Shown in pieces: positions 1-64,000 of a stretch of 64,000 nt of DNA (positions within the stretch are counted from its first letter, which is position 1; each line of letters starts with the position of its first letter). The notes below the pieces were generated by a model. That model did no database searches. It had not been told where the DNA came from and saw only the letters and a program-made list of their open reading frames with translations. Source of the DNA: Ferruginibacter albus (GTDB lineage Bacteria; Bacteroidota; Bacteroidia; Chitinophagales; Chitinophagaceae); the NCBI RefSeq assembly GCF_020042285.1, contig NZ_CP083388.1, positions 3,560,001 to 3,624,000 on the forward strand, written 5' to 3'. Both the position numbers and the translations under genes were made by a program.

Positions 1-2257
1 CATGCGCATCAGAACAACCCGGTTGATTAGCATAACTAATATAGCCATTGGAATATCCGTACACAAAATCAACATCACGTGATTGCTCAAATGCATAATT
101 TAATTTATTGCAAAAACTATCGCTACCACCCATCTTTTGCATTAATTGGGGAATGGCATGTGAAACGCCCCAGGTTGCCTGCCACGCATTTGCTTCCACC
201 CAACCTTCGCCACTCAATGCATCGTGATGCATAAAGTTTCCATTTTTATCTTTTGGAAATAATAATTTTTGATCCGGTTCAAAAAGGTTTTTCCATCCAC
301 CACTTCTATTTTTGAAAAAGCTATAGTCTTTTTTTCTACCGAGCTTTAATGCCATTTGAGAAATGCCCCAATCCTGGAAAGTAGCTTCCACAGTAATACC
401 TGCATTATTCGGCCACCAGCCATGTTTTGTATAGAAATCAATATCGGCACTATCACCCAACATACCACCCGGCAACGCATTTCGTTTTACCGTTTCAAAA
501 GCATGTTGTGCATTCGCCTTGGTTAAGATACCCTTGAGATAAGCGCTTGCGATCATATTCGTTGCAGGGCAACTTGTCATTATATAAGAGTAACCGCCTC
601 CCGATGGACCACGGGGTAATAAATAACCGTTATCTGCGTATTGTATAAATGATGCTGAAATATCATCTAAAACCTGCGGCCAAGCTAAACCCCATAGTAC
701 ATTTAAATTCCATTGTGTTAACCAGACAGCATCGGAGCTATACATATTGTATTTAGGTTTGCCGCTTGCATCTTTAGGAACTGTTTTGATCTTAAAGATG
801 GCGTCAGTAAATGTTCCTTCCCGTTTGCCGGTAGTTCTATCCGGGTAATCTCCATTAATATCATTTATTTTCTGACGACCTAATAATACATGCCATAGAT
901 CGGTATAGAATTTTATCCGTTGTTTATAGTCGCCGCCGCTAACATCAATTTTTCCCAACCAATCATTCCATATATTTTGTGCCGATGTTCTTACTGCATC
1001 AAAATCCCATTGGCTACACTCTTGTGCCAAATTATTTTTTGCGTTTTCAATTGTAGTATAGGAAATACCTATTTTCATTTGCACCGTTTCACCTTTGTCC
1101 AGATCATATTCTGCACCTAATCGCAAGCTATCACCGGAAGCTTTGGAAACATTGGAGCGAAAATTATTTCCTTCCCATGCATCTAAACTTTTAAAGGGCT
1201 TATCAAAATGAATGGTGAAAAAAATTTTTACATCTTTTGGTCCACCCCAATAACGATCAACAGTGCTAAAGGAGCCTTCTATAACGGTATCACTTACACG
1301 ATTTATAACAGCATTCGCCATTGTACAGTTAATAATGTGTCCGCTAAGGTTTATAATAATTCGACCTTTTGTTGCTTTTGTATAACGAAATCGATAAAAA
1401 TTTACTCTTTCTGTAGAAGTTTGCTCCACCCATATCTTATTATTTTGCAGCATTACCCGATGATACCCCGGTTGTACAATTTCATCATCGTGATTATAAA
1501 AAGACTTCCAACCTTGTTGCCCCAATACCGGGTTTTCATTATCTGATGCAGGCATGATCTCAATGCCGGATTGCATCCAGGCATGTATTTGTTCAAAACC
1601 TAAAATTTGTTTTTCATTATAATTATAACTGCCTCCATTTTGGTTTTTATTTCTTGTCATTGGTGCCGCTGTTGCCATTCCAAACGGAAGGCTTCCTGTA
1701 ATAAAAAATATATCACGTCCACGATTGGTTTCAATGTAAGGATCAACCCATGATACGTAATCTTTTTGTTGTTCAGGAGAAGGAAAAACTTCTATCTCTG
1801 AAAAGCCAAGCTCTCTACCGCTTCCATCAGTTGCTTCAAATTTTATCCATTTGGTTTTTTTTGTTTCAAACGTAACTGCCAGTCCGGTTCCATCTGCAGG
1901 TATTTGATTTACCCAGACAATACTGCCATCACTAAAGATCAATTTACCTCCTGCAATATTTTCTCTTAATGATGCTCTGTCGTACAGCACTACTTTATTT
2001 ATCAATTGCGGTTGTTGCCATTCTAATTGAATCCATGGAAAACGTATGTAACCCCAATCGGTAGTATCGCCCTCGCAAGCCCATTCGCCCATGCCATCAA
2101 TACCAATCAATCCATCTGCAATATTTTTTGCTTCAAAGCCTTTGCCGGATATTGAAGAGGCGGTAATTGTTGCCAACCGTGCAATATTATTGGTACCGGC
2201 TTTGGCAATTATTACTATAAATGATGTTAGAAAAAGAAAAAGAGTTTTTTTAATCAT
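1..2257 (-). CDS. GH92 family glycosidase (alpha-mannosidase type), 3' end outside window
   Basis: Translated by hand from ATG at 2257; the frame stays open for 752 codons to the left edge, so the C-terminus is missing. A signal peptide (MIKKTLFLFLTSFIVIIAKA) is followed by an F5/8-type-C (discoidin)-like carbohydrate-binding module at about residues 20-150. The GH92 region follows, with the stretches PYIETNRGRDIFFITGSLPFGM, SYIMTSCPATNMIASAY and VEANAWQATWGVSHAIPQLMQKMGG. GH92 enzymes are Ca-dependent exo-alpha-mannosidases acting in the periplasm or at the surface. E688 in the E-A-N-A-W-Q motif aligns with the family's general acid. The usual His-Asp after this motif reads His-Ala here, so it belongs to a divergent subgroup. 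The general-base aspartates would lie beyond the edge. It is the last visible gene of the glycan-utilisation locus. The family is clear; the substrate is inferred. Confidence 0.88.
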   Translation of the reverse strand, partial: MIKKTLFLFLTSFIVIIAKAGTNNIARLATITASSISGKGFEAKNIADGLIGIDGMGEWACEGDTTDWGYIRFPWIQLEWQQPQLINKVVLYDRASLRENIAGGKLIFSDGSIVWVNQIPADGTGLAVTFETKKTKWIKFEATDGSGRELGFSEIEVFPSPEQQKDYVSWVDPYIETNRGRDIFFITGSLPFGMATAAPMTRNKNQNGGSYNYNEKQILGFEQIHAWMQSGIEIMPASDNENPVLGQQGWKSFYNHDDEIVQPGYHRVMLQNNKIWVEQTSTERVNFYRFRYTKATKGRIIINLSGHIINCTMANAVINRVSDTVIEGSFSTVDRYWGGPKDVKIFFTIHFDKPFKSLDAWEGNNFRSNVSKASGDSLRLGAEYDLDKGETVQMKIGISYTTIENAKNNLAQECSQWDFDAVRTSAQNIWNDWLGKIDVSGGDYKQRIKFYTDLWHVLLGRQKINDINGDYPDRTTGKREGTFTDAIFKIKTVPKDASGKPKYNMYSSDAVWLTQWNLNVLWGLAWPQVLDDISASFIQYADNGYLLPRGPSGGGYSYIMTSCPATNMIASAYLKGILTKANAQHAFETVKRNALPGGMLGDSADIDFYTKHGWWPNNAGITVEATFQDWGISQMALKLGRKKDYSFFKNRSGGWKNLFEPDQKLLFPKDKNGNFMHHDALSGEGWVEANAWQATWGVSHAIPQLMQKMGGSDSFCNKLNYAFEQSRDVDFVYGYSNGYISYANQPGCSDAH

Positions 2258-2282
2258 GGTGATTGATTTAATACGTTTGATG

Positions 2283-2349
2283 TTTCACGCAAAGAACCAA
2301 AGGATACAAAGACGCAACGTTTTACATTCATTCTGTTTGTTGCGTGAAA
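2283..2349. repeat. Inverted repeat TTTCACGCAA / TTGCGTGAAA between two PUL genes
   Basis: Ten-base arms at 2283-2292 and 2340-2349 are perfectly complementary across a 47-base loop. The minus strand of the loop carries GCGTCTTTG and GTTCTTTGCGTGAAA. These resemble the short CTTTGCGT-type intergenic repeats scattered through many bacterial genomes. It sits between the esterase stop and the GH92 start, where it could act as an intercistronic RNA hairpin. The resemblance to a dispersed repeat is from memory and untested. Confidence 0.45.
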
Positions 2350-2352
2350 TAC

Positions 2353-3900
2353 CTAAAGCTTCGTTCGAAAAGGTACTGCCGGAAAACCTTCTTTGTTACA
2401 AAAATTTGTGACCGGATAATTAGTAAAGGCGTATCGCACCATAATCGGTTTTGCAATCATTGGACTCTGCAGCCACACTTCATTCTTAACTATGGTCGCG
2501 TTGGCATAATAAAATTTACCATCGATGCCGGCAATAAAAAAATGGTGTGGAGCCTGCCCATCTGTCGTAGCAAGCCCGCCGCCAACGGTTTCAGAAACAA
2601 ATTTTACCTTGATAATACTGTCAGCAGTTTCAACACTTTGCCATTCAGGTCCGTTACAAACGGTGTTTGATACTTTGTATGTATTTGCTAAAGCTAAACG
2701 TGCCAGTCTATAACCTACATCTTGTTTATCCCGGGGATGAATATCACTAGGATCGGCAATATCCATTGTAAGCGCCATCCCCGTGTTTGAAACTACCTTA
2801 TGGATGTTTGCCTGAGCTTCCCTAAAAAGCGCATAGTCGTAAGCGGTAGTATCGTTTTGCTGCCATGTATAAGGCGCTACCTGCACATAATAAAAGGGCA
2901 GATCATTTTGCTTGAACAATGTACGCCAGTTATTGATCATCGCTGCACATAAACGTGTATAGGTAGAGCTATCATAACGATTGGATTCGCCCTGGTACCA
3001 TAATATTCCTTTAAATTGTAAATTCCTTAACGGGTATATCATCGAGTTATATAAAAGTGTCGGGCGAACATTTTTTTCAAACGTTACTGTTGAATCAAGT
3101 TTTTCTTTTGCTACAGCACTTGTATCGTATGGATATAAATATTTTTTAAATAAGATGGAATCTTTAGCAAGCGTTTCCCTGCTTGTCCATGCCTGGCAGG
3201 ATGTTGCGCCGAGCGCACTTGTAACCAGTCCAATCGGAATATGTCTTTGTAAAAAAATATCTCTAGCGAAAAAATAAGCAACTGCGCTGAAATCAGGTAC
3301 AGTAGCAGGAGAACAGATAGTCCATGTACCGCCGCAATCATTTACCGGGGCTTTATAAAAACTGGTGGGCACATCAAATAACCGTATCTGCGGATATTGT
3401 GCATTTTGAATTTCCTGCTGATAATGTAGTACGCCCAATAGCCATGGTAAAAAAGGCTTTAGCTGCATGTCCATATTGGATTGTCCGCTGCACAACCAGA
3501 CATCGCCAAATAGTATATTCCTAACTGCTAGTTTTTTATCGATTGAAGAAATATCAATAGCATGTTCTGTAAAATCATAAGGTTGAATAGTAGGTACAGG
3601 AATTTCTGTACTCCATTCTCCGCTTTTATTTGTAGTTGCTTTATATACTTTCTCATCCCAATCTGCTTTTATTTCTATAGCCGCTTCTGTCTTTGCTGTT
3701 CCCCAGATTTTTAATGCTTTTCCTTGTTGAATCACCATATTATCCTGCAGAGTGTTAGCCAATTTAAAATCTTGCGCAGAAGATGCAAAAGGCAACGAGC
3801 TAATGATGAATAAAACGATGCCGTACAAGGGAGTGACACAAGGATGTTTAATAGCAGCATTACGGCCAAGTACAAAAAAATTATTTTTTAAGCGGAGCAT
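2353..3900 (-). CDS. SGNH/GDSL sialate O-acetylesterase-like protein, exported
   Basis: 515 residues with an N-terminal hydrophobic export segment ending near SSAQ (residue 43). Three catalytic blocks of the sialate-O-acetylesterase family (DUF303, SGNH fold) are present: VWLCSGQSNM with nucleophile S141, ILWYQGESN at 299-307, and D386-x-H388 in DPSDIHPRDKQ. A small beta-sandwich at about residues 45-130 precedes the nucleophile, as usual in the family. These enzymes remove acetyl groups from sugars. Next to GH92 and SusC/D the likely role is deacetylating the glycan so the mannosidase can act. Start ATG at 3900. The acetylated sugar (mannose, sialic acid or xylan type) cannot be decided from sequence. 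Confidence 0.85.
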   Translation of the reverse strand: MLRLKNNFFVLGRNAAIKHPCVTPLYGIVLFIISSLPFASSAQDFKLANTLQDNMVIQQGKALKIWGTAKTEAAIEIKADWDEKVYKATTNKSGEWSTEIPVPTIQPYDFTEHAIDISSIDKKLAVRNILFGDVWLCSGQSNMDMQLKPFLPWLLGVLHYQQEIQNAQYPQIRLFDVPTSFYKAPVNDCGGTWTICSPATVPDFSAVAYFFARDIFLQRHIPIGLVTSALGATSCQAWTSRETLAKDSILFKKYLYPYDTSAVAKEKLDSTVTFEKNVRPTLLYNSMIYPLRNLQFKGILWYQGESNRYDSSTYTRLCAAMINNWRTLFKQNDLPFYYVQVAPYTWQQNDTTAYDYALFREAQANIHKVVSNTGMALTMDIADPSDIHPRDKQDVGYRLARLALANTYKVSNTVCNGPEWQSVETADSIIKVKFVSETVGGGLATTDGQAPHHFFIAGIDGKFYYANATIVKNEVWLQSPMIAKPIMVRYAFTNYPVTNFCNKEGFPAVPFRTKL

Positions 3901-3905
3901 AAAAA

Positions 3906-5114
3906 CTATTTATCTAACTGGTATTTTAACTTGACAAAACGTGGACGATAAAAATTCGGATGCGTAACTATATCGTTAAAATAATTTCTTGAGTTTATAT
4001 TGTATGTGACCAGTAATTCACCTGGCTTTGATAGCACAGGGTGTGCTTTGGCATTGTAGGTGAAATAATTAGGTGTTTCATATACGCTTGCAGGGATTGT
4101 GTAAAGATTGATGATCTGTCCGAAAGGTCCATACGGTGAAGCGCCTAAACGAGCGGAAATTTTATCACCCACGCCATCGGAAGTAAATACCATTAAATAC
4201 CTGCCATCTTCCAAACGGGTTACACTTAGCTCGTTGGATGCATGTGTAGCAACAGTAGCTGCTGCATACGCATCGGTTGCCCAGTCTTTACCGTTCCAGA
4301 ATGTCCATTTCGCAAATTGTTCAATGTCTTGTGGCAATACACGGGCAACAATTACTTCACCATGGCGTACTCCATAAATATATACATATCCATCACCGTT
4401 AGCCTCTCCTGCTTCTTTGGTATTCACTAAAATGCCGTTGCCAAAAGTCCCTACACTATCCGGATCTCTTCCTAAATAAAACGGAATATCCATTTGCTTT
4501 TGATTGGCAAACTGCGGAGGATTGCCGGCAGGAATATGGATCATTGTATTGCCGGTTACCTTAAAACTAAAGCCTGGATTGTCGAGCGTGCTTTTAATTC
4601 TATACCCAAACAAGAAAATGTCATTATTGAGAGATTGGTTTACAAATGCATCTCCTAACCAATAATATTCATTGGGCTGACTTGCAGGAGAGGAAGGCTT
4701 GAAGATCGCATCGGAATGGCCGCCGGTTGTATCCCAGTAAAAATTAATCGTATTGCCATTGGGTTGACCACCGCTTAATACAGCTGCTGCGTTATGAATG
4801 ATAGAATCTGCTTTGCCCTTTAATTTATTATTTTCTACATCGCCTATTTGCGAATCGCTGAACCATATAAGTGTTGGACTTTTTTCAGCATGCCCCATTG
4901 TTTCATCACCATCCATTGTTACTTCAAAAATTCCATCGCCGCCTAACCAGCCGTGATTGCGAATAAATAAGTTCGACCATGTCGTGTCTTCTTCTGTTGT
5001 AAAATTCAAATGTGTTAAGTCTGGCATTGATTGAGGACTTGTATTTGAATGATTGCAGGCATTATTAGCTACTGCAATTATTATTACTGATAAAATGATC
5101 CAACTTTTTTTCAT
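3906..5114 (-). CDS. Lipoprotein with DUF5005/DUF4185-like beta-propeller
   Basis: 402 residues. The lipoprotein signal peptide has Cys at residue 20 (IAVANNACNH). The mature part has glycosidase-like propeller signatures: NHGWLGGDGIFEVTMDG near the start, GDAFVNQSLNNDIFLFGYRI in the middle, and GASPYGPFGQIINLYTIP plus YNAKAHPVLSKPGELLVTYN near the end. This pattern fits the DUF4185/DUF5005 group, five-bladed propellers related to GH43-type enzymes and often found in Bacteroidota PULs. The stop lies 5 bases from the esterase start, so the two are cotranscribed. A surface glycan-binding or hydrolytic role is inferred; no catalytic residues are assigned. Confidence 0.68.
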   Translation of the reverse strand: MKKSWIILSVIIIAVANNACNHSNTSPQSMPDLTHLNFTTEEDTTWSNLFIRNHGWLGGDGIFEVTMDGDETMGHAEKSPTLIWFSDSQIGDVENNKLKGKADSIIHNAAAVLSGGQPNGNTINFYWDTTGGHSDAIFKPSSPASQPNEYYWLGDAFVNQSLNNDIFLFGYRIKSTLDNPGFSFKVTGNTMIHIPAGNPPQFANQKQMDIPFYLGRDPDSVGTFGNGILVNTKEAGEANGDGYVYIYGVRHGEVIVARVLPQDIEQFAKWTFWNGKDWATDAYAAATVATHASNELSVTRLEDGRYLMVFTSDGVGDKISARLGASPYGPFGQIINLYTIPASVYETPNYFTYNAKAHPVLSKPGELLVTYNINSRNYFNDIVTHPNFYRPRFVKLKYQLDK

Positions 5115-5228
5115 TGTTATATTATTTCTAAAGGATAGCCTTTAATAATTTCAGGCTAACAGCTTTTATTTTAAAAAGAGCCTCTACCACAAGACATGAA
5201 ACATGATAGAGGCATTAACCACTATACA

Positions 5229-6032
5229 TTAAGGTGCCGGCACATACATGGAAAGAAATTTTTCATGATCGCTCAAACCAAATACGGTAAGATCAACCAC
5301 CTGTTCAATTTGAAAGCTTTGACTGGTAAGCTCCTTCACTGTATATGTTTCGGTAGTTATATTAGATGGATCGAACAAAGAATGATATACCTGGTGAAAG
5401 GTTTTTTCATCTTCTGTTAACCACCATTTGTCAGGAACATTAAAGCCATCAAAGTCGCAACCATTGGCACCGGTGTTAGCGCCGAAGTTTACATTGTAGC
5501 TGCTGTCTTTATTCCAACTAAACACATTATCTTTTTCGCAATCTTTTTCATCTTCTGCGTTTGGCGGAGAAGAAGTTTCCCATAAGCGTGAAACCAGTTT
5601 CCATTTTCTGCTGTATAAAATTGTCGCGCCAGATGTAGTGGTGTGAAGCGTTAGATCTTTTTCAGCAGAAGTTCCGTTTGCTGCATCAAAATGAAAATTA
5701 ACCCCAACTAACTGATCTATTTCCGCATCCTGGAAAGTGTAAGAGAAATGATAAACAAACCGAGTTCCGGTAACAGTATCCAGCGATATTGTTTGCGTAG
5801 CAAAAGATGGATCTTTTTGTAAGTTTATCGTTTTGTAGATCACCAGATCTTTAAATCCTCCCGGCGAATTAATGGTTACCGTAACGTTTACGGTGTTATT
5901 AGATTTTCCTATGGTTTCAACCGGTGAAAGTGTCAGCACAGGCAGATTGGCATTGGTCTCATCTTTTTTACATCCTGAAGAAACTATCAGCAAAACAGCC
6001 AATGCAGCAGCAAAAGTTTTAATTGGCAACAT
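5229..6032 (-). CDS. PUL-associated lipoprotein of unknown function
   Basis: 267 residues. The lipoprotein signal ends at Cys21 (LLIVSSGCKKDE), and the K-K-D after the Cys favours surface export in Bacteroidota. Residues about 30-140 look like a beta-sandwich (alternating hydrophobic strands, SPVETIGKSNNTVNVTVTI). The C-terminal part (SRKWKLVSRLWETS..., then FSWNKDSSYNVNFGAN) resembles lipocalin-like domains. It lies between the MFS transporter and the propeller lipoprotein, where SusE/SusF-like glycan-binding proteins often occur. It could be a surface glycan-binding protein, but no family match is certain. Confidence 0.7.
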   Translation of the reverse strand: MLPIKTFAAALAVLLIVSSGCKKDETNANLPVLTLSPVETIGKSNNTVNVTVTINSPGGFKDLVIYKTINLQKDPSFATQTISLDTVTGTRFVYHFSYTFQDAEIDQLVGVNFHFDAANGTSAEKDLTLHTTTSGATILYSRKWKLVSRLWETSSPPNAEDEKDCEKDNVFSWNKDSSYNVNFGANTGANGCDFDGFNVPDKWWLTEDEKTFHQVYHSLFDPSNITTETYTVKELTSQSFQIEQVVDLTVFGLSDHEKFLSMYVPAP

Positions 6033-6132
6033 AATCGTTTATTTTAAAAAATTAGTAATCATTTTTGAACAAGCATTTTTCGTCTACCCGTCATTGTTGT
6101 GTCACTCACTTATACTTCTTATTCTTTATTCA

Positions 6133-7482
6133 TCATTTCTTCCACATCTCCTGTATCTCTTCCAATGTTTTTCCTTTAGTCTCCGGAACCATTTTTAATA
6201 CAAAAGCAAATGTTATCCCTGATAAGATCATATATATTCCAAATGTTTTTGTTTCCTTTATTGACTCTATTAAAATGGGGAAGGTTTGTGATACTATGTA
6301 TACAGAAAGCCATAAAAAGAAAATAGCCAGCCCCATGGCTCTGCCCCGTATATGCGTGGGGAAAATCTCTGCAGCAACAACGAACGTTAATGGTCCTAAT
6401 GAAATTGCAAAGAAAGAAATGTAAGCTAGAATACCTGCCAATATCCAATAGCTTCCAGATATATGGCTATGAAAAGCCCAAGCTACTAAACCCAGGCAAA
6501 CAAACATTCCTGCAGAACCTATCAGTAATAATTTTTTTCTACCAAGCTTATCTACATATTTGATAGCAACCAATGTCATTAAAAAATTAATTCCACCTAC
6601 ACAAATAGTTTGTAATAATGCAGAAGACGAACCACTGCCGCCGGCTTTAAAGATTTCAGGTGCATAATACATGATGGCATTAATACCTGTTACCTGCGAA
6701 AAGATTGCCAGCAGTATTCCTATTATTAATGGCTTACGTAAGTTGCCTTGAAATAATTCAGTAAATGTTCCTTGCTTTTCTTCCAATGATGTTTTGATGT
6801 CGAGCATTTCTTTTAATGCGCCTTCTTCGCCATTCATCTTTACTAAAATAGCTTTAGCATCGTTCCATTTATTTTTAGAAGCCAGCCAACGAGGACTTTC
6901 CGGAGTTTTAATTAATAATAATAAAAAGATGATGGAAGGAATTACACCGGAGCCAAACATCCAACGCCAGCCATGTTCTATATTCCAAGCTTCATCATAC
7001 ATGCCCGCAATGGCTGCATTTACAAAATAGATGAGTAAGATGCCGATCACAATTCCCAATTGATAAATAGAGATAAGCTTACCACGAATATGGGGCGGAG
7101 CAATCTCTGAAATATACATTGGTGCTAAGATGGAAGCAATACCAATGCCTGCGCCACCAATAAACCGAAAAAAAATAAAACTGTCAATTCCACCAGGTAT
7201 CAATATCCCAATTGATGATATGGCAAATGCAATAGCAGATATTATCAATACCATTTTTCTACCAAACTTATCACTCAACACGCCTGCTACCATGGCGCCG
7301 ATCATGCAGCCGATCAATGCGCATGATGCAGCCCAGCCCTTCATTGCAGCAGAAAGCAAAAACTTTTTTTCAATAAAGCCAATCGCACCGGCAACTACTG
7401 CTGTGTCATAACCAAAGAGCAATCCTCCAACTGCAGCAATTACGGTGCATTGATAAATATATTTTAAGCTGTTGTTTGCCAT
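6133..7482 (-). CDS. MFS sugar:proton symporter (sugar porter family)
   Basis: 449 residues with about twelve hydrophobic segments. Sugar-porter signatures are present: GGLLFGYDTAVVAGA in TM1, DKFGRK in the TM2-3 loop, TPESPRWL before the central loop, GINAIMYYAPEIF in TM7, DKLGRKKLL in the second-half loop and VPETKGKTLEEIQ at the end. The closest types are XylE/GalP-like porters of the inner membrane. The start is 2 bases after the stop of the PMI-like gene, which indicates cotranscription. Here it probably imports the monosaccharide released by the PUL glycosidases, plausibly mannose. Confidence 0.93.
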   Translation of the reverse strand: MANNSLKYIYQCTVIAAVGGLLFGYDTAVVAGAIGFIEKKFLLSAAMKGWAASCALIGCMIGAMVAGVLSDKFGRKMVLIISAIAFAISSIGILIPGGIDSFIFFRFIGGAGIGIASILAPMYISEIAPPHIRGKLISIYQLGIVIGILLIYFVNAAIAGMYDEAWNIEHGWRWMFGSGVIPSIIFLLLLIKTPESPRWLASKNKWNDAKAILVKMNGEEGALKEMLDIKTSLEEKQGTFTELFQGNLRKPLIIGILLAIFSQVTGINAIMYYAPEIFKAGGSGSSSALLQTICVGGINFLMTLVAIKYVDKLGRKKLLLIGSAGMFVCLGLVAWAFHSHISGSYWILAGILAYISFFAISLGPLTFVVAAEIFPTHIRGRAMGLAIFFLWLSVYIVSQTFPILIESIKETKTFGIYMILSGITFAFVLKMVPETKGKTLEEIQEMWKK

Positions 7483-7484
7483 TA

Positions 7485-9263
7485 TTAATTGGTATGAGGT
7501 TTAGGAAGATTGTTTGGATTGATGATCGCTTTTAATGTTCCGCAGGTTTCACCTGTGCTTACACCATGCGGACGAATAGTGTAAACGCCCACAGCAGCAG
7601 GAACAATAAAGGTTTCCGCGTAGTGTACCACAAACGGCTTAAAATTATTTTCCGGGCTTTCTACAATAGCTTCTTTTCCTTCAATTAAATTCAACACATT
7701 TACAACACCATTGGTATTGTGCGTTACCGTATGGGAAAACCAATGTCTTCTTGTTTCAATAAAAAACCCTTCGTGCAATCCTGTCTTTTCTTCTATCCAA
7801 CCATCTCCTTCATCAATTTTTTTAAATTGATTTAATAAATGATCCTTTGTCCATTGTGTGGTTCTGTTCCATTGAATGGATCTTTTGCCATGCTGTAAAG
7901 AGATGGGGCGGGGCTTTCCGTCAAGCCCCATGCGACCCCAATCCCAAAGTTTAAAAGTGAAAATGTATGGTGTAGCACTGATCTCCAATACCACGCTGTT
8001 AGCGCCCGAACAATGCACAGTACCTGCTGGTATCAATGCATGATCATGTTTTTTTATCGGAAATTTTTCAACGAATTTTTCTGCATCAAAATTACCGGAG
8101 TCTTCCTGTGCTTCTTCCAGTTCTTTTATCATATTATCCGGATCAATATTTTCTTTTAAGCCGAGATAAACAAAGGCATCTTCTTTCGCATCCATGAAAT
8201 AATAGCTTTCATCCTGCGTATAATCCATTCCAAATTGCTCTTGTATGTATTCTTTTAATGGATGAACCTGCAAGCTTAAATTACCTCCGCCCATTGTATC
8301 CAAAAAATCAAATCGAATAGGGAATTCTTCTCCAAAGGTTTTCCAAACTTCTGTTCCCAATAATGATTTAGGCTGAAAGAATACTGCATTGATGGATGGG
8401 GTCTCAAATACTAAATTGTCAAAGCTCAACAACAAGCTATTCTCTTCAGGCACACAATCAAAAGCCCATGCATAGTTAGGTGCGCTTCTATCTAAATCAC
8501 AAATTTCTTTTAGCCATTGTCCACCCCATGGACCGGGATCAAAGAATGGAACAACCCTGAAAGGACGCTTTACGGCTTCTTCCAAAGCTGCCTGCAATGT
8601 TTTGCCGGTTATCATTTTAGGTTGTCCGTTAGCGGTAGTATCTAATACATAATCAGATTTAGGTAATAATTCTTTCTTTGTTTTATCGCACACACGCCAA
8701 TCAACAAAAAAAGAACGCTTGTATTGATAAGCAAAGGCATCATCGAAATTATCAGCGCCCAAATTACTTACCTGGTTTTTACGAAAGCGCAATTGAATTT
8801 CCCAACGCGGCATATCCGCATAGATCAAAATATCCGGTTTCGATTCAATCAGAGATGCTCCTGTTCCATATAAAAAAATCACGCCCTCAGAAATTTTTCC
8901 AATCGAATCTTCGACAGCATTTAATTTATCCGTGTTGTAAAAATCTTTTATATCCAACGGCGTGATATAACCAAAAACAGGATCATCCGTTACAAACGGA
9001 AATAATTTTTCATCCAGTTCATTCTTATTTGACATCGCCGCTTCTACATTAATAAAATGGCTATTGCTTATATTTCTTTTTAATGCAGCAATTATTTCAT
9101 CTGCAAAAACACCATGATAAAACTCCAATACAATCACTGCAAGACTCTTGCCGAGAGCATTGATCTTTGATGATAACTCATCACATATATCCTTCCACCC
9201 GGCAAAGCCTTTATAACCTTTTACAGCTACTGCAGGAAACTTATCAAAATTCGAATTGCTCAT
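7485..9263 (-). CDS. Class I (cupin) mannose-6-phosphate isomerase-like protein with extra N-terminal domain
   Basis: 592 residues, much longer than the usual 300-400 for this family. The cupin half starts near residue 235 (FRVVPFFDPGPWGGQW). It has the type I PMI zinc-site pattern: Q332 and H334 in LSLQVHP, E352 in DESYYFMD and H417 in IPAGTVHCSG. It interconverts mannose-6-P and fructose-6-P in the cytoplasm. Residues 1-230 are a separate alpha/beta domain (AVIVLEFYHGVFADEI, GVIFLYGTGASLIE, DILIYADMPRWEIQLRFRK). They recall a nucleoside-kinase-like fold without a proper GxxxxGK[ST] loop. No hexokinase is visible in the locus, so a sugar-phosphorylating or sensing role for this domain is possible but unproven. 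Confidence 0.87.
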   Translation of the reverse strand: MSNSNFDKFPAVAVKGYKGFAGWKDICDELSSKINALGKSLAVIVLEFYHGVFADEIIAALKRNISNSHFINVEAAMSNKNELDEKLFPFVTDDPVFGYITPLDIKDFYNTDKLNAVEDSIGKISEGVIFLYGTGASLIESKPDILIYADMPRWEIQLRFRKNQVSNLGADNFDDAFAYQYKRSFFVDWRVCDKTKKELLPKSDYVLDTTANGQPKMITGKTLQAALEEAVKRPFRVVPFFDPGPWGGQWLKEICDLDRSAPNYAWAFDCVPEENSLLLSFDNLVFETPSINAVFFQPKSLLGTEVWKTFGEEFPIRFDFLDTMGGGNLSLQVHPLKEYIQEQFGMDYTQDESYYFMDAKEDAFVYLGLKENIDPDNMIKELEEAQEDSGNFDAEKFVEKFPIKKHDHALIPAGTVHCSGANSVVLEISATPYIFTFKLWDWGRMGLDGKPRPISLQHGKRSIQWNRTTQWTKDHLLNQFKKIDEGDGWIEEKTGLHEGFFIETRRHWFSHTVTHNTNGVVNVLNLIEGKEAIVESPENNFKPFVVHYAETFIVPAAVGVYTIRPHGVSTGETCGTLKAIINPNNLPKPHTN

Positions 9264-9389
9264 AATTATTTGTCTGAACCATGACTTTTGTGATTATTCT
9301 GATTCTCCCGATTATTAGTTTGAAATCTTTTCGTCACTCAATCATTTATTAATATTTACTATACTCGATTATCAAAAGATATTCTTGCT

Positions 9390-10853
9390 TTATTTTAAGT
9401 TCGGATTAGTATCCGTTTCGTATTGTGGTAATGGAAACACATAATCATTAGCTGTTGGCGTAACGGCTGGTTTAGCCAACGGCACTAATGTTTCCAGTTT
9501 ATGCGTACGTACCAGGTCAAACCAACGATGCCCTTCGCAGGAAAGCTCCAATTGTCTTTCTTTTAATACAGCATCTCTAAATTGATCCTGCGTTAAGCCT
9601 GCATAATCGGGAACGCTGCCCGGCGTAGTACGAGCTCTTTTACGAACCATATTGATGTAGGTGTATGCATCATCCATATTACCTAATTCATTACTCGCTT
9701 CAGCATACATCAATAAAACATCTGCATACCTTATTACAGGAAAATCATTGGAAGAACCATTACCTGTGGGCTCTGCCACCTTATCCCAATATTTTTGAAA
9801 GTAAGGATGAATAGGATTTCCATCTACTTGTGTAATAAACGTAACATCCCTTCTTCTATCGTCTGATGCGAATTGATCGTATAAATATTGAGTAGGACGT
9901 TGCCAGCCTTGTGAATTTTGTACTCCATCTGCACTTAACTCTGTTGGCAATAAACGAACATTAAATTGTCCAACTTCCCAAAAGCTGATAGCGCCGCCTC
10001 CATCTCCAAATCCTACAGAAAAGATTGCTTCTTTACCATTACGGCTTGATAGTTTGAACACATCTGCATAATCATCCCATAATGCATATTGCTGTGAATC
10101 GATCACTTTTTTCGCATAGGCAGCAGCGTTGGTCCAGTCGCCTCTTGTTAAATATACCTTTGCCAGAATAGCATTCGCTGCGCCTGCTGTTGCACGACCT
10201 ATTTCATGATCTTTTGAACCCTCGTATTGCGATGGAAGTGCATCTGCTGCATCTTTAAGATCAGCTATAATTTGTGTGTACACATCATCAACAGAACTAA
10301 GAGAAGGATAGAGAGGTGCATCTTCCTGCGTGATCAATGGCACTTTACCAAACCATCTTACTAAATCAAAATACATCAGTCCTCTTAAAAATTTTGCCTC
10401 ACCAACCAATCTTGTTCTTAATGTCGCATCCATATCGATTGAAGGAATGCGTGCAATAGCAATATTAGCAATAGTAACTGTTTTGTACTCCATCGCCCAC
10501 AATTCCTGGAATACAGAATTTTGTGCATTGTATTGAAAAGTAGCTAACTGATCGAAGTAAGGTGTACCTACCTGGTTATTCTCCATTTCATCGGAAGCAA
10601 GCCCGGCTGTTACCCAAAAAGTACTGTGATATACACCTGCTGTGTTTCCACCTTGTGCAAAATTATCTACCGAATTAAGATAAGCATAAACAGAATTTAC
10701 CGCCGCTACTGCATCAGACTGTGTTTGATAATAATTCTTAACACTTACCAAGTTCTTCGGATCTTCTTCCAAAAACTTTTTACAGGAACTGAAAGAAACA
10801 AACAGTAACAATACCGCAATGCTGTTTTTTATTGAACGATTAATTGTATTCAT
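9390..10853 (-). CDS. SusD/RagB family outer-membrane glycan-binding lipoprotein
   Basis: 487 residues. The lipoprotein signal ends at Cys24 (LLFVSFSSCKKFLEEDP), and the KKFLEEDPKN start is typical of SusD. TPR-like helices follow (YKTVTIANIAIARI, LVGEAKFLRGLMYFDLVRWFG, AILAKVYLTRGDWTNAA). The C-terminal signature is present: VIRYADVLLMYAEASNELG and VLKERQLELSCEGHRWFDLVRTHKL. It forms the lid of the SusC channel on the cell surface and binds oligosaccharide. It lies 20 bases downstream of susC, the standard pair. The ligand is not deducible, but the neighbours point to a mannose-containing glycan. Confidence 0.96.
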   Translation of the reverse strand: MNTINRSIKNSIAVLLLFVSFSSCKKFLEEDPKNLVSVKNYYQTQSDAVAAVNSVYAYLNSVDNFAQGGNTAGVYHSTFWVTAGLASDEMENNQVGTPYFDQLATFQYNAQNSVFQELWAMEYKTVTIANIAIARIPSIDMDATLRTRLVGEAKFLRGLMYFDLVRWFGKVPLITQEDAPLYPSLSSVDDVYTQIIADLKDAADALPSQYEGSKDHEIGRATAGAANAILAKVYLTRGDWTNAAAYAKKVIDSQQYALWDDYADVFKLSSRNGKEAIFSVGFGDGGGAISFWEVGQFNVRLLPTELSADGVQNSQGWQRPTQYLYDQFASDDRRRDVTFITQVDGNPIHPYFQKYWDKVAEPTGNGSSNDFPVIRYADVLLMYAEASNELGNMDDAYTYINMVRKRARTTPGSVPDYAGLTQDQFRDAVLKERQLELSCEGHRWFDLVRTHKLETLVPLAKPAVTPTANDYVFPLPQYETDTNPNLK

Positions 10854-10873
10854 ATAATAAGCTTTTGATTGTA

Positions 10874-13800
10874 TTAAAATGTTGCACTCAAGCCAACTTG
10901 AAAAACTTTTGCCTGAGGATATCCGCCAAAGTCTAACCCAACTACGGTAGTACTTTGTCCTGCCGTATTTGCTTCAGGATCGTAACCGGTATAATTGGTA
11001 ATAGTTAATAAATTGGTTCCGCTTACATACACTTTTAAGTTACTCATGCCAATACGCTTAATCGCTTTTTCCGGAAGCGTATAACTGATCGTTACACTTT
11101 TTAAACGTACATAAGATGCATCTTCAATAAGCGCTGAGGAAATGGTTGATTGATCAAATGCATTTGCCAGTGCACGTGGATATTTGTTGCTTGGATTATC
11201 AGGAGTCCAGCGATTTAACGCAGCATCTGCCAATACATTATTGGTTCCTGTAAAATTGAGCAGGTTTAAATTATTGAGGTTTGCCATTTTATTTCCTTGT
11301 GAACCCTGGAAGAAAAATGACAGCTCTAAATTTTTATAAGACACTGTATTACCAAAACCCCATGTAAAATCCGGTTGTGCAGAACCTAACACCGTTCTGT
11401 CGTTACCATCTATTTTTCCATTACCATCCAGGTCTTTATATTTTCTATCTCCTGCTTTCGCTGTTTGTCCTACCAAAACAGCGCTGCTGGCGGCTTCTGC
11501 ATCCGTTTGGAAAATTCCATCTGTTTGATAGCCGTAGAAAGTTCCAATTCCTAATCCTTGTCTTAATAACAATACTCCATTCAAAATAACATCCGTCGCA
11601 TTATTCAAATTGGTCATTGTGTTACGATTCAAAGACAAATTGAAAGAAGATGTCCATTCTACCTTTCCTTTCAGGTTAATCGTTCTAACATCAAACTCAA
11701 AACCATGATTTTCGATATTACCAATATTAAGCAGTGTTGTAGCAAAACCTGTAGTTAAAGGAATAGGCGTTGGCAATAACAGATCGTCTGTTTTCTTATT
11801 ATAATAATCTGCAGTTATGCTGATCCTATTCTTTAATAATGAAAGGTCGATACCTACATCAAACTGTTTGGTGGTTTCCCATTTTAAATTAGTGTTTACA
11901 TAACTGATCGGTTCTTGTCCTGTGTAAACATCACTACCATTAATAGTATTAAATACGCCTTGTCCAAAAGGTGCTACCAATGCTAAAGATTGGTAAGGAG
12001 GAATACTTTGATTACCGATCACTCCATAGCTTGTTCTGAATTTAAGATCAGTGATAGCATTTATATTCTGCAAGAATTTTTCTTTTGACACTCTCCATGC
12101 AAAAGCTCCTGAAGGAAAAAATCCATACTTATTATTTTCAGCAAATTTTGAGGAACCATCCACACGGCCGGTTACAGTAAATAAATATTTACTATCGAGT
12201 GTATAGTTAATACGACCTAAGTAAGAGATCATACTCCATTGCGATTCGCCATTAACAGGTTTCTGTGGGTTTTGTGCTGCGGAAATATTGTGATAGCCTG
12301 TGCGATTATCCGGAAAGTCAAAAGCGGTAGCCACCAGATAATCATCATTGAACTGTTGCATCGTGTAACCTGCAACTGCATTAATGGCGTGACGTTGATT
12401 AAATGTTTTATTATAAGTAAGTGTGTTTTCATTTAACCATGTTAGTCCGTTGGTACGGGCTAAGGCAGCTTCACCATTGCTTGCTTGTGTACGCTTTAAA
12501 AAATTAGGCCCAAAACTGTTCTCTTCATTGGTATAAGCATCTATACCAAATGTGGTTTTAAAGGTTAATGATTTGCTGAAACTATATTGAGCAAACGTAT
12601 TGCTTAAAATACGCGACAATACTGTATTAGATATATAATTCTGTGCTTCGGCAATTGGATTGCCTAATGTTTTACCGATGTAACTAAACTTGTCTTTGTT
12701 CTCGTAAGTATAGCCACCTACAACAGAAGTATCATACACCGGCAAAACAGGATTGAACAATAAAGCTGAAGTAACAACACCCGGAACAATTTGTCCAAGA
12801 TCATTTGTCAATACACCATTTGTTTCAATTCTTGAATAATTGGTATTGGTACCAACGGTTATTCTATCATTTACTTTACTTTCAATATTTGCCCTTAATG
12901 AATAACGCTTGAAATCGGAACTTATAACAATACCATCCTGCTTAAATAAAGAACCGGATATAGCATATTTTGTTTTAGCATCGCCACCGGAAAAACTAAG
13001 CTGGTAATTTCCCATGTAAGCATTTCTAAACAATGCGTTTTGCCAATCGGTTCCTGTGCCTAAGTTTTTAGGATTTACATAAACAGGCACCTGTCCTGCA
13101 TTGATCTTTGCATCATTTACAAAATCAGCAAATTGCGATGCATTTAATAAATGCAGTTTATTAGCCACTTGCTGTTGCCCCTGGTAAGTATCAAATGTAA
13201 GAGTACCCTTTCCTGCCTTACCACGTTTTGTAGTAATTAATACAACGCCATTGGTACCACGTGATCCATACATAGCAGTTGCAGAAGCATCTTTTAAAAT
13301 TTCTATGGATTCTATATCATTGGGATTGATAGAAGACAATGCACTGATACGTGGGCCACGGGTAACATTACCATTACTGATATCATTACCATCACTGCTG
13401 ATCAGCAATCCATCAATAACATATAATGGCTCATTGCCTGCAGTAATAGAGCTTGTACCTCGAATACGAATAGAAGTTTCTGCGCCGGGCTTGCCCGACA
13501 TTTGTGTAACCTGCACACCTGCTGCACGCCCCTGCAAAGCCTGGTCGAAACTGGTTGCAGGAACGGCATTCAGCTCATTGGCTTTTACGGAAACTACAGA
13601 ACCGGTCAGGTCGCTTTTTTTAGCGGTGCCATAACCGATCACTACAACATTGGATAATTCAGCGGGATTTTCGTTCAAACGTACTTCTACATTGTTTTTG
13701 CCTTCTAGGGAAATTTCACGGGAGATGTAGCCTACATAAGAAACAATCAATGTTGCTTTTGTAGAACCTGCAATGCTAAACGCACCTTTTTCATCTGTGG

Positions 13801-13984
13801 TGGCGGTTTGCTGCCCTCCTTTTATAATTACCGTGGCGCCATGTAAAGGCACGCCTGCGTTTGAAAGAACTGTTCCGGTTATTGTGGTGCCCGCCGGAAC
13901 CTGCGCTATAACTGAAGCGCTAAAAATCAGGCACAGGAAACACATCGTAATAGACGTGAACCTTGTAATAGCTTTTTGTCTCAT
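10874..13984 (-). CDS. SusC/RagA family TonB-linked outer-membrane transporter
   Basis: About 1036 residues from ATG at 13984; a TTG two codons upstream is less likely. Order of parts: signal peptide, CarboxypepD_reg-like domain (GTTITGTVLSNAGVPLHGATVIIKG, residues about 30-110), the SusC plug signature NVVVIGYGTAKKSDLTGSV, plug domain (ALQGRAAGVQVTQMSGKPGAETSIRIRGTSS), then a long beta-barrel ending in aromatic VGLSATF. It imports oligosaccharides across the outer membrane using TonB energy. It is the first gene of the locus. Palindromic TATGTACATA-type sites lie 67-76 bases upstream of its start, so repression by the neighbouring GntR protein is likely. Confidence 0.96.
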   Translation of the reverse strand: MRQKAITRFTSITMCFLCLIFSASVIAQVPAGTTITGTVLSNAGVPLHGATVIIKGGQQTATTDEKGAFSIAGSTKATLIVSYVGYISREISLEGKNNVEVRLNENPAELSNVVVIGYGTAKKSDLTGSVVSVKANELNAVPATSFDQALQGRAAGVQVTQMSGKPGAETSIRIRGTSSITAGNEPLYVIDGLLISSDGNDISNGNVTRGPRISALSSINPNDIESIEILKDASATAMYGSRGTNGVVLITTKRGKAGKGTLTFDTYQGQQQVANKLHLLNASQFADFVNDAKINAGQVPVYVNPKNLGTGTDWQNALFRNAYMGNYQLSFSGGDAKTKYAISGSLFKQDGIVISSDFKRYSLRANIESKVNDRITVGTNTNYSRIETNGVLTNDLGQIVPGVVTSALLFNPVLPVYDTSVVGGYTYENKDKFSYIGKTLGNPIAEAQNYISNTVLSRILSNTFAQYSFSKSLTFKTTFGIDAYTNEENSFGPNFLKRTQASNGEAALARTNGLTWLNENTLTYNKTFNQRHAINAVAGYTMQQFNDDYLVATAFDFPDNRTGYHNISAAQNPQKPVNGESQWSMISYLGRINYTLDSKYLFTVTGRVDGSSKFAENNKYGFFPSGAFAWRVSKEKFLQNINAITDLKFRTSYGVIGNQSIPPYQSLALVAPFGQGVFNTINGSDVYTGQEPISYVNTNLKWETTKQFDVGIDLSLLKNRISITADYYNKKTDDLLLPTPIPLTTGFATTLLNIGNIENHGFEFDVRTINLKGKVEWTSSFNLSLNRNTMTNLNNATDVILNGVLLLRQGLGIGTFYGYQTDGIFQTDAEAASSAVLVGQTAKAGDRKYKDLDGNGKIDGNDRTVLGSAQPDFTWGFGNTVSYKNLELSFFFQGSQGNKMANLNNLNLLNFTGTNNVLADAALNRWTPDNPSNKYPRALANAFDQSTISSALIEDASYVRLKSVTISYTLPEKAIKRIGMSNLKVYVSGTNLLTITNYTGYDPEANTAGQSTTVVGLDFGGYPQAKVFQVGLSATF

Positions 13985-14013
13985 TAGCAAGAATCATTAA
14001 AGTGAACAATCGT

Positions 14014-14060
14014 TATGTATGTATTTCGAATGCTTTAGTATGTATAAATGTATGTACATA
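14014..14060. promoter_or_regulatory. Candidate GntR operator cluster upstream of susC
   Basis: A perfect 10-base palindrome TATGTACATA lies at 14051-14060. Related TATGT half-sites lie at 14014-14026 (TATGTATGTATTT) and 14039-14046. The same core, GTACATAT, recurs at 14890-14897 at the start of the divergent regulator gene. The cluster lies 30-76 bases before the susC start, in the promoter region. Operator identity is inferred from symmetry, recurrence and position. Confidence 0.55.
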
Positions 14061-14136
14061 TTAAAACACAAAAAATTATCATTTGGCAATTTATTTTCAG
14101 CAAAAAATTATTCGCTTAAATAAATGATTCAGTTTA

Positions 14137-14877
14137 TCAGCTTCCTCTCTTAATGTCTATCGTGTAAGTAAATCTGTCCGCTCTGTAAAATCCTAAATTG
14201 TATTCAATAGGTCTGTCTCCCGGATCGCAAACCACACGTTTCCTAAACAGGATAGGGTCGCCGGGTTTTACATTTAATATCTTGCTGATCTTGGCATCAG
14301 CCAATATAGCGCTTATTCCTTCCTTAGAAACTGCAGCAACAATGTGATATTTCTTTTCTAATGTTTCGTATAACGGTTTCGAAAAATCATCGTCCGGAGT
14401 TAGTCCGCTGCGTGGGTGAAAGTAAGAGATGAAATGCACTACCGGACCGGATTCCGGACCTTTTATACGCTCCATCTTCAACACCCTTGTTCCCTCATCT
14501 ATATTAAACAGTTGTTGTATTTCTTTATCGGGTACCACCATAGTAACTTTTATACTATAGTTCTTGAAAACCACACCCTTCTCATCCATCTCATGCGTAA
14601 AGCTTGTCCAGCTATTTAGCTTAGTGGTGATATTGTTTTTCGCCACCTTGGTGCCCACACCTTTTTTACGGATCAATAAACGTTCATATACCAATTTATT
14701 GGTTGCCTGCCTTACCGTAGAACGGGATATGCCCAGGCGGTTTGCCATGTGCACTTCGTTCGGCAACAGTTTTCCATTTTGATATTCTGGCTGCCCTATT
14801 AACTTTCTCAACATATCCTCTACTTGTTGGTGCAGAGGCTGTGAGCTATTGTGGTCAATTTTAAAATCCGTAACCAT
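14137..14877 (-). CDS. GntR-family (HutC/UTRA) transcriptional regulator of the PUL
   Basis: A winged helix-turn-helix at about residues 10-75 (LPNEVHMANRLGISRSTVRQATNKLVYERLLIRKKGVGTKVA) precedes a UTRA effector domain (VLKMERIKGPESGPVVHFISYFHPRSG; ISAILADAKISKILNVKPGDPILFRKR; IEYNLGFYRADRFTY). Members are usually one-component repressors released by a sugar or sugar phosphate. Two ATGs are possible, at 14895 and 14877. I chose 14877 because the other lies inside a palindrome that looks like the protein's own operator. It lies upstream of susC in the same orientation. A ligand such as mannose-6-P is a guess from context. A GntR regulator, instead of the HTCS, ECF sigma or AraC proteins typical of PULs, is less common. 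Confidence 0.93.
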   Translation of the reverse strand: MVTDFKIDHNSSQPLHQQVEDMLRKLIGQPEYQNGKLLPNEVHMANRLGISRSTVRQATNKLVYERLLIRKKGVGTKVAKNNITTKLNSWTSFTHEMDEKGVVFKNYSIKVTMVVPDKEIQQLFNIDEGTRVLKMERIKGPESGPVVHFISYFHPRSGLTPDDDFSKPLYETLEKKYHIVAAVSKEGISAILADAKISKILNVKPGDPILFRKRVVCDPGDRPIEYNLGFYRADRFTYTIDIKRGS

Positions 14878-14881
14878 GTTT

Positions 14882-14897
14882 ATATGTTCGTACATAT
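14882..14897. promoter_or_regulatory. Candidate autoregulatory operator over the GntR gene start
   Basis: Inverted repeat ATATGT-TCGT-ACATAT, 16 bases, with perfect 6-base arms. It covers the upstream candidate ATG (14893-14895) and ends 4 bases before the preferred ATG at 14877. It shares GTACATAT with the site before susC, so the regulator probably represses itself. Confidence 0.5.
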
Positions 14898-15030
14898 CAA
14901 AAGTAGAAAGATTTTTTAAAAATGCAAATCTTTTTTTAAAAATTATTTTAAGAAAAACTTCCGGCTTGTTATAAATGCCATGAATAACAGAATTTTATTA
15001 ACTTACTAATTCATCTTTAAAAAATCATGT

Positions 15031-15774
15031 ATGGTAACTATCGCTCTATATAATTTAAAAGGAGGCGTTGGTAAAACAGCATCCTGTGTTAATCTTGCTT
15101 ACTTAGCTGCCAAAGATGGATATAAAACATTGTTGTGGGATATAGATCCACAGGGCTCTACGACATTTTATTACAAGATAAAAAACAAAGATGCGCAAGG
15201 AATAAAAAAGCTGATCAGTAAGGATGCAAACCTTGAAAGCGCTATCATGGCTACTGATTATGAGAATTTAGAGATCATTCCCAACGATAATTCTGCTAAA
15301 AGCTTTGATGTGATGGTGGAAGAAATGAAAGGTAGCAAGACCCGTTTAAAAGGTGTACTAAAGCAATTGGAAAATGAATATGATTTTGTTTTTATCGATT
15401 GCCCTCCGGGTTTTTCTGCGTTGAGTGAAAATATTTTTAATGCGGCTGATATTGTATTAATGCCGATCATTCCTACTACATTATCGGTACGTACCTACAC
15501 AATGGTGAAAGATTATTTTAAAGAAAAAGATTTAGACGGCAGTAAGATGATGTGCTTTTTCACGATGACAGACCTTCGTAAAAACATGCACAACGAGATA
15601 ATGGAATATTTGCATAAGGATAAGCGATTCTTTCAAACATACATTCCTTATCTGTCTGATGTAGAAAAGATGGGCATTCATCGCCGTCCAATAGAAGAGT
15701 ATGCGAAAAGCAGCCTGGCTGCACTTTCTTACAGGGATCTATGGACAGAGATTAAAGAAGGGGTGCTGGAATAA
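15031..15774 (+). CDS. Orphan ParA/MinD-type ATPase
   Basis: 247 residues. It has the deviant Walker A motif KGGVGKT (residues 10-16) with signature lysine K10, Walker A' LWDIDPQGSTTF and Walker B FVFIDCPPGF. The C-terminal part (PYLSDVEKMGIHRRPIEEYAKSSLAALSYRDLWTEI) is ParA-like. ParA ATPases position DNA or protein cargo. No parB and no origin-like parS array adjoin it, and the next gene is an unrelated lipoprotein on the other strand. It is therefore an orphan that may position cytoplasmic cargo. It is divergent from the GntR gene across 135-153 bases. The protein family is certain, the cargo unknown. Confidence 0.9.
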   Translation: MVTIALYNLKGGVGKTASCVNLAYLAAKDGYKTLLWDIDPQGSTTFYYKIKNKDAQGIKKLISKDANLESAIMATDYENLEIIPNDNSAKSFDVMVEEMKGSKTRLKGVLKQLENEYDFVFIDCPPGFSALSENIFNAADIVLMPIIPTTLSVRTYTMVKDYFKEKDLDGSKMMCFFTMTDLRKNMHNEIMEYLHKDKRFFQTYIPYLSDVEKMGIHRRPIEEYAKSSLAALSYRDLWTEIKEGVLE

Positions 15775-15780
15775 AAGCGT

Positions 15781-16389
15781 TTACCTTATTTTACCAAATA
15801 ACCCAAAGTACTTACCATTCGTTAGTTGCTTTGAATTGCCACTAAGATCATATAATGTGCAATTAAAGGTTGCAGTAACTTCAACATAATAAACCTGGTT
15901 TAACGATACCGGACCATCATTAACTTTAGTTATAGTAAACGTGCTTCCTGATTGAGTGGCAGGATCATTATCTGTAGACCAATAATTTCCTGATTTATCC
16001 ATCCAGCTAACAGTTATCCCCTGGTAGCTACCCGGCGTACTAAAAGAATATGTTCCAGGATTAAAAAAGCTTTTAAATTCTGCATCTGTAGTTTCATCTG
16101 AAAAATTATGAAATATCCCCTTTCCAATTCCTAAGGCAGTTTCATTAGCAGGAATTGGTTCCGCAATAGGAGCAATGCTGCTTCCAAAAATTGCATCATC
16201 ATTAGCACCGCCAGTAGAGCCTGCAATATATCCATTGGAATTTGTTACTGTTTCCTTGTAAGTTACTCCGCCAATAGTAGCTTCATAATAATAGCCTGAA
16301 GAGGATGAGGGATTGTCGGTATTTTGCTTTGAGCAAGAACTAAATAAAATTACCAAACCAAGAATGGGGAAAAGGGCTTTAATTGTCAT
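15781..16389 (-). CDS. Small lipoprotein of unknown function
   Basis: 202 residues. The lipoprotein signal has Cys20 (LVILFSSCSKQ), followed by a Ser-rich linker (NTDNPSSSSG). The rest is predicted beta-rich with no family I recognise (YYYEATIGGVTYKETVTNSNG opening; FKSFFNPGTYSFSTPGSYQGITVSWMD in the middle). The opening resembles DUF6252-type beta-sandwich lipoproteins of Bacteroidota, but this is a weak impression. Convergent with the ParA-like gene, 6 bases between stops. Probably a surface or periplasmic protein. Confidence 0.75.
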   Translation of the reverse strand: MTIKALFPILGLVILFSSCSKQNTDNPSSSSGYYYEATIGGVTYKETVTNSNGYIAGSTGGANDDAIFGSSIAPIAEPIPANETALGIGKGIFHNFSDETTDAEFKSFFNPGTYSFSTPGSYQGITVSWMDKSGNYWSTDNDPATQSGSTFTITKVNDGPVSLNQVYYVEVTATFNCTLYDLSGNSKQLTNGKYFGLFGKIR

Positions 16390-16461
16390 TGTAAAATATT
16401 TGCTTTGTGGGCAAATATATTCTTTTTGGTAATATTTATCCCTACCCGTTTCTTTATTTAA

Positions 16462-17526
16462 TTATGGAATATTATAAGACTTTAATGAAATAGAAGAGGT
16501 TGAGCCGTTATTCGTGATATCCGTTTCTATAGTTCCAACTCCCTTTGCAAAATAATATTCTGCAATACCGGAAGGTATGCTGATGCCATTGTATTCCGTT
16601 GTTATTTCTACCTCTACCTGGATCACATCATTATAGGTTACACCTTCAACTGTCTTACTTATTCCTATTCCTTTTATAGTATGTTTATATGTATTCGTAA
16701 CGGTAATTCCGTTATACGAAGCATTTATATTATCCGTCCAGGTTGTTCCTACGGGTACATTTACTTTTAGTCCTATTTGTTTTATCATTGTCGCACTTGC
16801 CGACCCTGTAAGACTTGTTGCATTGTACGCTATTTGAGTATAAATGCCATTATCGCAATTAAGGTAAGACGCAACGTCACCTGACATTCCATCGTTTGAT
16901 ACTATCTTTTTGTATGTTGCACCACCGATTGAAGTATCTGTCACACTTTTATAGGTGGTTGTTCTTTCGGATGTAGTACCATTTAATGAATAAACCTGTA
17001 CATAGGTTGAGCCTTGGCAGGTAGGTGTGTAAGCACAAGCTTTGCAGTCTGTCGTTGTTGTTCCGCCTCCATTATTACCGCCTGTTCCACCACTGTTGTT
17101 GGAGTCTCCTGTAACGGTTATAGAAAATGTACAACCGCTGTTACCGGGGGTAAAATTGAATATGCCGGACGCTACAGGTGTGCCCTGTCCATTTAATATT
17201 ATTGTTTGGGCTCCTGTACCAGCAAAAGTACCCGATGCAGAAAATGAAATGCCGTCTGAGGTGCCGGTTGAAATAATATATGTGCCGATAGAATCTACAT
17301 AAACGGTTATTGCAACTGTATTAGAATCACTTAATGCAACATTTGCTTTATAATTACCACTTATAGCAGCACAACTACCTGTTGCACCGGTAATGGTAAA
17401 ATGAGCTGTCCCCCCTGTACTACCGCCTGAACCAAGCGACCCTTCAAAGCTGTATTCTTTTGTACACGCAGCAAAAAGACAGACAATGCTAATTAATACT
17501 GCAACTGGTTTCAATTTCATCATCAT
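16462..17526 (-). CDS. Lipoprotein with Gly-rich linker, unknown function
   Basis: About 354 residues from ATG at 17526; an in-frame ATG at 17586 would add 20 residues before the signal peptide. The shorter form starts MMMKLKPVAVLISIVCLFAACTKE with lipobox Cys. A TATCTTTG promoter element lies just upstream of it, inside the longer frame. Residues about 25-140 form a repeat-like beta domain (ITGATGSCAAISGNYKANVAL). A Gly/Asn/Thr-rich linker (about 145-160) follows, and then a second beta domain (TYVQVYSLNGTTSERTTTYKSV to the end). A short Cys pair (CKACAYTPTC) sits at the domain junction. Function not recognised; probably a surface lipoprotein. Confidence 0.75.
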   Translation of the reverse strand: MMMKLKPVAVLISIVCLFAACTKEYSFEGSLGSGGSTGGTAHFTITGATGSCAAISGNYKANVALSDSNTVAITVYVDSIGTYIISTGTSDGISFSASGTFAGTGAQTIILNGQGTPVASGIFNFTPGNSGCTFSITVTGDSNNSGGTGGNNGGGTTTTDCKACAYTPTCQGSTYVQVYSLNGTTSERTTTYKSVTDTSIGGATYKKIVSNDGMSGDVASYLNCDNGIYTQIAYNATSLTGSASATMIKQIGLKVNVPVGTTWTDNINASYNGITVTNTYKHTIKGIGISKTVEGVTYNDVIQVEVEITTEYNGISIPSGIAEYYFAKGVGTIETDITNNGSTSSISLKSYNIP

Positions 17527-17543
17527 AAAATTCCGCTTTGTAA

Positions 17544-17551
17544 CAAAGATA
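17544..17551 (-). promoter_or_regulatory. Bacteroidota -7 promoter element before the lipoprotein gene
   Basis: On the minus strand this reads TATCTTTG, a full match to TAnnTTTG, 17 bases before ATG 17526. No clear TTTG lies about 20 bases further upstream. It supports the shorter start of the lipoprotein. Confidence 0.4.
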
Positions 17552-17624
17552 TTCTTTTTAGGCTGAGCGTTGCCTCGGTTTAACATGGTTTTTATATGAA
17601 GGCTTATTGTTTTAATTTTATCCC

Positions 17625-20459
17625 ATGCAGAAAAAATTATTTTTACTAGATGCCTATGCGCTGGTGTTCAGAGCATACTATGCTTTAATTCGGAGCCCTC
17701 GCATTACCAGCACAGGACGCAATACCAATGCGCAATTCGGCTTTACCAATACGCTCATCGATCTGTTGAATAACCAAAAGCCGACGCACATGGCAGTATG
17801 TTTTGATACACATGCACCCACTGAACGTCACACCGATTTTGCCGATTATAAGGCCAATCGCCAGGAAACCCCGGAAGACATTCGTTCGGCAGTTCCTGAT
17901 ATAAAAAAGATAATTGAAGGATTTAATATTCCTGTTGTAGCCATGGATGGCTATGAAGCAGACGATGTGATCGGCGCATTAGCTAAACAGGCAGAAAAAG
18001 CAGGATATGAAGTGTACATGGTTACCCCTGATAAAGATTACGGGCAATTGGTTTCTGAAAATATTAAAATATATAAACCACCTTACCAGGGCAGTGATTT
18101 TGAAATATTAGGACCTGCAGAAGTTTGCGCCAAATGGGATATCGAAAATGTAAACCAGGTAATTGATATTTTAGGATTGATGGGAGATAGTGTTGATAAT
18201 ATTCCCGGTATACCGGGAGTGGGAGAAAAAACAGCAGCCAAGTTGTTAAAAGAATATCACTCATTGGAAGGCGTACTCGAAAACGCAGCTGCTATAAAAG
18301 GTAAATTGGGCGAAAAAATTGCAGCAGGTAAAGACCTTGCCATTATGAGTAAAAAGCTGGCAACAATCATTACCAATGTTCCGGTTGAATTTCATGAAGA
18401 AGATTTTTGTATAAAAGAAAAAAACATTGATGCATTAAAAGAAATTTTCACTGAGCTGGAATTTAAAACCTTAGGCAAGCGCTTGTTGGGAGCCGATTTT
18501 ACTATAGTAGAATCGAAATCAGGAGAAACCCGACCGGCAGCCGCACAACAAATAGATCTATTCGGAAATATTATTGAGACTGCTACACCTGAGCCTCCAT
18601 CACAGGTGGAAGAAATACATCCGTTAGGTGGTGGCGGTGCAACTATTCATAACACTCCACACGAGTATTTTTTAATCGATACCAAACATCTTGTTTCAGA
18701 ATTAATTGAAAAGCTAGGCAAGCAAACAGAAATTTGTTTTGATACAGAGACCACCGGCATCGATGCAAACAACGCAGAATTAGTGGGCTTAAGTTTTTCA
18801 TATCAGCCCGGCGAAGCCTATTATATTCCGTGTCCCGCTAATCAGGATGAAACAAAAGAATTGCTTAAAAACTTTGAGCCGCTTTTCAACAATGAAAAAA
18901 TTACCTGGATAGGACAAAACATAAAGTACGATCTGTTGATGCTGAAATGGTATGGCATAGAGCTAAAAGGAAATATTTTTGATACCATGCTGGTACATTA
19001 TGTTGTAGAACCCGACGGCAAACGTGGAATGGATGATCTAAGCGCAAAATATCTGGGTTACGAACCGGTACATATTGAAGAATTGATCGGTAAAAAAGGA
19101 AAAACGCAAGGCAATATGCGTGATGTAGAGATTGAAAAAATTAAAGACTACGCGGCTGAAGATGCAGACATCACACTTCAATTAAAACATATTTTATTGC
19201 CTGAGTTAAAAGAAAAAGAAGTAGAGAAGGTTTTTTATGAAGTAGAAAATCCATTGGTGAAAGTGCTGACAGATATGGAATTTGAAGGAATTAAAATTGA
19301 TGAAGATTTTTTGCTTCAATATTCAAAAGAGCTGGAAAAAGAAGCAAAGAAAAGTGAAGAAAGCGTTTATGCGTTAGCGGGAGTTCGTTTTAATTTGGCT
19401 TCTCCAAAACAATTAGGTGAAGTATTGTTTGATAAATTACAGCTCGACACCTCAGCAAAAAAAACAAAAACAGGACAATACCAAACGGGTGAAGATGTTT
19501 TATTAAAGCTGGCTGCAAAAGGTCATCAAATCTGCGATGATATTTTAAACTTTCGTGAGCTTACTAAATTAAAATCCACTTATGTAGATGCATTACCGCA
19601 AATGATCAATCGCAAAACAGGCAGAGTGCACACCAGTTATGCGCAGGCGGTTGCAGTTACCGGTCGTTTGAGCAGCAACAATCCTAATTTACAAAACATT
19701 CCTATTCGTACTGAAAAAGGAAGAGAGATACGCAAAGCATTTATTCCAAGAGATAAAGATCACGTATTGGTAAGTGCCGATTACTCGCAAATTGAATTAC
19801 GCATTGTTGCCGGTATTAGCGGTGATGTGAACATGAGCGAAGCCTTTAAAACAGGCAAAGACATTCACACTGCAACAGCAGCAAAGGTTTTTAATGTAGA
19901 AGAAAAAGATGTGACCAAAGAAATGCGTTACAAAGCTAAAAGCGTGAATTTCGGAATTATTTACGGACAAGGCGCTTTTGGTTTAGCCGAAAATTTAGGC
20001 ATCTCAAGAACAGAAGCAAAAGAGATCATCGACAATTACAAAAAACAATTTCCTGCTATCCAGCAATACATGGATAACACCATCAACTTTGCAAGAGAAA
20101 ATGGATACGTTGAAACGCTGATGGGGCGCAAACGCTGGCTACGTGATATTAACAGCGCCAACTTTACCGTTCGTGGTTTTGCAGAGCGAAATGCCATCAA
20201 CTCTCCCATACAAGGTACTGCTGCCGATATGATCAAGCTGGCGATGATAAAAATTCATGAAGAATTTAAAAAGCAAAACTTCCAATCAAAAATGCTGTTA
20301 CAAGTACATGATGAATTGGTATTTGATGCACATAAAGATGAAGTAGAAATAATAAAGCCCGTTATTCTGCATTGTATGCAAACGGCATTGGCATTGCCCG
20401 GCAATATTCCTACTGATGCAGAAGTGGGTGTTGGCGAAAACTGGTTGGCAGCACATTAA
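17625..20459 (+). CDS. polA: DNA polymerase I
   Basis: 944 residues, full-length three-domain architecture. The 5'-3' exonuclease (residues 1 to about 290) has LLDAYALVFRAYYAL, GYEADDVIGALA, TPDKDYGQLV and GDSVDNIPGIPGVGEKTA. The 3'-5' exonuclease keeps its motifs, with FDTETTGID near residue 373 and the other exonuclease blocks intact (IGQNIKYDLLML, DYAAEDADITLQL), so proofreading should be active. The polymerase domain has motif A SADYSQIELRI, motif B RYKAKSVNFGIIYGQGAFGLAE and motif C QVHDELVF (about residue 895). It performs repair synthesis and Okazaki-fragment maturation. It is a single gene, divergent from the lipoprotein. Confidence 0.98.
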   Translation: MQKKLFLLDAYALVFRAYYALIRSPRITSTGRNTNAQFGFTNTLIDLLNNQKPTHMAVCFDTHAPTERHTDFADYKANRQETPEDIRSAVPDIKKIIEGFNIPVVAMDGYEADDVIGALAKQAEKAGYEVYMVTPDKDYGQLVSENIKIYKPPYQGSDFEILGPAEVCAKWDIENVNQVIDILGLMGDSVDNIPGIPGVGEKTAAKLLKEYHSLEGVLENAAAIKGKLGEKIAAGKDLAIMSKKLATIITNVPVEFHEEDFCIKEKNIDALKEIFTELEFKTLGKRLLGADFTIVESKSGETRPAAAQQIDLFGNIIETATPEPPSQVEEIHPLGGGGATIHNTPHEYFLIDTKHLVSELIEKLGKQTEICFDTETTGIDANNAELVGLSFSYQPGEAYYIPCPANQDETKELLKNFEPLFNNEKITWIGQNIKYDLLMLKWYGIELKGNIFDTMLVHYVVEPDGKRGMDDLSAKYLGYEPVHIEELIGKKGKTQGNMRDVEIEKIKDYAAEDADITLQLKHILLPELKEKEVEKVFYEVENPLVKVLTDMEFEGIKIDEDFLLQYSKELEKEAKKSEESVYALAGVRFNLASPKQLGEVLFDKLQLDTSAKKTKTGQYQTGEDVLLKLAAKGHQICDDILNFRELTKLKSTYVDALPQMINRKTGRVHTSYAQAVAVTGRLSSNNPNLQNIPIRTEKGREIRKAFIPRDKDHVLVSADYSQIELRIVAGISGDVNMSEAFKTGKDIHTATAAKVFNVEEKDVTKEMRYKAKSVNFGIIYGQGAFGLAENLGISRTEAKEIIDNYKKQFPAIQQYMDNTINFARENGYVETLMGRKRWLRDINSANFTVRGFAERNAINSPIQGTAADMIKLAMIKIHEEFKKQNFQSKMLLQVHDELVFDAHKDEVEIIKPVILHCMQTALALPGNIPTDAEVGVGENWLAAH

Positions 20460-20535
20460 ATACGTAAATGGTCAATGGTGTATTGTTCGTTAGATCTCTT
20501 TCACTTTTTACCATCCACAAATAATTATTTTATTT

Positions 20536-21180
20536 ATGAAGCCTATTCTGATTTATTGTTATGATGCTTACTGTGGCTGGTGTTACGGCTTTAGTCCTGT
20601 AATGAAAAAGATTGCCGAAGAGTATAAAAATGACCTGGATATAGAAGTTTTAAGTGGAGGAATGTTTATCGGCGAATCGAAAATGCCCATTGAAAAAATT
20701 GCAGGTTTTATTAAAGATGCATATAAAAGAGTAGAAGATTTAACAGGAATAACATTTGGTGAGGATTTTTTATGGCATATTAATAACCCCGATAAAAGTG
20801 ATTGGGTAATGAATTCGGAAAAACCTGCTATCGCTCTTTGCATATTTAAAGAATATTACCCCGAAAAACAGTTAGACTTTGCAAGCGATCTGCAATACGC
20901 TTTGAATTTTGAAGGCAGGGACCTTGATGATGATGAAGCATATCGTCATCTATTAGAAAAATATGCTGTTACTGCAGAAGATTTTTATGCCAAGCTACAC
21001 AGCAACGAATTTAAGGAACAGGCTTATTATGAATTTAATTTGTGCAAGCAATTAAACGTGAGCGGTTTTCCTTGTGTGTTTTTGCAAAAAGACGAATCGA
21101 AGTTTTATATGTTGGCAAACGGCTTTACCGACTACGAAACAGTAAAAGATCGATTAGGAAAAGTTTTAGACAAGAAATAA
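20536..21180 (+). CDS. DsbA-family thiol oxidoreductase (FrnE-like)
   Basis: 214 residues, no signal peptide, so probably cytoplasmic. The thioredoxin-fold active site C13-G-W-C16 lies in YCYDAYCGWCYGFSPVM. A helical insertion follows, and the fold closes with the cis-Pro region NVSGFPCVFLQ. This resembles FrnE-like members of the DsbA family, which act in thiol-disulfide exchange or oxidative-stress defence. It starts 76 bases after polA. An internal Cys8 just before the motif is unusual but not diagnostic. Confidence 0.87.
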   Translation: MKPILIYCYDAYCGWCYGFSPVMKKIAEEYKNDLDIEVLSGGMFIGESKMPIEKIAGFIKDAYKRVEDLTGITFGEDFLWHINNPDKSDWVMNSEKPAIALCIFKEYYPEKQLDFASDLQYALNFEGRDLDDDEAYRHLLEKYAVTAEDFYAKLHSNEFKEQAYYEFNLCKQLNVSGFPCVFLQKDESKFYMLANGFTDYETVKDRLGKVLDKK

Positions 21181-21195
21181 TATGGTACTGATCGA

Positions 21196-21295
21196 TGCGT
21201 GAGGGATTGAAGCGGAAATACTTTTTGCGAGGCACGAAGCAAAAAGATTGGAGCGTAAAGCCCGACCCCTTGCGTTAGCTTAGGGGGCCACGCCA
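21196..21295. repeat. Structured intergenic element, possible three-way-junction RNA or REP-like repeat
   Basis: Outer helix GCGTG (21197-21201) pairs with CACGC (21289-21293). It encloses hairpin CTTTTTGC/GCAAAAAG (21221-21228 with 21239-21246) and hairpin CCCCT/AGGGG (21266-21270 with 21282-21286). The single-stranded parts, GAGGGATTGAAGCGGAAAT and GGAGCGTAAAGCCCGACC, match in memory a sequence seen many times between genes in Bacteroidota genomes. It lies in the spacer between convergent dsbA-like and Spy-like genes. The pairing is seen in the sequence; recurrence needs a genome search. Confidence 0.55.
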
Positions 21296-21303
21296 CAAAA
21301 AAA

Positions 21304-21326
21304 TAGTCCCGCTGAAAGCGAGACTA
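21304..21326. terminator. Terminator hairpin between convergent genes
   Basis: TAGTC-CCGCTGAAAGCGA-GACTA folds into a strong hairpin with inner stem CGCT/AGCG and loop GAA. On the minus strand it is followed by a run of seven T, so it ends the receptor/sigma operon. On the plus strand it is followed by CTTAAAAA, a weak tail. Confidence 0.7.
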
Positions 21327-21401
21327 CTTAAAAATAATCAAAACCAAAAACCCTTATCCCACCCATTTGACGACAGCTTATAAAAAAACCGTCGGGTAGT
21401 T

Positions 21402-21860
21402 TTATGGTTTTTGGCACATAATTTTATAAAAAGAGGTATCAAATTTTGGCATTTGTTCAGGTGTACAAAGCGCCCTGATATCTTTTATATATTGAAAAAA
21501 CCGCAATTCTAATATTTTATGCTTGGTCAGTGAATGAGCCACCATTGCATTCATTACAGAATCGTTGAAATTGCCGGAACCCATTTGTCTGAATTCTTCT
21601 TTTTTATCCTGGCGCATTTCTTCCAATGTAGCTTTAAATTGAGTTGACTGTGACTGGCTTAATGAATCAAAACGCTTCATTTGCTCGGCGGAAAAATTCA
21701 TTTTTGTTCTCAAAAATTCAGGTATCGCAGCTTTAATATTTCCCCGGATGCTGCCCTTTTCTTCTTTACCCAAAATAAAAAACAGCATAGTGGCGATATT
21801 GATAAGTAACAATACTACAATAATGATCACCAGTGTTTTATTATTAGAACGAGCTATCAT
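21402..21860 (-). CDS. Spy/CpxP-like periplasmic protein of the sigma operon
   Basis: 152 residues with one N-terminal membrane anchor (LVIIIVVLLLINIATMLFFILG). The rest is a Met/Gln-rich helical domain (LRTKMNFSAEQMKRFDSLSQSQSTQFKATLEEMRQDKKEEFRQM), as in Spy/CpxP-type chaperones, which PGAP-style annotation calls periplasmic heavy-metal sensors. Its start overlaps the preceding gene by 4 bases (ATGA type), so it is translationally coupled. It is last in the receptor, sigma, anti-sigma, Spy-like operon and is likely part of an envelope-stress response. No metal-binding cluster is obvious. Confidence 0.75.
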   Translation of the reverse strand: MIARSNNKTLVIIIVVLLLINIATMLFFILGKEEKGSIRGNIKAAIPEFLRTKMNFSAEQMKRFDSLSQSQSTQFKATLEEMRQDKKEEFRQMGSGNFNDSVMNAMVAHSLTKHKILELRFFQYIKDIRALCTPEQMPKFDTSFYKIMCQKP

Positions 21861-22177
21861 GGTTGTGGATTTTGAATAGTGATAGCAACAGAAGGCAGAT
21901 CGCCGCTGGTAACAAGTTCAGCAGGCTGGCTGGCGTTTTTTGCCCGATTAATATTGATAAAAATTACCGCCGCATTCAATACCAGCATCAGGCTTAAACC
22001 TACGATAGCAATAGATGGGCGACTGAAAAGCTTGCCGATCCTTTCCCAATAAGTTTCTTTAACTTCCTCCAATCTTGCCATTATTCTTGTAAACAAAAAT
22101 GGCTTAGGCTCTGCTCTTACTGCATCGTTAACACTGTCCAGTGTTACATCGATCTTTGATTGAATATTACTTTTCAT
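21857..22177 (-). CDS. Probable single-pass anti-sigma factor
   Basis: 106 residues. A cytoplasmic N-terminal half (IDVTLDSVNDAVRAEPKPFLFTRIMARLEEVKETYWERIG), one transmembrane segment (IAIVGLSLMLVLNAAVIFIN) and a short outside tail. It has no zinc-binding ZAS motif (HxxxCxxC). The assignment rests on its position: it overlaps the sigma-factor stop by 11 bases and is followed by a Spy-like protein, the usual order in Bacteroidota ECF operons. It would hold the sigma factor at the membrane. Confidence 0.65.
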   Translation of the reverse strand: MKSNIQSKIDVTLDSVNDAVRAEPKPFLFTRIMARLEEVKETYWERIGKLFSRPSIAIVGLSLMLVLNAAVIFININRAKNASQPAELVTSGDLPSVAITIQNPQP

Positions 22178-22733
22178 TTTCTAAATAATATTTTTCCAAC
22201 ACACGTTTTAAATTATTTTTTGCCCGCTGCATTAACGATTCCGTTGCATATAATGTTGTGTTCAATACTTCTGCTACTTCCTGGTAACTTAATCCTTCCA
22301 GCTTATGCAACGTAAATGCGATACGCTGTTTTTCGGGTATTTGCTTCAATGCTTTGAACAACTCACCCGCCTGTTCTTTTTTTTCTGCCACCACCCCCGG
22401 ATGATGAAAATCCGGCGGATGTATTTCATCTTCTCCAAACAAGCTTTTTACAAAAGCAAATCGCTTTTTTCTTTTTTTCTTCCGTTCATGATCTAAAGAT
22501 TTGGTGATAACAATTCTATAGATCCAGGTAGATAATTTCGCTTCGTTCCTAAATGAGTGTATCGACTGGTACACCTGCACAAATGTTTCCTGTGCAATAT
22601 CTTCTGCGTCTTCGGCACTTTGTACAATACCAATAGCGGTGTTATACACCATGTTTTGCCAGGTTTCTACAATGTGTTTAAACGCCAGCTCATCCCCTTT
22701 TTTTAATCGTACAATTAGTTCCTGTTGGTCCAA
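22167..22733 (-). CDS. ECF RNA polymerase sigma factor, TTG start
   Basis: 188 residues with region 2 (YNTAIGIVQSAEDAEDIAQETFVQVYQSIHSFRNEAKLSTWIYRIV) and region 4 (IPEKQRIAFTLHKLEGLSYQEVAEVLNTTLYATESLMQRAKNNLKRVLE). The conserved family opening QELIVRLKKGDELAFKHIVE begins right after a TTG codon at 22733. No in-frame ATG exists nearby upstream, so TTG is the best start. The gene begins 29 bases after the stop of the outer-membrane protein, which suggests translational coupling. Lies upstream of its probable anti-sigma gene. It directs transcription of an envelope or stress regulon; targets unknown. Confidence 0.92.
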   Translation of the reverse strand: MDQQELIVRLKKGDELAFKHIVETWQNMVYNTAIGIVQSAEDAEDIAQETFVQVYQSIHSFRNEAKLSTWIYRIVITKSLDHERKKKRKKRFAFVKSLFGEDEIHPPDFHHPGVVAEKKEQAGELFKALKQIPEKQRIAFTLHKLEGLSYQEVAEVLNTTLYATESLMQRAKNNLKRVLEKYYLENEK

Positions 22734-22762
22734 AGCATGTGGTTTGCTCGCTTTAAAATTAA

Positions 22763-25606
22763 CTAAAACGAGGGAATATTTCCTGCACCGCCATGAAAAC
22801 CGCCACCACCGCTGCCTCCTCTAAAATTACCCTGCTCTTTTGCAGGCGGCGTTCCAAACGATTTTAGCTTGTACGTGAATGTTAACATAAAGTATTGTTG
22901 CAACACTAAGTTCCTGTCATCTTCAATAGATTTTTCACTAACCGTTCTGCTGATGCTTTGATTTTGTTTCAAGAGATCAAACACTGACAACTTCAGTTCT
23001 CCACGTTGATCTGCCAGGAATTTTTTTCCCATCGCTACATTCCATAACCAATACGATTGATTTAACCCTGCTGTAAGTCCGCTGTAAGCCTGTAGCGAGA
23101 GGTCGTTTTGTAAAAACCATCCTTTTTTGTCTAACAGGTTAAATTTTATACCTGCTGTTTGCGAAAAATAATTGTTGTTCAATTCTGTTTCTTTCTCATT
23201 TCTTGCCACATTAATGCCGGCAGAGTACGACAAAGTGAAATCAACATACTGGCTTACATTACTTGCTACTACCACACCAGCATTGTAATTGTAATTATTA
23301 GTAAAGCTCGGATTACCCTGAACTACTACCGGTGTTCTTGTTAAAGACAGTCCTGCATTTAAGTTAATATTCGATTTTAGTGCCTTTAATGGAAATCCAT
23401 ACGTAAAAAATGAACGCATACTTACATAGCCATCCAAATTGGTGGGCCTTGTTATCTGTGCTCCTTTAAAATACAGTGTATCATTATTATAAACAGAATC
23501 TGCGGTAGCAATAGTAGAAGCGTTACCAATATAATTATTGTATTGTTGCAAATAAATATTGGCAAAAAAGCTATTGCTTTTATCCGTGTTAGAATAAGTA
23601 TATCTAAAGCTAAGCGTATTGCCCACCTGTTGTTTTAGATCAGGATTACCTGTTGTAACAAATAATGGGTTGGCATTATTAATTACATTTTGCAGTTGAC
23701 TAATGGATGGTGCAGATGTGGACATACGATAAAACAAACGGATGTTGGCTTTAGCAGATACTTTTTTCCGCCACATTAAATTAGGCAATACATTGTCAAA
23801 CGATTTATGAATGTTGCCTGCAAATGGAAATATTTTATCGCTGTTCAATAACGTATATTGATAGTTAGCGCCGACAGAGAACATTTCGTTTTTATCTCCT
23901 AAGCGATAAGACACGCCTCCATTTTGAGATGAAACGGTATTTTCAAAATTGTTCGATAAGCTGGTATCCATATCAGCGTACTTGCTTAAAGAATTATCAT
24001 AATTAAAAACATCCGCAGTTGATTTGTTTTTTGAATACGAAGGAGAATAGTTTAGCTGCAGCTGTCCCTTTTTACCTAGCGGTTCCGTATATGCCACATT
24101 TCCCGAAAGCTGATAGCCGCTCGTTTTATTATTGCTGTATCGATTTACCGAATCTTCTATATTGTTGATGTAATCTGTATTATTTGTTTGCAGGTAGCTA
24201 TCTCTGTCATTTTTGTTAAGCCCGGTGGTAACACTTAAAGAAAGCGTTCTTCCTTTTTTAGCAAAAGCGTGGCGATATAAAATATTATTGTTAAGATTAT
24301 ATCCGGATGCATCGGAATGAGAATTGCTCAGCAAGGCATTCGTTAATGAGTTTACATCGGTAACATAATATGTTGCATTGGAGTTATTAAATCCATTATT
24401 GTTTTGAAAGCTAAGTGTAGGCGTTATTAATAATGAATTGGAGGAATCGATCTTATAATCAAATCGAAAATTAACCCGGTGATTCCAGTTTTTAGAATCG
24501 GAATTGGATGTTTGATCTTCAAAACTGCTGCTGTCGTTTGCTAATAAATATTGCGTATGCGAAGTTTGATTATTTACATTGTTGCCATAATTGAAAAAAT
24601 AACTTCCTTGTACATCTAATTTCTTTCCCCAGGTATCGGTAAAGTTTATTCCTATTGCATTTGTAGTATTAATGCCGCTTTGTGCACCAATGGCAGGAAC
24701 GCCGCCGCCTCTTCCTCCTCTTCCGCCGCCACTGCCAAAGCCCAAGAGATCCTGTGATGAAAAGTTTTGTTGATTAACATTGTTGAACAATCCTACTATT
24801 GAAATTCTTCTATCACCGTTAAAGAAATTTACATTACCGCCTGCATTGTACCTTTGGTCAGTTCCGTAACCTGCATATAAACGTCCAAACTGTCCGTTAC
24901 GCATATTTGATTTTGTAACAATATTAATTGCCCGAACACTGCTGCCATCGTCAAAACCTGTAAAAGCAGCCTGGTCGCTCAGTTTATCAAACACTTGGAT
25001 TTTATCTATGATTTCGGCCGGTAAATTTCTTAATGCGGCGGACGCATCATCACCAAAAAATTTCTTTCCATCTACTGTTACTGATTTTACCTGGTCTCCC
25101 TGTGCTGTTACCGTTCCGCTTTTATCAACAGTAACTCCCGGAAGTTTGGCCATCAATTCTTCTGCGGTTGCATCCGGGTTTGTTTTAAATTGACTGGCAT
25201 TATATTGAATAGTATCTTGTTTTTGCTGTACGGGCGGTGTTTTTGCTGTAACAGTAACGCCTGTCAACTCTTCTCCTACCGATTTTGAAAATTCGATAGT
25301 GCCCAGATCTTTGTCGGTAGTATCAATAAATACCTGTTGGTCGATCCTGTCATATCCAACAAATGATATAAACAAATTATAAGATTGCTTAAGTTGCACA
25401 TCATTTAAAATAAATGAACCGTCCTCTGCTGATACCACAGATATTTGCTTATGAAGAGAATCGGTTGATTCTATTTGTATAGTAGCTCCTGCAACTGGTG
25501 TTTTATCTGATTGATCAACCAATTTCCCTTTTAGGCTGCTAGTTTGTGCATTAGACTTTGCCGACATGAGATTAAAAATGAGGAAAAGGGCTAAAAGTTG
25601 TTTCAT
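22763..25606 (-). CDS. TonB-dependent receptor-like outer-membrane beta-barrel protein
   Basis: 947 residues: signal peptide (LFLIFNLMSAKSNA), CarboxypepD_reg-like domain (SLKGKLVDQSDKTPVAGATIQIEST), plug-like region (DATAEELMAKLPGVTVDKSGTVTAQGDQVKSVTVDGKKFFGDD; FTGFDDGSSVRAINIVTKS), a Gly/Arg-rich stretch (GFGSGGGRGGRGGG) and an OMP_b-brl_3-type barrel. Unusually, the C-terminus is a Gly-rich tail (FRGGSGGGGFHGGAGNIPSF) after the last barrel strand. The family is common next to ECF sigma genes in Bacteroidota. It is probably a receptor for a peptide, metal or other nutrient. It is the first gene of a four-gene operon. Confidence 0.9.
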   Translation of the reverse strand: MKQLLALFLIFNLMSAKSNAQTSSLKGKLVDQSDKTPVAGATIQIESTDSLHKQISVVSAEDGSFILNDVQLKQSYNLFISFVGYDRIDQQVFIDTTDKDLGTIEFSKSVGEELTGVTVTAKTPPVQQKQDTIQYNASQFKTNPDATAEELMAKLPGVTVDKSGTVTAQGDQVKSVTVDGKKFFGDDASAALRNLPAEIIDKIQVFDKLSDQAAFTGFDDGSSVRAINIVTKSNMRNGQFGRLYAGYGTDQRYNAGGNVNFFNGDRRISIVGLFNNVNQQNFSSQDLLGFGSGGGRGGRGGGVPAIGAQSGINTTNAIGINFTDTWGKKLDVQGSYFFNYGNNVNNQTSHTQYLLANDSSSFEDQTSNSDSKNWNHRVNFRFDYKIDSSNSLLITPTLSFQNNNGFNNSNATYYVTDVNSLTNALLSNSHSDASGYNLNNNILYRHAFAKKGRTLSLSVTTGLNKNDRDSYLQTNNTDYINNIEDSVNRYSNNKTSGYQLSGNVAYTEPLGKKGQLQLNYSPSYSKNKSTADVFNYDNSLSKYADMDTSLSNNFENTVSSQNGGVSYRLGDKNEMFSVGANYQYTLLNSDKIFPFAGNIHKSFDNVLPNLMWRKKVSAKANIRLFYRMSTSAPSISQLQNVINNANPLFVTTGNPDLKQQVGNTLSFRYTYSNTDKSNSFFANIYLQQYNNYIGNASTIATADSVYNNDTLYFKGAQITRPTNLDGYVSMRSFFTYGFPLKALKSNINLNAGLSLTRTPVVVQGNPSFTNNYNYNAGVVVASNVSQYVDFTLSYSAGINVARNEKETELNNNYFSQTAGIKFNLLDKKGWFLQNDLSLQAYSGLTAGLNQSYWLWNVAMGKKFLADQRGELKLSVFDLLKQNQSISRTVSEKSIEDDRNLVLQQYFMLTFTYKLKSFGTPPAKEQGNFRGGSGGGGFHGGAGNIPSF

Positions 25607-25791
25607 ATTAAGTTTTGACGTCTGACTTACTGAGACGCTAATCTGTTTAAAATAAGGCGGTGAAAAACAAAATTAGTAACCCATTAACAAAAGATGCCAA
25701 AGAATATTCAGAAGGTTCATTGTTGTGAATGCTTCATTACGATTATCTTAAACAAAATGCCGATTAAACGGGTTTAGGGGGCTTTTTTATT

Positions 25792-25799
25792 TATATTTG
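25792..25799 (+). promoter_or_regulatory. -7 promoter element (TATATTTG) before the DUF5606 gene
   Basis: Exact match to TAnnTTTG, 21 bases before ATG 25821. No good -33 TTTG is seen at 19-21 bases upstream. It favours ATG 25821 over the upstream TTG at 25797. Confidence 0.45.
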
Positions 25800-25820
25800 C
25801 TACCCACAAATTTTAAAATT

Positions 25821-26330
25821 ATGGAATATAGCAAATTAGTATCTGTATCCGGATTAGGCGGATTGTTTGAATTGATTTCTTCAAAGGCTGATGGAGGCGT
25901 TGTACGCTCACTGGAAGATAAAAGCACAAAATTTGTAAGTACCCGCTTACATCGTTTTTCTCATTTGGAAAGCATAGAGATCTATACTACAAAAGAAAAT
26001 GTTAACCTGGTAGAAATTTTTGATGCTATAAAAGCAAGCAAAGAAAAATTGCCTGATGCAAAGGCTGATAATAAAACATTACAGGATTATTTTAAAAAAG
26101 TATATCCTGATATGGATTTTGAAAGGGTATATGTAAGCGATATGAAGAAAATGATCAAATGGTATGAAATTTTAACGGCTAACAATGTTGAAATAAAACT
26201 ATCTGAAAATGTAGAAGGAGAGGTTGCTGCTGAAACAAAAACCAATCAACCGAAAGTAGCCAGCAATTCGCAAACAACGGTTAAAAATGCACCGGCTAAA
26301 AAGATAAATGCGCCACGTAAAATGGCATAA
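25821..26330 (+). CDS. DUF5606-family protein
   Basis: 169 residues from ATG 25821. The N-terminal domain (residues 1 to about 130) has the Bacteroidota DUF5606 pattern: KLVSVSGLGGLFELISSKADGGVVRSLED, FSHLESIEIYTTKENVNLVEIFDAI, and FKKVYPDMDFERVYVSDMKKMIKWYEIL. The tail (about 135-169) is a disordered Thr/Asn/Lys-rich stretch ending in KKINAPRKMA, possibly nucleic-acid binding. The function of the family is not known. Strongly conserved in the phylum as far as I recall, so probably housekeeping. Confidence 0.85.
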   Translation: MEYSKLVSVSGLGGLFELISSKADGGVVRSLEDKSTKFVSTRLHRFSHLESIEIYTTKENVNLVEIFDAIKASKEKLPDAKADNKTLQDYFKKVYPDMDFERVYVSDMKKMIKWYEILTANNVEIKLSENVEGEVAAETKTNQPKVASNSQTTVKNAPAKKINAPRKMA

Positions 26331-26352
26331 TAAATTATAAAAATCAAATAAC

Positions 26353-26396
26353 AAATTCCAAATTAGTAGATTATTACGATCTGTAATTTGGAATTT
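26353..26396. repeat. 13-base inverted repeat AAATTCCAAATTA
   Basis: Arms at 26353-26365 and 26384-26396 are perfect complements around an 18-base loop, in the 84-base gap between DUF5606 and the M3 peptidase. Further CAAATT/AATTTGG copies flank it. There is no clean T-run after it, so it may be a dispersed palindrome rather than a terminator. Confidence 0.5.
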
Positions 26397-26414
26397 TAAA
26401 TTTGGAGTTTAACC

Positions 26415-28130
26415 ATGTATACAGCAGACATAAAAAAGATCGAACGCCACTTTGTTCCGAAAGATTTTGTAGTTACCGACTGGCAAAGTATTGAGCCTTT
26501 CTTTCAAAATTTGAACGATAGAAATATCGATACCAAGGAAGCATTGGAACAATGGCTAAAAGACATGAGTGAACTGGAAGCTGTAGTAAGCGAAGATGCC
26601 TGCTGGCGCCAGATAAAAATGACCTGCGACACAGAGAACAAACAACTGGAAGATGCTTTTAATTTTTTCTGTCTTGAAATTCAACCTAAAATTCAGCCAT
26701 ATACCGATCTGCTAAATAAAAAATTAGTGAACAGTTCTTTGATAAACGAGCTGGATAAAGAAAAATATTTTACCTATCTGCGTTCCATGCGTAAAAGCAT
26801 TGAATTATTCAGACAAGAGAATATTTCACTGCAAGCAGAGCTTTCCGTTTTGCAGCAGCATTACGGAATGATAACTGGAAAAATGACTGTAACCGTTAAT
26901 GGCAAAGAATACACGTTGCAACAAGCAGGTAAATTCCTTCAAAGTCATGATAGAGATTTACGCGAAGATGTTTATCGGAAAATAAATGAAAGAAGATTAC
27001 AGGATAAGGAGACACTGAATAATTTATACAACCAACTAATTGAAAAACGTCATCAGTTAGCGATAAATGCAGGCTTCGAAAACTATCGTGACTACCGTTT
27101 TAAAGAACTGGGAAGGTTTGATTATACTAAAGAAGATTGCTTTCAATTTCACGAAGCCGTAAAACAATATGCGTTACCGCTAGTTAATATTATCTATCAA
27201 AAGAAAAAAGAAAAATTAAGTCTGGACAACTTGCGCCCCTGGGATGTAGAAGCAGAGCCCGAAGGCACACAAGCTTTACATCCATTTGAGACAGGAAGTG
27301 AACTGATCAATAAATCGATTGAATGCTTTACAAAGCTTCGTCCCTTTTTTGGCGATTGTTTGAAAAAGATGAACGAAATAAAACATTTCGACCTGGAAAG
27401 CAGGAAGGGTAAGGCTCCCGGCGGATATAACTGTCCTTTGGCAGAAAGCGGAGCTCCATTTATTTTTATGAATGCTTCCGGTCAAATGCATGATCTAACT
27501 ACAATGGTTCATGAAGGCGGTCATGCCGTGCATTCTTTCTTGTCCCATCCATTAGAGTTAACAGGATTTAAAGAATATCCGATGGAAATTGCAGAAGTGG
27601 CAAGTATGGCGATGGAGCTTTTTAGTATGGATTATTGGAATGATTTTTTTACAAGCAACGAAGAACTAAAAAGAGCAAAAGAACAACAACTGGAAAGAGT
27701 GATCACTATTTTTCCATGGATAGCGATCATAGATAAATTTCAACATTGGGTATACGAAAACCCAAAGCATACTGCTGAAGAAAGAACTGCTGCATGGATG
27801 AGCATTACAGATGAATTTAAAGACAGCATTATTGATTATAGCGGATTAGATGAATATCGCCGCAACGGCTGGCAGCGTCAATTGCATTTATTTGAAGTTC
27901 CTTTTTATTATATCGAATATGGTATTGCCCAGTTAGGCGCCATTGGCATGTGGAAACAATACAAAGAGAATAAAGAACAGGCCTTAGACAACTATTGTAA
28001 TGCGTTAAGCCTGGGCGGTACAAAAACATTGCCTGAATTATATAATACAGCAGGATTAAAATTCGATTTCAGCCCGGCTACTATTAAAACGTTAATGGAT
28101 TTTGTAAAAAACGAGATGGACAAAATATAA
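26415..28130 (+). CDS. M3-family oligoendopeptidase (PepF-like)
   Basis: 571 residues, no signal peptide. Zinc site H366-E-G-G-H370 in TTMVHEGGHAVHSFL, with the downstream glutamate region EIAEVASMAMELF, is classic for clan MA family M3 (thimet/PepF). The C-terminal block EVPFYYIEYGIAQLGAIGMWKQYKEN is typical of the PepF/M3 oligoendopeptidases. It hydrolyses short peptides in the cytoplasm. The length matches the family. Its stop abuts the stop of the convergent Fur-like gene with no spacer. Confidence 0.95.
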   Translation: MYTADIKKIERHFVPKDFVVTDWQSIEPFFQNLNDRNIDTKEALEQWLKDMSELEAVVSEDACWRQIKMTCDTENKQLEDAFNFFCLEIQPKIQPYTDLLNKKLVNSSLINELDKEKYFTYLRSMRKSIELFRQENISLQAELSVLQQHYGMITGKMTVTVNGKEYTLQQAGKFLQSHDRDLREDVYRKINERRLQDKETLNNLYNQLIEKRHQLAINAGFENYRDYRFKELGRFDYTKEDCFQFHEAVKQYALPLVNIIYQKKKEKLSLDNLRPWDVEAEPEGTQALHPFETGSELINKSIECFTKLRPFFGDCLKKMNEIKHFDLESRKGKAPGGYNCPLAESGAPFIFMNASGQMHDLTTMVHEGGHAVHSFLSHPLELTGFKEYPMEIAEVASMAMELFSMDYWNDFFTSNEELKRAKEQQLERVITIFPWIAIIDKFQHWVYENPKHTAEERTAAWMSITDEFKDSIIDYSGLDEYRRNGWQRQLHLFEVPFYYIEYGIAQLGAIGMWKQYKENKEQALDNYCNALSLGGTKTLPELYNTAGLKFDFSPATIKTLMDFVKNEMDKI

Positions 28131-28547
28131 TTAACGGCAATCGTGACACACGCCGCTAACTACCATTTCTGAATGATCAGGTTTAAAGCCCTTCGGTAAC
28201 TTAACATCAGGAACAGTTACATCATCTAAACAAATTGTTTTATTACATTCATTACAAACAAAATGTACATGGTTATCATGATGATGCCCTGCTTCGCAAT
28301 CCTGTTTACACAAAGCGTATAAAATAGAATTATCAGTAGTAGGTATATGATGAATGATCCCTTTTTCAACAAAGGTTTGCAAGGTGCGGTAAACAGTTAC
28401 TCTATCAAATGATGCTCCTGTTTCTTTTTCAATATCTGAATGAGCCAAAGCTCCGGGGCTTTTTAAAAAAAGCTCAAGAATTATTTTTCGCCCATCAGTT
28501 ACACTAAGCTGATTCTTTTTTAATATGGATAAAACATTTATGTCCAT
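28131..28547 (-). CDS. Fur-family metalloregulator (Fur/Zur type)
   Basis: 138 residues. Winged helix (GRKIILELFLKSPGALAHSDIEKETGASFDRVTVYRTLQTFVEKGIIHHI) and the dimerisation/metal region with HHHDNHVHFVCNECNKTICLDD and the second pair C-x-x-C at the end (GVCHDC), giving the structural zinc site. It could be Fur, Zur or a related sensor; sequence alone does not decide. It lies 26 bases downstream of the SCO gene, so it may be in its operon, but it also has its own TAACTTTG element 4 bases before the ATG. It may bind the TTTGCAA palindrome at 29427. Confidence 0.92.
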   Translation of the reverse strand: MDINVLSILKKNQLSVTDGRKIILELFLKSPGALAHSDIEKETGASFDRVTVYRTLQTFVEKGIIHHIPTTDNSILYALCKQDCEAGHHHDNHVHFVCNECNKTICLDDVTVPDVKLPKGFKPDHSEMVVSGVCHDCR

Positions 28548-28551
28548 GCTG

Positions 28552-28559
28552 CAAAGTTA
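28552..28559 (-). promoter_or_regulatory. -7 promoter element of the Fur-like gene
   Basis: Minus strand TAACTTTG, matching TAnnTTTG, 4 bases before ATG 28547. Such a position would give a leaderless or nearly leaderless transcript. No clear -33 element. Confidence 0.4.
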
Positions 28560-28573
28560 CCACTATTTAAATT

Positions 28574-29305
28574 TTAATTAGGCGTATTGCTAAAGCCATT
28601 TGCCAGGTTTGCATTAGGCGCTTTTTCATTTAACAAGCCTTTAATATCCTTCAGCAATTTTTGGATCTCATCTTCTTTCAAACCATCATAAATACCACGC
28701 ACGTGGCGTTGTTTATCTACCAATGCAAATAATTGTGTATGGATGAATTGCTCGGAAATATTTTGTGTAGTATCTCTTTCAGATTTATCTATTAAATAGC
28801 TATGTTTTGCCAGGTCGTACAACATCGCTTTATCTCCCGTAAGAAACAACCAATTCGTAGAAAGATCTGGCGGTAATTTATTTCCTGCTGTACTTTCATC
28901 GGCTTTAACCTGGTATTCACCATCATCATTTTTCACTAATGTTCCGGTTAGCATTTTATATTCATACTTTTTCAATTGTTCTACACTGTCCGTTTCAGGC
29001 ATACAAGTGTGTGATAAGATCATAAATCGTTTATCATCTTTGTAAACATCATACACTCTCCGCATATTGGCATTCATTTTAGGGCAAATGGCTTTACAGG
29101 TTGTAAAAAAATATTCCGCCACATACACTTTCCCTTCTACATTTTTTTCTGTTATTGTTTTCCCGTTTTGATCAATAAAGGAAAAATTTTGCAAGTGATC
29201 ATTAATAACCTTTAAATCGGATTGAGAAAAATCTTTGTATAAAAAAAGATAAAAGCCTGTAAGCAACAGAGCAAAAAAACCAAAATAGATCAACCACTTT
29301 TTCAT
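28574..29305 (-). CDS. SCO1/SenC-family copper chaperone-like protein
   Basis: About 243 residues from ATG 29305; the frame extends upstream, but a promoter for this gene lies inside the extension. One N-terminal membrane anchor (WLIYFGFFALLLTGFYLFLY) holds a thioredoxin-fold domain. C70-x-x-x-C74 in YFFTTCKAICPKM is the SCO copper and redox site; a later His in AKHSYLID could be the third ligand. SCO proteins deliver copper to cytochrome c oxidase at the outer face of the inner membrane. Neighbours are a Fur-type regulator and a MerC-like protein, so the cluster concerns metal handling. Confidence 0.9.
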   Translation of the reverse strand: MKKWLIYFGFFALLLTGFYLFLYKDFSQSDLKVINDHLQNFSFIDQNGKTITEKNVEGKVYVAEYFFTTCKAICPKMNANMRRVYDVYKDDKRFMILSHTCMPETDSVEQLKKYEYKMLTGTLVKNDDGEYQVKADESTAGNKLPPDLSTNWLFLTGDKAMLYDLAKHSYLIDKSERDTTQNISEQFIHTQLFALVDKQRHVRGIYDGLKEDEIQKLLKDIKGLLNEKAPNANLANGFSNTPN

Positions 29306-29319
29306 TCGGAAAATTTTTG

Positions 29320-29349
29320 CAAAGGTAAGCAGAGCTTTTTTCTCACAAA
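29320..29349 (-). promoter_or_regulatory. Promoter of the SCO gene
   Basis: Minus strand: TTTG (29346-29349), 18-base spacer, TACCTTTG (29320-29327), then ATG 14 bases on. Matches the Bacteroidota sigma-70 pattern apart from a spacer one base short of the usual 19-21. Confidence 0.55.
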
Positions 29350-29426
29350 TCTTAGAAAACAACGTGTTCCTGCTTTGTGATCTTTTTTCTTTGCTAGACA
29401 TATTTAACAATCACGAGGCGCAATAG

Positions 29427-29458
29427 TTTGCAACATTATTGCAAATATTGTATATTTG
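29427..29458 (+). promoter_or_regulatory. MerC promoter with overlapping Fur/Zur-like operator
   Basis: Promoter: TTTG (29427-29430), 20-base spacer, TATATTTG (29451-29458), a full consensus match; the ATG follows 4 bases later. Overlapping the -33 element is the dyad TTTGCAA-CATTA-TTGCAAA (29427-29445). Its 19 bases are symmetric except at two inner positions, a size and shape typical of Fur/Zur-family operators. A Fur-type gene lies about 0.9 kb away. Which regulator binds is inferred. Confidence 0.6.
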
Positions 29459-29462
29459 CTCC

Positions 29463-29861
29463 ATGGATAATAACGGGTTAAAAGTTAACTGGGATGTAAT
29501 GGGTATTACTGCTTCGGTGCTCTGCGCTATTCATTGTGCATTACTACCCGTAATTGTTACCACACTTCCTGTATTTGGAATAAATATTATCCACAACACC
29601 CGCTTTGAATGGGGTATGATCGCGTTGGCATTTTTTGTAGGCTCTTTTGCATTAATTCACGGGTATATAAAACATCATCGTTCATTAATGCCTGTTTGGG
29701 TATTTACTTTTGGATTTGTGTTTTTATTATTGAAGCAATTTTTTCATGCATTTGAATACTGGTTTTTAGCCCCGGCAGTTATATTGGTTGTGTCTGCTCA
29801 TTTTTATAATTTCCGTTTATGCAGACAAACAAAATGTGAGTCATCGCATCATAAGCACTAA
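29463..29861 (+). CDS. MerC-domain membrane protein
   Basis: 132 residues from ATG 29463, selected because a consensus promoter ends 4 bases upstream. Four hydrophobic segments. The first has the MerC signature WDVMGITASVLCAIHCALLPVIVTTLP with a Cys-x-x-x-Cys pair in the membrane. The tail is Cys/His-rich (CRQTKCESSHHKH). MerC proteins move mercury or other soft metals across the inner membrane. In Bacteroidota they often sit near Fur/Zur regulators, so zinc or a related metal is possible. Divergent from the SCO gene. Confidence 0.85.
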   Translation: MDNNGLKVNWDVMGITASVLCAIHCALLPVIVTTLPVFGINIIHNTRFEWGMIALAFFVGSFALIHGYIKHHRSLMPVWVFTFGFVFLLLKQFFHAFEYWFLAPAVILVVSAHFYNFRLCRQTKCESSHHKH

Positions 29862-30082
29862 AGTTTTCCCTTCCACTTTTTATAAAAATAAAACAGTAAC
29901 AATCCAAGACTGATCAAAAACCATGCGTAGAAAATATAGTTAGCTAGTGAAGGCTTATCCTCGTAAAAAGCCCAATTAAAATAAATTCCTATTGTCATAT
30001 TTACCAATAACCACAGCATGCCCATCGAAAGCGTTTGAATAATACGCAACAAAAACTCTTTTACTTCGGGCTCCATGCTCAT
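29858..30082 (-). CDS. Small two-helix membrane protein
   Basis: 74 residues with two hydrophobic helices (IIQTLSMGMLWLLVNMTIGIYF and YIFYAWFLISLGLLLFYFY) and a basic tail KKWKGKL. An acidic N-terminus (MSMEPEVKEF) precedes them. No family recognised with certainty. Its stop overlaps the convergent merC stop by 4 bases. ATG at 30082 or 30076. Confidence 0.7.
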   Translation of the reverse strand: MSMEPEVKEFLLRIIQTLSMGMLWLLVNMTIGIYFNWAFYEDKPSLANYIFYAWFLISLGLLLFYFYKKWKGKL

Positions 30083-30130
30083 ACTGGTAAAATTTACAAC
30101 AATGAAGTTCGTAATTAAATCAGTAATATT

Positions 30131-30889
30131 TTATTTGATCAATAATGAATTAAATGCAGTAGAATCTCCATTAAAAACATTAAAATCTACATTTCCGTCA
30201 ATACCATTCACATGCCCGGTTTGACTGTGTTGCCAAAGTATCCATTTATTGTCTGTTCCGGGTTTATCTGCATCAACGTAATTAGCAATCCATACAGGGT
30301 AATCATCAAAATTTCCTGCAAGGTATTGTTCATAAAAATTTACATTAGAGTAGATAATTGGCTTTATATGATAAGCACTATCAACAGTGGTCAACCATTC
30401 CTTTAAATCCTTTATTAATTGTTTTGAGCTTGACTCTCCAATATCTTCAATATCCAATACAGGTGGCAGATCATTTGTTTTTAAGTTTACAATAGCAATA
30501 AAGTTCTGAGCCTGCAACCTGGGATTTAACCCTGCATTAAAATAATGATAAGCCCCAACAACAAGCCCAGCGTCTCTCGCTTCATTCCAATTGCTAAAAA
30601 AATTTTTATCCACCCTATCTGTGCCTTCCGTTGCTTTGATAAAACTAAATTGTAATCGTATGTTATTGTATTCCATTTGACTTACATCTTCCCAGTTAAT
30701 AGAAGCCTGGTGATGACTCACATCTATTCCATGGATCAAATATTTTTTAGGCATTCGGATACCAAAGCCTTTGTATTTTTTATGTTGATAAGGAGCATTG
30801 GAAAAATAAAAAACAGTCATGCTGATTGCAGCCAGCATTAAAAATGTTAGTACATAAATATTTGCAGGTTTTTTATAATTGTTCAACAT
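30131..30889 (-). CDS. GH25-family muramidase (lysozyme-like), membrane-anchored
   Basis: 252 residues. One N-terminal hydrophobic helix (IYVLTFLMLAAISMTVFYFS) is followed by a GH25 domain: GIDVSHHQ (D56), FSFIKATEGTDRVD, GLVVGAYHYF and PPVLDIED with D147 and E149, the catalytic DxE. GH25 enzymes cut the MurNAc-GlcNAc bond of peptidoglycan. The C-terminus (YPVWIANY, WILWQHSQTGHVNGIDGNVDFNVFNGD) fits the family closely. The helix may be an anchor or an uncleaved signal, placing activity in the periplasm or outside. Confidence 0.93.
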   Translation of the reverse strand: MLNNYKKPANIYVLTFLMLAAISMTVFYFSNAPYQHKKYKGFGIRMPKKYLIHGIDVSHHQASINWEDVSQMEYNNIRLQFSFIKATEGTDRVDKNFFSNWNEARDAGLVVGAYHYFNAGLNPRLQAQNFIAIVNLKTNDLPPVLDIEDIGESSSKQLIKDLKEWLTTVDSAYHIKPIIYSNVNFYEQYLAGNFDDYPVWIANYVDADKPGTDNKWILWQHSQTGHVNGIDGNVDFNVFNGDSTAFNSLLIK

Positions 30890-31024
30890 ATTCAGCAGAC
30901 TTTGTAAATATGCGAAAAACCTTCTTATTTATTTCTTAAAATTTAAGGAAATAATGAACTGGTAACGATTGCATTAAATTTTATTATTGACAGCAAGCTG
31001 ACCAAAAGTGGGCATTAATTCAAC

Positions 31025-31032
31025 TACATTTG
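31025..31032 (+). promoter_or_regulatory. -7 promoter element before the radical SAM gene
   Basis: TACATTTG, match to TAnnTTTG, 17 bases before ATG 31050 and inside the longer reading frame that begins with GTG at 31008. It supports the shorter start. -33 element unclear. Confidence 0.4.
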
Positions 31033-31049
31033 TATTTCATTTACTGTGG

Positions 31050-32078
31050 ATGCCCGATTTTAATTTAAATGATAGCATTAATTTTTTAAGCAAGCTTACC
31101 ATAAAAAGAACCTGGAATGCCGCTAAAGTATTCAGCAGTTTTTATGCAGCCCGTTTATTTAAAAAGCCTTTGCAATGGGGCTATCCAATCTCTATTTCGT
31201 TTGAACCTACCACCAGTTGCAATCTTCGCTGCCCCGAATGCCCAAGTGGTTTAAGAGCCTTTACACGACCTACCGGCATGTTACAAAAAGATTTTTTCAG
31301 AACTACCATCGATGAAATTCATAAAGAGCTTTTATACCTCATTTTTTATTTCCAGGGCGAGCCGTTTTTAAATCCCGATTTTTTGGAAATGGTGAAATAT
31401 GCTGCTTCCAAAAAAATATACACAGCTACCTCTACCAATGCACATTACTTAACGGATGAAGTGGCAAAACGAACTGTTGAAAGTGGCTTAGACAGATTGA
31501 TCATTTCTATTGATGGAACAACACAGGAAGTGTATCAACAATACCGTGTAGGAGGCAAGCTGGAAAAGGTAATTGCCGGCGCAAAGAATATTGTAAAATG
31601 GAAAAAAGAATTAAACAGTAAAACACCATTTATATTCTTCCAGTTCCTGGTAGTAAAACCCAATCAACATCAAATTGAAGATATAAAAAAACTGGCCAAG
31701 GAAATTGGTGTGGATGAAGTTCGCTTTAAAACAGCGCAGGTATATGATTATGAAACAGACCCTAATCAATTAATTCCTGATATTGATAAATTCAGCCGTT
31801 ACAAAAAAAATTCAACCGGCAACTATATTGCTAAAAATAAACTCTCGAATCACTGCTGGAAATTGCAACATGCTAATGTAATTACCTGGGATGGCTTGGT
31901 TGTTCCTTGCTGTTTCGATAAAGATGCTACTCACCAATTAGGTAACCTTAAGGAAAAGTCCTTTAAGGAAATATGGAAGGATGACAAATATCAACAATTT
32001 AGAACTCAGCTTAAGAAAAGTCGCAGAAATATTGATATTTGTGCTAATTGCAGCGAAGGAGCATCTGTTTGGAAATAA
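31050..32078 (+). CDS. Radical SAM/SPASM-domain protein
   Basis: About 342 residues from ATG 31050. The radical SAM cluster motif C-N-L-R-C-P-E-C is in FEPTTSCNLRCPECPSGLRAF. The SAM-binding GEP motif is YFQGEPFLNPDF and the strand motif is LIISIDGTTQEVYQQYRVGG. The C-terminal SPASM Cys cluster (NHCWKLQHANVITWDGLVVPCCFDKD...NIDICANCSEG) binds an extra Fe-S cluster. SPASM enzymes modify peptides, proteins or cofactors; no precursor peptide is adjacent. A MarR gene follows 47 bases on and may be cotranscribed. Substrate unknown. Confidence 0.92.
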   Translation: MPDFNLNDSINFLSKLTIKRTWNAAKVFSSFYAARLFKKPLQWGYPISISFEPTTSCNLRCPECPSGLRAFTRPTGMLQKDFFRTTIDEIHKELLYLIFYFQGEPFLNPDFLEMVKYAASKKIYTATSTNAHYLTDEVAKRTVESGLDRLIISIDGTTQEVYQQYRVGGKLEKVIAGAKNIVKWKKELNSKTPFIFFQFLVVKPNQHQIEDIKKLAKEIGVDEVRFKTAQVYDYETDPNQLIPDIDKFSRYKKNSTGNYIAKNKLSNHCWKLQHANVITWDGLVVPCCFDKDATHQLGNLKEKSFKEIWKDDKYQQFRTQLKKSRRNIDICANCSEGASVWK

Positions 32079-32125
32079 AATAAATCCTCTTTATTCTGCT
32101 CTTTATTTATCCCGAAGGTTATTAT

Positions 32126-32578
32126 ATGAGTATAGAAAAAGACATCAACCAAACTAAATTCAGGAACGAGTACCAAAAGTCCATGGTAAATTTAATTTAT
32201 ACCTATAATTGGATGACGGAGCAGTTGAAAGATGTATTTGGGAAAGAGAACCTGACCATGCAGCAGTATAATATATTACGTATTCTTCGCGGCAGCGATA
32301 TTCCTTTATCTACTATGCAAATACGAGACCGCATGCTGGATAAAATGAGTGATACCAGCCGTATTGTTGACAGGTTAGTAATTAAAGGTTTGGCAAAAAA
32401 AATTGTTTCTAAAACAGATAAAAGATTGGTTGATATTACTATTACTACTAAAGGAAGAAAATCATTACATAAAATAGATCTACAGGAAAAAGAAGTAGAT
32501 AAAATTGCGAACGCTCTTTCTGTTGCGGATGCACAAACATTAAATACCCTTTTAGATAAATTACGAAAATCAGAATAA
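32126..32578 (+). CDS. MarR-family transcriptional regulator
   Basis: 150 residues. Winged helix at about 40-110: LTMQQYNILRILRGSDIPLSTMQIRDRMLDKMSDTSRIVDRLVIKGLAKKIVSKTDKRLVDITITTKGRKSL, with the D-x-R-x-x-x-I/V wing pattern. The C-terminal helix provides dimerisation. MarR proteins are dimeric ligand- or redox-responsive repressors. Probably cotranscribed with the radical SAM gene and followed by a strong terminator. Ligand unknown. Confidence 0.94.
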   Translation: MSIEKDINQTKFRNEYQKSMVNLIYTYNWMTEQLKDVFGKENLTMQQYNILRILRGSDIPLSTMQIRDRMLDKMSDTSRIVDRLVIKGLAKKIVSKTDKRLVDITITTKGRKSLHKIDLQEKEVDKIANALSVADAQTLNTLLDKLRKSE

Positions 32579-32604
32579 GTTTCTTTTCATGATTGCTTGT
32601 TAAT

Positions 32605-32626
32605 GCCTCGTTTATACGAGGCTTTT
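32605..32626 (+). terminator. Rho-independent terminator after the MarR gene
   Basis: GCCTCGT (32605-32611), loop TTAT, ACGAGGC (32616-32622), then TTTTATTTT. A perfect 7-base stem with a T-run. It ends 3 bases from the stop of the convergent gene. Confidence 0.85.
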
Positions 32627-32933
32627 ATTTTCCTTCAAGGTGGTTACAAGCTTCTAAACTTCCTAATCTAAAGCGAAAAGGAATTTTTGTAAATTTTTCA
32701 AATTTTATTTCTTGTTTGCAAAAAAACCCAAGATGCGTGGAATAAAAGTCGGGCGATAAATACACAGAAAAAGGGGGCGAATTAAGCTTGCTGTTATTTG
32801 ATAACTTATTGATATCAAACAACTTATTATTTGTTTGACTTAATAGTAATATAGTCTTTTTTTGCGAAAAAACAGTGCTTTCCACAAAAATCATGCAAAA
32901 AAATAAAAAAATGCATTTTAACTTCACTTTCAT
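32625..32933 (-). CDS. Small exported protein of a recurrent Bacteroidota family
   Basis: 102 residues with a signal peptide (CIFLFFCMIFVESTVFSQ). The mature part has KKTILLLSQTNNKLFD and then PPFSVYLSPDFYSTHLGFFCKQEIKFEKFTKIPFRFRLGSLEACNHLEGK. I have seen this closing motif (FFCKxExxFEKxTxIPxRFRLGSLxxCNxLE) in many small unannotated proteins of Chitinophagaceae and relatives, so it is probably a real gene. No function is known to me. It is convergent with the MarR gene and divergent from rpoN. Confidence 0.75.
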   Translation of the reverse strand: MKVKLKCIFLFFCMIFVESTVFSQKKTILLLSQTNNKLFDINKLSNNSKLNSPPFSVYLSPDFYSTHLGFFCKQEIKFEKFTKIPFRFRLGSLEACNHLEGK

Positions 32934-33029
32934 ATTGGTTTGTATGTAAATTTACGACAGAAACTGCTTACCCGGATTTATATACCAATACAAAAAAGCA
33001 TGGATATCGGGTAGCATCAATTATTAAAC

Positions 33030-34538
33030 ATGGCACTTAGTCAGGGCTTACAGCAAAGATTGTTACAAAAACTGTCGCCACAACAAATTCAGTTAATGAA
33101 GTTGTTGCAGTTGCCTACTGCTATTTTGGAAGAAAGGATCAAGGAAGAATTAGAAGAAAACCCGGCACTGGAAACAGGAGATGAAGCAGAAGAAAAAGAA
33201 GAATTTGAAAATAGCACAGAAGAGTTTGAGACGGAAAGAGAAGAGGGCGACAATGAAGCTGATGATTTTGATTTGAACGGAAGCGAGAATGAATATGAAC
33301 AAATAGATATTAGCGATTATGTACAGGAAGGTGACGATGAAATTGCTGATTATAAATTAAGAGATGATAATTATCCTGACACGGAAGACAACAAAGTAAT
33401 TCCACACAAAATTGAAACAGGCTTTAATGAATTCATGCTGGAGCAATTAGGAATGCTTAATTTAAATGAACATCAGCATAGAATAGCAGAACAGATAATT
33501 GGCAACCTGGATGATGACGGTTATTTACGAAGAGACATTTCTGCTATAACAGACGATCTGGCTTTTCGTCAAAACATTCAAACTACAGATGAGGAGATTA
33601 CCCAATTGCTTTTGCAAATTCAACAGTTTGATCCACCCGGCATAGGTGCCCGTAATTTACAGGAATGTTTATTGTTACAGCTGGAAAGAAAATCAAGCGA
33701 AGGAAGATCCATTGAACTAGCCATGAAAGTATTGGAAAAATACTTTGATGAGTTTACGAAAAAACATTACGAAAAAATTCAACGTGGATTAAACATATCC
33801 GATGAACAATTAAAAGATATTATTAACCAGATAATACGTTTAAATCCCAAACCCGGTAGTACTATTGGTGGTGCAAACAAAGGAGAAAGCTATATCATTC
33901 CTGATTTTTTCATCATTAATAATAACGGAAAATTAGAGCTGACGCTTAACAGTAAAAATGCTCCTGATCTTCGCATCAGCGAAGGTTATAGAGATATGCT
34001 GAAAGATTATGACCGTGGCAGCAAAAAAGACAGGCGCCAGAAAGAAGCCGTATTGTTCATCAAACAAAAAATTGATGCTGCAAAATGGTTTATTGATGCT
34101 ATTAAACAACGACAACATACACTGATAAGCACTATGACTACTATAATGAATTATCAGTACGATTTTTTTATAACAGGCGATGAAACGGAATTACGCCCTA
34201 TGATACTGAAAGACATTGCAGAAAAAACCAATTTAGATATCAGTACCGTAAGCCGTGTTGCCAACAGTAAATTTGTTCAAACAGAATTCGGCACCTATCG
34301 TTTAAAGTTTTTCTTCAGTGAAAGTTTACAAACCGATAGCGGAGAAGAAGTAAGCACACGTGAAGTGAAAAAAATATTGAGCGACCTGATAGAAGGAGAA
34401 AGCAAAAAACATCCTTTAAGCGACGAGCGCCTCACTGAACTTCTTCAGGAAAAAGGTTATAATATTGCACGCCGCACCGTTGCCAAATATAGAGAACAAT
34501 TAAATGTTCCGGTTGCAAGATTAAGAAAAGAATTATGA
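33030..34538 (+). CDS. rpoN: RNA polymerase sigma-54 factor
   Basis: 502 residues with the three RpoN regions. Region I is Gln/Leu-rich (GLQQRLLQKLSPQQIQLMKLLQLPTAILEERIKEELEENPAL) and binds bacterial enhancer proteins. Region II is acidic. Region III has the core-binding domain, the HTH (DIAEKTNLDISTVSRVANSKFVQTEFGTYRLKFFF) and the C-terminal RpoN box ARRTVAKYREQLNV. It directs transcription from -24/-12 promoters. A target activator of the NtrC type is present in this window at 55.0 kb. Overlaps the next gene by 4 bases (ATGA), so they are coupled. Confidence 0.97.
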   Translation: MALSQGLQQRLLQKLSPQQIQLMKLLQLPTAILEERIKEELEENPALETGDEAEEKEEFENSTEEFETEREEGDNEADDFDLNGSENEYEQIDISDYVQEGDDEIADYKLRDDNYPDTEDNKVIPHKIETGFNEFMLEQLGMLNLNEHQHRIAEQIIGNLDDDGYLRRDISAITDDLAFRQNIQTTDEEITQLLLQIQQFDPPGIGARNLQECLLLQLERKSSEGRSIELAMKVLEKYFDEFTKKHYEKIQRGLNISDEQLKDIINQIIRLNPKPGSTIGGANKGESYIIPDFFIINNNGKLELTLNSKNAPDLRISEGYRDMLKDYDRGSKKDRRQKEAVLFIKQKIDAAKWFIDAIKQRQHTLISTMTTIMNYQYDFFITGDETELRPMILKDIAEKTNLDISTVSRVANSKFVQTEFGTYRLKFFFSESLQTDSGEEVSTREVKKILSDLIEGESKKHPLSDERLTELLQEKGYNIARRTVAKYREQLNVPVARLRKEL

Positions 34539-35212
34539 GCTTAACATCATCTACCATCACAACCGAAACTGCTTACAACAATAAAAACTCTTTAGCTGGA
34601 AAAGTGTTTGCTACTTTGTTCTCTTACATATTTCACCCTTTGTTCATACCCTTGTATGTTACATTATTTGTAGCATTTGTACACCCCAATTATTTTTCGG
34701 GTTTTAGCGTATTGGCTAAAAAAAAGATTGTGTTGCTTATATCGTTTAATACCATACTTTTCCCAGCTGTCGTAGTATTGCTTTTAAAAGGGCTTGGTTT
34801 CAGCCGTTCCGTTTTTTTGCGAACGCAGAAGGATAGAATTATTCCTTACATCGCATCCATGACATTTTTTTTCTGGACCTACTATGTTTTGCGTGAACAA
34901 AATTATATTCCCAGGATATTGGTTGAGTTTATGTTTGGTGTTTTTATTGCTACGGCAGCTGCATTGCTCTTTAATATCTATCAAAAAATAAGCATGCATG
35001 CTATTGGCATGGGTGGATTGCTGGGAATCTTTTTTATCATCATGCAATCAAATACAATGCTTATGGCGTGGCCGGTATGTGTTGTTTTATTGATTAGCGG
35101 CGCTGTATGCACTTCTCGTTTATTAATCAGCGATCATTCTTCCAAAGAAATTTATACAGGCTTATTTGTAGGATTGGCCTGCCAGCTTATTGCATCTTTT
35201 GTTGTTAGTTAA
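34535..35212 (+). CDS. Integral membrane protein, PAP2-phosphatase-like
   Basis: 225 residues with about six hydrophobic segments. The C-terminal half (NIYQKISMHAIGMGGLLGIFF ... CTSRLLISDHSSKEIYTGLFVG) resembles the His-containing motifs of PAP2 lipid phosphatases, with H near KISMHA and H in SDHSS. The upstream KxxxxxxRP motif is not clear (RTQKDRIIPY is only similar), so catalysis is uncertain. Translationally coupled to rpoN by a 4-base overlap. It could act on undecaprenyl phosphate or be a non-catalytic relative. Confidence 0.65.
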   Translation: MSLTSSTITTETAYNNKNSLAGKVFATLFSYIFHPLFIPLYVTLFVAFVHPNYFSGFSVLAKKKIVLLISFNTILFPAVVVLLLKGLGFSRSVFLRTQKDRIIPYIASMTFFFWTYYVLREQNYIPRILVEFMFGVFIATAAALLFNIYQKISMHAIGMGGLLGIFFIIMQSNTMLMAWPVCVVLLISGAVCTSRLLISDHSSKEIYTGLFVGLACQLIASFVVS

Positions 35213-35221
35213 AATGAAGAT

Positions 35222-35250
35222 GCCCCGGCTATTAAACCGGAGCTTTCTTC
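35222..35250 (+). terminator. Likely terminator after the PAP2-like gene
   Basis: GCcCCGG (35222-35228) pairs with CCGGaGC (35237-35243) around CTATTAAA, followed by TTTCTTCGTT. The stem has one mismatch and the T-run is short, so termination may be partial. Confidence 0.5.
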
Positions 35251-35298
35251 GTTCATCTGTCGTGCCTAACAATTAAGGTTAGTAAAATGTTAGTGTAT

Positions 35299-36030
35299 CT
35301 AACTTAGTCTACTGTTTAATATTTTTGAGCTTGTCAAGTATTTTTTTGTTGGATGGTATAAAAACAAACAGCTTCCGTTTTTAATGCAATCAATTATTTC
35401 TTTGCTGAATTCTAAAGGAACTGCGGGACAACCATAGCTTCTGCCTAAAAAACCTCTTTGCTGAATAAAATTTTCGCTTACATAATCAGACCCGTGCAAT
35501 ACTATCTGGCGCTTGTAGGCATTGTCATTAAATCCTTTTTCACAGCCTTTTAATCGTAATGAATACCCGTTGCCGCCAAAATAAGTGTCAGATGTTACAT
35601 AAAATCCAAGGCTGCTTTCGTGCGAATTGGTGCTGTTTGAAAATTTGTTTGCATAGCCTGCTCCCGAATTATGTCCATGAGCTACCAACGTATTAAAAAG
35701 AATTCTTCCGGAAAGAATATCAAGTACAAACAATCTTTTTTCTGAAGAAGGTTTGCTGAAATCTACAATGGTTATAATATTTGTTTTGCTTAATAATTTT
35801 TTTTCTGAAAGAAAATTGTATCCCTTCATTGCATAACTAAATGCTTCTTTTGTAAGCCCGCTGGCCTGCAAATTCCATTGATCATAAATTGATGAGATAT
35901 TGGTTACAACAGAAGGATTTGCTATTCCTTTTTCCTGCTGAAAAGCTCCTGCTTTAAAATCAGGGTTTGCAACAGAAAGCGCAAACATGAGATGTATTGC
36001 TGCAAAAGGGTAACAAATAAATTTCAACAT
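35299..36030 (-). CDS. Murein L,D-transpeptidase catalytic-domain family protein (YkuD_2)
   Basis: 243 residues with a signal peptide (ICYPFAAIHLMFALSVA). The catalytic region is H179-G-S-D ... S-Y-G-C201-P (IVLHGSDYVSENFIQQRGFLGRSYGCPAVPLE). These are the His and Cys of YkuD-like L,D-transpeptidases, and the upstream DFSKPSSEKRLFVLDILSGRILFNTLVAHGHNSG fits the YkuD_2 subfamily. It would crosslink or edit peptidoglycan, or attach lipoproteins, in the periplasm. It has its own promoter region, with 195 bases upstream before the exosortase operon. Confidence 0.9.
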   Translation of the reverse strand: MLKFICYPFAAIHLMFALSVANPDFKAGAFQQEKGIANPSVVTNISSIYDQWNLQASGLTKEAFSYAMKGYNFLSEKKLLSKTNIITIVDFSKPSSEKRLFVLDILSGRILFNTLVAHGHNSGAGYANKFSNSTNSHESSLGFYVTSDTYFGGNGYSLRLKGCEKGFNDNAYKRQIVLHGSDYVSENFIQQRGFLGRSYGCPAVPLEFSKEIIDCIKNGSCLFLYHPTKKYLTSSKILNSRLS

Positions 36031-36225
36031 TTCACAAGGTTTTTCAGATATCAGCCATTGGCTGCGGATACTATATAAATCGGAAAAAACGAAAGATTAT
36101 TGTGAGTGAATAGAATAAGACACTTGTCCATACGGAAAATGAGTACTTTCACTACAAAGCAATCAACTTTAATAAGTAGAAATACTAAAAACAGAAAATG
36201 AGATTAGAATGATTTCTACAAGAAG
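36031..36225. other. 195-base gap, nothing recognised
   Basis: No ORF, hairpin with T-run or clear promoter element was seen. It should hold the promoter of the L,D-transpeptidase gene and the end of the exosortase transcript. Confidence 0.4.
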
Positions 36226-36615
36226 TTAAGATCGATCTTCTTCCTGCGAAACAAAAACCCTATCCACTATCCAAAAAAGTATAAATGGAAATGGTGTTAG
36301 CAACAATAACAGTATCTGATCTTCAAAAAACAAATAAGCATCTTTTATTATAACAATTGATTTAAAATGCTTTTGGGAAAATGCTAACCCGTAATAAATG
36401 GCCCACAATCCTATATAAATAAAAAGATAGAATTTAAATATTTCTTTCGTTAAAAATTTGCGCATAAGCCAGGTGCCGGACACTATTACAAAAATAGCTT
36501 TTACTTTAATTAGCCAGGTGGTCTCAGTTATATATAAGTTTCTGATCAAGCTAAACGCAAACAAGCAAATGGTAAGCAAAATCATATATATAAAAAAAGA
36601 TCTAGCCGATTGCAT
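36226..36615 (-). CDS. Exosortase-associated small membrane protein
   Basis: 129 residues, mostly membrane: four hydrophobic segments (SFFIYMILLTICLFAFSL, WLIKVKAIFVIVSGTWLM, FKFYLFIYIGLWAIYYGLAF, ILLLLLTPFPFILFWIVD) and an acidic tail (SQEEDRS). No enzyme motif. It overlaps the exosortase gene by 14 bases, so it is coupled to it. Bacteroidota exosortase loci (XrtX class) often carry such an accessory membrane protein, so I assign it by context. Confidence 0.65.
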   Translation of the reverse strand: MQSARSFFIYMILLTICLFAFSLIRNLYITETTWLIKVKAIFVIVSGTWLMRKFLTKEIFKFYLFIYIGLWAIYYGLAFSQKHFKSIVIIKDAYLFFEDQILLLLLTPFPFILFWIVDRVFVSQEEDRS

Positions 36616-37144
36616 AAGTTTTTCCTTTACGTATAAATAAGAGCCAGCCTAAAAAAATATACAAGTACATTAAAATAGAAAAAACATAATGATGGCTTAT
36701 ATAAAACCAGGAGGGATGTTTAAGAGATATCCAATACAAGCACAAACACCTGACAACATTCGCCAGCATAATTGCGATGATCCCTGCAAAGCTAAAGATC
36801 AATTTACGTTTTAATTGAAAAGGCAAAACAATAATAAATCCAAGATATATAACCAATAGATCGAGTGCATTGCATTGATCTGCAATTATAAAAACTGCTT
36901 TTCCACCTTTCATAATGTATGCCGAAGAGAGCGAAGCATAATCTGTCCATGTATAGTGAGCAGTATTATTGTGGAGATTCATGCAAAATGTAACGATAGA
37001 TGTAATAATATCTGTAAGTATTTTGTCGGGAATCCTAGTAGGCTTAAGTACATAATGATAACCTACCAGCCAAATAATGGTTAAAGCTATCAGCTTAATA
37101 AAAAAAAACAGTACAGTATGATTTTTATTCTTCATCAAAGCCAT
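36602..37144 (-). CDS. Exosortase-family transpeptidase (XrtF/XrtX-like)
   Basis: About 180 residues from ATG 37144; 37135 is possible. Multiple membrane segments. The exosortase triad is in the right places: C91 in ADQCNALDLLVIYLGF, R132 in ANVVRCLCLYWI, and His151/152 in FYISHHYVFSILMYLYIF. Exosortases are integral membrane Cys proteases/transpeptidases that process C-terminal sorting signals of exported proteins. The short length and CNALxxL motif fit the Bacteroidota types. Neighbours: an accessory membrane protein that overlaps its 3' end, a small candidate cargo 128 bases upstream, and the giant surface protein beyond it. Confidence 0.85.
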   Translation of the reverse strand: MALMKNKNHTVLFFFIKLIALTIIWLVGYHYVLKPTRIPDKILTDIITSIVTFCMNLHNNTAHYTWTDYASLSSAYIMKGGKAVFIIADQCNALDLLVIYLGFIIVLPFQLKRKLIFSFAGIIAIMLANVVRCLCLYWISLKHPSWFYISHHYVFSILMYLYIFLGWLLFIRKGKTYAIG

Positions 37145-37222
37145 GATCAATGCAAATCAGTTACAAATTAATGCACTAAATGCCAATTACGGGTCATATT
37201 TATAATACTTAATAAAAAAACA

Positions 37223-37254
37223 AAGTGTGCCTTTAAATCAATAAAGGCACACTT
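37223..37254 (-). terminator. Strong terminator between the small cargo gene and the exosortase gene
   Basis: AAGTGTGCCTTT (37223-37234) and AAAGGCACACTT (37243-37254) form a perfect 12-base stem with an 8-base loop. On the minus strand TTGTTTTTTT follows. It ends transcription from the giant and small-cargo genes, so the exosortase needs readthrough or its own promoter. Confidence 0.9.
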
Positions 37255-37271
37255 CAACTTATTATTACAAA

Positions 37272-37514
37272 TTATGCTTTAGATAAGCGTTTTTTCTGAA
37301 TTTTTTTAAATACAATAAAGGCTAAAACTACACCTGCGGCAAGAAATATTAAATTCATTCCACTACTAAACGGAACCGCTAACGTATGGTTATCAGGGTT
37401 TTGCCCGTTGTTTGGCGGTGGTGGTGTTTGTGCCAAACTTAAAAAAGGCATAAGCAAACCACTAAGAGCCACAGTTGCATTAACTAAAAACTTCTTGCTT
37501 TTTACTTGATTCAT
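37272..37514 (-). CDS. Small exosortase-cargo-like protein (PID-CTERM-like)
   Basis: 80 residues from ATG 37514; a TTG at 37535 would add seven. Layout: signal peptide (FLVNATVALSGLLMPFLSLAQ), a short Pro/Asn-rich mature part (TPPPPNNGQNPDNHT), then AVPFSSGMNLIFLAAGVVLAFIVFKKIQKKRLSKA, a short motif, a transmembrane helix and a Lys/Arg tail. This is the tripartite design of exosortase sorting signals and resembles the P-I-D-G-G type, here written V-P-F-S-S-G. After processing, the mature part would be only about 15-20 residues. It starts 41 bases after the stop of the giant gene. A cargo or anchor role is inferred. Confidence 0.75.
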   Translation of the reverse strand: MNQVKSKKFLVNATVALSGLLMPFLSLAQTPPPPNNGQNPDNHTLAVPFSSGMNLIFLAAGVVLAFIVFKKIQKKRLSKA

Positions 37515-37555
37515 CGCTGTAAGGTTTAATGACAAAATTAATAATTTTTAAAATA

Positions 37556-40500
37556 TTATCTGATTGATATTTTTTGTGAATATATCTTTCCAGGTGCAGC
37601 AACTTCCAATTGATAAACACCTTTTGCTAAGCTTGGTACATTGATGCTTTGTGTAACAGTGCCTCCCGCATGACTTAAAGTTGTTTTAAACAATTCCTGT
37701 CCTGTTATAGTCATCAGTTTAAAGCCATATTTACCAGCAGGCTGGTTGATCATTTTCAATCCAATTTGACCTCCGGTGGCATAATAAGCCTGGATATCCG
37801 GAGTAATGCCACTTACATCTACTTTAACAATATCAGAGTATTTAACTTCTCCCGAAAGCTCTACGCTTTTTATACGATAGAAATTATTACCTGATTGAGG
37901 TGCAACATCTGTCCAGTTATAGCTAATTGTTCCGTTACTGTTTGTTTTTGCAGTTACAACGGCAGCTTGTGTAAAGTCAACCCCGTTTACAGAAGTTTCA
38001 ACTACATATTGTTTTACTCCTGTTTGTGCAGCAACATTCCACATAACCTGTACTGCAGCGTCTTTTTTAGCAGCGCTTACATTTACGAATGTAACAGGAA
38101 CCGGAGAAGATACATTATCAAATACAATTCTTAAGCGATTGCTTGCAGCTGAAGCAGGATTATTGGTTACAATAAATGACACTGTGCTTTTAGCTGATAC
38201 ACTTATTGCTGTACTTGTTCCCAAATAGATATCCTGCAAAGAAGCTGTTAGCCCTGCCATATTAAATCCGGTTGGATTAAATTCTAACTGATACGTTTGC
38301 TGTTTTAAATTGCTTAGTGCAAAGAAGATCGTATCTGTTTGCTCAATTGGCTGACGTCCTTCTATCCACAATTGTTTTCCATTGCTTGTTACACTTAAAT
38401 TTTCACCATCATTAGGAAATTTAATAACATCATTAACATCTACACTATTTGAGTATGAGCTGTTGAATGTAACCACATTCACATCAGACAGATTAGCTGG
38501 AGCTACTGTTTTTGCATATAGGCTTGTTACTAATTGTCCCGTTGCATCTTGACCGGTTGGTCTGAACACAGCATTTACCTGAGCTCCTACTTTACTGCTT
38601 TCTTTTAAAGTAACATTTCCTGTTGAACCTGCAGAATGAACAAAGAATGCCTGACCCGATTCAATATAAGTATTGGTAAATGGAGTAATCCCATCTCCAT
38701 AACTACCGCCACCCGGTACAGCCATCCATGAAGGAGATGTAGTAGAACTAAAGGTTTGATAGTGACCTAATGAACCACCTAACAACAATTTAGGATCCCA
38801 GATAATAAATGAATTATCAATAGATGCATCTTTCACAATACCTGAAAAATCGATACTGGATGCATATTTATTCCCCAATAAAGAATATTTGCCCGCCGGA
38901 ACTATTGTTGTTTGATCGCCTTCAAACAGGTCTCCGGTAGTACGCAACGTAGTTGAACTTACAGTAGATGTACTTGATGAAGGACCAATCGTTCTGTCAC
39001 CACGAACATATAAGAAATAAGCTTGCTGATCCGAAATTTGACCTAAAGTAGAAGTTAACTGATCCCAGGTATTATTAGCTTGATTATAGCTAACCATTGA
39101 GCTATACGTTTGTACTGCATCAAAGCCCTGGGCAGCCCAATCTACACTATTAGCAGGGCCGGCAGTTATAATAGTTCCATAGTTGGCAATAGGGGCTTGC
39201 CCTTCCTGCCATGATTCTTTTATGGTTTGTGTTGTTTGCGTAGGTATTGATAACATTCTCCACGCTCTTGTTCCACTACTTGGTATAAACCTTTCAACTG
39301 TTACAGCACCGGATACATAAGTATTTCCTGAACTGTTTGCTTTTACAAAAGCAGTTCCGTTATCATCGGATTTTAACGTTAACAAGCCGGCGGTAGTTAA
39401 TACACCGGTTGTAGTTCCGGTATTTTTAACTTCTACACTTCCGGTAGAAGCAATATCCAATGCTGTACCCAAAGTAGCCGTAGCACTTGTATTCAGCACC
39501 AGATTTTGTAATACAGCAGCACCGCTTGTAAAGCTTAGGGTTGGATTAGTGCCGCTATTCGCTAATGTTAAATTAGAGATAGATGAGCCGCTTAAAGTGC
39601 CGGAACCAGAAATTGTTCCATTTATTGTTAATGTTTTAGAACCTATTCCGAATGTAGTTCCTGATTGTAAATTTAATGCTCCTACAGTTACGTCAACCGT
39701 AAGTACGGGATAGTGTGAAGAGCCTGATGCAATAACAACATCACTTCCGCTTGATGGAGTTGTACCATCAGCCCAGTTACTGCCCGTATTCCAATCTGAG
39801 CTGGTATTACCAGTCCATGTTTCCAATGCAATAGTAAATGGAGTAGCTGAAGATGAGGCTGAATTAAAGTTTGCATCCGCAGCTACAGTAGCTGTAACGC
39901 TATAAGTTCCCACATTTGTAGGTTTGGTAGCGCTAGGCCCGTAGGTAGTACTGCCCGTTCCTGAATAGCTATAAGTAACGGCACCTGCTGATCCTGTTAC
40001 GGATGATGTAGATGGTCCTTGCTGAGATCCATTGTAGGTAAAGCTTGTTGTACCTGTAACAGAGATTGTTGAATTTGCTTTAGCTAAAGTAATAACCAGT
40101 GTTTTTGATCTGGTACCCCCTGCGTTCGTAGCACTGATGGTTACATTAAAAGTACCTCCCACACTTGGAGTACCAGTAATTTGTCCGTTAGAAGTATTAA
40201 TACTTAAACCGGTTGGTAATCCTGTTGCATTGTAGCTAGTAGGAAAATTGGTAGCTGTAATAGTATAGGTAGAAAATGCTACCCCATTTGTACCGCTTGC
40301 AGTTAAAACACTGTTTGTTACTACAGGAGCAGGAGTTACAGTAACGGTGTAATTATCAAAATCACCTGTACGACCGCTGGTGCTGCTATAATTTAATGCA
40401 AATCCGAATGTTGTCATTGCAGAACTTGCATAGGTGCTGTCAAGTGCAGAAGAAACCTGTTGAGTAGTTGCTGCAGTAGGGTCACCAAATGCACTTCCAT

Positions 40501-43500
40501 TATCTGTATCGTATACATTCCATAAACCAGATCCGGGATCATAAGTAACTTTAAAATCCATCCAGTCGGTACCACCGCTTGAGCCAAATGAACTACCAAT
40601 CGTTGTAACATTGGCAAGTCCACCTGTATAGTGAACCAATTGCCATGTTTTGTTGCTTATACTTATTAAGGCATATCCGTTACCGCTAGCCGTGGCAGGA
40701 CTAATAGTGAGAGGTGTTGATGTTGTTCCACACAAAACAGTTCCAATAGCAGAGCTCGAGGAGCTAAAGCTTCCTCCTGAAGAACTGCTTGTTCTCATAT
40801 TAAATGTCCAGGTTATTAATCCCGGGTTAGCAGACAAGGCTGTATTAAATGGTGATCCATATGTTGATAAAGTACCCGAAACCAGGCTTCTTCCCGAAGC
40901 TCCTCCACTACCGTTAGTAATTTGAAGATCTCTCACAGAACCGGTTCCTGCCGCAGTAGCAGAGGCTCCCGATGAAAAGCTGCCGGTATATGTCATTGTT
41001 GGAGTTCCTCCAGGGCTGTAAGTAGTATTCGCCCTGTTAAAATTATCTGTAAATACGGCTATTGGGCCAAAATTAGTAGTTACTCCCGCACTTACGTTTG
41101 ATGCATCAGAACTACCGGTTGTATTTACTGCAAACACTCTGAAATAATAGGTGGTAGCTCCTGCTAACCCAGTAATTGCCTGTGATGTATTAGAAGATGA
41201 AATACTTGTTATTGATGAAACTCCTGTTTGGAAAGTATTATCTGTGCTGTATTGAACGGTATAAGTAAAACTTGCGGAACCACCTGATGGAGCACTCCAA
41301 TGTGCTGTAAAGCCGGTAGTGGTTATACCATCCCCTACACCTGCTGTTGGCGCATTCGGTAATGTTGTAAACGTCAGATCACTACCATAAGCGGTTCCTG
41401 CCGTATTTGTAGCATATGCTCTTACATGATATGCTGTATTTGCCGTTAAAGAGCTTATAGCGCTTGTAAATGGAGAAGATGTTCCATCACTTGTTTTAGT
41501 GCTCAATGCTGTAGTAGGATTTGCACTTGCATCCCATACTACGCCCTCAGCACTAACAGCAGCACCTCCTGTTGCAGTAACAGTTCCACCACTTGATGCT
41601 CCTGTTATTGTAATTGAAGAGAGAGCAGTTGTAGTTACAGTGGGTGTTGTTGCTAATGTAAGAACTCCTGCGCTTGTAGACGATGCAGCAGAAGTTCCTG
41701 TTGCATTTACAGCAAACACTCTGAAATAATAAGTTGTTGCAGGATTAAGCCCTGATATGCTTTGTGATGTATTAGAAGATGAAATGTTTGTAATGGATGT
41801 AACTCCTGTTTGGAAGGTATTATCTGTGCTGTAATCTACGGTATAAGTAAAGCTTACAGAACCGCCGGATGGAGCACTCCAATGTGCCACAAAGCTGTTA
41901 AAAGTTTGTCCATCGCCAACACCTATGCCAGGGGCATTAGGTAAAGTTGAAAAGGTTACTTCATTTCCAAAAGTTGTTCCATCTCCATTGCTGCCATAGG
42001 TTTCTGCATAATAAAGAGTATTGGCGGTTAGTCCGCTGATGCTGCTTGTAAATGCTCCTGTAGTACTACCTGTCGGTCCATCGGTTGTAAAATTGGTGCC
42101 TGAACTTATTGTTTCAGTGCCTGTAGAAGTGCTCCATGCAATACCGGAGGCGGTTATGCTGGAAGAGCCGGTAGAAACAATAGTTCCATTACCTGTTGCG
42201 GATGTTGTTTGTACCGATGACGCAGCCTGAGTGCTTACCGCCGGAGGCGAAGAAGAGGGAATGAGTACTCCTGCACTTGTTCCTGAAGCTCCAGAAGTGC
42301 CGGTTGTATTCACTGCGAACACTCTTGCATAATATGTGCTGCCAGGGGTTAATCCAGAAATAGCTTGAGATAAATTAGACGATGAAATATTTGTGATAGA
42401 TGAAACTCCTGATTGGAAGGTATTATCTGTACTATAATCAACAGAATAAGTAAAACTTGCTGACCCACCCGATGGAGCTGTCCAATGTACTGTAAATCCA
42501 CCATTGGTTACATTATCCGTCGTACCAATTCCAGGTGCATTCGGTAAAGTGGTAAATGATGCATCGGCAGCTAATGCCACACCTGCGCCATTTACTGCAA
42601 ATGCAGATGAATGATAAAGGGTATTAGCTGTTAAGGAAGAAAGAGATGATGTATAAGATCCTGTTCCACCGGCACCATCAATTATTTTACCTCCTCCTGT
42701 AGTATTGCTGGTATCTGTAATTGTGCCTGTACTATATATTAATCCTCTTCGGGTAACGGTCCCACCTCCTGCAGAACTTATATTACCGCCGCTGCTTGCA
42801 CTTGTTGTGTTTATACTGCTTGCATTTGTCGTAGTTATGGAAGGAAGTACAATTATTGTTTGTGTACCGGTAGCAGATGTTGAACCTGTGGCCGTAGGTG
42901 AGCCAGCAGACCAACTTAGATTAGCATTGGGAATAATGCCGGCTGTAATCGTTCTTCCTGAAGTTGGAGTGGCTGCAGCTGTTGCAGTAATATAAAAATA
43001 AACAGTTGTACTATTAATAGCTTGTGATAAGCTTCCAAAAGTTTCATTTGCACCGGTTCCGGTTGCTGCAGGAGTAATAGACTTAATTGAAGTTGCACCG
43101 CCAAAGTTACTGCCGGTAGTATTTGCCCAAAGCTGTAAGCTGCTTATATCACTTGAAGTATAATCGCCGGTAGTAGGTAATATAACCTGTGATAAAGTAG
43201 TGCTGCCGGTAGTAGTAATTTTAAAGCTATCGATCACCTTCGTAAGTCCTGCTCCTATTTGTCCTGCTGCAATGGCAGAACCATTGGTAGCCAATGTTGC
43301 ACCGGGGGTAGGCGCATTAATTGTAACAGCAATTACTGCTTCGCTGGAACCACCGCTTGCACCTGCAAAAGTGATCGTGATGGGACCGCCGCTACCATCA
43401 TAAGCGAAATCAACCTGATCATTTGTACAGGCATTTGCAGTTCCTGTTGTGGCCTTTGTTGTACTGTTCTTATTATTACTAACTGTAACTGTTCTGGCAG

Positions 43501-43849
43501 TTGACGGCTGCTTAATCGTCCAGGAAATAACGCCACACTTAGTAGCTATAAGTGTCCACGATTTTCCGGATGAGGTATAGGAAACACCTCCTGTTGTAAC
43601 TGAACTACAGTTTGTAAGTGTTGTACTGTAGCTGGTTCCGGAAGGAGTTGTGATATAACTTGGTTGCGCTGCTGTGAAATTTATAGCAGTAGGAAAGGTA
43701 TTTAATTGCGCACGTACATTTCCTATACTAAATAAAAAAGCCATCATCAACAATCCAATCCCTTTAGCAACATAAATACAAAACCGGTTGCCGGCATTTT
43801 GTTGAATAGCATTTTTAAATAACAAGCATTGTGGTACTAATTTTTTCAT
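37556..43849 (-). CDS. Giant FN3-repeat surface protein with T9SS C-terminal tail
   Basis: 2097 residues with a long N-terminal signal region (KGIGLLMMAFLFSIGNVRA). Then come beta-rich T/S-rich domains and three or four fibronectin-III repeats in the LPNAPGIG...VHWTAPSGGS-FTY-VDYSTDNTFQ pattern, spaced about 194-201 residues, each with an alternating domain (SSGGTVTATGGA). Next are a putative Ig domain (VTNSVLTASGTNGVAFSTYTITA), an MBG-like domain (TTSFTYNGSQQGPSTSSV), a WTGNTSSDWNTGSNWADG segment and a globular C-terminal half. The end (GVYQLEVAAPGKIYSQKISIR) is a T9SS type A sorting domain. It would be secreted and held at the surface, probably as an adhesin or matrix protein. Upstream of the exosortase cargo gene. 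Confidence 0.9.
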   Translation of the reverse strand: MKKLVPQCLLFKNAIQQNAGNRFCIYVAKGIGLLMMAFLFSIGNVRAQLNTFPTAINFTAAQPSYITTPSGTSYSTTLTNCSSVTTGGVSYTSSGKSWTLIATKCGVISWTIKQPSTARTVTVSNNKNSTTKATTGTANACTNDQVDFAYDGSGGPITITFAGASGGSSEAVIAVTINAPTPGATLATNGSAIAAGQIGAGLTKVIDSFKITTTGSTTLSQVILPTTGDYTSSDISSLQLWANTTGSNFGGATSIKSITPAATGTGANETFGSLSQAINSTTVYFYITATAAATPTSGRTITAGIIPNANLSWSAGSPTATGSTSATGTQTIIVLPSITTTNASSINTTSASSGGNISSAGGGTVTRRGLIYSTGTITDTSNTTGGGKIIDGAGGTGSYTSSLSSLTANTLYHSSAFAVNGAGVALAADASFTTLPNAPGIGTTDNVTNGGFTVHWTAPSGGSASFTYSVDYSTDNTFQSGVSSITNISSSNLSQAISGLTPGSTYYARVFAVNTTGTSGASGTSAGVLIPSSSPPAVSTQAASSVQTTSATGNGTIVSTGSSSITASGIAWSTSTGTETISSGTNFTTDGPTGSTTGAFTSSISGLTANTLYYAETYGSNGDGTTFGNEVTFSTLPNAPGIGVGDGQTFNSFVAHWSAPSGGSVSFTYTVDYSTDNTFQTGVTSITNISSSNTSQSISGLNPATTYYFRVFAVNATGTSAASSTSAGVLTLATTPTVTTTALSSITITGASSGGTVTATGGAAVSAEGVVWDASANPTTALSTKTSDGTSSPFTSAISSLTANTAYHVRAYATNTAGTAYGSDLTFTTLPNAPTAGVGDGITTTGFTAHWSAPSGGSASFTYTVQYSTDNTFQTGVSSITSISSSNTSQAITGLAGATTYYFRVFAVNTTGSSDASNVSAGVTTNFGPIAVFTDNFNRANTTYSPGGTPTMTYTGSFSSGASATAAGTGSVRDLQITNGSGGASGRSLVSGTLSTYGSPFNTALSANPGLITWTFNMRTSSSSGGSFSSSSSAIGTVLCGTTSTPLTISPATASGNGYALISISNKTWQLVHYTGGLANVTTIGSSFGSSGGTDWMDFKVTYDPGSGLWNVYDTDNGSAFGDPTAATTQQVSSALDSTYASSAMTTFGFALNYSSTSGRTGDFDNYTVTVTPAPVVTNSVLTASGTNGVAFSTYTITATNFPTSYNATGLPTGLSINTSNGQITGTPSVGGTFNVTISATNAGGTRSKTLVITLAKANSTISVTGTTSFTYNGSQQGPSTSSVTGSAGAVTYSYSGTGSTTYGPSATKPTNVGTYSVTATVAADANFNSASSSATPFTIALETWTGNTSSDWNTGSNWADGTTPSSGSDVVIASGSSHYPVLTVDVTVGALNLQSGTTFGIGSKTLTINGTISGSGTLSGSSISNLTLANSGTNPTLSFTSGAAVLQNLVLNTSATATLGTALDIASTGSVEVKNTGTTTGVLTTAGLLTLKSDDNGTAFVKANSSGNTYVSGAVTVERFIPSSGTRAWRMLSIPTQTTQTIKESWQEGQAPIANYGTIITAGPANSVDWAAQGFDAVQTYSSMVSYNQANNTWDQLTSTLGQISDQQAYFLYVRGDRTIGPSSSTSTVSSTTLRTTGDLFEGDQTTIVPAGKYSLLGNKYASSIDFSGIVKDASIDNSFIIWDPKLLLGGSLGHYQTFSSTTSPSWMAVPGGGSYGDGITPFTNTYIESGQAFFVHSAGSTGNVTLKESSKVGAQVNAVFRPTGQDATGQLVTSLYAKTVAPANLSDVNVVTFNSSYSNSVDVNDVIKFPNDGENLSVTSNGKQLWIEGRQPIEQTDTIFFALSNLKQQTYQLEFNPTGFNMAGLTASLQDIYLGTSTAISVSAKSTVSFIVTNNPASAASNRLRIVFDNVSSPVPVTFVNVSAAKKDAAVQVMWNVAAQTGVKQYVVETSVNGVDFTQAAVVTAKTNSNGTISYNWTDVAPQSGNNFYRIKSVELSGEVKYSDIVKVDVSGITPDIQAYYATGGQIGLKMINQPAGKYGFKLMTITGQELFKTTLSHAGGTVTQSINVPSLAKGVYQLEVAAPGKIYSQKISIR
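41100..42545 (-). repeat. Three large tandem FN3-type coding repeats of about 580-600 bp
   Basis: The word GATGGAGC is found at 41286, 41868 and 42471 in the same context, giving periods of 582 and 603 bases (194 and 201 residues). The surrounding sequence is similar between copies, for example the stretches coding TVDYSTDNTFQTGV and NISSSNTSQSISGL. Duplication inside a surface gene. Confidence 0.8.
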
Positions 43850-44264
43850 ACACCAAATTTATTTTTTGAACAGTTTATATATAATTAATAGAAAGATTAG
43901 TTTATAACTGCACAAGCGGCATAAGCCACACGGCATTACATTAATCAGGCATTAACATGGCTGTTTTGCAAGCAGGATATTACAATGTAGATTTTGATTT
44001 TTGGGATAGTATTTATAAATCTTGTGGCGAAGAAATTTTACTTAGAATCGTAATCAAGCACAAAGTCCTACACCAAGCAATCGTTAATTCGATGTGAAAA
44101 TTATATAAAGCAGACTTAATATCCAATGAAACACAGTTGCTTTTTTACGCAATCGTTCCCGATTGGGCGTGAAAACTTGACTAAAGTCAAATTTAGCAGC
44201 CGGGTACTTAATAAGCAATAAAAAACAACCCTAAACGTTTTTCTTTTATCCAGATCATCCCTAG
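43850..44264. other. 415-base divergent gap with dyad TTGACT-AA-AGTCAA
   Basis: It lies between the giant minus-strand gene and a plus-strand gene and must hold both promoters. The perfect dyad TTGACTAAAGTCAA (44177-44190) lies 75-88 bases before the plus-strand ATG. No consensus TTTG...TAnnTTTG pair was found by eye and no ORF is supported. Confidence 0.4.
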
Positions 44265-44831
44265 ATGTCAAACCGTAATACCATAGACAAAAGAATAAGC
44301 ATTTTCCTTACTGTAGATCAGTATACCATCTATAATTACTTTAACTCCCACGACCCTGCACCTGTTTATAAAAGACAGCTGGCGCACGAGTTTCAGCAAT
44401 ACCTTACCAATGCGATAGAAAATGCAAGCCGGTATTCAACCATTCGATATAAGATCATTTATTCTACTGAAGCAGATAAACGCTTTGCAGAGCCGCTGGT
44501 TAATGCTATCCGGAGGCACTATATCTCAAAAAAATCATTAAAGCAGCACGAGTTCAATAAATTCAAAAGAAAGAATTTTATTTTATTGGGCATCAGCTTA
44601 AGTATTGTAATGTTTTGCCAGGGGCTTTTACCTTTCGTATTAAACTATGAGCATCGCTTACACACAGCTTTTAGTAATGCGCTGGACGTATTTAGCTGGG
44701 TAATTTTATGGAAACCGATCGATAAGCTCATTTTCCAGTGGAACCCTTATTTGAAGGAAATAAATCTTTTAGATAAGATGATCAATGCGGAAGCGCTTAT
44801 CATTGACAAGCATAAGGAAAAAGTGGCCTAA
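44265..44831 (+). CDS. Protein of unknown function with two membrane helices
   Basis: 188 residues. A charged N-terminal half (MSNRNTIDKRISIFLTVDQYTIYNYFNSHDPAPVYKRQLAHEFQQYLTNAIENASRYSTIRYKIIY) precedes two hydrophobic helices (ILLGISLSIVMFCQGLLPFVL and ALDVFSWVILWKPIDKLIF). The end is polar and Lys-rich. No family recognised. It is divergent from the giant gene and convergent with threonine synthase. Coding character is good, with no internal stop and no better frame. Confidence 0.65.
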   Translation: MSNRNTIDKRISIFLTVDQYTIYNYFNSHDPAPVYKRQLAHEFQQYLTNAIENASRYSTIRYKIIYSTEADKRFAEPLVNAIRRHYISKKSLKQHEFNKFKRKNFILLGISLSIVMFCQGLLPFVLNYEHRLHTAFSNALDVFSWVILWKPIDKLIFQWNPYLKEINLLDKMINAEALIIDKHKEKVA

Positions 44832-44881
44832 TAATTAATTATGTTGATCATGGCAACAGCCATCAAACTATTGATTATCGG

Positions 44882-46180
44882 TTACAAACTAAAAATAAAC
44901 TCCTTTAGCACATTCGCATCAACATTCATTTTCCTGTATATTTTCTTTTTCTCTAATTCCAATTCAACGCTGGAAGGCATTGGACCGGGTTCGTCTATCA
45001 CAGGTTCTACTACTTCGAAAAATTTAACAGGATGTGCTGTCTTTAAAACAACTCCTTTTTGATCAGGATTTTCGTGCAGGTATTTTTGCATGGCTACATA
45101 TGCCACTGCTCCGTGAGGATCTAACAGGTAACCGTTTCTTTCATACACCAGTCGTATTGCCTTTTTTGTTTCAGCATCTGTTATACTATACCCGGTTATT
45201 ACCTTTTTTATTTCATTGATATCCGCATTAAAGATCTCTATTACCCTTGGCAGATTAATAGGCTCACCAATATCCAACGCATTTGAAATAGTTGGAATTA
45301 TTTTTTTAGGCTGATAATTGCCGGTTCGCAAAAATTCGGGGAAAACATCATTCACATTACAAGCTGCTATAAAATGAGAAATAGGCAAGCCGGACTTGTA
45401 CGCCAATAAACCAGCACTCAAGTTGCCCAGGTTACCGCATGGAACAGCAATTGCCGGCGGTTCTACTTTATCTATCCATTGTTTATAGGCAAAGAAATAA
45501 TAAAACTGCAACGGTATCCAGCGGGCAACATTAGACGAAGATGCAGAAGTGAAATTAAATTTCTCTTGTAAAGCAGCATCCTCAAATATTTGTTTGGCAA
45601 TTGCCTTACAATCTTCAATGGTTCCTTCTACTTCTATTGCATGAATATTATTGCCGAGCGAAGTGATCTGTTTTTCCTGCACCATATTTATTTTACCGGC
45701 AGGATATAAGATCACCACTTCCACACCATCCATATCGTAAAACGCTTTGGCAATAGCAGCGCCACCATCTCCACTGGTTACTTCCAACACAATCGTTCTT
45801 TTATCCTGCTGCTGTAAAAAGTATTCCAGGCAAAGCCGCATGAACGTGGCGCCCATATCTTTAAACGTTAAAGACGGACCATGATATAATTCCAGCGCAG
45901 AAATGGTTTTGCTTACCTGGGTAACAGGTATCTTAAAATTTACTACATCTACTAATATCCGTGCAAGGTCCGGTGCCGGTATGGCACCCTTTACATATGG
46001 AGCAATTATTTCATACGCTATCTCTTCTTCTGAAAGATCAATAATGTTTTCAATAAAATCTTCTGCTAATACAGGTATCTTATCCGGAAAATATAAACCC
46101 TTATCATCGGGTTGCCCTTTAAGCGTAGCTTCTCTAAAATTTACTAATGGAGATTGATGGTTAGTACTGCGATATAACAT
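44882..46180 (-). CDS. thrC: Threonine synthase
   Basis: 432 residues. The N-terminus has the thrC-type block YRSTNHQSPLVNFREATLKGQPDDKGLYFPDKIP, and the PLP-lysine region is LELYHGPSLTFKDMGATFMRL. Further family blocks are VLEVTSGDGGAAIAKAFY, LYPAGKINMVQEKQI and IAVPCGNLGNLSAGLLAYKSGLP. It converts O-phosphohomoserine to threonine in the last step of threonine synthesis. It is the only amino-acid biosynthetic gene here; no hom-thrB neighbours. Class typical of Bacteroidota. Confidence 0.97.
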   Translation of the reverse strand: MLYRSTNHQSPLVNFREATLKGQPDDKGLYFPDKIPVLAEDFIENIIDLSEEEIAYEIIAPYVKGAIPAPDLARILVDVVNFKIPVTQVSKTISALELYHGPSLTFKDMGATFMRLCLEYFLQQQDKRTIVLEVTSGDGGAAIAKAFYDMDGVEVVILYPAGKINMVQEKQITSLGNNIHAIEVEGTIEDCKAIAKQIFEDAALQEKFNFTSASSSNVARWIPLQFYYFFAYKQWIDKVEPPAIAVPCGNLGNLSAGLLAYKSGLPISHFIAACNVNDVFPEFLRTGNYQPKKIIPTISNALDIGEPINLPRVIEIFNADINEIKKVITGYSITDAETKKAIRLVYERNGYLLDPHGAVAYVAMQKYLHENPDQKGVVLKTAHPVKFFEVVEPVIDEPGPMPSSVELELEKKKIYRKMNVDANVLKEFIFSL

Positions 46181-46476
46181 TGATGAGATAGTAATAGTTT
46201 TTTATACCGATGCGATTTGTTTAATAGGATGAGTAAAAGTATAAAAAATTACCCAACGATGTACTGCTGTAAAACAATAGAAATAAGAGGCAATGCTCAC
46301 TAATATTTTAAGGATGTCAAATTATCATTATTACGGAATATGAATCGGACGTTTTTCATCGATTATAAGTAGCATTCAAATACCTAATACCATAGTATAA
46401 ATGGATGGGGCGAATAGCCTTTCTCGCTATCAGTAAATTTTATTCTTTTTATCCAAGATCTGATTTACTAAAAATA
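46181..46476. other. 296-base gap upstream of thrC, nothing recognised
   Basis: No ORF, repeat or strong hairpin was seen by eye. It should hold the thrC promoter region (minus strand). The terminator of the 46551 gene follows. Confidence 0.4.
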
Positions 46477-46514
46477 AAAAAAGAGAGTGGAACCTTTTCC
46501 AACTCTCTTTCTTA
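46477..46514 (-). terminator. Terminator of the tail-fiber-like gene
   Basis: Hairpin at 46481-46510: AAGAGAGTgGGAA-type arm pairs with TTCCaACTCTCTT around CCTTTT-like loop. On the minus strand it is followed by a T-rich run (TTTTTTTATTTTT). It starts 40 bases after the stop. Confidence 0.8.
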
Positions 46515-46550
46515 CCAAAAAACTACTATATTATTGAACGGTTAAGCGAC

Positions 46551-49500
46551 TTATAATCTCGATTTAATTTTTTCAATTTCGTTCTTCAATTCATCAATTT
46601 CTGTCTGTTGTTTATCGAGTCTTTTATTTAATTCAGTGTTTTCTTCTTTTAATGCCTTAATAGATGCCAATGCAATACCTGCAGGATCGATGGTGCTGAT
46701 GTGCTTATCATCTGTTCCTAATCCAAATGATTTATAAAAATCCTGCGCCATTGGACCGATGTGGTACTCCTGAGTTCCTTTATATTTCCATTTAGTGATA
46801 TCCAACTGAGAAATTTTATTCAACAATTCTTCTCCATCAACTGTAGAAAAATCATCTTTTAAGTTTCTGTCAGAAGCGTTTGTCCATGTACCGCCTGTTG
46901 TAAGGTAAGCGCCGTTACCGTTCGTATTTCCGCTACCAACAATAAACGCTCTGCCCGAACTTGCACTTGCACCATTTAATAAGAACGATGTTACACTTGA
47001 GTTACCAATGGCAACTGTATTAGCACTACCATTATATATATTGGTACCAATTACAGTACAGTTTTGTCCTTGTGCCTGTGCATGGTCCCCGATAGCAATG
47101 GCATCCTGGGCACTGCTATATGCATAGTATCCTAATGAAATAGAATAAGTGCCTTGTGCCTGTGTTTTATACGTAGTGCTTGCGCCACCGATAGCAATAG
47201 AGCTTGTTCCGTTTGCATAGGCATTTTGACCTATTGCAATAGCAGATGTTCCTTGTCCTTGCGCAACAGATCCCATCGCGATACTATATTGAGAGGATAC
47301 GTAAGCTCCTTGTCCTACAGCTACGGCATCGGATGTTTGTGCCTGTGCGCTGCTACCAATTGCTACGTTATTGCTGCCGGATATATAACTTGATACTCCT
47401 AAAGATGTATTGTTTGTTGTTAATGCTCCTGCCAAAGTTGCTTTTCTTTTAAAAGTTACATCCACGTCATCAGATGTACCAATATAGTTTGTACCCGCTG
47501 TTGTTCCTGAGTTACCACTCAATCCCCAACCGCTGCCTGAACCGCCACTGGCAGTTGCCCAGCTTAAAGTACCACTACCGTTAGTGCTTAATACTTGCCC
47601 ATTGCTACCATCTGCGCTTGGTAAAGTATAAGTAGTAGAGCCTGCTGCTGCTGCCGGTGCAAAACCTACATAGCCCGATGTTGAACCACTCATTCTGATA
47701 GTGCCTTTTACATCTAATGAACTACCCGGGCTTGTTGTTCCGATACCAACTCTACCTGTAGAAGATGGATTGAATATTAAATTACCGGTTGTTGAATTAA
47801 AATTAAGATCGTTAGCATTAAGAGTAACTGTTCTATCTGTTCTTAATGTTCCGTCTGTTTTATAAATACTTGAATCAACACCAGCCAAACTTACGGCTGT
47901 TGCTGCTACACCATTTACTGTTGATGTTAAGCTTTGTCCTGATAAGCTCAATGCATTTGAATTGATAATACTTACGCCTGTTGCTGCTATACCATTTACG
48001 GTTGATGTTAATGTATTGGTGCTTGAGCTTAGTGCATTTGAATTGATAATACTTACACCCGTTGCTGCTACACCATTTACGGTTGATGTTAATGTATTGG
48101 TGCTTGAGCTTAGTGCATTTGAATTGATAATATTTACACCCGTTGCTGCTACACTATTTACGGTTGTAGTTAGGGTGTTGGCGCTGCTGCTGTTTGAAAC
48201 AGTTGTTGCTGATGAGCTTCCTGCTGCCGCCCAGCTTAATGTGCCAGAACCGTTAGTGGTTAATTGCTGACCATTAGTACCGTCTGCCGAAGGCAAGGTA
48301 TATACTGTAGAACCAGCTGCTGTTGCAGGAGCAAAACCAACATAGCCGGATGTTGCACCGCTCATACGGATTGTTCCTTTTACATCTAATGCGCTGCCCG
48401 GAGATGTTGTTCCGATACCAACATTACCAGCGCCTGTGATACGCATTTTTTCTACAGGAGAGTTATCGCTATTGCCGGCTCCGTTAGTTGGAGTAGTTTT
48501 AAAGATCATATCTGCAGTTCCGCTACCGGTTGAAATACCTGAAGATAAAACCAGGTTACCACCCGATCTGTTACCTGTACCCGGTGCACCACCCGCTTGT
48601 ATCGTTAATGCACTACCGTTACCTGATGAAGATGTATTTCTTTCTACACCGATGGTTTGATCTGCAGTACCAACAAATGATAACGTAGAACTTGGACTTG
48701 TTGTCCCAATACCAAATCTACCTGTAGATGATGGATTGAAGATCAAATTACCTGTTGTAGAATTTAAGTTTAGATCATTGGCACCCATTGTTACCGTTCT
48801 GTCAGCTCTTAATGTTCCATCCATTTTATAGATGCTTGAATCCATGCCCGATAAGCTTACGGCTGTACTTGCCACACCATTTACGGTTGATGTCAAGTTT
48901 TGGCCTGATAAGCTAAGCGCATTTGTATTGATTATGTTTACGCCTGTTGCAGCCACACCATTAACTGTTGATGTTAATGTATTGGTGCTTGAGCTTAATG
49001 CGTTTGAATTAATAATAGTTACACTTGAACCTGCTACACCGTTTACTGTTGTAGTTAACGCATTCGCACTACTTGTATTTGCCACAGTGTTTACAGCTTT
49101 TGTTGTATCTGTAGTTCCATTAACGTTACTTGTTATTACGTTTCCGCTCGAACTGATCGCATTGGTAATGGTTGGGCTACCTGCACTTACTGTACTCCAG
49201 CTTAGTGTACCCGTACCGTTAGTACTCAACACCTGTCCGCTTGTACCATCTGCATTGGGTAAAGTATAAGTAGTAGAACCCGCTGCTGCTGCCGGCGCAA
49301 AACCAACATAACCCGATGTTGAACCGCTTAAACGCAAAGTTCCTTTTACATCCAGTTTACTTCCGGGAGCTGTAGTACCAACACCTACGTTACCTGTTCC
49401 GTCAATACGCATTCTTTCGTTAGATGATTGCAGCGTACCTCCTGTCATAAATACCAATGATTTAGAAGAAGTACCGGTACCGATCAACATATTATTTCCG

Positions 49501-50213
49501 ATATTAAATAAATAACCATCGTTTGCATTACCCATTACACCACCTGTATAAGCACTACCATTAATACCCATATCAATATAGTTGCTTGTTTCACTACCGT
49601 TATCTGCTGTTGCCACCACATCGGAAGATGCGCTGGTTCCGTTTGACAGGTTCTGCACATTCAACTGCAAATAATTATTTACAGTACCCTTTGCCGTTAT
49701 GATGTTGTATGAATTGGTTGCTCCTGCATCTACCAAAAATTTATCCATATATGGACCTGCTGTAAAAGATGGCGCACTACCAATACCTACGTTACCCAAA
49801 CTATCCATTACCATACGTTGAGTATTATTAGTTCTGAAACGCATACTAACGCTATCGGTAGTACCTAAAAATTTAGACCCTGAGTTAGTACCGCTATTAC
49901 CGCCGGTCAACCAGTTGCCTACAGTTGTTCCCAATGTTTGCCAGCTGGGACTTGTAGGTGTACCTGAGTTTACCTGGAAGGCGCTGATAGTAGTATTATA
50001 CACTATCAAACCTGTTGCAGGCAATGGTATTGCGTTTACCTGTGTAGTCGTCATTCTTGGCATAAGAAACCCTTTGTTAGAGCTGCTTACATCCAACATG
50101 GCGCTCGTATCAGGCAAGCTGCCGGTTGCATTCAAGGCAATGTTTTGTGAGAAGGTTTTGGTTACAGTTACCAATTGAAATACTACCAGTAACTTGATCA
50201 GATGCTTTTGCAT
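46551..50213 (-). CDS. Exported protein with YadA-like head repeats and S74 chaperone tail
   Basis: 1220 residues with a signal peptide (LLVVFQLVTVTKTFSQ). The start LDVSSSNKGFLMPRMTTTQVNAIPLPATGLIVYNTT is a Bacteroidota surface-protein opening. The middle has repeated modules (SSTGRxGIGTTSP-SxLDVKGT; SNALSSSTNTLTSTVNGVAATGV) and two 27-residue tandem arrays. Then come head repeats AIGSSAQAQTSDAVAVGQGAY..., as in trimeric autotransporter heads. The C-terminal S74 chaperone domain starts at NASDRNLKDDFSTVDG, with the Ser-Asp typical of the self-cleavage site, and a coiled coil (ALKEENTELNKRLDKQQTEIDELKNEIEK) ends the protein. The S74 domain cuts itself off after folding a trimeric fibre. Bacteriophages use it in tail spikes; here it looks like a cellular surface fibre. 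Confidence 0.85.
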   Translation of the reverse strand: MQKHLIKLLVVFQLVTVTKTFSQNIALNATGSLPDTSAMLDVSSSNKGFLMPRMTTTQVNAIPLPATGLIVYNTTISAFQVNSGTPTSPSWQTLGTTVGNWLTGGNSGTNSGSKFLGTTDSVSMRFRTNNTQRMVMDSLGNVGIGSAPSFTAGPYMDKFLVDAGATNSYNIITAKGTVNNYLQLNVQNLSNGTSASSDVVATADNGSETSNYIDMGINGSAYTGGVMGNANDGYLFNIGNNMLIGTGTSSKSLVFMTGGTLQSSNERMRIDGTGNVGVGTTAPGSKLDVKGTLRLSGSTSGYVGFAPAAAAGSTTYTLPNADGTSGQVLSTNGTGTLSWSTVSAGSPTITNAISSSGNVITSNVNGTTDTTKAVNTVANTSSANALTTTVNGVAGSSVTIINSNALSSSTNTLTSTVNGVAATGVNIINTNALSLSGQNLTSTVNGVASTAVSLSGMDSSIYKMDGTLRADRTVTMGANDLNLNSTTGNLIFNPSSTGRFGIGTTSPSSTLSFVGTADQTIGVERNTSSSGNGSALTIQAGGAPGTGNRSGGNLVLSSGISTGSGTADMIFKTTPTNGAGNSDNSPVEKMRITGAGNVGIGTTSPGSALDVKGTIRMSGATSGYVGFAPATAAGSTVYTLPSADGTNGQQLTTNGSGTLSWAAAGSSSATTVSNSSSANTLTTTVNSVAATGVNIINSNALSSSTNTLTSTVNGVAATGVSIINSNALSSSTNTLTSTVNGIAATGVSIINSNALSLSGQSLTSTVNGVAATAVSLAGVDSSIYKTDGTLRTDRTVTLNANDLNFNSTTGNLIFNPSSTGRVGIGTTSPGSSLDVKGTIRMSGSTSGYVGFAPAAAAGSTTYTLPSADGSNGQVLSTNGSGTLSWATASGGSGSGWGLSGNSGTTAGTNYIGTSDDVDVTFKRKATLAGALTTNNTSLGVSSYISGSNNVAIGSSAQAQTSDAVAVGQGAYVSSQYSIAMGSVAQGQGTSAIAIGQNAYANGTSSIAIGGASTTYKTQAQGTYSISLGYYAYSSAQDAIAIGDHAQAQGQNCTVIGTNIYNGSANTVAIGNSSVTSFLLNGASASSGRAFIVGSGNTNGNGAYLTTGGTWTNASDRNLKDDFSTVDGEELLNKISQLDITKWKYKGTQEYHIGPMAQDFYKSFGLGTDDKHISTIDPAGIALASIKALKEENTELNKRLDKQQTEIDELKNEIEKIKSRL
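47940..48195 (-). repeat. Tandem 81-bp coding repeats, array A
   Basis: The word GCATTTGAATTG recurs at 47953, 48034 and 48115, an exact 81-base period (27 residues, SNALSSSTNTLTSTVNGVAATGVSIIN). The copies are nearly identical in DNA, so they arose recently or are kept alike by gene conversion. Confidence 0.85.
48880..49080 (-). repeat. Tandem 81-bp coding repeats, array B
   Basis: A second set of the same 27-residue unit (NALSSSTNTLTSTVNGVAATGVNIIN and NALSLSGQNLTSTVNGVASTAV) about 0.9 kb upstream in the same gene, more diverged. The two arrays with their flanks (SSIYKxDGTLRxDRTVT) are a larger duplication. Confidence 0.75.
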
Positions 50214-50276
50214 AATATGGATTCTTTAAGGTTAATCAGAAGGTGTTTTTCTTAGGTTCTTCTTTTTATTATTTAA

Positions 50277-52484
50277 TTATTGAATGATTATTTTTTGAAC
50301 GCTTTCAGTATCTGCCCCGCTTACTTTTAATTCATATGTTCCTTTAGGTAAAGAAGACGGCAACGAGAATGACTGTGCCATATTGCTGCTGTTTACTGTT
50401 ACCTGGTTGGCATATACTGCTTGTCCGTCGGTAGTTAATAAGCGTAATCTGAAATCTCCTTTAGCTACATTCGTGAATTGAACGTTCATTACATTACCTA
50501 CAACAGGATTTGGATATACTGTTATAGCGCCGTTCTTTGCAGCTCCGTTATCAGAACCGGAAACAACGCGGATGATCTGGCTGTATCTAACTGTACCATC
50601 TTTGTCAATACTCTTAATGCGATAGTAATTAGCGCCGTCAAAAGGTTTGCTGTCTAACCAGCTATAACTTACCGATGAATTATTATTGCCGGTTGGAAGA
50701 GTACTATTTGTTTTAGAGAATGTTTTACCATCAGCAGATTTCTCTACTTCATATTGCATGATGTTCACTTCATTTTCAACATTCCAATCTACCTGTATTC
50801 CTGTACTTTTTTGATTTGCTTTAACGCTTGTAAACGTTACAGGTAATACTCCCGCTGCTCTGAATACGATCATAAAACGGGTAGCTACTGCCGACGCTGC
50901 GTCGCTGGTAATACTAAAGTTTAATGTCGTACCATCTGTTGAATATAGATCCAGTGGAGTGTTTGTTCCCTTATACGTATCAATTAAAAAAGCAGTTAAT
51001 CCCGGTTGTTGCATGTTATCACCAACTATTTGTAATTGATAACTTCTTGCAGTGGTACCTGCTAATTTAAAATAGAGCGTATCGTTCGATGTAATCAATG
51101 GTCTTCTTTCAATAGAAAGACTTTTGCTGTTTCTTAGCAAGCTTATTCCTTCGTTCACATTCGCAAACTTGCTGGCATCTAACCAGTCAACATCAGCACT
51201 GAACGCTTCATTGAACTGTGCTACAGCAGCATCTGCAAATGAGGTTGTATTATCACCGTTTAATAAATTAAGATTGGTAGTAATGGTTTCCGTTACGGCT
51301 GCCGGACGGAACATCAATAAATTATTGGTAGTTGATTTGCTGCTTTCCTGTATAAGAACTGATGCCGGCGCGGTGGCGGTTGTTTGAACAAAGAAAGCCT
51401 GGCCAGATTGAATATCTTTTGTTTGTTTACTTCTTGCAACAGACTTAATATATACACCTGAATTGATCGCATCATCCAAAACCACATAGCCACCTACCTG
51501 GTTCAACGATGGATCCCATACATAAAAACGTTTGGTAACATTATTCAATGTTACATTATCAAAATCAATAGGAGAAGCGTAAGGATTTCCTATCAATGTG
51601 TATTTGCCGGCAGTAGCTGCGGCAGTAAATAATTGATCGCCCTGCTGTAACACACCGGAGCTGCGCAATGTAGTATTATCAACAGGAACATTCCCATTGT
51701 TAGGATTACCTGTAGTAGCAGGATCTCTATCTCCTCTTACGAAAATGAAATAACCAACATTGTCTGCACTACCGTTATTGGTAGGAGTAATATTGGTTGT
51801 TTTAGTATTTGTGATTGTTGTAAGCGCCTGTGTGGAATAATTAAATCCTTTCATAGAGGCTGTATTCTGAGGGCTTGCATCTATACCGTTACTTGAACTG
51901 GGAGATGCACCGGAAATTAATGTCCCTGATCCCGGTGTATATACACCATTATTTTGCCATGAGCTATATATGCTTCCTGAATTGGTTACAGGAGCCGTTA
52001 GTAATCTCCATGCACGTCTTCCCGGTATGTAACGTTCCACAATTGCTTTACCATAAATTCTGCTGTTAGCAGGTATAGCAGCTACTCTTGCCGTATTGTT
52101 AGAGTCGGATATAATTGTCAACATACTATCTGCATAAAGGTTTCCCTTTGTCATTGTAAGCACATTGGTAACACCAACTTTGCCCTTTAATGCAACAGCG
52201 TTAGCCGATTTGCTGATAGTAAGGTTGGTAATCTTTGTAGCGCTGTCTCCCGAGATGTTGGAAACAGTTGTATCGCTATATCCTGTAAAATAAACAGTAC
52301 CATTACCACGGGTAAATGTTCCGTTATTCTTAAGAGAAGCATCATTTAATATAACAGAAGGGTTACCATTTACTACAAAATGACTACCTGGCGTTAAATT
52401 CAATACCTGCGCATTGACAGTTATGGAATGTAGTAATAATAAAGCGAAGCAAAATAAGCCGCTTTTGGATAACTCCTTTTTCAT
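50277..52484 (-). CDS. T9SS-sorted surface protein
   Basis: 735 residues. Signal peptide (SGLFCFALLLLHSITVNAQ), then beta-rich domains (LNLTPGSHFVVNGNPSVILNDASLKNNGTFTRGNGTVYFTG). The later region is related to the C-terminal half of the giant protein, with shared blocks such as RYIPGRRAWRLLTAP, YTLIGNPYASPIDF and QSGQAFFVQTTA. The end (YELKVSGADTESVQKIIIQ, after GTYELKV) is a T9SS type A sorting domain. It is exported by T9SS, with a surface role. The following gene starts 63 bases after its stop, so they may form an operon. Confidence 0.88.
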   Translation of the reverse strand: MKKELSKSGLFCFALLLLHSITVNAQVLNLTPGSHFVVNGNPSVILNDASLKNNGTFTRGNGTVYFTGYSDTTVSNISGDSATKITNLTISKSANAVALKGKVGVTNVLTMTKGNLYADSMLTIISDSNNTARVAAIPANSRIYGKAIVERYIPGRRAWRLLTAPVTNSGSIYSSWQNNGVYTPGSGTLISGASPSSSNGIDASPQNTASMKGFNYSTQALTTITNTKTTNITPTNNGSADNVGYFIFVRGDRDPATTGNPNNGNVPVDNTTLRSSGVLQQGDQLFTAAATAGKYTLIGNPYASPIDFDNVTLNNVTKRFYVWDPSLNQVGGYVVLDDAINSGVYIKSVARSKQTKDIQSGQAFFVQTTATAPASVLIQESSKSTTNNLLMFRPAAVTETITTNLNLLNGDNTTSFADAAVAQFNEAFSADVDWLDASKFANVNEGISLLRNSKSLSIERRPLITSNDTLYFKLAGTTARSYQLQIVGDNMQQPGLTAFLIDTYKGTNTPLDLYSTDGTTLNFSITSDAASAVATRFMIVFRAAGVLPVTFTSVKANQKSTGIQVDWNVENEVNIMQYEVEKSADGKTFSKTNSTLPTGNNNSSVSYSWLDSKPFDGANYYRIKSIDKDGTVRYSQIIRVVSGSDNGAAKNGAITVYPNPVVGNVMNVQFTNVAKGDFRLRLLTTDGQAVYANQVTVNSSNMAQSFSLPSSLPKGTYELKVSGADTESVQKIIIQ

Positions 52485-52839
52485 TAGAATATTTTAGATA
52501 AGTGGAAATGTAGAAGTTTTTCTATAGCACTTTCCAAATTGTATTAACGGAAGGTTTTAGGAAATATTTTGTAGAGATAAGGCTAATTGCTTATCAATTG
52601 TCAAATAATTGCAATAGTTGCGTTATAAACAACCTTTTTAGATTTACAATCAGCGCATTATCGGTTCTGAAGCCAGGTATAGGAAAGTTTCAAAATAGTT
52701 CGTCTTTAACAAGTTCTGGCTTACAGCTTTTAGATATCCGGGGAGGCGGGTTATCATTTATAATATTATAAGGCTTTAAAGCGGCCGATATTCCAAATTA
52801 TATTATCTTGACATGTAATCGACGAAAACATTTTCTCTT
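52485..52839. other. 355-base divergent gap, nothing beyond presumed promoters
   Basis: It lies between the minus-strand T9SS gene and the plus-strand DUF898 gene. No ORF, repeat or strong hairpin was seen. TTATATTATCTTGAC just upstream of 52840 may contain a weak promoter. Confidence 0.4.
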
Positions 52840-53898
52840 ATGGAACAACGGTTTTATTCTTTATCCTTTCACGGCAAAGGGGTTGAATTATTTAAAATTC
52901 AAATTGTAAACCTTATTTTATGCATTGTAACGCTTGGCTTTTATTATCCCTGGGCAAGAGCTAAAACATTACACTATTTATATAGCCAATCTATGTTTGA
53001 AGACCAGCCCTTTATTTTTACCGGCACCGGTAAGGAGATGTTCAAAGGTTTTATCCGGGCAATTATTATTGTAGCACTTCTTTACGGAATAGTCTTCTCT
53101 ACTATTTATTTTCAACCGTATGCCAGAATTGTTTTGGTGTTGATCGCCTACGCCGGATTTTTTTGTGTTATTCCTTTGGCTTTACACGGCACTTATAAAT
53201 ACAGGATGTCTAAAACCTTATGGCAGGGCATACGCTTTGGTTATTTAGGAGATTTTAAAAAGTTATTCGGGATCTTTATTGGTGGATTCTTTTTAACCTT
53301 TTTAACCTGTGGCATTTATTGGCCCTGGTTTTCTATGCGCATAAGAAAATATATTGTTGAAAATATAAGAATGGGAAATGCTGCATTTAAATACGATGGA
53401 ACAGGCAACGGCTATTTTATTATTGTTTTAAAAATGGGGGTTGTTGTTTTTATATCCTATTTTATTTTTATTTCCTTACTTATTCCGATCATCATGCATA
53501 GTATGCGTGGCGGTGATCTAAGAGGTTTAAAAAACTTAGGCTGGTTTTATCTTTGCTTTTTACCTGTAGCTATTTATTATCCTTTTTATAAAAAACAACA
53601 GTTTGATTATTTTGTTAATCATCTTTCTTTAGTTAGCAACGATACATCTGTACAGTTTCGGTCAACCGCAACCAATATTGGTTATATTAAATTGCTGATC
53701 GGAAATCTTTTAATAGTTATTTTCTCACTGGGGTTGGGATACCCATGGACAATAACAAGAATGTTGAATTTTGGTGCATCCAACATAGAAATAGCAGGCA
53801 ATATTTCATTCGATAGTTTGTACCAGGAACATGATGAATTTAATGACGCTACCGGCAGCGATCTTTTTGATATGCTAAACTTTGGCTTTTCAATTTAA
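52840..53898 (+). CDS. DUF898 (YjgN-family) membrane protein
   Basis: 352 residues. About seven to nine hydrophobic segments. DUF898 signatures are repeated: YSLSFHGKGVELFKIQIVNLILCIVTLGFYYPWARAKTLHYLYSQ and GIFIGGFFLTFLTCGIYWPWFSMRIRKYIVEN, and near the end GLGYPWTITRMLNF. Proteins of this group are inner-membrane and of unknown function. It is followed by an M48 metalloprotease whose likely ATG lies 4 bases after this stop, a pairing seen elsewhere, so the two probably work together. Confidence 0.88.
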   Translation: MEQRFYSLSFHGKGVELFKIQIVNLILCIVTLGFYYPWARAKTLHYLYSQSMFEDQPFIFTGTGKEMFKGFIRAIIIVALLYGIVFSTIYFQPYARIVLVLIAYAGFFCVIPLALHGTYKYRMSKTLWQGIRFGYLGDFKKLFGIFIGGFFLTFLTCGIYWPWFSMRIRKYIVENIRMGNAAFKYDGTGNGYFIIVLKMGVVVFISYFIFISLLIPIIMHSMRGGDLRGLKNLGWFYLCFLPVAIYYPFYKKQQFDYFVNHLSLVSNDTSVQFRSTATNIGYIKLLIGNLLIVIFSLGLGYPWTITRMLNFGASNIEIAGNISFDSLYQEHDEFNDATGSDLFDMLNFGFSI

Positions 53899-53902
53899 TG
53901 CT

Positions 53903-55009
53903 ATGGAAACATCTTCATTAGTAAAATACTTTGATGGAAAGAGCTCCCGATTCAGGATCACGCGTATAAAGCTATATACAGAATCGCTTCATTTATTTGA
54001 TGGCGCTACAGGAACCTATTTAACTGCTATTGAGTTAAAAGATTGTCATGCTACCTATGTAAACAATGCCATGTATCTATACCTGAACAAGCAATCGACC
54101 AGTTATGTAGTGGTTGACGATGACAATGCATTGTATTATCCCTTGAAAGATGTTTTGGAAAAGGCACCACGCGGCTTTTTCGAAAAATTAATGCAGCATA
54201 AATTGCCGGCGTTGTTAGGCTTGTTTTTATTATTAGTAGGCGGCGCCTATTTTATTTTTGTACAACTGGTTCCTTATGTTGGATTAAAATTGATATCTAC
54301 ACAACAGGAAATTGACCTGGGCGATAATTTTTATGCGTCCTTTATGTCAAACGAAAAAATAGACAGAAATGCTACTGCTATCGTTCAAAAATTTGCTGAC
54401 AATTTAGAGTTAAGTGATACCTATCCTATTACGGTAACTGTAGTAAAAGAAAACCAGGTAAATGCCTTTGCTTTACCCGGTGGGCATATTGTTGTGTATT
54501 CCGGAATTCTTAAGCACATGAACAGCTACCAGGAATTAGCTGCATTGTTAGGGCACGAAGCCACACACGTAAACAAGCGTCATACTTTAAAAGGAATGTT
54601 GAGAAGCATCTCTTCTTCTGTTTTAATATCATGGGTAATAGGCGATGGCGGCGGGTTATCTTCAGTATTGGTAAGAAATGCCAATAATTTACACAACCTT
54701 AGCTTTTCAAGATCGCTGGAGGAAGAAGCAGATGAGCAGGGAATGAATATAATGGTGAAAGACAATGTTGACCCTAAAGGAATGCAGGACCTGATGGTGC
54801 ATTTACAAGAAGCAAGTGGAGATATTCCTTCCGAACTTTCTTTTTTAAGCTCACATCCGCTTACAAAAGACAGGATAGAAAAAGCAAAAGCTTTTGCAGC
54901 GAGTCATCCTATCCATGGTAATTTTCATCCCGCCTGGGCAGACTTATGGGATTGCCTGAAAGAAAATAAAACCGATTGCCTGGATAATGACAATAATGAA
55001 GAGAAGTAA
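53903..55009 (+). CDS. M48-family metalloprotease with N-terminal domain
   Basis: 368 residues from ATG 53903. Zinc motif H218-E-A-T-H222 in LAALLGHEATHVNKRHT, with the downstream glutamate in SFSRSLEEEADEQGMNIM and the SSHPLTKDRIEKAKAFA motif after it. The N-terminal 90 residues form a separate domain (SRFRITRIKLYTESLHLFDGATGTYLTAIELKDC), followed by one membrane helix (LPALLGLFLLLVGGAYFIFVQLV), so the protease faces the periplasm. M48 enzymes remove or process damaged membrane or outer-membrane proteins. Cotranscribed with DUF898. Confidence 0.92.
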   Translation: METSSLVKYFDGKSSRFRITRIKLYTESLHLFDGATGTYLTAIELKDCHATYVNNAMYLYLNKQSTSYVVVDDDNALYYPLKDVLEKAPRGFFEKLMQHKLPALLGLFLLLVGGAYFIFVQLVPYVGLKLISTQQEIDLGDNFYASFMSNEKIDRNATAIVQKFADNLELSDTYPITVTVVKENQVNAFALPGGHIVVYSGILKHMNSYQELAALLGHEATHVNKRHTLKGMLRSISSSVLISWVIGDGGGLSSVLVRNANNLHNLSFSRSLEEEADEQGMNIMVKDNVDPKGMQDLMVHLQEASGDIPSELSFLSSHPLTKDRIEKAKAFAASHPIHGNFHPAWADLWDCLKENKTDCLDNDNNEEK

Positions 55010-55034
55010 TTGAATTTACGATCGGCACATTACA

Positions 55035-56465
55035 TTAATCAACCTTGTTTTCATTATTAAGCTCTTCAAAACTTTTGATCTTATTATAAAGTGTTTTACG
55101 ATCTATGTTCAACACTTCGGCTGCTTTGGTTTTATTAAAGTTTACTTTTTTTAATACCGCCATAATTGCATCATATTCTGCACGGCTGGCTGCATCTTTT
55201 AAGCCTATATCTTTTTTTATAAGCGATTCTGTTATGGGTGCGGTCTCTGCAATTTCTGCAACAAGCGGAGTAGAGTTAATTATTTCCCATGGCAAGGTAG
55301 AAGCTTGTATTTTGCCGGTAGGGGTTAACAATACCGCTCGCCTTACCACGTTTCTAAACTCCCGCAAATTACCCGGCCACGAATAATCAATGAACATTTT
55401 TATAATATCCTCTTCAAATGCCTCTACTTCATCTTTATTTAACTCATCTTTTGTTTTATTTAAAAAGAATTCAGCAAACAACGGAATATCTTCTTTTCTT
55501 TTTCTTAGTGGAGGAAGGTTAATAGAAAATTCATTAAAACGATGATACAGATCTTCACGGAATTTTCCTTTGCGATATGCTTCCTGTAAATTTTCATTGG
55601 AGGCGACAATGATACGCACATCCACATCCATTTCCTTTAAACCGCCAATACGTTTGAATTTTCTTTCCTGTATCACTCTTAATAAAGATGCCTGTATCTC
55701 TGCACTAAGATTTCCGACCTCGTCTAAAAAAAGGGTGCCGCCATTCGCCAACTCAAAATGTCCTTCCTTATCTGCTAAAGCGCCGGTAAATGCACCTTTC
55801 ATATGCCCGAATAATTCGCTTCCCGCCAATTCTTTAGAAAGTGTTCCGCAATCCATTGCCACAAAAGGATTGTTTTTTCGATTGCTTTTTTCATGAATGG
55901 TTTTTGCTATTACTTCTTTGCCTGTTCCGCTTTCTCCATAAAGGATCACGCTAAAATTGGTAGGAGCAACTATTTCAATTTGTCTATACAATTCCGTGGT
56001 TACAGTAGCTACCCCTACCATATGTTCTTCGCTACCGGTATTTTTTGTTTTCCTGGCTTTTACACCCGTAAACTCATTCATACCCGTATCGCCGTTTTCT
56101 AATTTTTCTACCGCTTTAGTAAGAACATTTAAAACTTCATCGGGAACAAGCGGTTTGGCTATATAATCAAATGCACCTAGTTTAATTACCTCTACTGCTA
56201 TTTTTATATCAGAATATCCTGTAATGATGAGTACAATGGTTTGAGGTTCTATTTTCTTAATTTCGATCAACACTTCACGTCCATCTTTTTTATCCCCTAA
56301 TCTAAAATCACATAGAACAATATCGAATTTATTTTCTTTAAATTTCTCAATGCCTTTAATACCTGAGTTGGCAGTTTCTACTTCATATCCGTTTTTTGTT
56401 AAAAACCTTTCCAAAAGCATGCACATATCCATATCATCATCTATAATCAAAACTCTTTTTTTCAT
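55035..56465 (-). CDS. NtrC-type sigma-54-dependent response regulator
   Basis: 476 residues. Receiver domain 1-120 with D53 (IVLCDFRLGD) and K in YIAKPLVPDEV. AAA+ domain: Walker A GESGTGKE, GAFTGA loop (KGAFTGALADKEGHFELANGGTLFLDEVGNL), Walker B GGTLFLDEVG, and SWPGNLREFRNVVRRAV. The C-terminal Fis HTH reads NKTKAAEVLNIDRKTLYNKIKSF. The GAFTGA contacts sigma-54, present at 33.0 kb. It activates -24/-12 promoters on phosphorylation. The sensor is not adjacent, but a CHASE3 kinase is 1.2 kb away in the same block. Confidence 0.97.
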   Translation of the reverse strand: MKKRVLIIDDDMDMCMLLERFLTKNGYEVETANSGIKGIEKFKENKFDIVLCDFRLGDKKDGREVLIEIKKIEPQTIVLIITGYSDIKIAVEVIKLGAFDYIAKPLVPDEVLNVLTKAVEKLENGDTGMNEFTGVKARKTKNTGSEEHMVGVATVTTELYRQIEIVAPTNFSVILYGESGTGKEVIAKTIHEKSNRKNNPFVAMDCGTLSKELAGSELFGHMKGAFTGALADKEGHFELANGGTLFLDEVGNLSAEIQASLLRVIQERKFKRIGGLKEMDVDVRIIVASNENLQEAYRKGKFREDLYHRFNEFSINLPPLRKRKEDIPLFAEFFLNKTKDELNKDEVEAFEEDIIKMFIDYSWPGNLREFRNVVRRAVLLTPTGKIQASTLPWEIINSTPLVAEIAETAPITESLIKKDIGLKDAASRAEYDAIMAVLKKVNFNKTKAAEVLNIDRKTLYNKIKSFEELNNENKVD

Positions 56466-56834
56466 GTTTATCTCTCTTTTATTTTAAAGGTACACCAGTT
56501 TTGTTGTTTCGTGTGACGTTATTGACATGAAAAATAGGCTTACGATCTAAGAATTAATTCCTACACCGCAAACCTATTATTGTCCTTAACCGAAAACCCA
56601 AATCGTACCTTTTTACTGCAGCAACTGCAAAAAGTTATAATTAGTAAATGATTTCATGTGTGATAACCTAAAATGAGAAAATATCCTGCCAAAATATTTA
56701 ATCAATTTTCTTTTAAATGATCGGGGAATTTTTTCTTCAACCTGGGGAAAATGAAACACATTGCTATAATAAGTATTTGATACTTAATAATATGATGATA
56801 AAGAGTATGTAGTTAACTTATGTCAAAATATTAG

Positions 56835-56863
56835 GCCAATGAATAAACTTTTTACTCATTGGC
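56835..56863. repeat. 29-base near-perfect hairpin between divergent regulators
   Basis: GCCAATGA-a-TAAA-CTT-TTTA-c-TCATTGGC: 12 of 13 pairs match, and the odd pair is G-U on the minus strand. Loop of three. No T-run follows, so it is more likely an operator or RNA hairpin than a terminator. It lies 57-85 bases before the downstream regulator. Confidence 0.6.
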
Positions 56864-56901
56864 AATAAACTTGTGACTATTAGAGTTATTTTAGAGAAAA
56901 T

Positions 56902-56909
56902 TATTTTTG
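56902..56909 (+). promoter_or_regulatory. -7 element before the single-domain response regulator
   Basis: TATTTTTG, a TAnnTTTG match, 10 bases before the ATG at 56920. No TTTG at the -33 position. A weak sigma-54-like TTGGCAATAAACTTGTG lies at about 56859-56875, but its -12 reads GT instead of GC. Confidence 0.35.
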
Positions 56910-56919
56910 TTTCTGCCAA

Positions 56920-57276
56920 ATGTCTAACGTACTTATTATAGATGATGAAATAGATATTTGTTTTTTATTAAGCAGCATCTTGCGTAATAAGAACATGAAT
57001 ACTGTTCATGTAAATACATTAACTGACGCTACGGAAGTTTTACAAAAAGAACGTCCTTCTATTATTTTTCTCGACAATCACCTACCCGATGGAATGGGGA
57101 TGGATTTTATCAGTTATATAAAAAGAGCTTCTCCTTTAACCAAAATTGTGATGATAACTGCTTATGATAATTCTACCGACAGGAATAAAGCCTTGCAGTT
57201 AGGCGCAGATTTTTTTATTGGTAAACCTTTTTCAAGAGATTCTATTTACCACACCATTGAACAATTGGCTTATTAG
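56920..57276 (+). CDS. Single-domain CheY-like response regulator
   Basis: 118 residues, receiver domain only. Acidic pair DDE (residues 8-10), phosphoacceptor D52 in IIFLDNHLPDG, T in VMITAYDN and K in FIGKPFS (about 103). No output domain, so it works by protein-protein contact. It lies next to an NtrC-type regulator and a CHASE3 histidine kinase and may be a phosphotransfer intermediate between them. Confidence 0.93.
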   Translation: MSNVLIIDDEIDICFLLSSILRNKNMNTVHVNTLTDATEVLQKERPSIIFLDNHLPDGMGMDFISYIKRASPLTKIVMITAYDNSTDRNKALQLGADFFIGKPFSRDSIYHTIEQLAY

Positions 57277-57440
57277 TATTTATTTTCTCCTTTTGTAGAT
57301 ATTATTGCACAGTTGAATTTATTCCATCGTTTTGTTTTATCATTAAACCCTTTACAGTTACTGCTTTTTAAGCCAGGTATACTTTGGCAAAGTTTTTTTA
57401 TTAATGATGGGAAACAAATCGTTCACTTTAAAATTATTTT

Positions 57441-57593
57441 ATGGGTAACTTATTATATTTAATAGCAGTAATACTTGTTATAGCCTGGGCAATTGGTTTT
57501 TTAGGCTATCATGCATCAGGTTTAATTCATTTATTATTGGTTATTGCGCTTATTGCCGTATTACTGAGAGTAATACGTGGAGCGGCAAGTTAA
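57441..57593 (+). CDS. lmo0937/DUF5670-family small membrane protein
   Basis: 50 residues starting MGNLLYLIAVILVIAWAIGFLG, then YHASGLIHLLLVIALIAVLL and a basic tail RVIRGAAS. Two membrane helices. This is the conserved pattern of the lmo0937 family, often next to stress or two-component genes in Bacteroidota. Located between the response regulator and the kinase, and followed by a terminator. Function of the family unknown. Confidence 0.88.
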   Translation: MGNLLYLIAVILVIAWAIGFLGYHASGLIHLLLVIALIAVLLRVIRGAAS

Positions 57594-57614
57594 TGCACAC
57601 ATGGGATGTTAGCT

Positions 57615-57650
57615 AAATGCCTTTTTCAATTTTTTGAAGAGGCATTTTTT
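57615..57650 (+). terminator. Terminator after the DUF5670 gene
   Basis: AAATGCC...TTCAA pairs with TTGAAgA-GGCATTT around a T-rich loop, then a T-run (TTTTTTATTT). It ends 22 bases or so downstream of the stop at 57593. Confidence 0.8.
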
Positions 57651-57683
57651 ATTTAGGCAGCATGATTTATTGCAGCTTAGGTT

Positions 57684-59075
57684 CTATTTAATAACATCAA
57701 ACTTAATTATGAACTTAGTGCCCTTACCGGGGGTACTTTCTGCATTAATAGTACCATGATGGTTCAAGATGATATTTTGGGTATTGGTAAGTCCTAATCC
57801 ATTGCCTTTGGATTTAGTAGTAAAATAAGGTTCAAATAATTTAGCAAGGGCTGTTGCATCCATACCAATTCCATTATCGCTTATTTCAATTATACATTTA
57901 TTATCTTTTTCTAACGTAGCGATCCTTAAGATCTTTTCATCTGCATTCATTGCTTCAATTGCATTTACGATAACATTTAAAAAAGCTATTTTTATTTTGC
58001 CCGGATCAACAGAAATGTCTTTTGTAGTTTTGTATTGCTTTTGAACAATTACATGATTCAATTCAATTCTGTCTTTTGCCAGTTCTAAAGCCTCATCCAG
58101 TAAAGTATTTACAGCCACTCTTTCATAAGCAAGATCAACAAACCGGGTTGCATTTAAAAGATCGGTTATTAGCTGATTGATGCGTTTGCTGTTTCTGCCA
58201 ACCATATCAAACAACATGTTGATATTATCATCTCCTTGTATCTCCGTTCTTATCTGGCTGGTGGCAAGGTCTATATTGGTTAGCGGATTACGAACTTCAT
58301 GTGCAATAGTACGGGCAATTCTTCCTGTTGCAGCAAATTGCTCTGCCCCCTTCATTTCAATCAATTGTTTATTCACTTCATCCAATTCTCTTATTCTGTT
58401 GCGTAACTGTGCTTCTGCTTTTTTACGGGCAATATTTTCGCGGGTATAGGTAATAAAACCAAATGCCGCAAATAAGAAAGCAAGTAATAATGAAATAAAA
58501 ATAATAACATTCATAGCGGAGTAATGCCCTTTTAATTCCGCATTCCTGTCTTGCAAAATTTTTTGCTCACTTATTTTTATCAAGCCAATAGTAAACCGCA
58601 GGTCATCCATTATTTTTTTGCCCGTATACAAAAGCTTAATAGCAGAATCTTTTCCAATAGACAAATCGGTGGGATCGTATTTTACATAAATACCATTTAG
58701 CCTGTCTTTTTCTGCTATAAGCTGTTTTACAGTTGTAAATCTTCTTTGCTGAATTGCATTGTCCTGTATTTCAGATGGCAGTTTTTTACAAAGCGTATCT
58801 ATGCCACGCATGCTTGAATAATAAGGCTCTAAAAAATTCTGATCTTTAGTAATAACATAGCCCCTTATGCCTGTTTCGGCATCTTTTAATTCAGACAAAA
58901 GATTATCAAGGTCGCTGATGGTAATATTAGTATTCATTACCCATTTTGACTGGGCAACCAATTGTTTATTTGCATACCAGGTAAGTAAATATGAAAGCAG
59001 GAGCAACACAAAGGCAGCTCCGTACCCTAATCTTATCCGGTAGTCGATTTTTAATTGCTGTATGAGGCTTCGCAT
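57684..59075 (-). CDS. CHASE3-domain sensor histidine kinase
   Basis: 463 residues. N-terminal membrane helix (YGAAFVLLLLSYLLTWYA), a CHASE3 periplasmic domain (SDLDNLLSELKDAETGIRGYVITKDQNFLEPYYSSM), a second helix (SAMNVIIFISLLLAFLFAAFGFITY), then a coiled coil, the H-box IAHEVRNPLTNID, and ATPase N, G1, F and G2 boxes (VIVNAIEAM, DNGIGMDATALAKLFEPYFTTKSKGNGLGLTNT). It autophosphorylates on the H of AHEVRNP and could phosphorylate the neighbouring receivers at 55.0 and 56.9 kb. The stimulus is unknown. Confidence 0.95.
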   Translation of the reverse strand: MRSLIQQLKIDYRIRLGYGAAFVLLLLSYLLTWYANKQLVAQSKWVMNTNITISDLDNLLSELKDAETGIRGYVITKDQNFLEPYYSSMRGIDTLCKKLPSEIQDNAIQQRRFTTVKQLIAEKDRLNGIYVKYDPTDLSIGKDSAIKLLYTGKKIMDDLRFTIGLIKISEQKILQDRNAELKGHYSAMNVIIFISLLLAFLFAAFGFITYTRENIARKKAEAQLRNRIRELDEVNKQLIEMKGAEQFAATGRIARTIAHEVRNPLTNIDLATSQIRTEIQGDDNINMLFDMVGRNSKRINQLITDLLNATRFVDLAYERVAVNTLLDEALELAKDRIELNHVIVQKQYKTTKDISVDPGKIKIAFLNVIVNAIEAMNADEKILRIATLEKDNKCIIEISDNGIGMDATALAKLFEPYFTTKSKGNGLGLTNTQNIILNHHGTINAESTPGKGTKFIIKFDVIK

Positions 59076-59187
59076 AAATTAAATCCCAATAAATAAAAAA
59101 TCAGACCAATTTTTATTGTAAGCTGATAGCAATCGTTTATACTGTTAAGTTACTTTAAAAAACTACTATCTCCTATTATAAATAAAA

Positions 59188-59212
59188 TAAGCCCGGAAAA
59201 TTTCCGGGCTTA
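59188..59212 (-). terminator. Terminator after the cupredoxin gene
   Basis: TAAGCCCGGAAA-A-TTTCCGGGCTTA, a perfect 12-base stem with a one-base centre; the minus strand continues TTTTATTTAT. It lies 25 bases after the stop at 59237. Confidence 0.85.
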
Positions 59213-59236
59213 CACGATCAAACAATTATTTTATTT

Positions 59237-59608
59237 TTACGGTGCTGTTACTATTAAAGTTGCCTTCATCCCCGGATGAATGGAACAATGATATGGAAAG
59301 GTACCAACAGTATTTGCCGTATAGGTAGCTGTTCCGCCGCCTTTTGATATAGGGCCTGTATCAAATGTGCTTCCATCATCCGAAGTAGCCGTATGATCTA
59401 CAGTAGGATCAACATTTTTCCAGGTAACAACTGTACCTTGTTTTACGGTAAGTGTAGCCGGAGCAAATGTCATGTCCTCGCGTATTTCTACTGTGTTTGC
59501 TGGTGGTGGAGTACCGCCGGATGAGTCACTTTTGCTGCAGGATAAGACGAGGGCTGCTGTTACAACCGTAACTATGCACATTGCCATTAAAATTCTTCTT
59601 GTGTTCAT
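59237..59608 (-). CDS. Cupredoxin-domain (plastocyanin/azurin-like) lipoprotein
   Basis: 123 residues from ATG 59608; an upstream frame start at 59638 is less likely. Lipobox ALVLSC with Cys24, then a Gly/Ser linker and a cupredoxin domain. Type 1 copper ligands are visible: H in DHTATSDDG and the closing C-x(2)-H-x(2)-M pattern in FPYHCSIHPGMKATLIV. It is a periplasmic or outer-membrane-facing blue copper electron carrier. Upstream of the sigma gene on the same strand, separated by two terminators. Confidence 0.92.
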   Translation of the reverse strand: MNTRRILMAMCIVTVVTAALVLSCSKSDSSGGTPPPANTVEIREDMTFAPATLTVKQGTVVTWKNVDPTVDHTATSDDGSTFDTGPISKGGGTATYTANTVGTFPYHCSIHPGMKATLIVTAP

Positions 59609-59859
59609 AAATATTTTTTTAGAAATGATAAATAACAAGATCGTAACGGCAGGTATTTAAAAAAGGATGCCTGTTAAAAAACAATAACTTTTATTTATCC
59701 GTTTCAGCAATAAAACATAGAAAGTAAGGCTAATATTAAGATAACAAAAAGGAAACAAAATTTTATTTATTATCATTATTACTATTACGTCAATCTTCCT
59801 ACCTTTACGGCATAACAGCCTTTTAATAATTTTAATTATATAGAGGGGTTATGATAATC

Positions 59860-59892
59860 AAAAGGCCATTTCTTTCAAGATTGGCCTTTTTT
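59860..59892 (+). terminator. Plus-strand terminator with no upstream gene
   Basis: AAAAGGCCA (59860-59868) pairs with TGGCCTTTT (59882-59890), inner CTT/AAG, then TTTTTTATTTT. No plus-strand CDS precedes it within 2 kb, so it probably ends a small RNA or an untranslated transcript. Confidence 0.6.
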
Positions 59893-59956
59893 ATTTTAGA
59901 TTATACGTACCTATACAACGGTCATGCATAACTGCAACATATAGTTTTATAAAAAT

Positions 59957-59985
59957 AAAACCCGCCTTAGAAAAGACGGGTTTTT
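59957..59985 (-). terminator. Terminator after the ECF sigma gene
   Basis: AAAACCCGcC and gACGGGTTTT form the stem (59957-59985); the minus strand then continues with TTTTATTTTTAT. 45 bases after the stop at 60030. Confidence 0.85.
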
Positions 59986-60029
59986 CTTAACCATTTAAAA
60001 CCATATTGAAAGTAAAACAAAACTCAATT

Positions 60030-60611
60030 TTATATAGCCACCTGCTTTTCTTCCATGATCCTGCGCAGGTTGTTCAATGCATATCGCATACGCCCTAATG
60101 CAGTATTGATATTGCATTTCATTATTTCTGCAATTTCTTTAAAGCTCAGATCTGCGTAGTGGCGAAGCACTATTACCTCTCTTTGTTCTTCGGGCAACAT
60201 ATCTATTAAACGACGCAATTGGTCGTGGCTTTCGTGCGACATTATTTGATGGCTGCTATCCGGCTCAGAATATTTTATTATTTCTGTAAAATCGGCGGTG
60301 CTGTTTAGCACAGGGGTCATCTTTGCTTTTCTAAAATGATCGATACACATATTGTGCGCAATACGCATTGCCCATGGCAAAAACTTTCCTTCCTCCACAT
60401 ATTTTCCCGACATCAATGTGTTGATGATCCGTATGAACACATCCTGCAAAATATCATCTGCTACATGCTTATCATGCACCATCGCCAAAATGGAATTGTA
60501 GATCTTGTCTTTGTTAAGATAAACGAGCGTTTCTAATGCATCAGAATCGCTGGTAAGATAATACTGGATCAATTGATCATCGGCTAAAGCCGGAGTAGAT
60601 TGATATTCCAT
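60030..60611 (-). CDS. ECF RNA polymerase sigma factor
   Basis: 193 residues with region 2 (LETLVYLNKDKIYNSILAMVHDKHVADDILQDVFIRIINTLMSGKYVEEGKFLPWAMRIAHNMCIDHFRK) and region 4 (LPEEQREVIVLRHYADLSFKEIAEIMKCNINTALGRMRYALNNLRRIM). ATG at 60611. No anti-sigma gene adjoins it. Minus strand TACCTTTG at 60659-60666 may be its -7 element. Target unknown; growth-phase or stress regulation is common in the family. Confidence 0.93.
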   Translation of the reverse strand: MEYQSTPALADDQLIQYYLTSDSDALETLVYLNKDKIYNSILAMVHDKHVADDILQDVFIRIINTLMSGKYVEEGKFLPWAMRIAHNMCIDHFRKAKMTPVLNSTADFTEIIKYSEPDSSHQIMSHESHDQLRRLIDMLPEEQREVIVLRHYADLSFKEIAEIMKCNINTALGRMRYALNNLRRIMEEKQVAI

Positions 60612-60847
60612 AAGGGTTTACGTTTTAGTTTTAAACGGATATTTGGATTATAACGACACAAAGGTAAAATTAGTATATAATTAATGTGTAGTCATTTGCG
60701 TAGTTATGCTGTAGTAGTGTTTCGATACACTAAAACATGGCATAAAGATCGGTTTTCCAATAACTTATAAATTCAACCAGCTCGAATTTTTTTTGCCTTT
60801 TCTACCAAATATTTTTTCACAAATCCCATCCTCCGGCATCACATCCG

Positions 60848-60855
60848 TAAATTTG
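60848..60855 (+). promoter_or_regulatory. -7 promoter element before the helicase gene
   Basis: TAAATTTG, a TAnnTTTG match, ends 3 bases before ATG 60859. Position implies a leaderless transcript. No matching TTTG at -33. Confidence 0.4.
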
Positions 60856-60858
60856 CTT

Positions 60859-63189
60859 ATGACCAATTACTTAGATGAGCTGAATGAACAGCAAAGAGAG
60901 GCTGTGCTATATATCAACGGACCCTTAATGATCGTTGCAGGCGCCGGAAGCGGAAAAACCAAGGTTTTAACTACCCGTATTGTACATCTAATTAATAGCG
61001 GTGTCGATTCTTTTAATATCCTGGCTTTGACCTTTACCAACAAAGCTGCGGCCGAAATGAAAGAACGTATTGAAAGAATCCTGGGCAATACGGAGGCAAG
61101 GAATTTATATATCGGAACTTTTCACAGCGTGTTTGCAAGAGTATTGCGGGCAGAAGCCAATAAGCTTGGGTATCCCAACAACTTTACTATATACGATTCG
61201 GATGATGCAAAAAGTGTGATCAAAACTGTGATCAACGAAATGGATCTAGACGATAAACAGTACAAACCTAACGTAGTTTATAATCGTATTTCATCGGCCA
61301 AAAACGGGCTGGTTGGTCCGGCTGAATACATCAATGATTGGGCTATTCAACAGGAAGATGCAAGAGCCAATCGACCCATGTTGGGGCAGATCTATGATGC
61401 CTATGCCAAACGTTGCTTTAAAAACGGCGCTATGGATTTTGATGATCTATTGTTTAAGATGTATATCTTATTAAAAAACTTTCCTGAGGTTTTAAGCAAG
61501 TATCAACGCAAGTTTAAATACATTTTAATTGATGAGTACCAGGATACCAACGAAACGCAATATCAAATCATAAAACTATTAGGCGCCATGCACGAAAATG
61601 TTTGCGTGGTAGGTGATGATGCGCAAAGTATCTATAGTTTTAGAGGAGCTACCATTGAAAACATTCTGCAATTTCAAAAAGATTATGATGATGCAAAAGT
61701 GATCAAGCTGGAACAAAATTATCGCAGCACTAAAACCATCTTAAATGTAGCTAATGAGGTGATTGCGAATAATAAGAATCAATTACCTAAAACTTTGTGG
61801 ACAAGCAACGCAGAAGGTGATAAAATAAAGCTTGTTCGCACAGCAACCGATAATGAAGAAGGAAAATTTGTTGCAGATACCATCCAGGAACAAAAGCTGC
61901 GCAATCATTTTTTAAATAATGAGTTTGCTATTTTATATCGTACCAATGCCCAAAGCCGTGCGTTTGAAGAAAGCCTTCGCCGCATGAATATTGCTTATCG
62001 TATTTATGGTGGCTTGTCATTTTATCAACGTAAAGAAATAAAAGATTTTATTGCTTACCTGCGGATAGTTGTAAATCCAAAAGATGAAGAAGCGTTGAAA
62101 CGCATTATTAATTATCCAGTAAGAGGTATTGGTAAAACAACTATAGATAAAGCTGTTCTGTTTGCAAATGAACGAGATATCAGCATGTGGCAGGTGTTGG
62201 AAAGCGCCGCTATGTATGGCTTTAAAGCAGGCACCTTAGAAGCGATCGACAATTTTGTAACAATGATCAAAATGTTTCAAAGTGAATTGCAGAAAAAAAA
62301 TGCATACGATCTGGCAATAATAGTTGGTAAAAGTACCGGCATTGTTAAAGAATTATTCAACGATAAAACAACAGAAGGGTTAGCCCGTTATGAAAATATA
62401 CAGGAATTATTAAACTCTATTAAAGAGTTTACCGAAACGCCGATGAATGAAGAGGATGGCGAGGTAGGTGATAAAGGACTTGGAACTTACCTGCAACAAA
62501 TTACTTTATTGACGGATGCAGATGATGATAAAGGAAATGCTGCTGATGCAGTTAAACTAATGACCATTCACGCAGCTAAAGGGCTGGAGTTTAGTTGCGT
62601 ATTTGTAGCAGGGTTAGAAGAAACACTTTTCCCCAGCGGCATGAGCATTAATACAAGGGAAGAACTGGAAGAAGAAAGACGTTTGTTTTACGTTGCCATT
62701 ACCCGCTCCAAGAAAAAACTATGGTTAACCTATTCCAATGCACGTTACCGTTTTGGTCAGTTACAACAAAATGACCCAAGTCGCTTCTTAGAAGAATTGC
62801 CCGATGAGCATTTAGATAAAAGCTTTGCCGGCGGCGGAATAAAAAATCAATCCGGAAGAACAGGCTGGGGAGCCACAGCGCAACAATGGGGAAGAACAGC
62901 TGCTGCACAAAAAACAGATATACGATACCCGGCTAAACCCACTGCTACACCAACTTATGTAGCGCCCGCCCGCCCGCAGGTGAAAGAGCACGTCCCTTCA
63001 GCCGATTTTATTGCGAGTGATACCAGCAATTTACAAGCAGGGCAAAAAGTGGAACATCAGAAATTTGGCTTTGGCGAAGTGTTAAAAATGGAAGGCGCTG
63101 CACACAATCCAATTGCTACGGTTAAGTTTGAACAGAATGGAGAAAAAAAGATAATGTTGAATTATGCAAAACTTCGAATAATAGAATAA
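60859..63189 (+). CDS. pcrA: UvrD/PcrA/Rep-family ATP-dependent DNA helicase
   Basis: 776 residues from ATG 60859; an upstream in-frame start at 60793 is unlikely because a promoter element lies between. Helicase motif I GAGSGKT (MIVAGAGSGKTKVLTTRI), motif II IDEYQDTN, motif III VGDDAQSIYSFRGA, motif IV EQNYRSTKTI, motif V TIHAAKGLEFSCVFVAGLEETLFPSG and motif VI EERRLFYVAITRSKKKLWLTYS. A C-terminal tail has PcrA-like GQKVEHQKFGFGEVLKMEG. Superfamily 1A 3'-5' helicase for repair and displacing proteins from DNA. Specific name from overall similarity. Confidence 0.9.
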   Translation: MTNYLDELNEQQREAVLYINGPLMIVAGAGSGKTKVLTTRIVHLINSGVDSFNILALTFTNKAAAEMKERIERILGNTEARNLYIGTFHSVFARVLRAEANKLGYPNNFTIYDSDDAKSVIKTVINEMDLDDKQYKPNVVYNRISSAKNGLVGPAEYINDWAIQQEDARANRPMLGQIYDAYAKRCFKNGAMDFDDLLFKMYILLKNFPEVLSKYQRKFKYILIDEYQDTNETQYQIIKLLGAMHENVCVVGDDAQSIYSFRGATIENILQFQKDYDDAKVIKLEQNYRSTKTILNVANEVIANNKNQLPKTLWTSNAEGDKIKLVRTATDNEEGKFVADTIQEQKLRNHFLNNEFAILYRTNAQSRAFEESLRRMNIAYRIYGGLSFYQRKEIKDFIAYLRIVVNPKDEEALKRIINYPVRGIGKTTIDKAVLFANERDISMWQVLESAAMYGFKAGTLEAIDNFVTMIKMFQSELQKKNAYDLAIIVGKSTGIVKELFNDKTTEGLARYENIQELLNSIKEFTETPMNEEDGEVGDKGLGTYLQQITLLTDADDDKGNAADAVKLMTIHAAKGLEFSCVFVAGLEETLFPSGMSINTREELEEERRLFYVAITRSKKKLWLTYSNARYRFGQLQQNDPSRFLEELPDEHLDKSFAGGGIKNQSGRTGWGATAQQWGRTAAAQKTDIRYPAKPTATPTYVAPARPQVKEHVPSADFIASDTSNLQAGQKVEHQKFGFGEVLKMEGAAHNPIATVKFEQNGEKKIMLNYAKLRIIE

Positions 63190-63192
63190 AAA

Positions 63193-63213
63193 AATCCCGC
63201 CTAAAGCGGGATT
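63193..63213. terminator. Bidirectional terminator
   Basis: AATCCCGC, loop CTAAA, GCGGGATT. Plus strand continues CAATTTTTTT, minus strand TTTTTTTATTC. It serves the helicase and the convergent gene. Confidence 0.85.
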
Positions 63214-63230
63214 CAATTTTTTTATTAATT

Positions 63231-64000
63231 CTATTTCTCTGCTTTTGCAAAATACATCAGCGCTGCATTCCCAAAGATCATGCTTTTGTTAGCCGCCTGG
63301 AAAACGGATAAACTCCAGGTATTTTGTCCTGCAGTAATTTTAATATCCCCTCCATTTAAGTTAATAGTGCAATCTAATTGCTGTGAAGATTGTGTGCTAT
63401 AAAATGTAATATTTCCTTTTGCAGAATTGTCGCCTGTTTTTTCAGTTATATTCAGGTATTTTATGATCAGCATATCATCGCTTACAGCGCCGGGTTTGGC
63501 AATGCGCTTATACACACTCCATTTGCCCAAAAGACTGTCCAGTGCTACGTTTACAGGAGCATTGTATTCATCCTGTTTTACCGGGTTTTTCCCCAGGCTT
63601 TCGTACCAAAACTCATCTACTTTTTTTAAGCGATGAATGTATTTATCATTATCATCCAATACCAAAATATTTTTTGCCATTGATTTAATAGTGTACACAT
63701 CTGCAGCCACCATTAAATTATTATCATCGTCAATATCGGCATCCCCGCTTAATGTCATAGTGTTGCTGATGCTGGTACGGGTTTGTACCTTATTGGTATC
63801 TGTAAAGTATAATTGAATGCTATCTGTGAAAGAAACAGGGGCATCACTGCGATCAACACGTTCAAACTCCTGCCATTTTCCTAAAAACTGTTGCAGAGAA
63901 AAATCCGCAGACTTACCCTTCACCACTCTCCTTTGAGCTGGCTTCATCCCTTTCCGGGTTACCTGGGCGTCACTATTTAAGCAAAATAATAAGGTGCCGA
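63231..64000 (-). CDS. Exported protein of unknown function, 5' end outside window
   Basis: The reading frame stays open through the right edge. Before M at 63947 it reads GTLLFCLNSDAQVTRKG, the end of an export signal, so the gene continues beyond 64000 and the internal ATG is not its start. Two related repeats are visible: FLGKWQEFERVD...DSIQLYFTDT and LLGKWSVYKRIA...DDMLIIKYLNI, each a lipocalin-like beta domain opening with LxGKW. No catalytic motif. Convergent with the helicase through the bidirectional terminator. Confidence 0.75.
   Translation of the reverse strand, partial: GTLLFCLNSDAQVTRKGMKPAQRRVVKGKSADFSLQQFLGKWQEFERVDRSDAPVSFTDSIQLYFTDTNKVQTRTSISNTMTLSGDADIDDDNNLMVAADVYTIKSMAKNILVLDDNDKYIHRLKKVDEFWYESLGKNPVKQDEYNAPVNVALDSLLGKWSVYKRIAKPGAVSDDMLIIKYLNITEKTGDNSAKGNITFYSTQSSQQLDCTINLNGGDIKITAGQNTWSLSVFQAANKSMIFGNAALMYFAKAEK

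Follow-up and report, generated by a model that had tools for sequence, protein, structure and literature searches.

The XrtX/PID-CTERM system (NF046081, NF046080) resembles the locus analyzed here in several respects: the locus exosortase scores best on XrtX, the cargo is a tiny protein made up of a signal peptide, a short linker, and a tail, and an accessory gene lies downstream. It differs in that the locus exosortase falls short of the XrtX cut-off (107 of 170 bits) and in that the locus cargo carries LAVPF[SD]xx in place of PIDGG, without a PID_CTERM match. In another known arrangement, the genes for SprB and SprF are neighbors. SprB is a T9SS surface protein, a type B adhesin, with a PorP-like partner of its own, SprF, which is proposed for anchorage (PMC9143113). 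The likeness to our locus lies in a T9SS surface protein that has a dedicated partner; there, however, the partner is an outer-membrane barrel, whereas in Ferruginibacter albus it is a tiny peptide and the tail of the surface protein is type-A-like.

The XrtF system of Flavobacterium johnsoniae (Fjoh_1448/1449) likewise consists of an exosortase with an adjoining associated protein; the locus exosortase scores 58.7 bits of 90 on the XrtF model. In the table of that study, mutants deleted for xrtF or for its neighbor Fjoh_1449 have the same row of phenotypes as the porU and porZ deletion mutants (PMC10936215). This row is not specific, because mutants outside both systems (Fjoh_0334 and Fjoh_0651) share it, and the authors leave the exosortase substrates to future work (PMC10936215). 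The PEP-CTERM/EpsH system, with PepA, is similar in having an exosortase, a tripartite tail, and a link to polysaccharide (PMC1569441, PMC9850573), but the Ferruginibacter albus cargo is without the PEP motif and is paired with T9SS giants. Finally, the anchoring of type A T9SS proteins through PorU and A-LPS is comparable in its kind of C-terminal domain, and PorU2 and PorV2 are present in Ferruginibacter albus; it differs in that the canonical PorU model is unreached among the proteins scored here (best 146 of 420 bits) and in that an exosortase peptide is added. The parts of the locus are of known kinds, namely XrtX-like, PID-CTERM-like, and T9SS. Our literature search found no paper on the pairing of a T9SS giant with an exosortase-type tiny protein.

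The locus in Ferruginibacter albus

The window, that is, the whole stretch of 64,000 nucleotides that was analyzed, carries on its minus strand, in transcription order, the genes for an FN3 giant, a tiny cargo, an exosortase, and an accessory membrane protein. The initial annotation had placed this four-gene order at 36226–43849, and all four ORFs were found in place. The giant (37556..43849, minus strand; 2097 aa, from the ORF list and profile scans) is a secreted protein with FN3 repeats and a C-terminal T9SS type-A-like sorting domain. The FN3 repeats first noticed by inspection give an fn3 match of 98.8 bits in the profile scan. The T9SS tail is weak, falling below cut-off in protein scans (18.4 of 23 bits for NCBIfam, 19.6 of 27 for Pfam) and above it in the genome search (25.7 bits, cut-off 23). 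This C-terminal T9SS-like domain, the last 112 aa (37559..37894, minus strand), contains an HA[GA]G motif common to the genome's five partner giants and is predicted to be a beta-sandwich (model pLDDT 86.8). Structures that match the model are mostly generic Ig-like folds, and a solved T9SS substrate domain, 8glk_D, is the rank 14 match (E 0.0034, TM 0.75 by target length). By profile scoring, two putative PorU2 and one PorV2 are the T9SS sortase components over cut-off in the genome, and no canonical PorU was over cut-off among those scored (best 146 of 420 bits; E 1e-19 in a second search).

The tiny cargo (37272..37514, minus strand) has 80 aa from its ATG, or 87 aa from an alternative TTG start 21 bases upstream. 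Judged by eye and from alignments, it has the layout claimed for it earlier, which is of the PID-CTERM type: a signal peptide, a Pro/Asn-rich mature peptide of about 21 residues (about 10–20 by a broader estimate), the LAVPFSSG motif, a helix, and a basic tail, these sub-parts being set by eye. With the signal peptidase site also placed by eye, the predicted mature peptide is QTPPPPNNGQNPDNHTLAVPF (37368..37430, minus strand). Scans of the cargo against Pfam and NCBIfam gave nothing up to E 1, the PID_CTERM model (NF046080, cut-off 26) included; this model matches 17 of the 18 members of alignment A4, the locus cargo being among the 18, at E 0.1. The genome also encodes three paralogues of it (E 3e-24 to 5e-11), which rule out a chance ORF; a further match at C1:1093457 (E 0.1, with an internal stop) was discarded.

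The XrtX-like exosortase (36602..37144, minus strand; 180 aa from ATG) is over the cut-off of 23 for the exosortase/archaeosortase superfamily (TIGR04178) at 47.3 bits, and its score on XrtX (NF046081), the best NCBIfam model, is 106.9 bits, below the cut-off of 170. The residues taken from the outset as catalytic, C91, R132, and H151/H152, are invariant in an alignment of 19 sequences. No exosortase relative was found among solved structures searched by sequence. The accessory membrane protein (36226..36615, minus strand; 129 aa) has an [ST]PxP[FYI] motif near its C-terminus, and its gene overlaps the 3′ end of the exosortase gene. The adjoining YkuD (L,D-transpeptidase) gene was ruled out as part of the system, as no relative of it occurs in the 49 exosortase loci searched.

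An intrinsic-terminator-like hairpin lies between the cargo and exosortase genes (37221..37256, minus strand), with 15 pairs followed by a T run; its fold z is −7.3, and 0 of 200 shuffles were equally stable. Because of this strong hairpin, giant and cargo on one side and exosortase and accessory protein on the other are probably two transcription units. The description as a dedicated locus is not supported in the strict sense, since the terminator-like hairpin splits the two halves, three of the four paralogous cargos of the genome are far from the exosortase, and in most relatives the pairs of giant and cargo sit away from it.

Recurrence of the pairing

There are five tiny tail proteins in Ferruginibacter albus, namely the locus cargo, its three paralogues, and one PID-CTERM protein, and all five are directly behind a T9SS-tailed giant, at a short distance. 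A tiny partner as a general need of T9SS giants is ruled out, as it is found at 5 of the genome's 93 T9SS tails; long T9SS proteins, up to a frame of 4074 aa, occur without one. Among the 30 closest C-terminal domains, 25 are by eye without a tiny partner; short candidates behind four of these (L313, L330, L334, and L337), which passed a loose filter, were dismissed by eye.

At 35 of 39 loci in relatives, the gene ahead of PID-CTERM has a T9SS tail, compared with 12 of 63 control neighbors, and for further named loci the count is 41 of 49. In other families, the strict count is 10 of 20 (11 of 20 with locus L261, left out for a short opposite-strand ORF in between); seven of those ten are in family f24, and outside f24 a T9SS gene precedes PID-CTERM in only 3 of 13 loci. 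The gap from giant to tiny gene has a median of 58.5 bases (n = 96, overlapping sets). Genome G232 has 18 tiny copies behind giants that are paralogous to each other, and because pairs may spread by such duplication, the loci are not independent. The four-gene order recurs in other genomes, and of the 41 loci read, 13 have the tiny protein beside the exosortase. In Agriterribacter humi strain YJ03 (locus L235), giant, PID gene, and exosortase stand in line, the exosortase there being XrtY-like. The tiny protein's absence beside exosortases in relatives, which would have spoken against the original idea, did not arise. A direct link, in the form of a large protein that itself ends in a PID tail, was considered and rejected: the sole long frame among those listed (973 aa, G452, L340) is membrane-protein-like by eye, has a PIDGE end, and is without a T9SS tail. 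The pairing of giant and tiny protein is real and recurrent.

In a sample of the phylum, 65 of 392 genomes have PID-CTERM; all 65 have an exosortase, and 63 have a T9SS-sortase match. PID-CTERM is found in 0 of 190 genomes with T9SS only and in 2 of 28 exosortase genomes without a T9SS-sortase match. Among 294 genomes sampled from the family, an exosortase is present in 88 of 99 PID genomes, and none was seen in the other 11, five of which are at least 90% complete. The association of giant and cargo, and the link between the two sorting systems, had been suggested from one locus; both are supported by the five pairs of Ferruginibacter albus, by most PID-CTERM proteins in relatives (about half outside the family), and by this co-occurrence.

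Conservation of the peptide

The paralogue that follows a different giant (L294) has exactly the predicted peptide of the locus cargo, QTPPPPNNGQNPDNHTLAVPF: between the two, the peptide codons show 0 nonsynonymous changes on 48.3 sites and 9 synonymous changes on 14.7. Over all four Ferruginibacter albus cargos, pN/pS is 0.49 for the linker and 0.78 for the signal peptide, and for the full set of 18 tiny genes in G232 it is 0.08 for the five motif codons, 0.24 for the linker, 0.26 for the helix, and 0.66 for the signal peptide. Judged by these ratios, the constraint on the peptide over all copies is moderate, and exosortase recognition alone could be a sufficient cause. The linker has an identity of 0.56 within genomes (mean of 12 genomes) versus 0.30 between genomes, and in some genomes the copies are unlike each other (CAILAF 0.30, JAAFHG 0.31).

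The first residue is Gln in 86 of 104 distinct peptides, the parsing rule having permitted only some residues there, and Lys is present in 3 of the 104. An N-terminal Gln of this kind is usually converted to pyroglutamate in Bacteroidota (PMC10653852). According to the model of a review, PorU may take short peptides as acceptors (PMC10202324); its joining the free N-terminus of the present peptide is made less likely by the Gln starts, the scarcity of Lys, and the conversion to pyroglutamate.

Possible roles of the processed peptide

We tentatively favor the proposal that the locus is one of five pairs of giant and tiny protein, together with the processing exosortase, and that the processed peptide is an attachment or matrix adaptor for the partner giants. 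Giant and tiny protein would probably come from one transcript. The giant would be exported by Sec and then by T9SS, and the tiny protein would be exported by Sec and retained in the inner membrane through its C-terminal helix. The LAVPF-type tiny proteins would most likely be processed by the locus exosortase, with a cut near VPF, and the freed peptide would probably bear pyroglutamate at its N-terminus and a putative capping group of unspecified kind at its C-terminus. The capped peptide may then be relocated to the outer face, where it would serve the partner giants as a small adaptor, for attachment or in the matrix, and probably bridge them to surface glycan or glycolipid. Anchoring or capping of the giant by the peptide is inferred. 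The genomic basis consists of the pairing, its recurrence, the co-occurrence of exosortase and T9SS, the conservation of the motif, and the partial conservation of the peptide, and it suggests that two export-and-anchoring systems may cooperate on the same surface structure. The favored proposal also draws on the wza- and wzc-like genes (by eye) behind the PID gene and on the phenotype row of xrtF and Fjoh_1449. Against it count the many T9SS proteins without a tiny partner, the 11 family genomes with PID-CTERM and no exosortase seen, the 3 of 13 loci outside f24, the moderate constraint on the peptide, the non-independence of the loci, the unspecific phenotype row, and the missing PID_CTERM match of the locus cargo. 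A more specific arrangement, which we consider quite unlikely, is that two sortases work in series: the exosortase would make a capped anchor unit from a short peptide, often common to the copies of one genome, and the unit would be joined to the partner giants, perhaps by PorU or PorU2, so that a genome would use its own peptide to label selected T9SS adhesins.

It is also quite possible, if less probable, that the tiny peptide is itself a component of the matrix or exopolysaccharide and is co-expressed with giant adhesins building the same matrix, with no contact or attachment between the two. Exosortase systems have been linked to exopolysaccharide (PMC1569441), and overexpression of PepA, a PEP-CTERM protein, is described, for an rpoN1 mutant, as moving polysaccharide out of the soluble and into the bound fraction (PMC9850573). 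The second exosortase of Ferruginibacter albus sits in what appears by eye to be a polysaccharide cluster, wza- and wzc-like genes (by eye) are downstream of its PID gene, and genes of similar sizes follow PID genes in other genomes too. On its own, however, a matrix component gives no reason for most of the copies read to lie behind a T9SS-tailed gene, and it leaves unexplained that PID-CTERM is so seldom seen where a T9SS-sortase match is missing (2 of 28 exosortase genomes).

The tiny protein could instead act ahead of export: retained in the inner membrane, it would escort or pace the giant to T9SS until released by the exosortase. The short gap between the genes and the great length of the giants would fit such a role, which we nevertheless think unlikely, since long T9SS proteins of Ferruginibacter albus manage without a partner and the role does not account for the exosortase that every one of the 65 PID genomes in the phylum sample has. 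That the peptide is a secreted signal released by the exosortase is very unlikely; tiny size and linkers more alike within genomes than between them would suit a signal, but the copies are unlike in CAILAF and JAAFHG, and 18 copies behind giants in one genome would be odd for a pheromone. We give equally little credence to an incidental neighborhood, in which the tiny gene is carried along by duplicating giant genes. Giants within one genome are paralogous, and in the family sample no exosortase was seen in 11 of 99 genomes with PID-CTERM, which would agree with it; against it stand the pairing in other families (10 of 20), the retention of the motif despite diverged synonymous sites, and the co-occurrence of PID-CTERM with exosortase across the phylum.

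If T9SS giants do have exosortase peptides as their partners, then the giants would reveal the purpose of the peptides, and the peptides may reveal how some giants stay attached to the surface. Since the loci recur, some of them in named genomes, the partnership is directly testable.

The four-gene locus and its parts

As read from its open reading frames, the four-gene region of the initial annotation is present as it described. The giant (positions 37556–43849, minus strand) carries FN3 domains (98.8 bits). Its C-terminal domain is a weak match to the T9SS type A tail, with 18.4 bits (cut-off 23) and 19.6 bits (cut-off 27) in protein scans and 25.7 in the genome search. The last 112 residues of the giant were modelled, giving a predicted beta-sandwich whose structure matches are mostly generic Ig-like folds, with the T9SS substrate domain 8glk_D at rank 14. 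The cargo, an 80-aa frame on the same strand with its ATG at 37514, found no family match in NCBIfam and Pfam protein scans. XrtX is the nearest model for the exosortase (36602–37144), whose expected catalytic residues are borne out, being invariant across 19 aligned sequences. Since a terminator-like hairpin separates cargo from exosortase, we read the locus as two putative transcription units, giant plus cargo and exosortase plus accessory gene (36226–36615).

Two features of the locus count against the role proposed below. The T9SS tail (in protein scans), the cargo and the exosortase (XrtX) each score under the curated cut-off of their closest model; this could mean that the system has its own dialect here or that constraint on it has relaxed. 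Alone among 109 proteins, the window cargo has Ser in place of Asp after VPF; its paralogues retain Asp. Downstream of the accessory gene lies a YkuD_2-family L,D-transpeptidase gene (35299–36030, minus strand; 224.5 bits), for which no counterpart was found in the 49 exosortase loci searched.

Tiny tail proteins behind T9SS-tailed giants

The genome is a single contig (C1) of 3.76 Mb, and a search of it yields three paralogues of the cargo, at C1:800393, C1:3166770 and C1:2798866, each directly behind a T9SS-tailed giant (2513, 1438 and 1894 aa, respectively). Its PID-CTERM protein lies directly behind a fifth giant (2278 aa), ahead of two genes that are wza/wzc-like by eye. All five tiny tail proteins are thus directly 3′ of a T9SS giant in a genome with 93 T9SS-tail matches; the chance probability is about 2 in 10^8, given an assumed ~3,300 genes and independence, which paralogy breaks. 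The converse fails: among the 30 C-terminal domains closest to the partner giants' own, a convincing tiny gene stands behind those five only.

The T9SS sortase genes of this genome (C1:3026000–3040000, locus L349) look to be of a putative PorU2 type. One product has 1602 aa and scores 837 bits, the other 1716 aa and 831 bits (cut-off 450 for both). Between the two genes stands a PorV2 gene, whose 519 bits exceed the cut-off of 325, and the canonical PorU model reaches at best 146 bits there against a cut-off of 420. Among the open-licence papers listed, none mentions PorU2, and the two that mention PorV2 are, by title, off this subject.

The pairing recurs in Chitinophagaceae. Our family set comprised 40 PID-CTERM loci: 18 come from G232, which has 21 in all, and the other 22 from as many further genomes, chosen for long contigs among 98 with PID-CTERM. 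The upstream gene is T9SS-tailed (Por_Secre_tail, E 0.01) in 35 of the 39 loci that have one, against 12/63 control neighbours (second upstream and first downstream, genes <100 aa omitted); when the window genome's own T9SS tails (30 others) supplied the profile, the outcome was alike (36/39 versus 12/63). A named collection had 271 confirmed matches, of which the best 80 gave 78 loci (three without a readable ORF), 63 of them with more than 700 bases upstream; among these best 80, PID-CTERM follows a T9SS-tailed gene in 53/63 (controls 18/85), and in 41/49 once 14 loci shared with the family set (12 hits among them) are removed. The eight misses among the 49 have wza/wzc-size genes downstream in five cases and an exosortase in one. 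By descent, these loci and those of other families below are not independent.

In other families, with one locus per genus, the pairing is found in 10/20 loci, 7/7 in family f24 and 3/13 in the remainder (control second-upstream and first-downstream genes, 7/39 by our count). Three of these loci lie directly before an exosortase and two others before a T9SS gene. Among nine extra loci selected for longer PID-CTERM frames, five are behind a T9SS-tailed gene. In L344, L346 and L347, from another family, the tiny PID-CTERM protein has an additional N-terminal part with CxxC-like pairs (by eye) ahead of its membrane segment, reminiscent of an added cytoplasmic zinc-binding domain.

Another recurrent order is a PID-CTERM gene followed by wza-size (~270 aa) and wzc-size (~800 aa) genes (L005, 6827–7054; L304; L302; L124; several of L178–L252). 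In three genomes of the window genome's genus, G034 among them, a second exosortase lies ~24 to 38 kb from this order; two are typed XrtY-like and the third is assigned by position only.

Exosortase loci and the company of T9SS

The window genome has two exosortases, the second (closest to XrtY, 138.4 bits, cut-off 160) in a cluster that is polysaccharide-like by eye. With the window exosortase as query, 45 of 147 family genomes matched at 64 places, of which 41 were read, the window included. An ORF of 100–200 aa directly follows the exosortase in 37/39 loci with room, and a tiny tail protein precedes it in 13/41. The search for the same four-gene order in relatives succeeded: it occurs in 5/37 loci with 1500 bases upstream (window, L037, L041, L043, L066), in the single-contig congener G241 (L298; giant of at least 2963 aa, truncated by the locus edge, 92-aa cargo with AVPLTQWM, exosortase, accessory gene) and in G155 (L348). 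A full locus of Bacteroidota kind also stands in a MAG whose record is titled Verrucomicrobia (L244, JAFEGT010000109.1), a contig that is possibly misbinned. In L227, L229 and L235, the last from Agriterribacter humi, giant, PID-CTERM gene and exosortase (XrtY-like in L235) stand in line and the accessory gene is absent. Accessory proteins are divergent, with tblastn matches in 3/49 loci; a [ST]PxP[FYI] motif, picked after viewing the sequences, is common to 24/37 of them (shuffling expectation 0.06).

Among 294 family genomes, 88 have PID-CTERM and exosortase, 11 PID-CTERM alone (five of these at ≥90% completeness), 35 exosortase alone and 160 neither. Of 392 Bacteroidota genomes with completeness ≥90%, 65 have PID-CTERM, and an exosortase is present in 65/65 and a T9SS-sortase model match in 63/65. 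By class, PID-CTERM occurs in 63/116 genomes with both systems, 2/28 with exosortase and no sortase match, 0/190 with T9SS only and 0/58 with neither; sortase negatives and weak positives here are soft, because at most two candidates were scored per genome and 38 of 306 positive genomes fell under the curated cut-off. Family f18 (G311, G319, G326 and others) has exosortase frames of ~275–380 aa in genomes without a T9SS-sortase match and without PID-CTERM.

A constrained peptide and its possible role

Among the matches listed in the family and phylum searches, PID-CTERM frames are <200 aa nearly throughout. By a rule-based parse in which some rows are wrong, a median of 11 residues separates signal peptide from motif, and this linker is net acidic in 99/104 distinct proteins. 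Within-genome linker identity is high in G232 (0.65), JAGOUF (0.97) and CAUJDL (1.0) and low in CAILAF (0.30) and JAAFHG (0.31). Over 12 genomes the within-genome mean is 0.56 for linker and 0.45 for signal peptide; between genomes the values are 0.30 and 0.29. Between the window cargo and L294, the paralogue nearest to it, 21 residues are identical although nine synonymous differences have built up there (nonsynonymous, none); signal peptide and tail have changed. For all four cargos of the window genome, pN/pS is 0.49 (linker), 0.33 (motif) and 0.78 (signal peptide); for all 18 tiny genes of G232, whose pairs are not independent, it is 0.24 (linker), 0.08 (motif), 0.26 (helix) and 0.66 (signal peptide). 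These values and the synonymous-only differences indicate, at the level of sequence, that the motif, and to a lesser degree the linker, is constrained as protein. That constraint may come from the exosortase or from a partner that acts later.

By titles and abstract starts in the open-licence literature, we found no paper on a pairing of exosortase/PID-CTERM proteins with T9SS giants. There are two precedents. Type B T9SS proteins may each depend on a PorP-like partner of their own for anchorage (PMC9143113), much as a giant here has its own tiny protein. In the other, F. johnsoniae exosortase mutants fall in the same phenotype row as porU and porZ mutants, a non-specific likeness, for two mutants outside both systems share that row (PMC10936215).

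The initial annotation had proposed that the processed cargo anchors or caps the giant at the surface, coupling exosortase and T9SS sorting. Our best guess runs as follows. From what is known of these families, Sec would export both giant and tiny protein, T9SS would export the giant, and the exosortase would cleave the tiny protein. We infer, further, that the capped peptide would then lie at the surface, near polysaccharide, where it would help, perhaps by contact, to hold or organise its giants.
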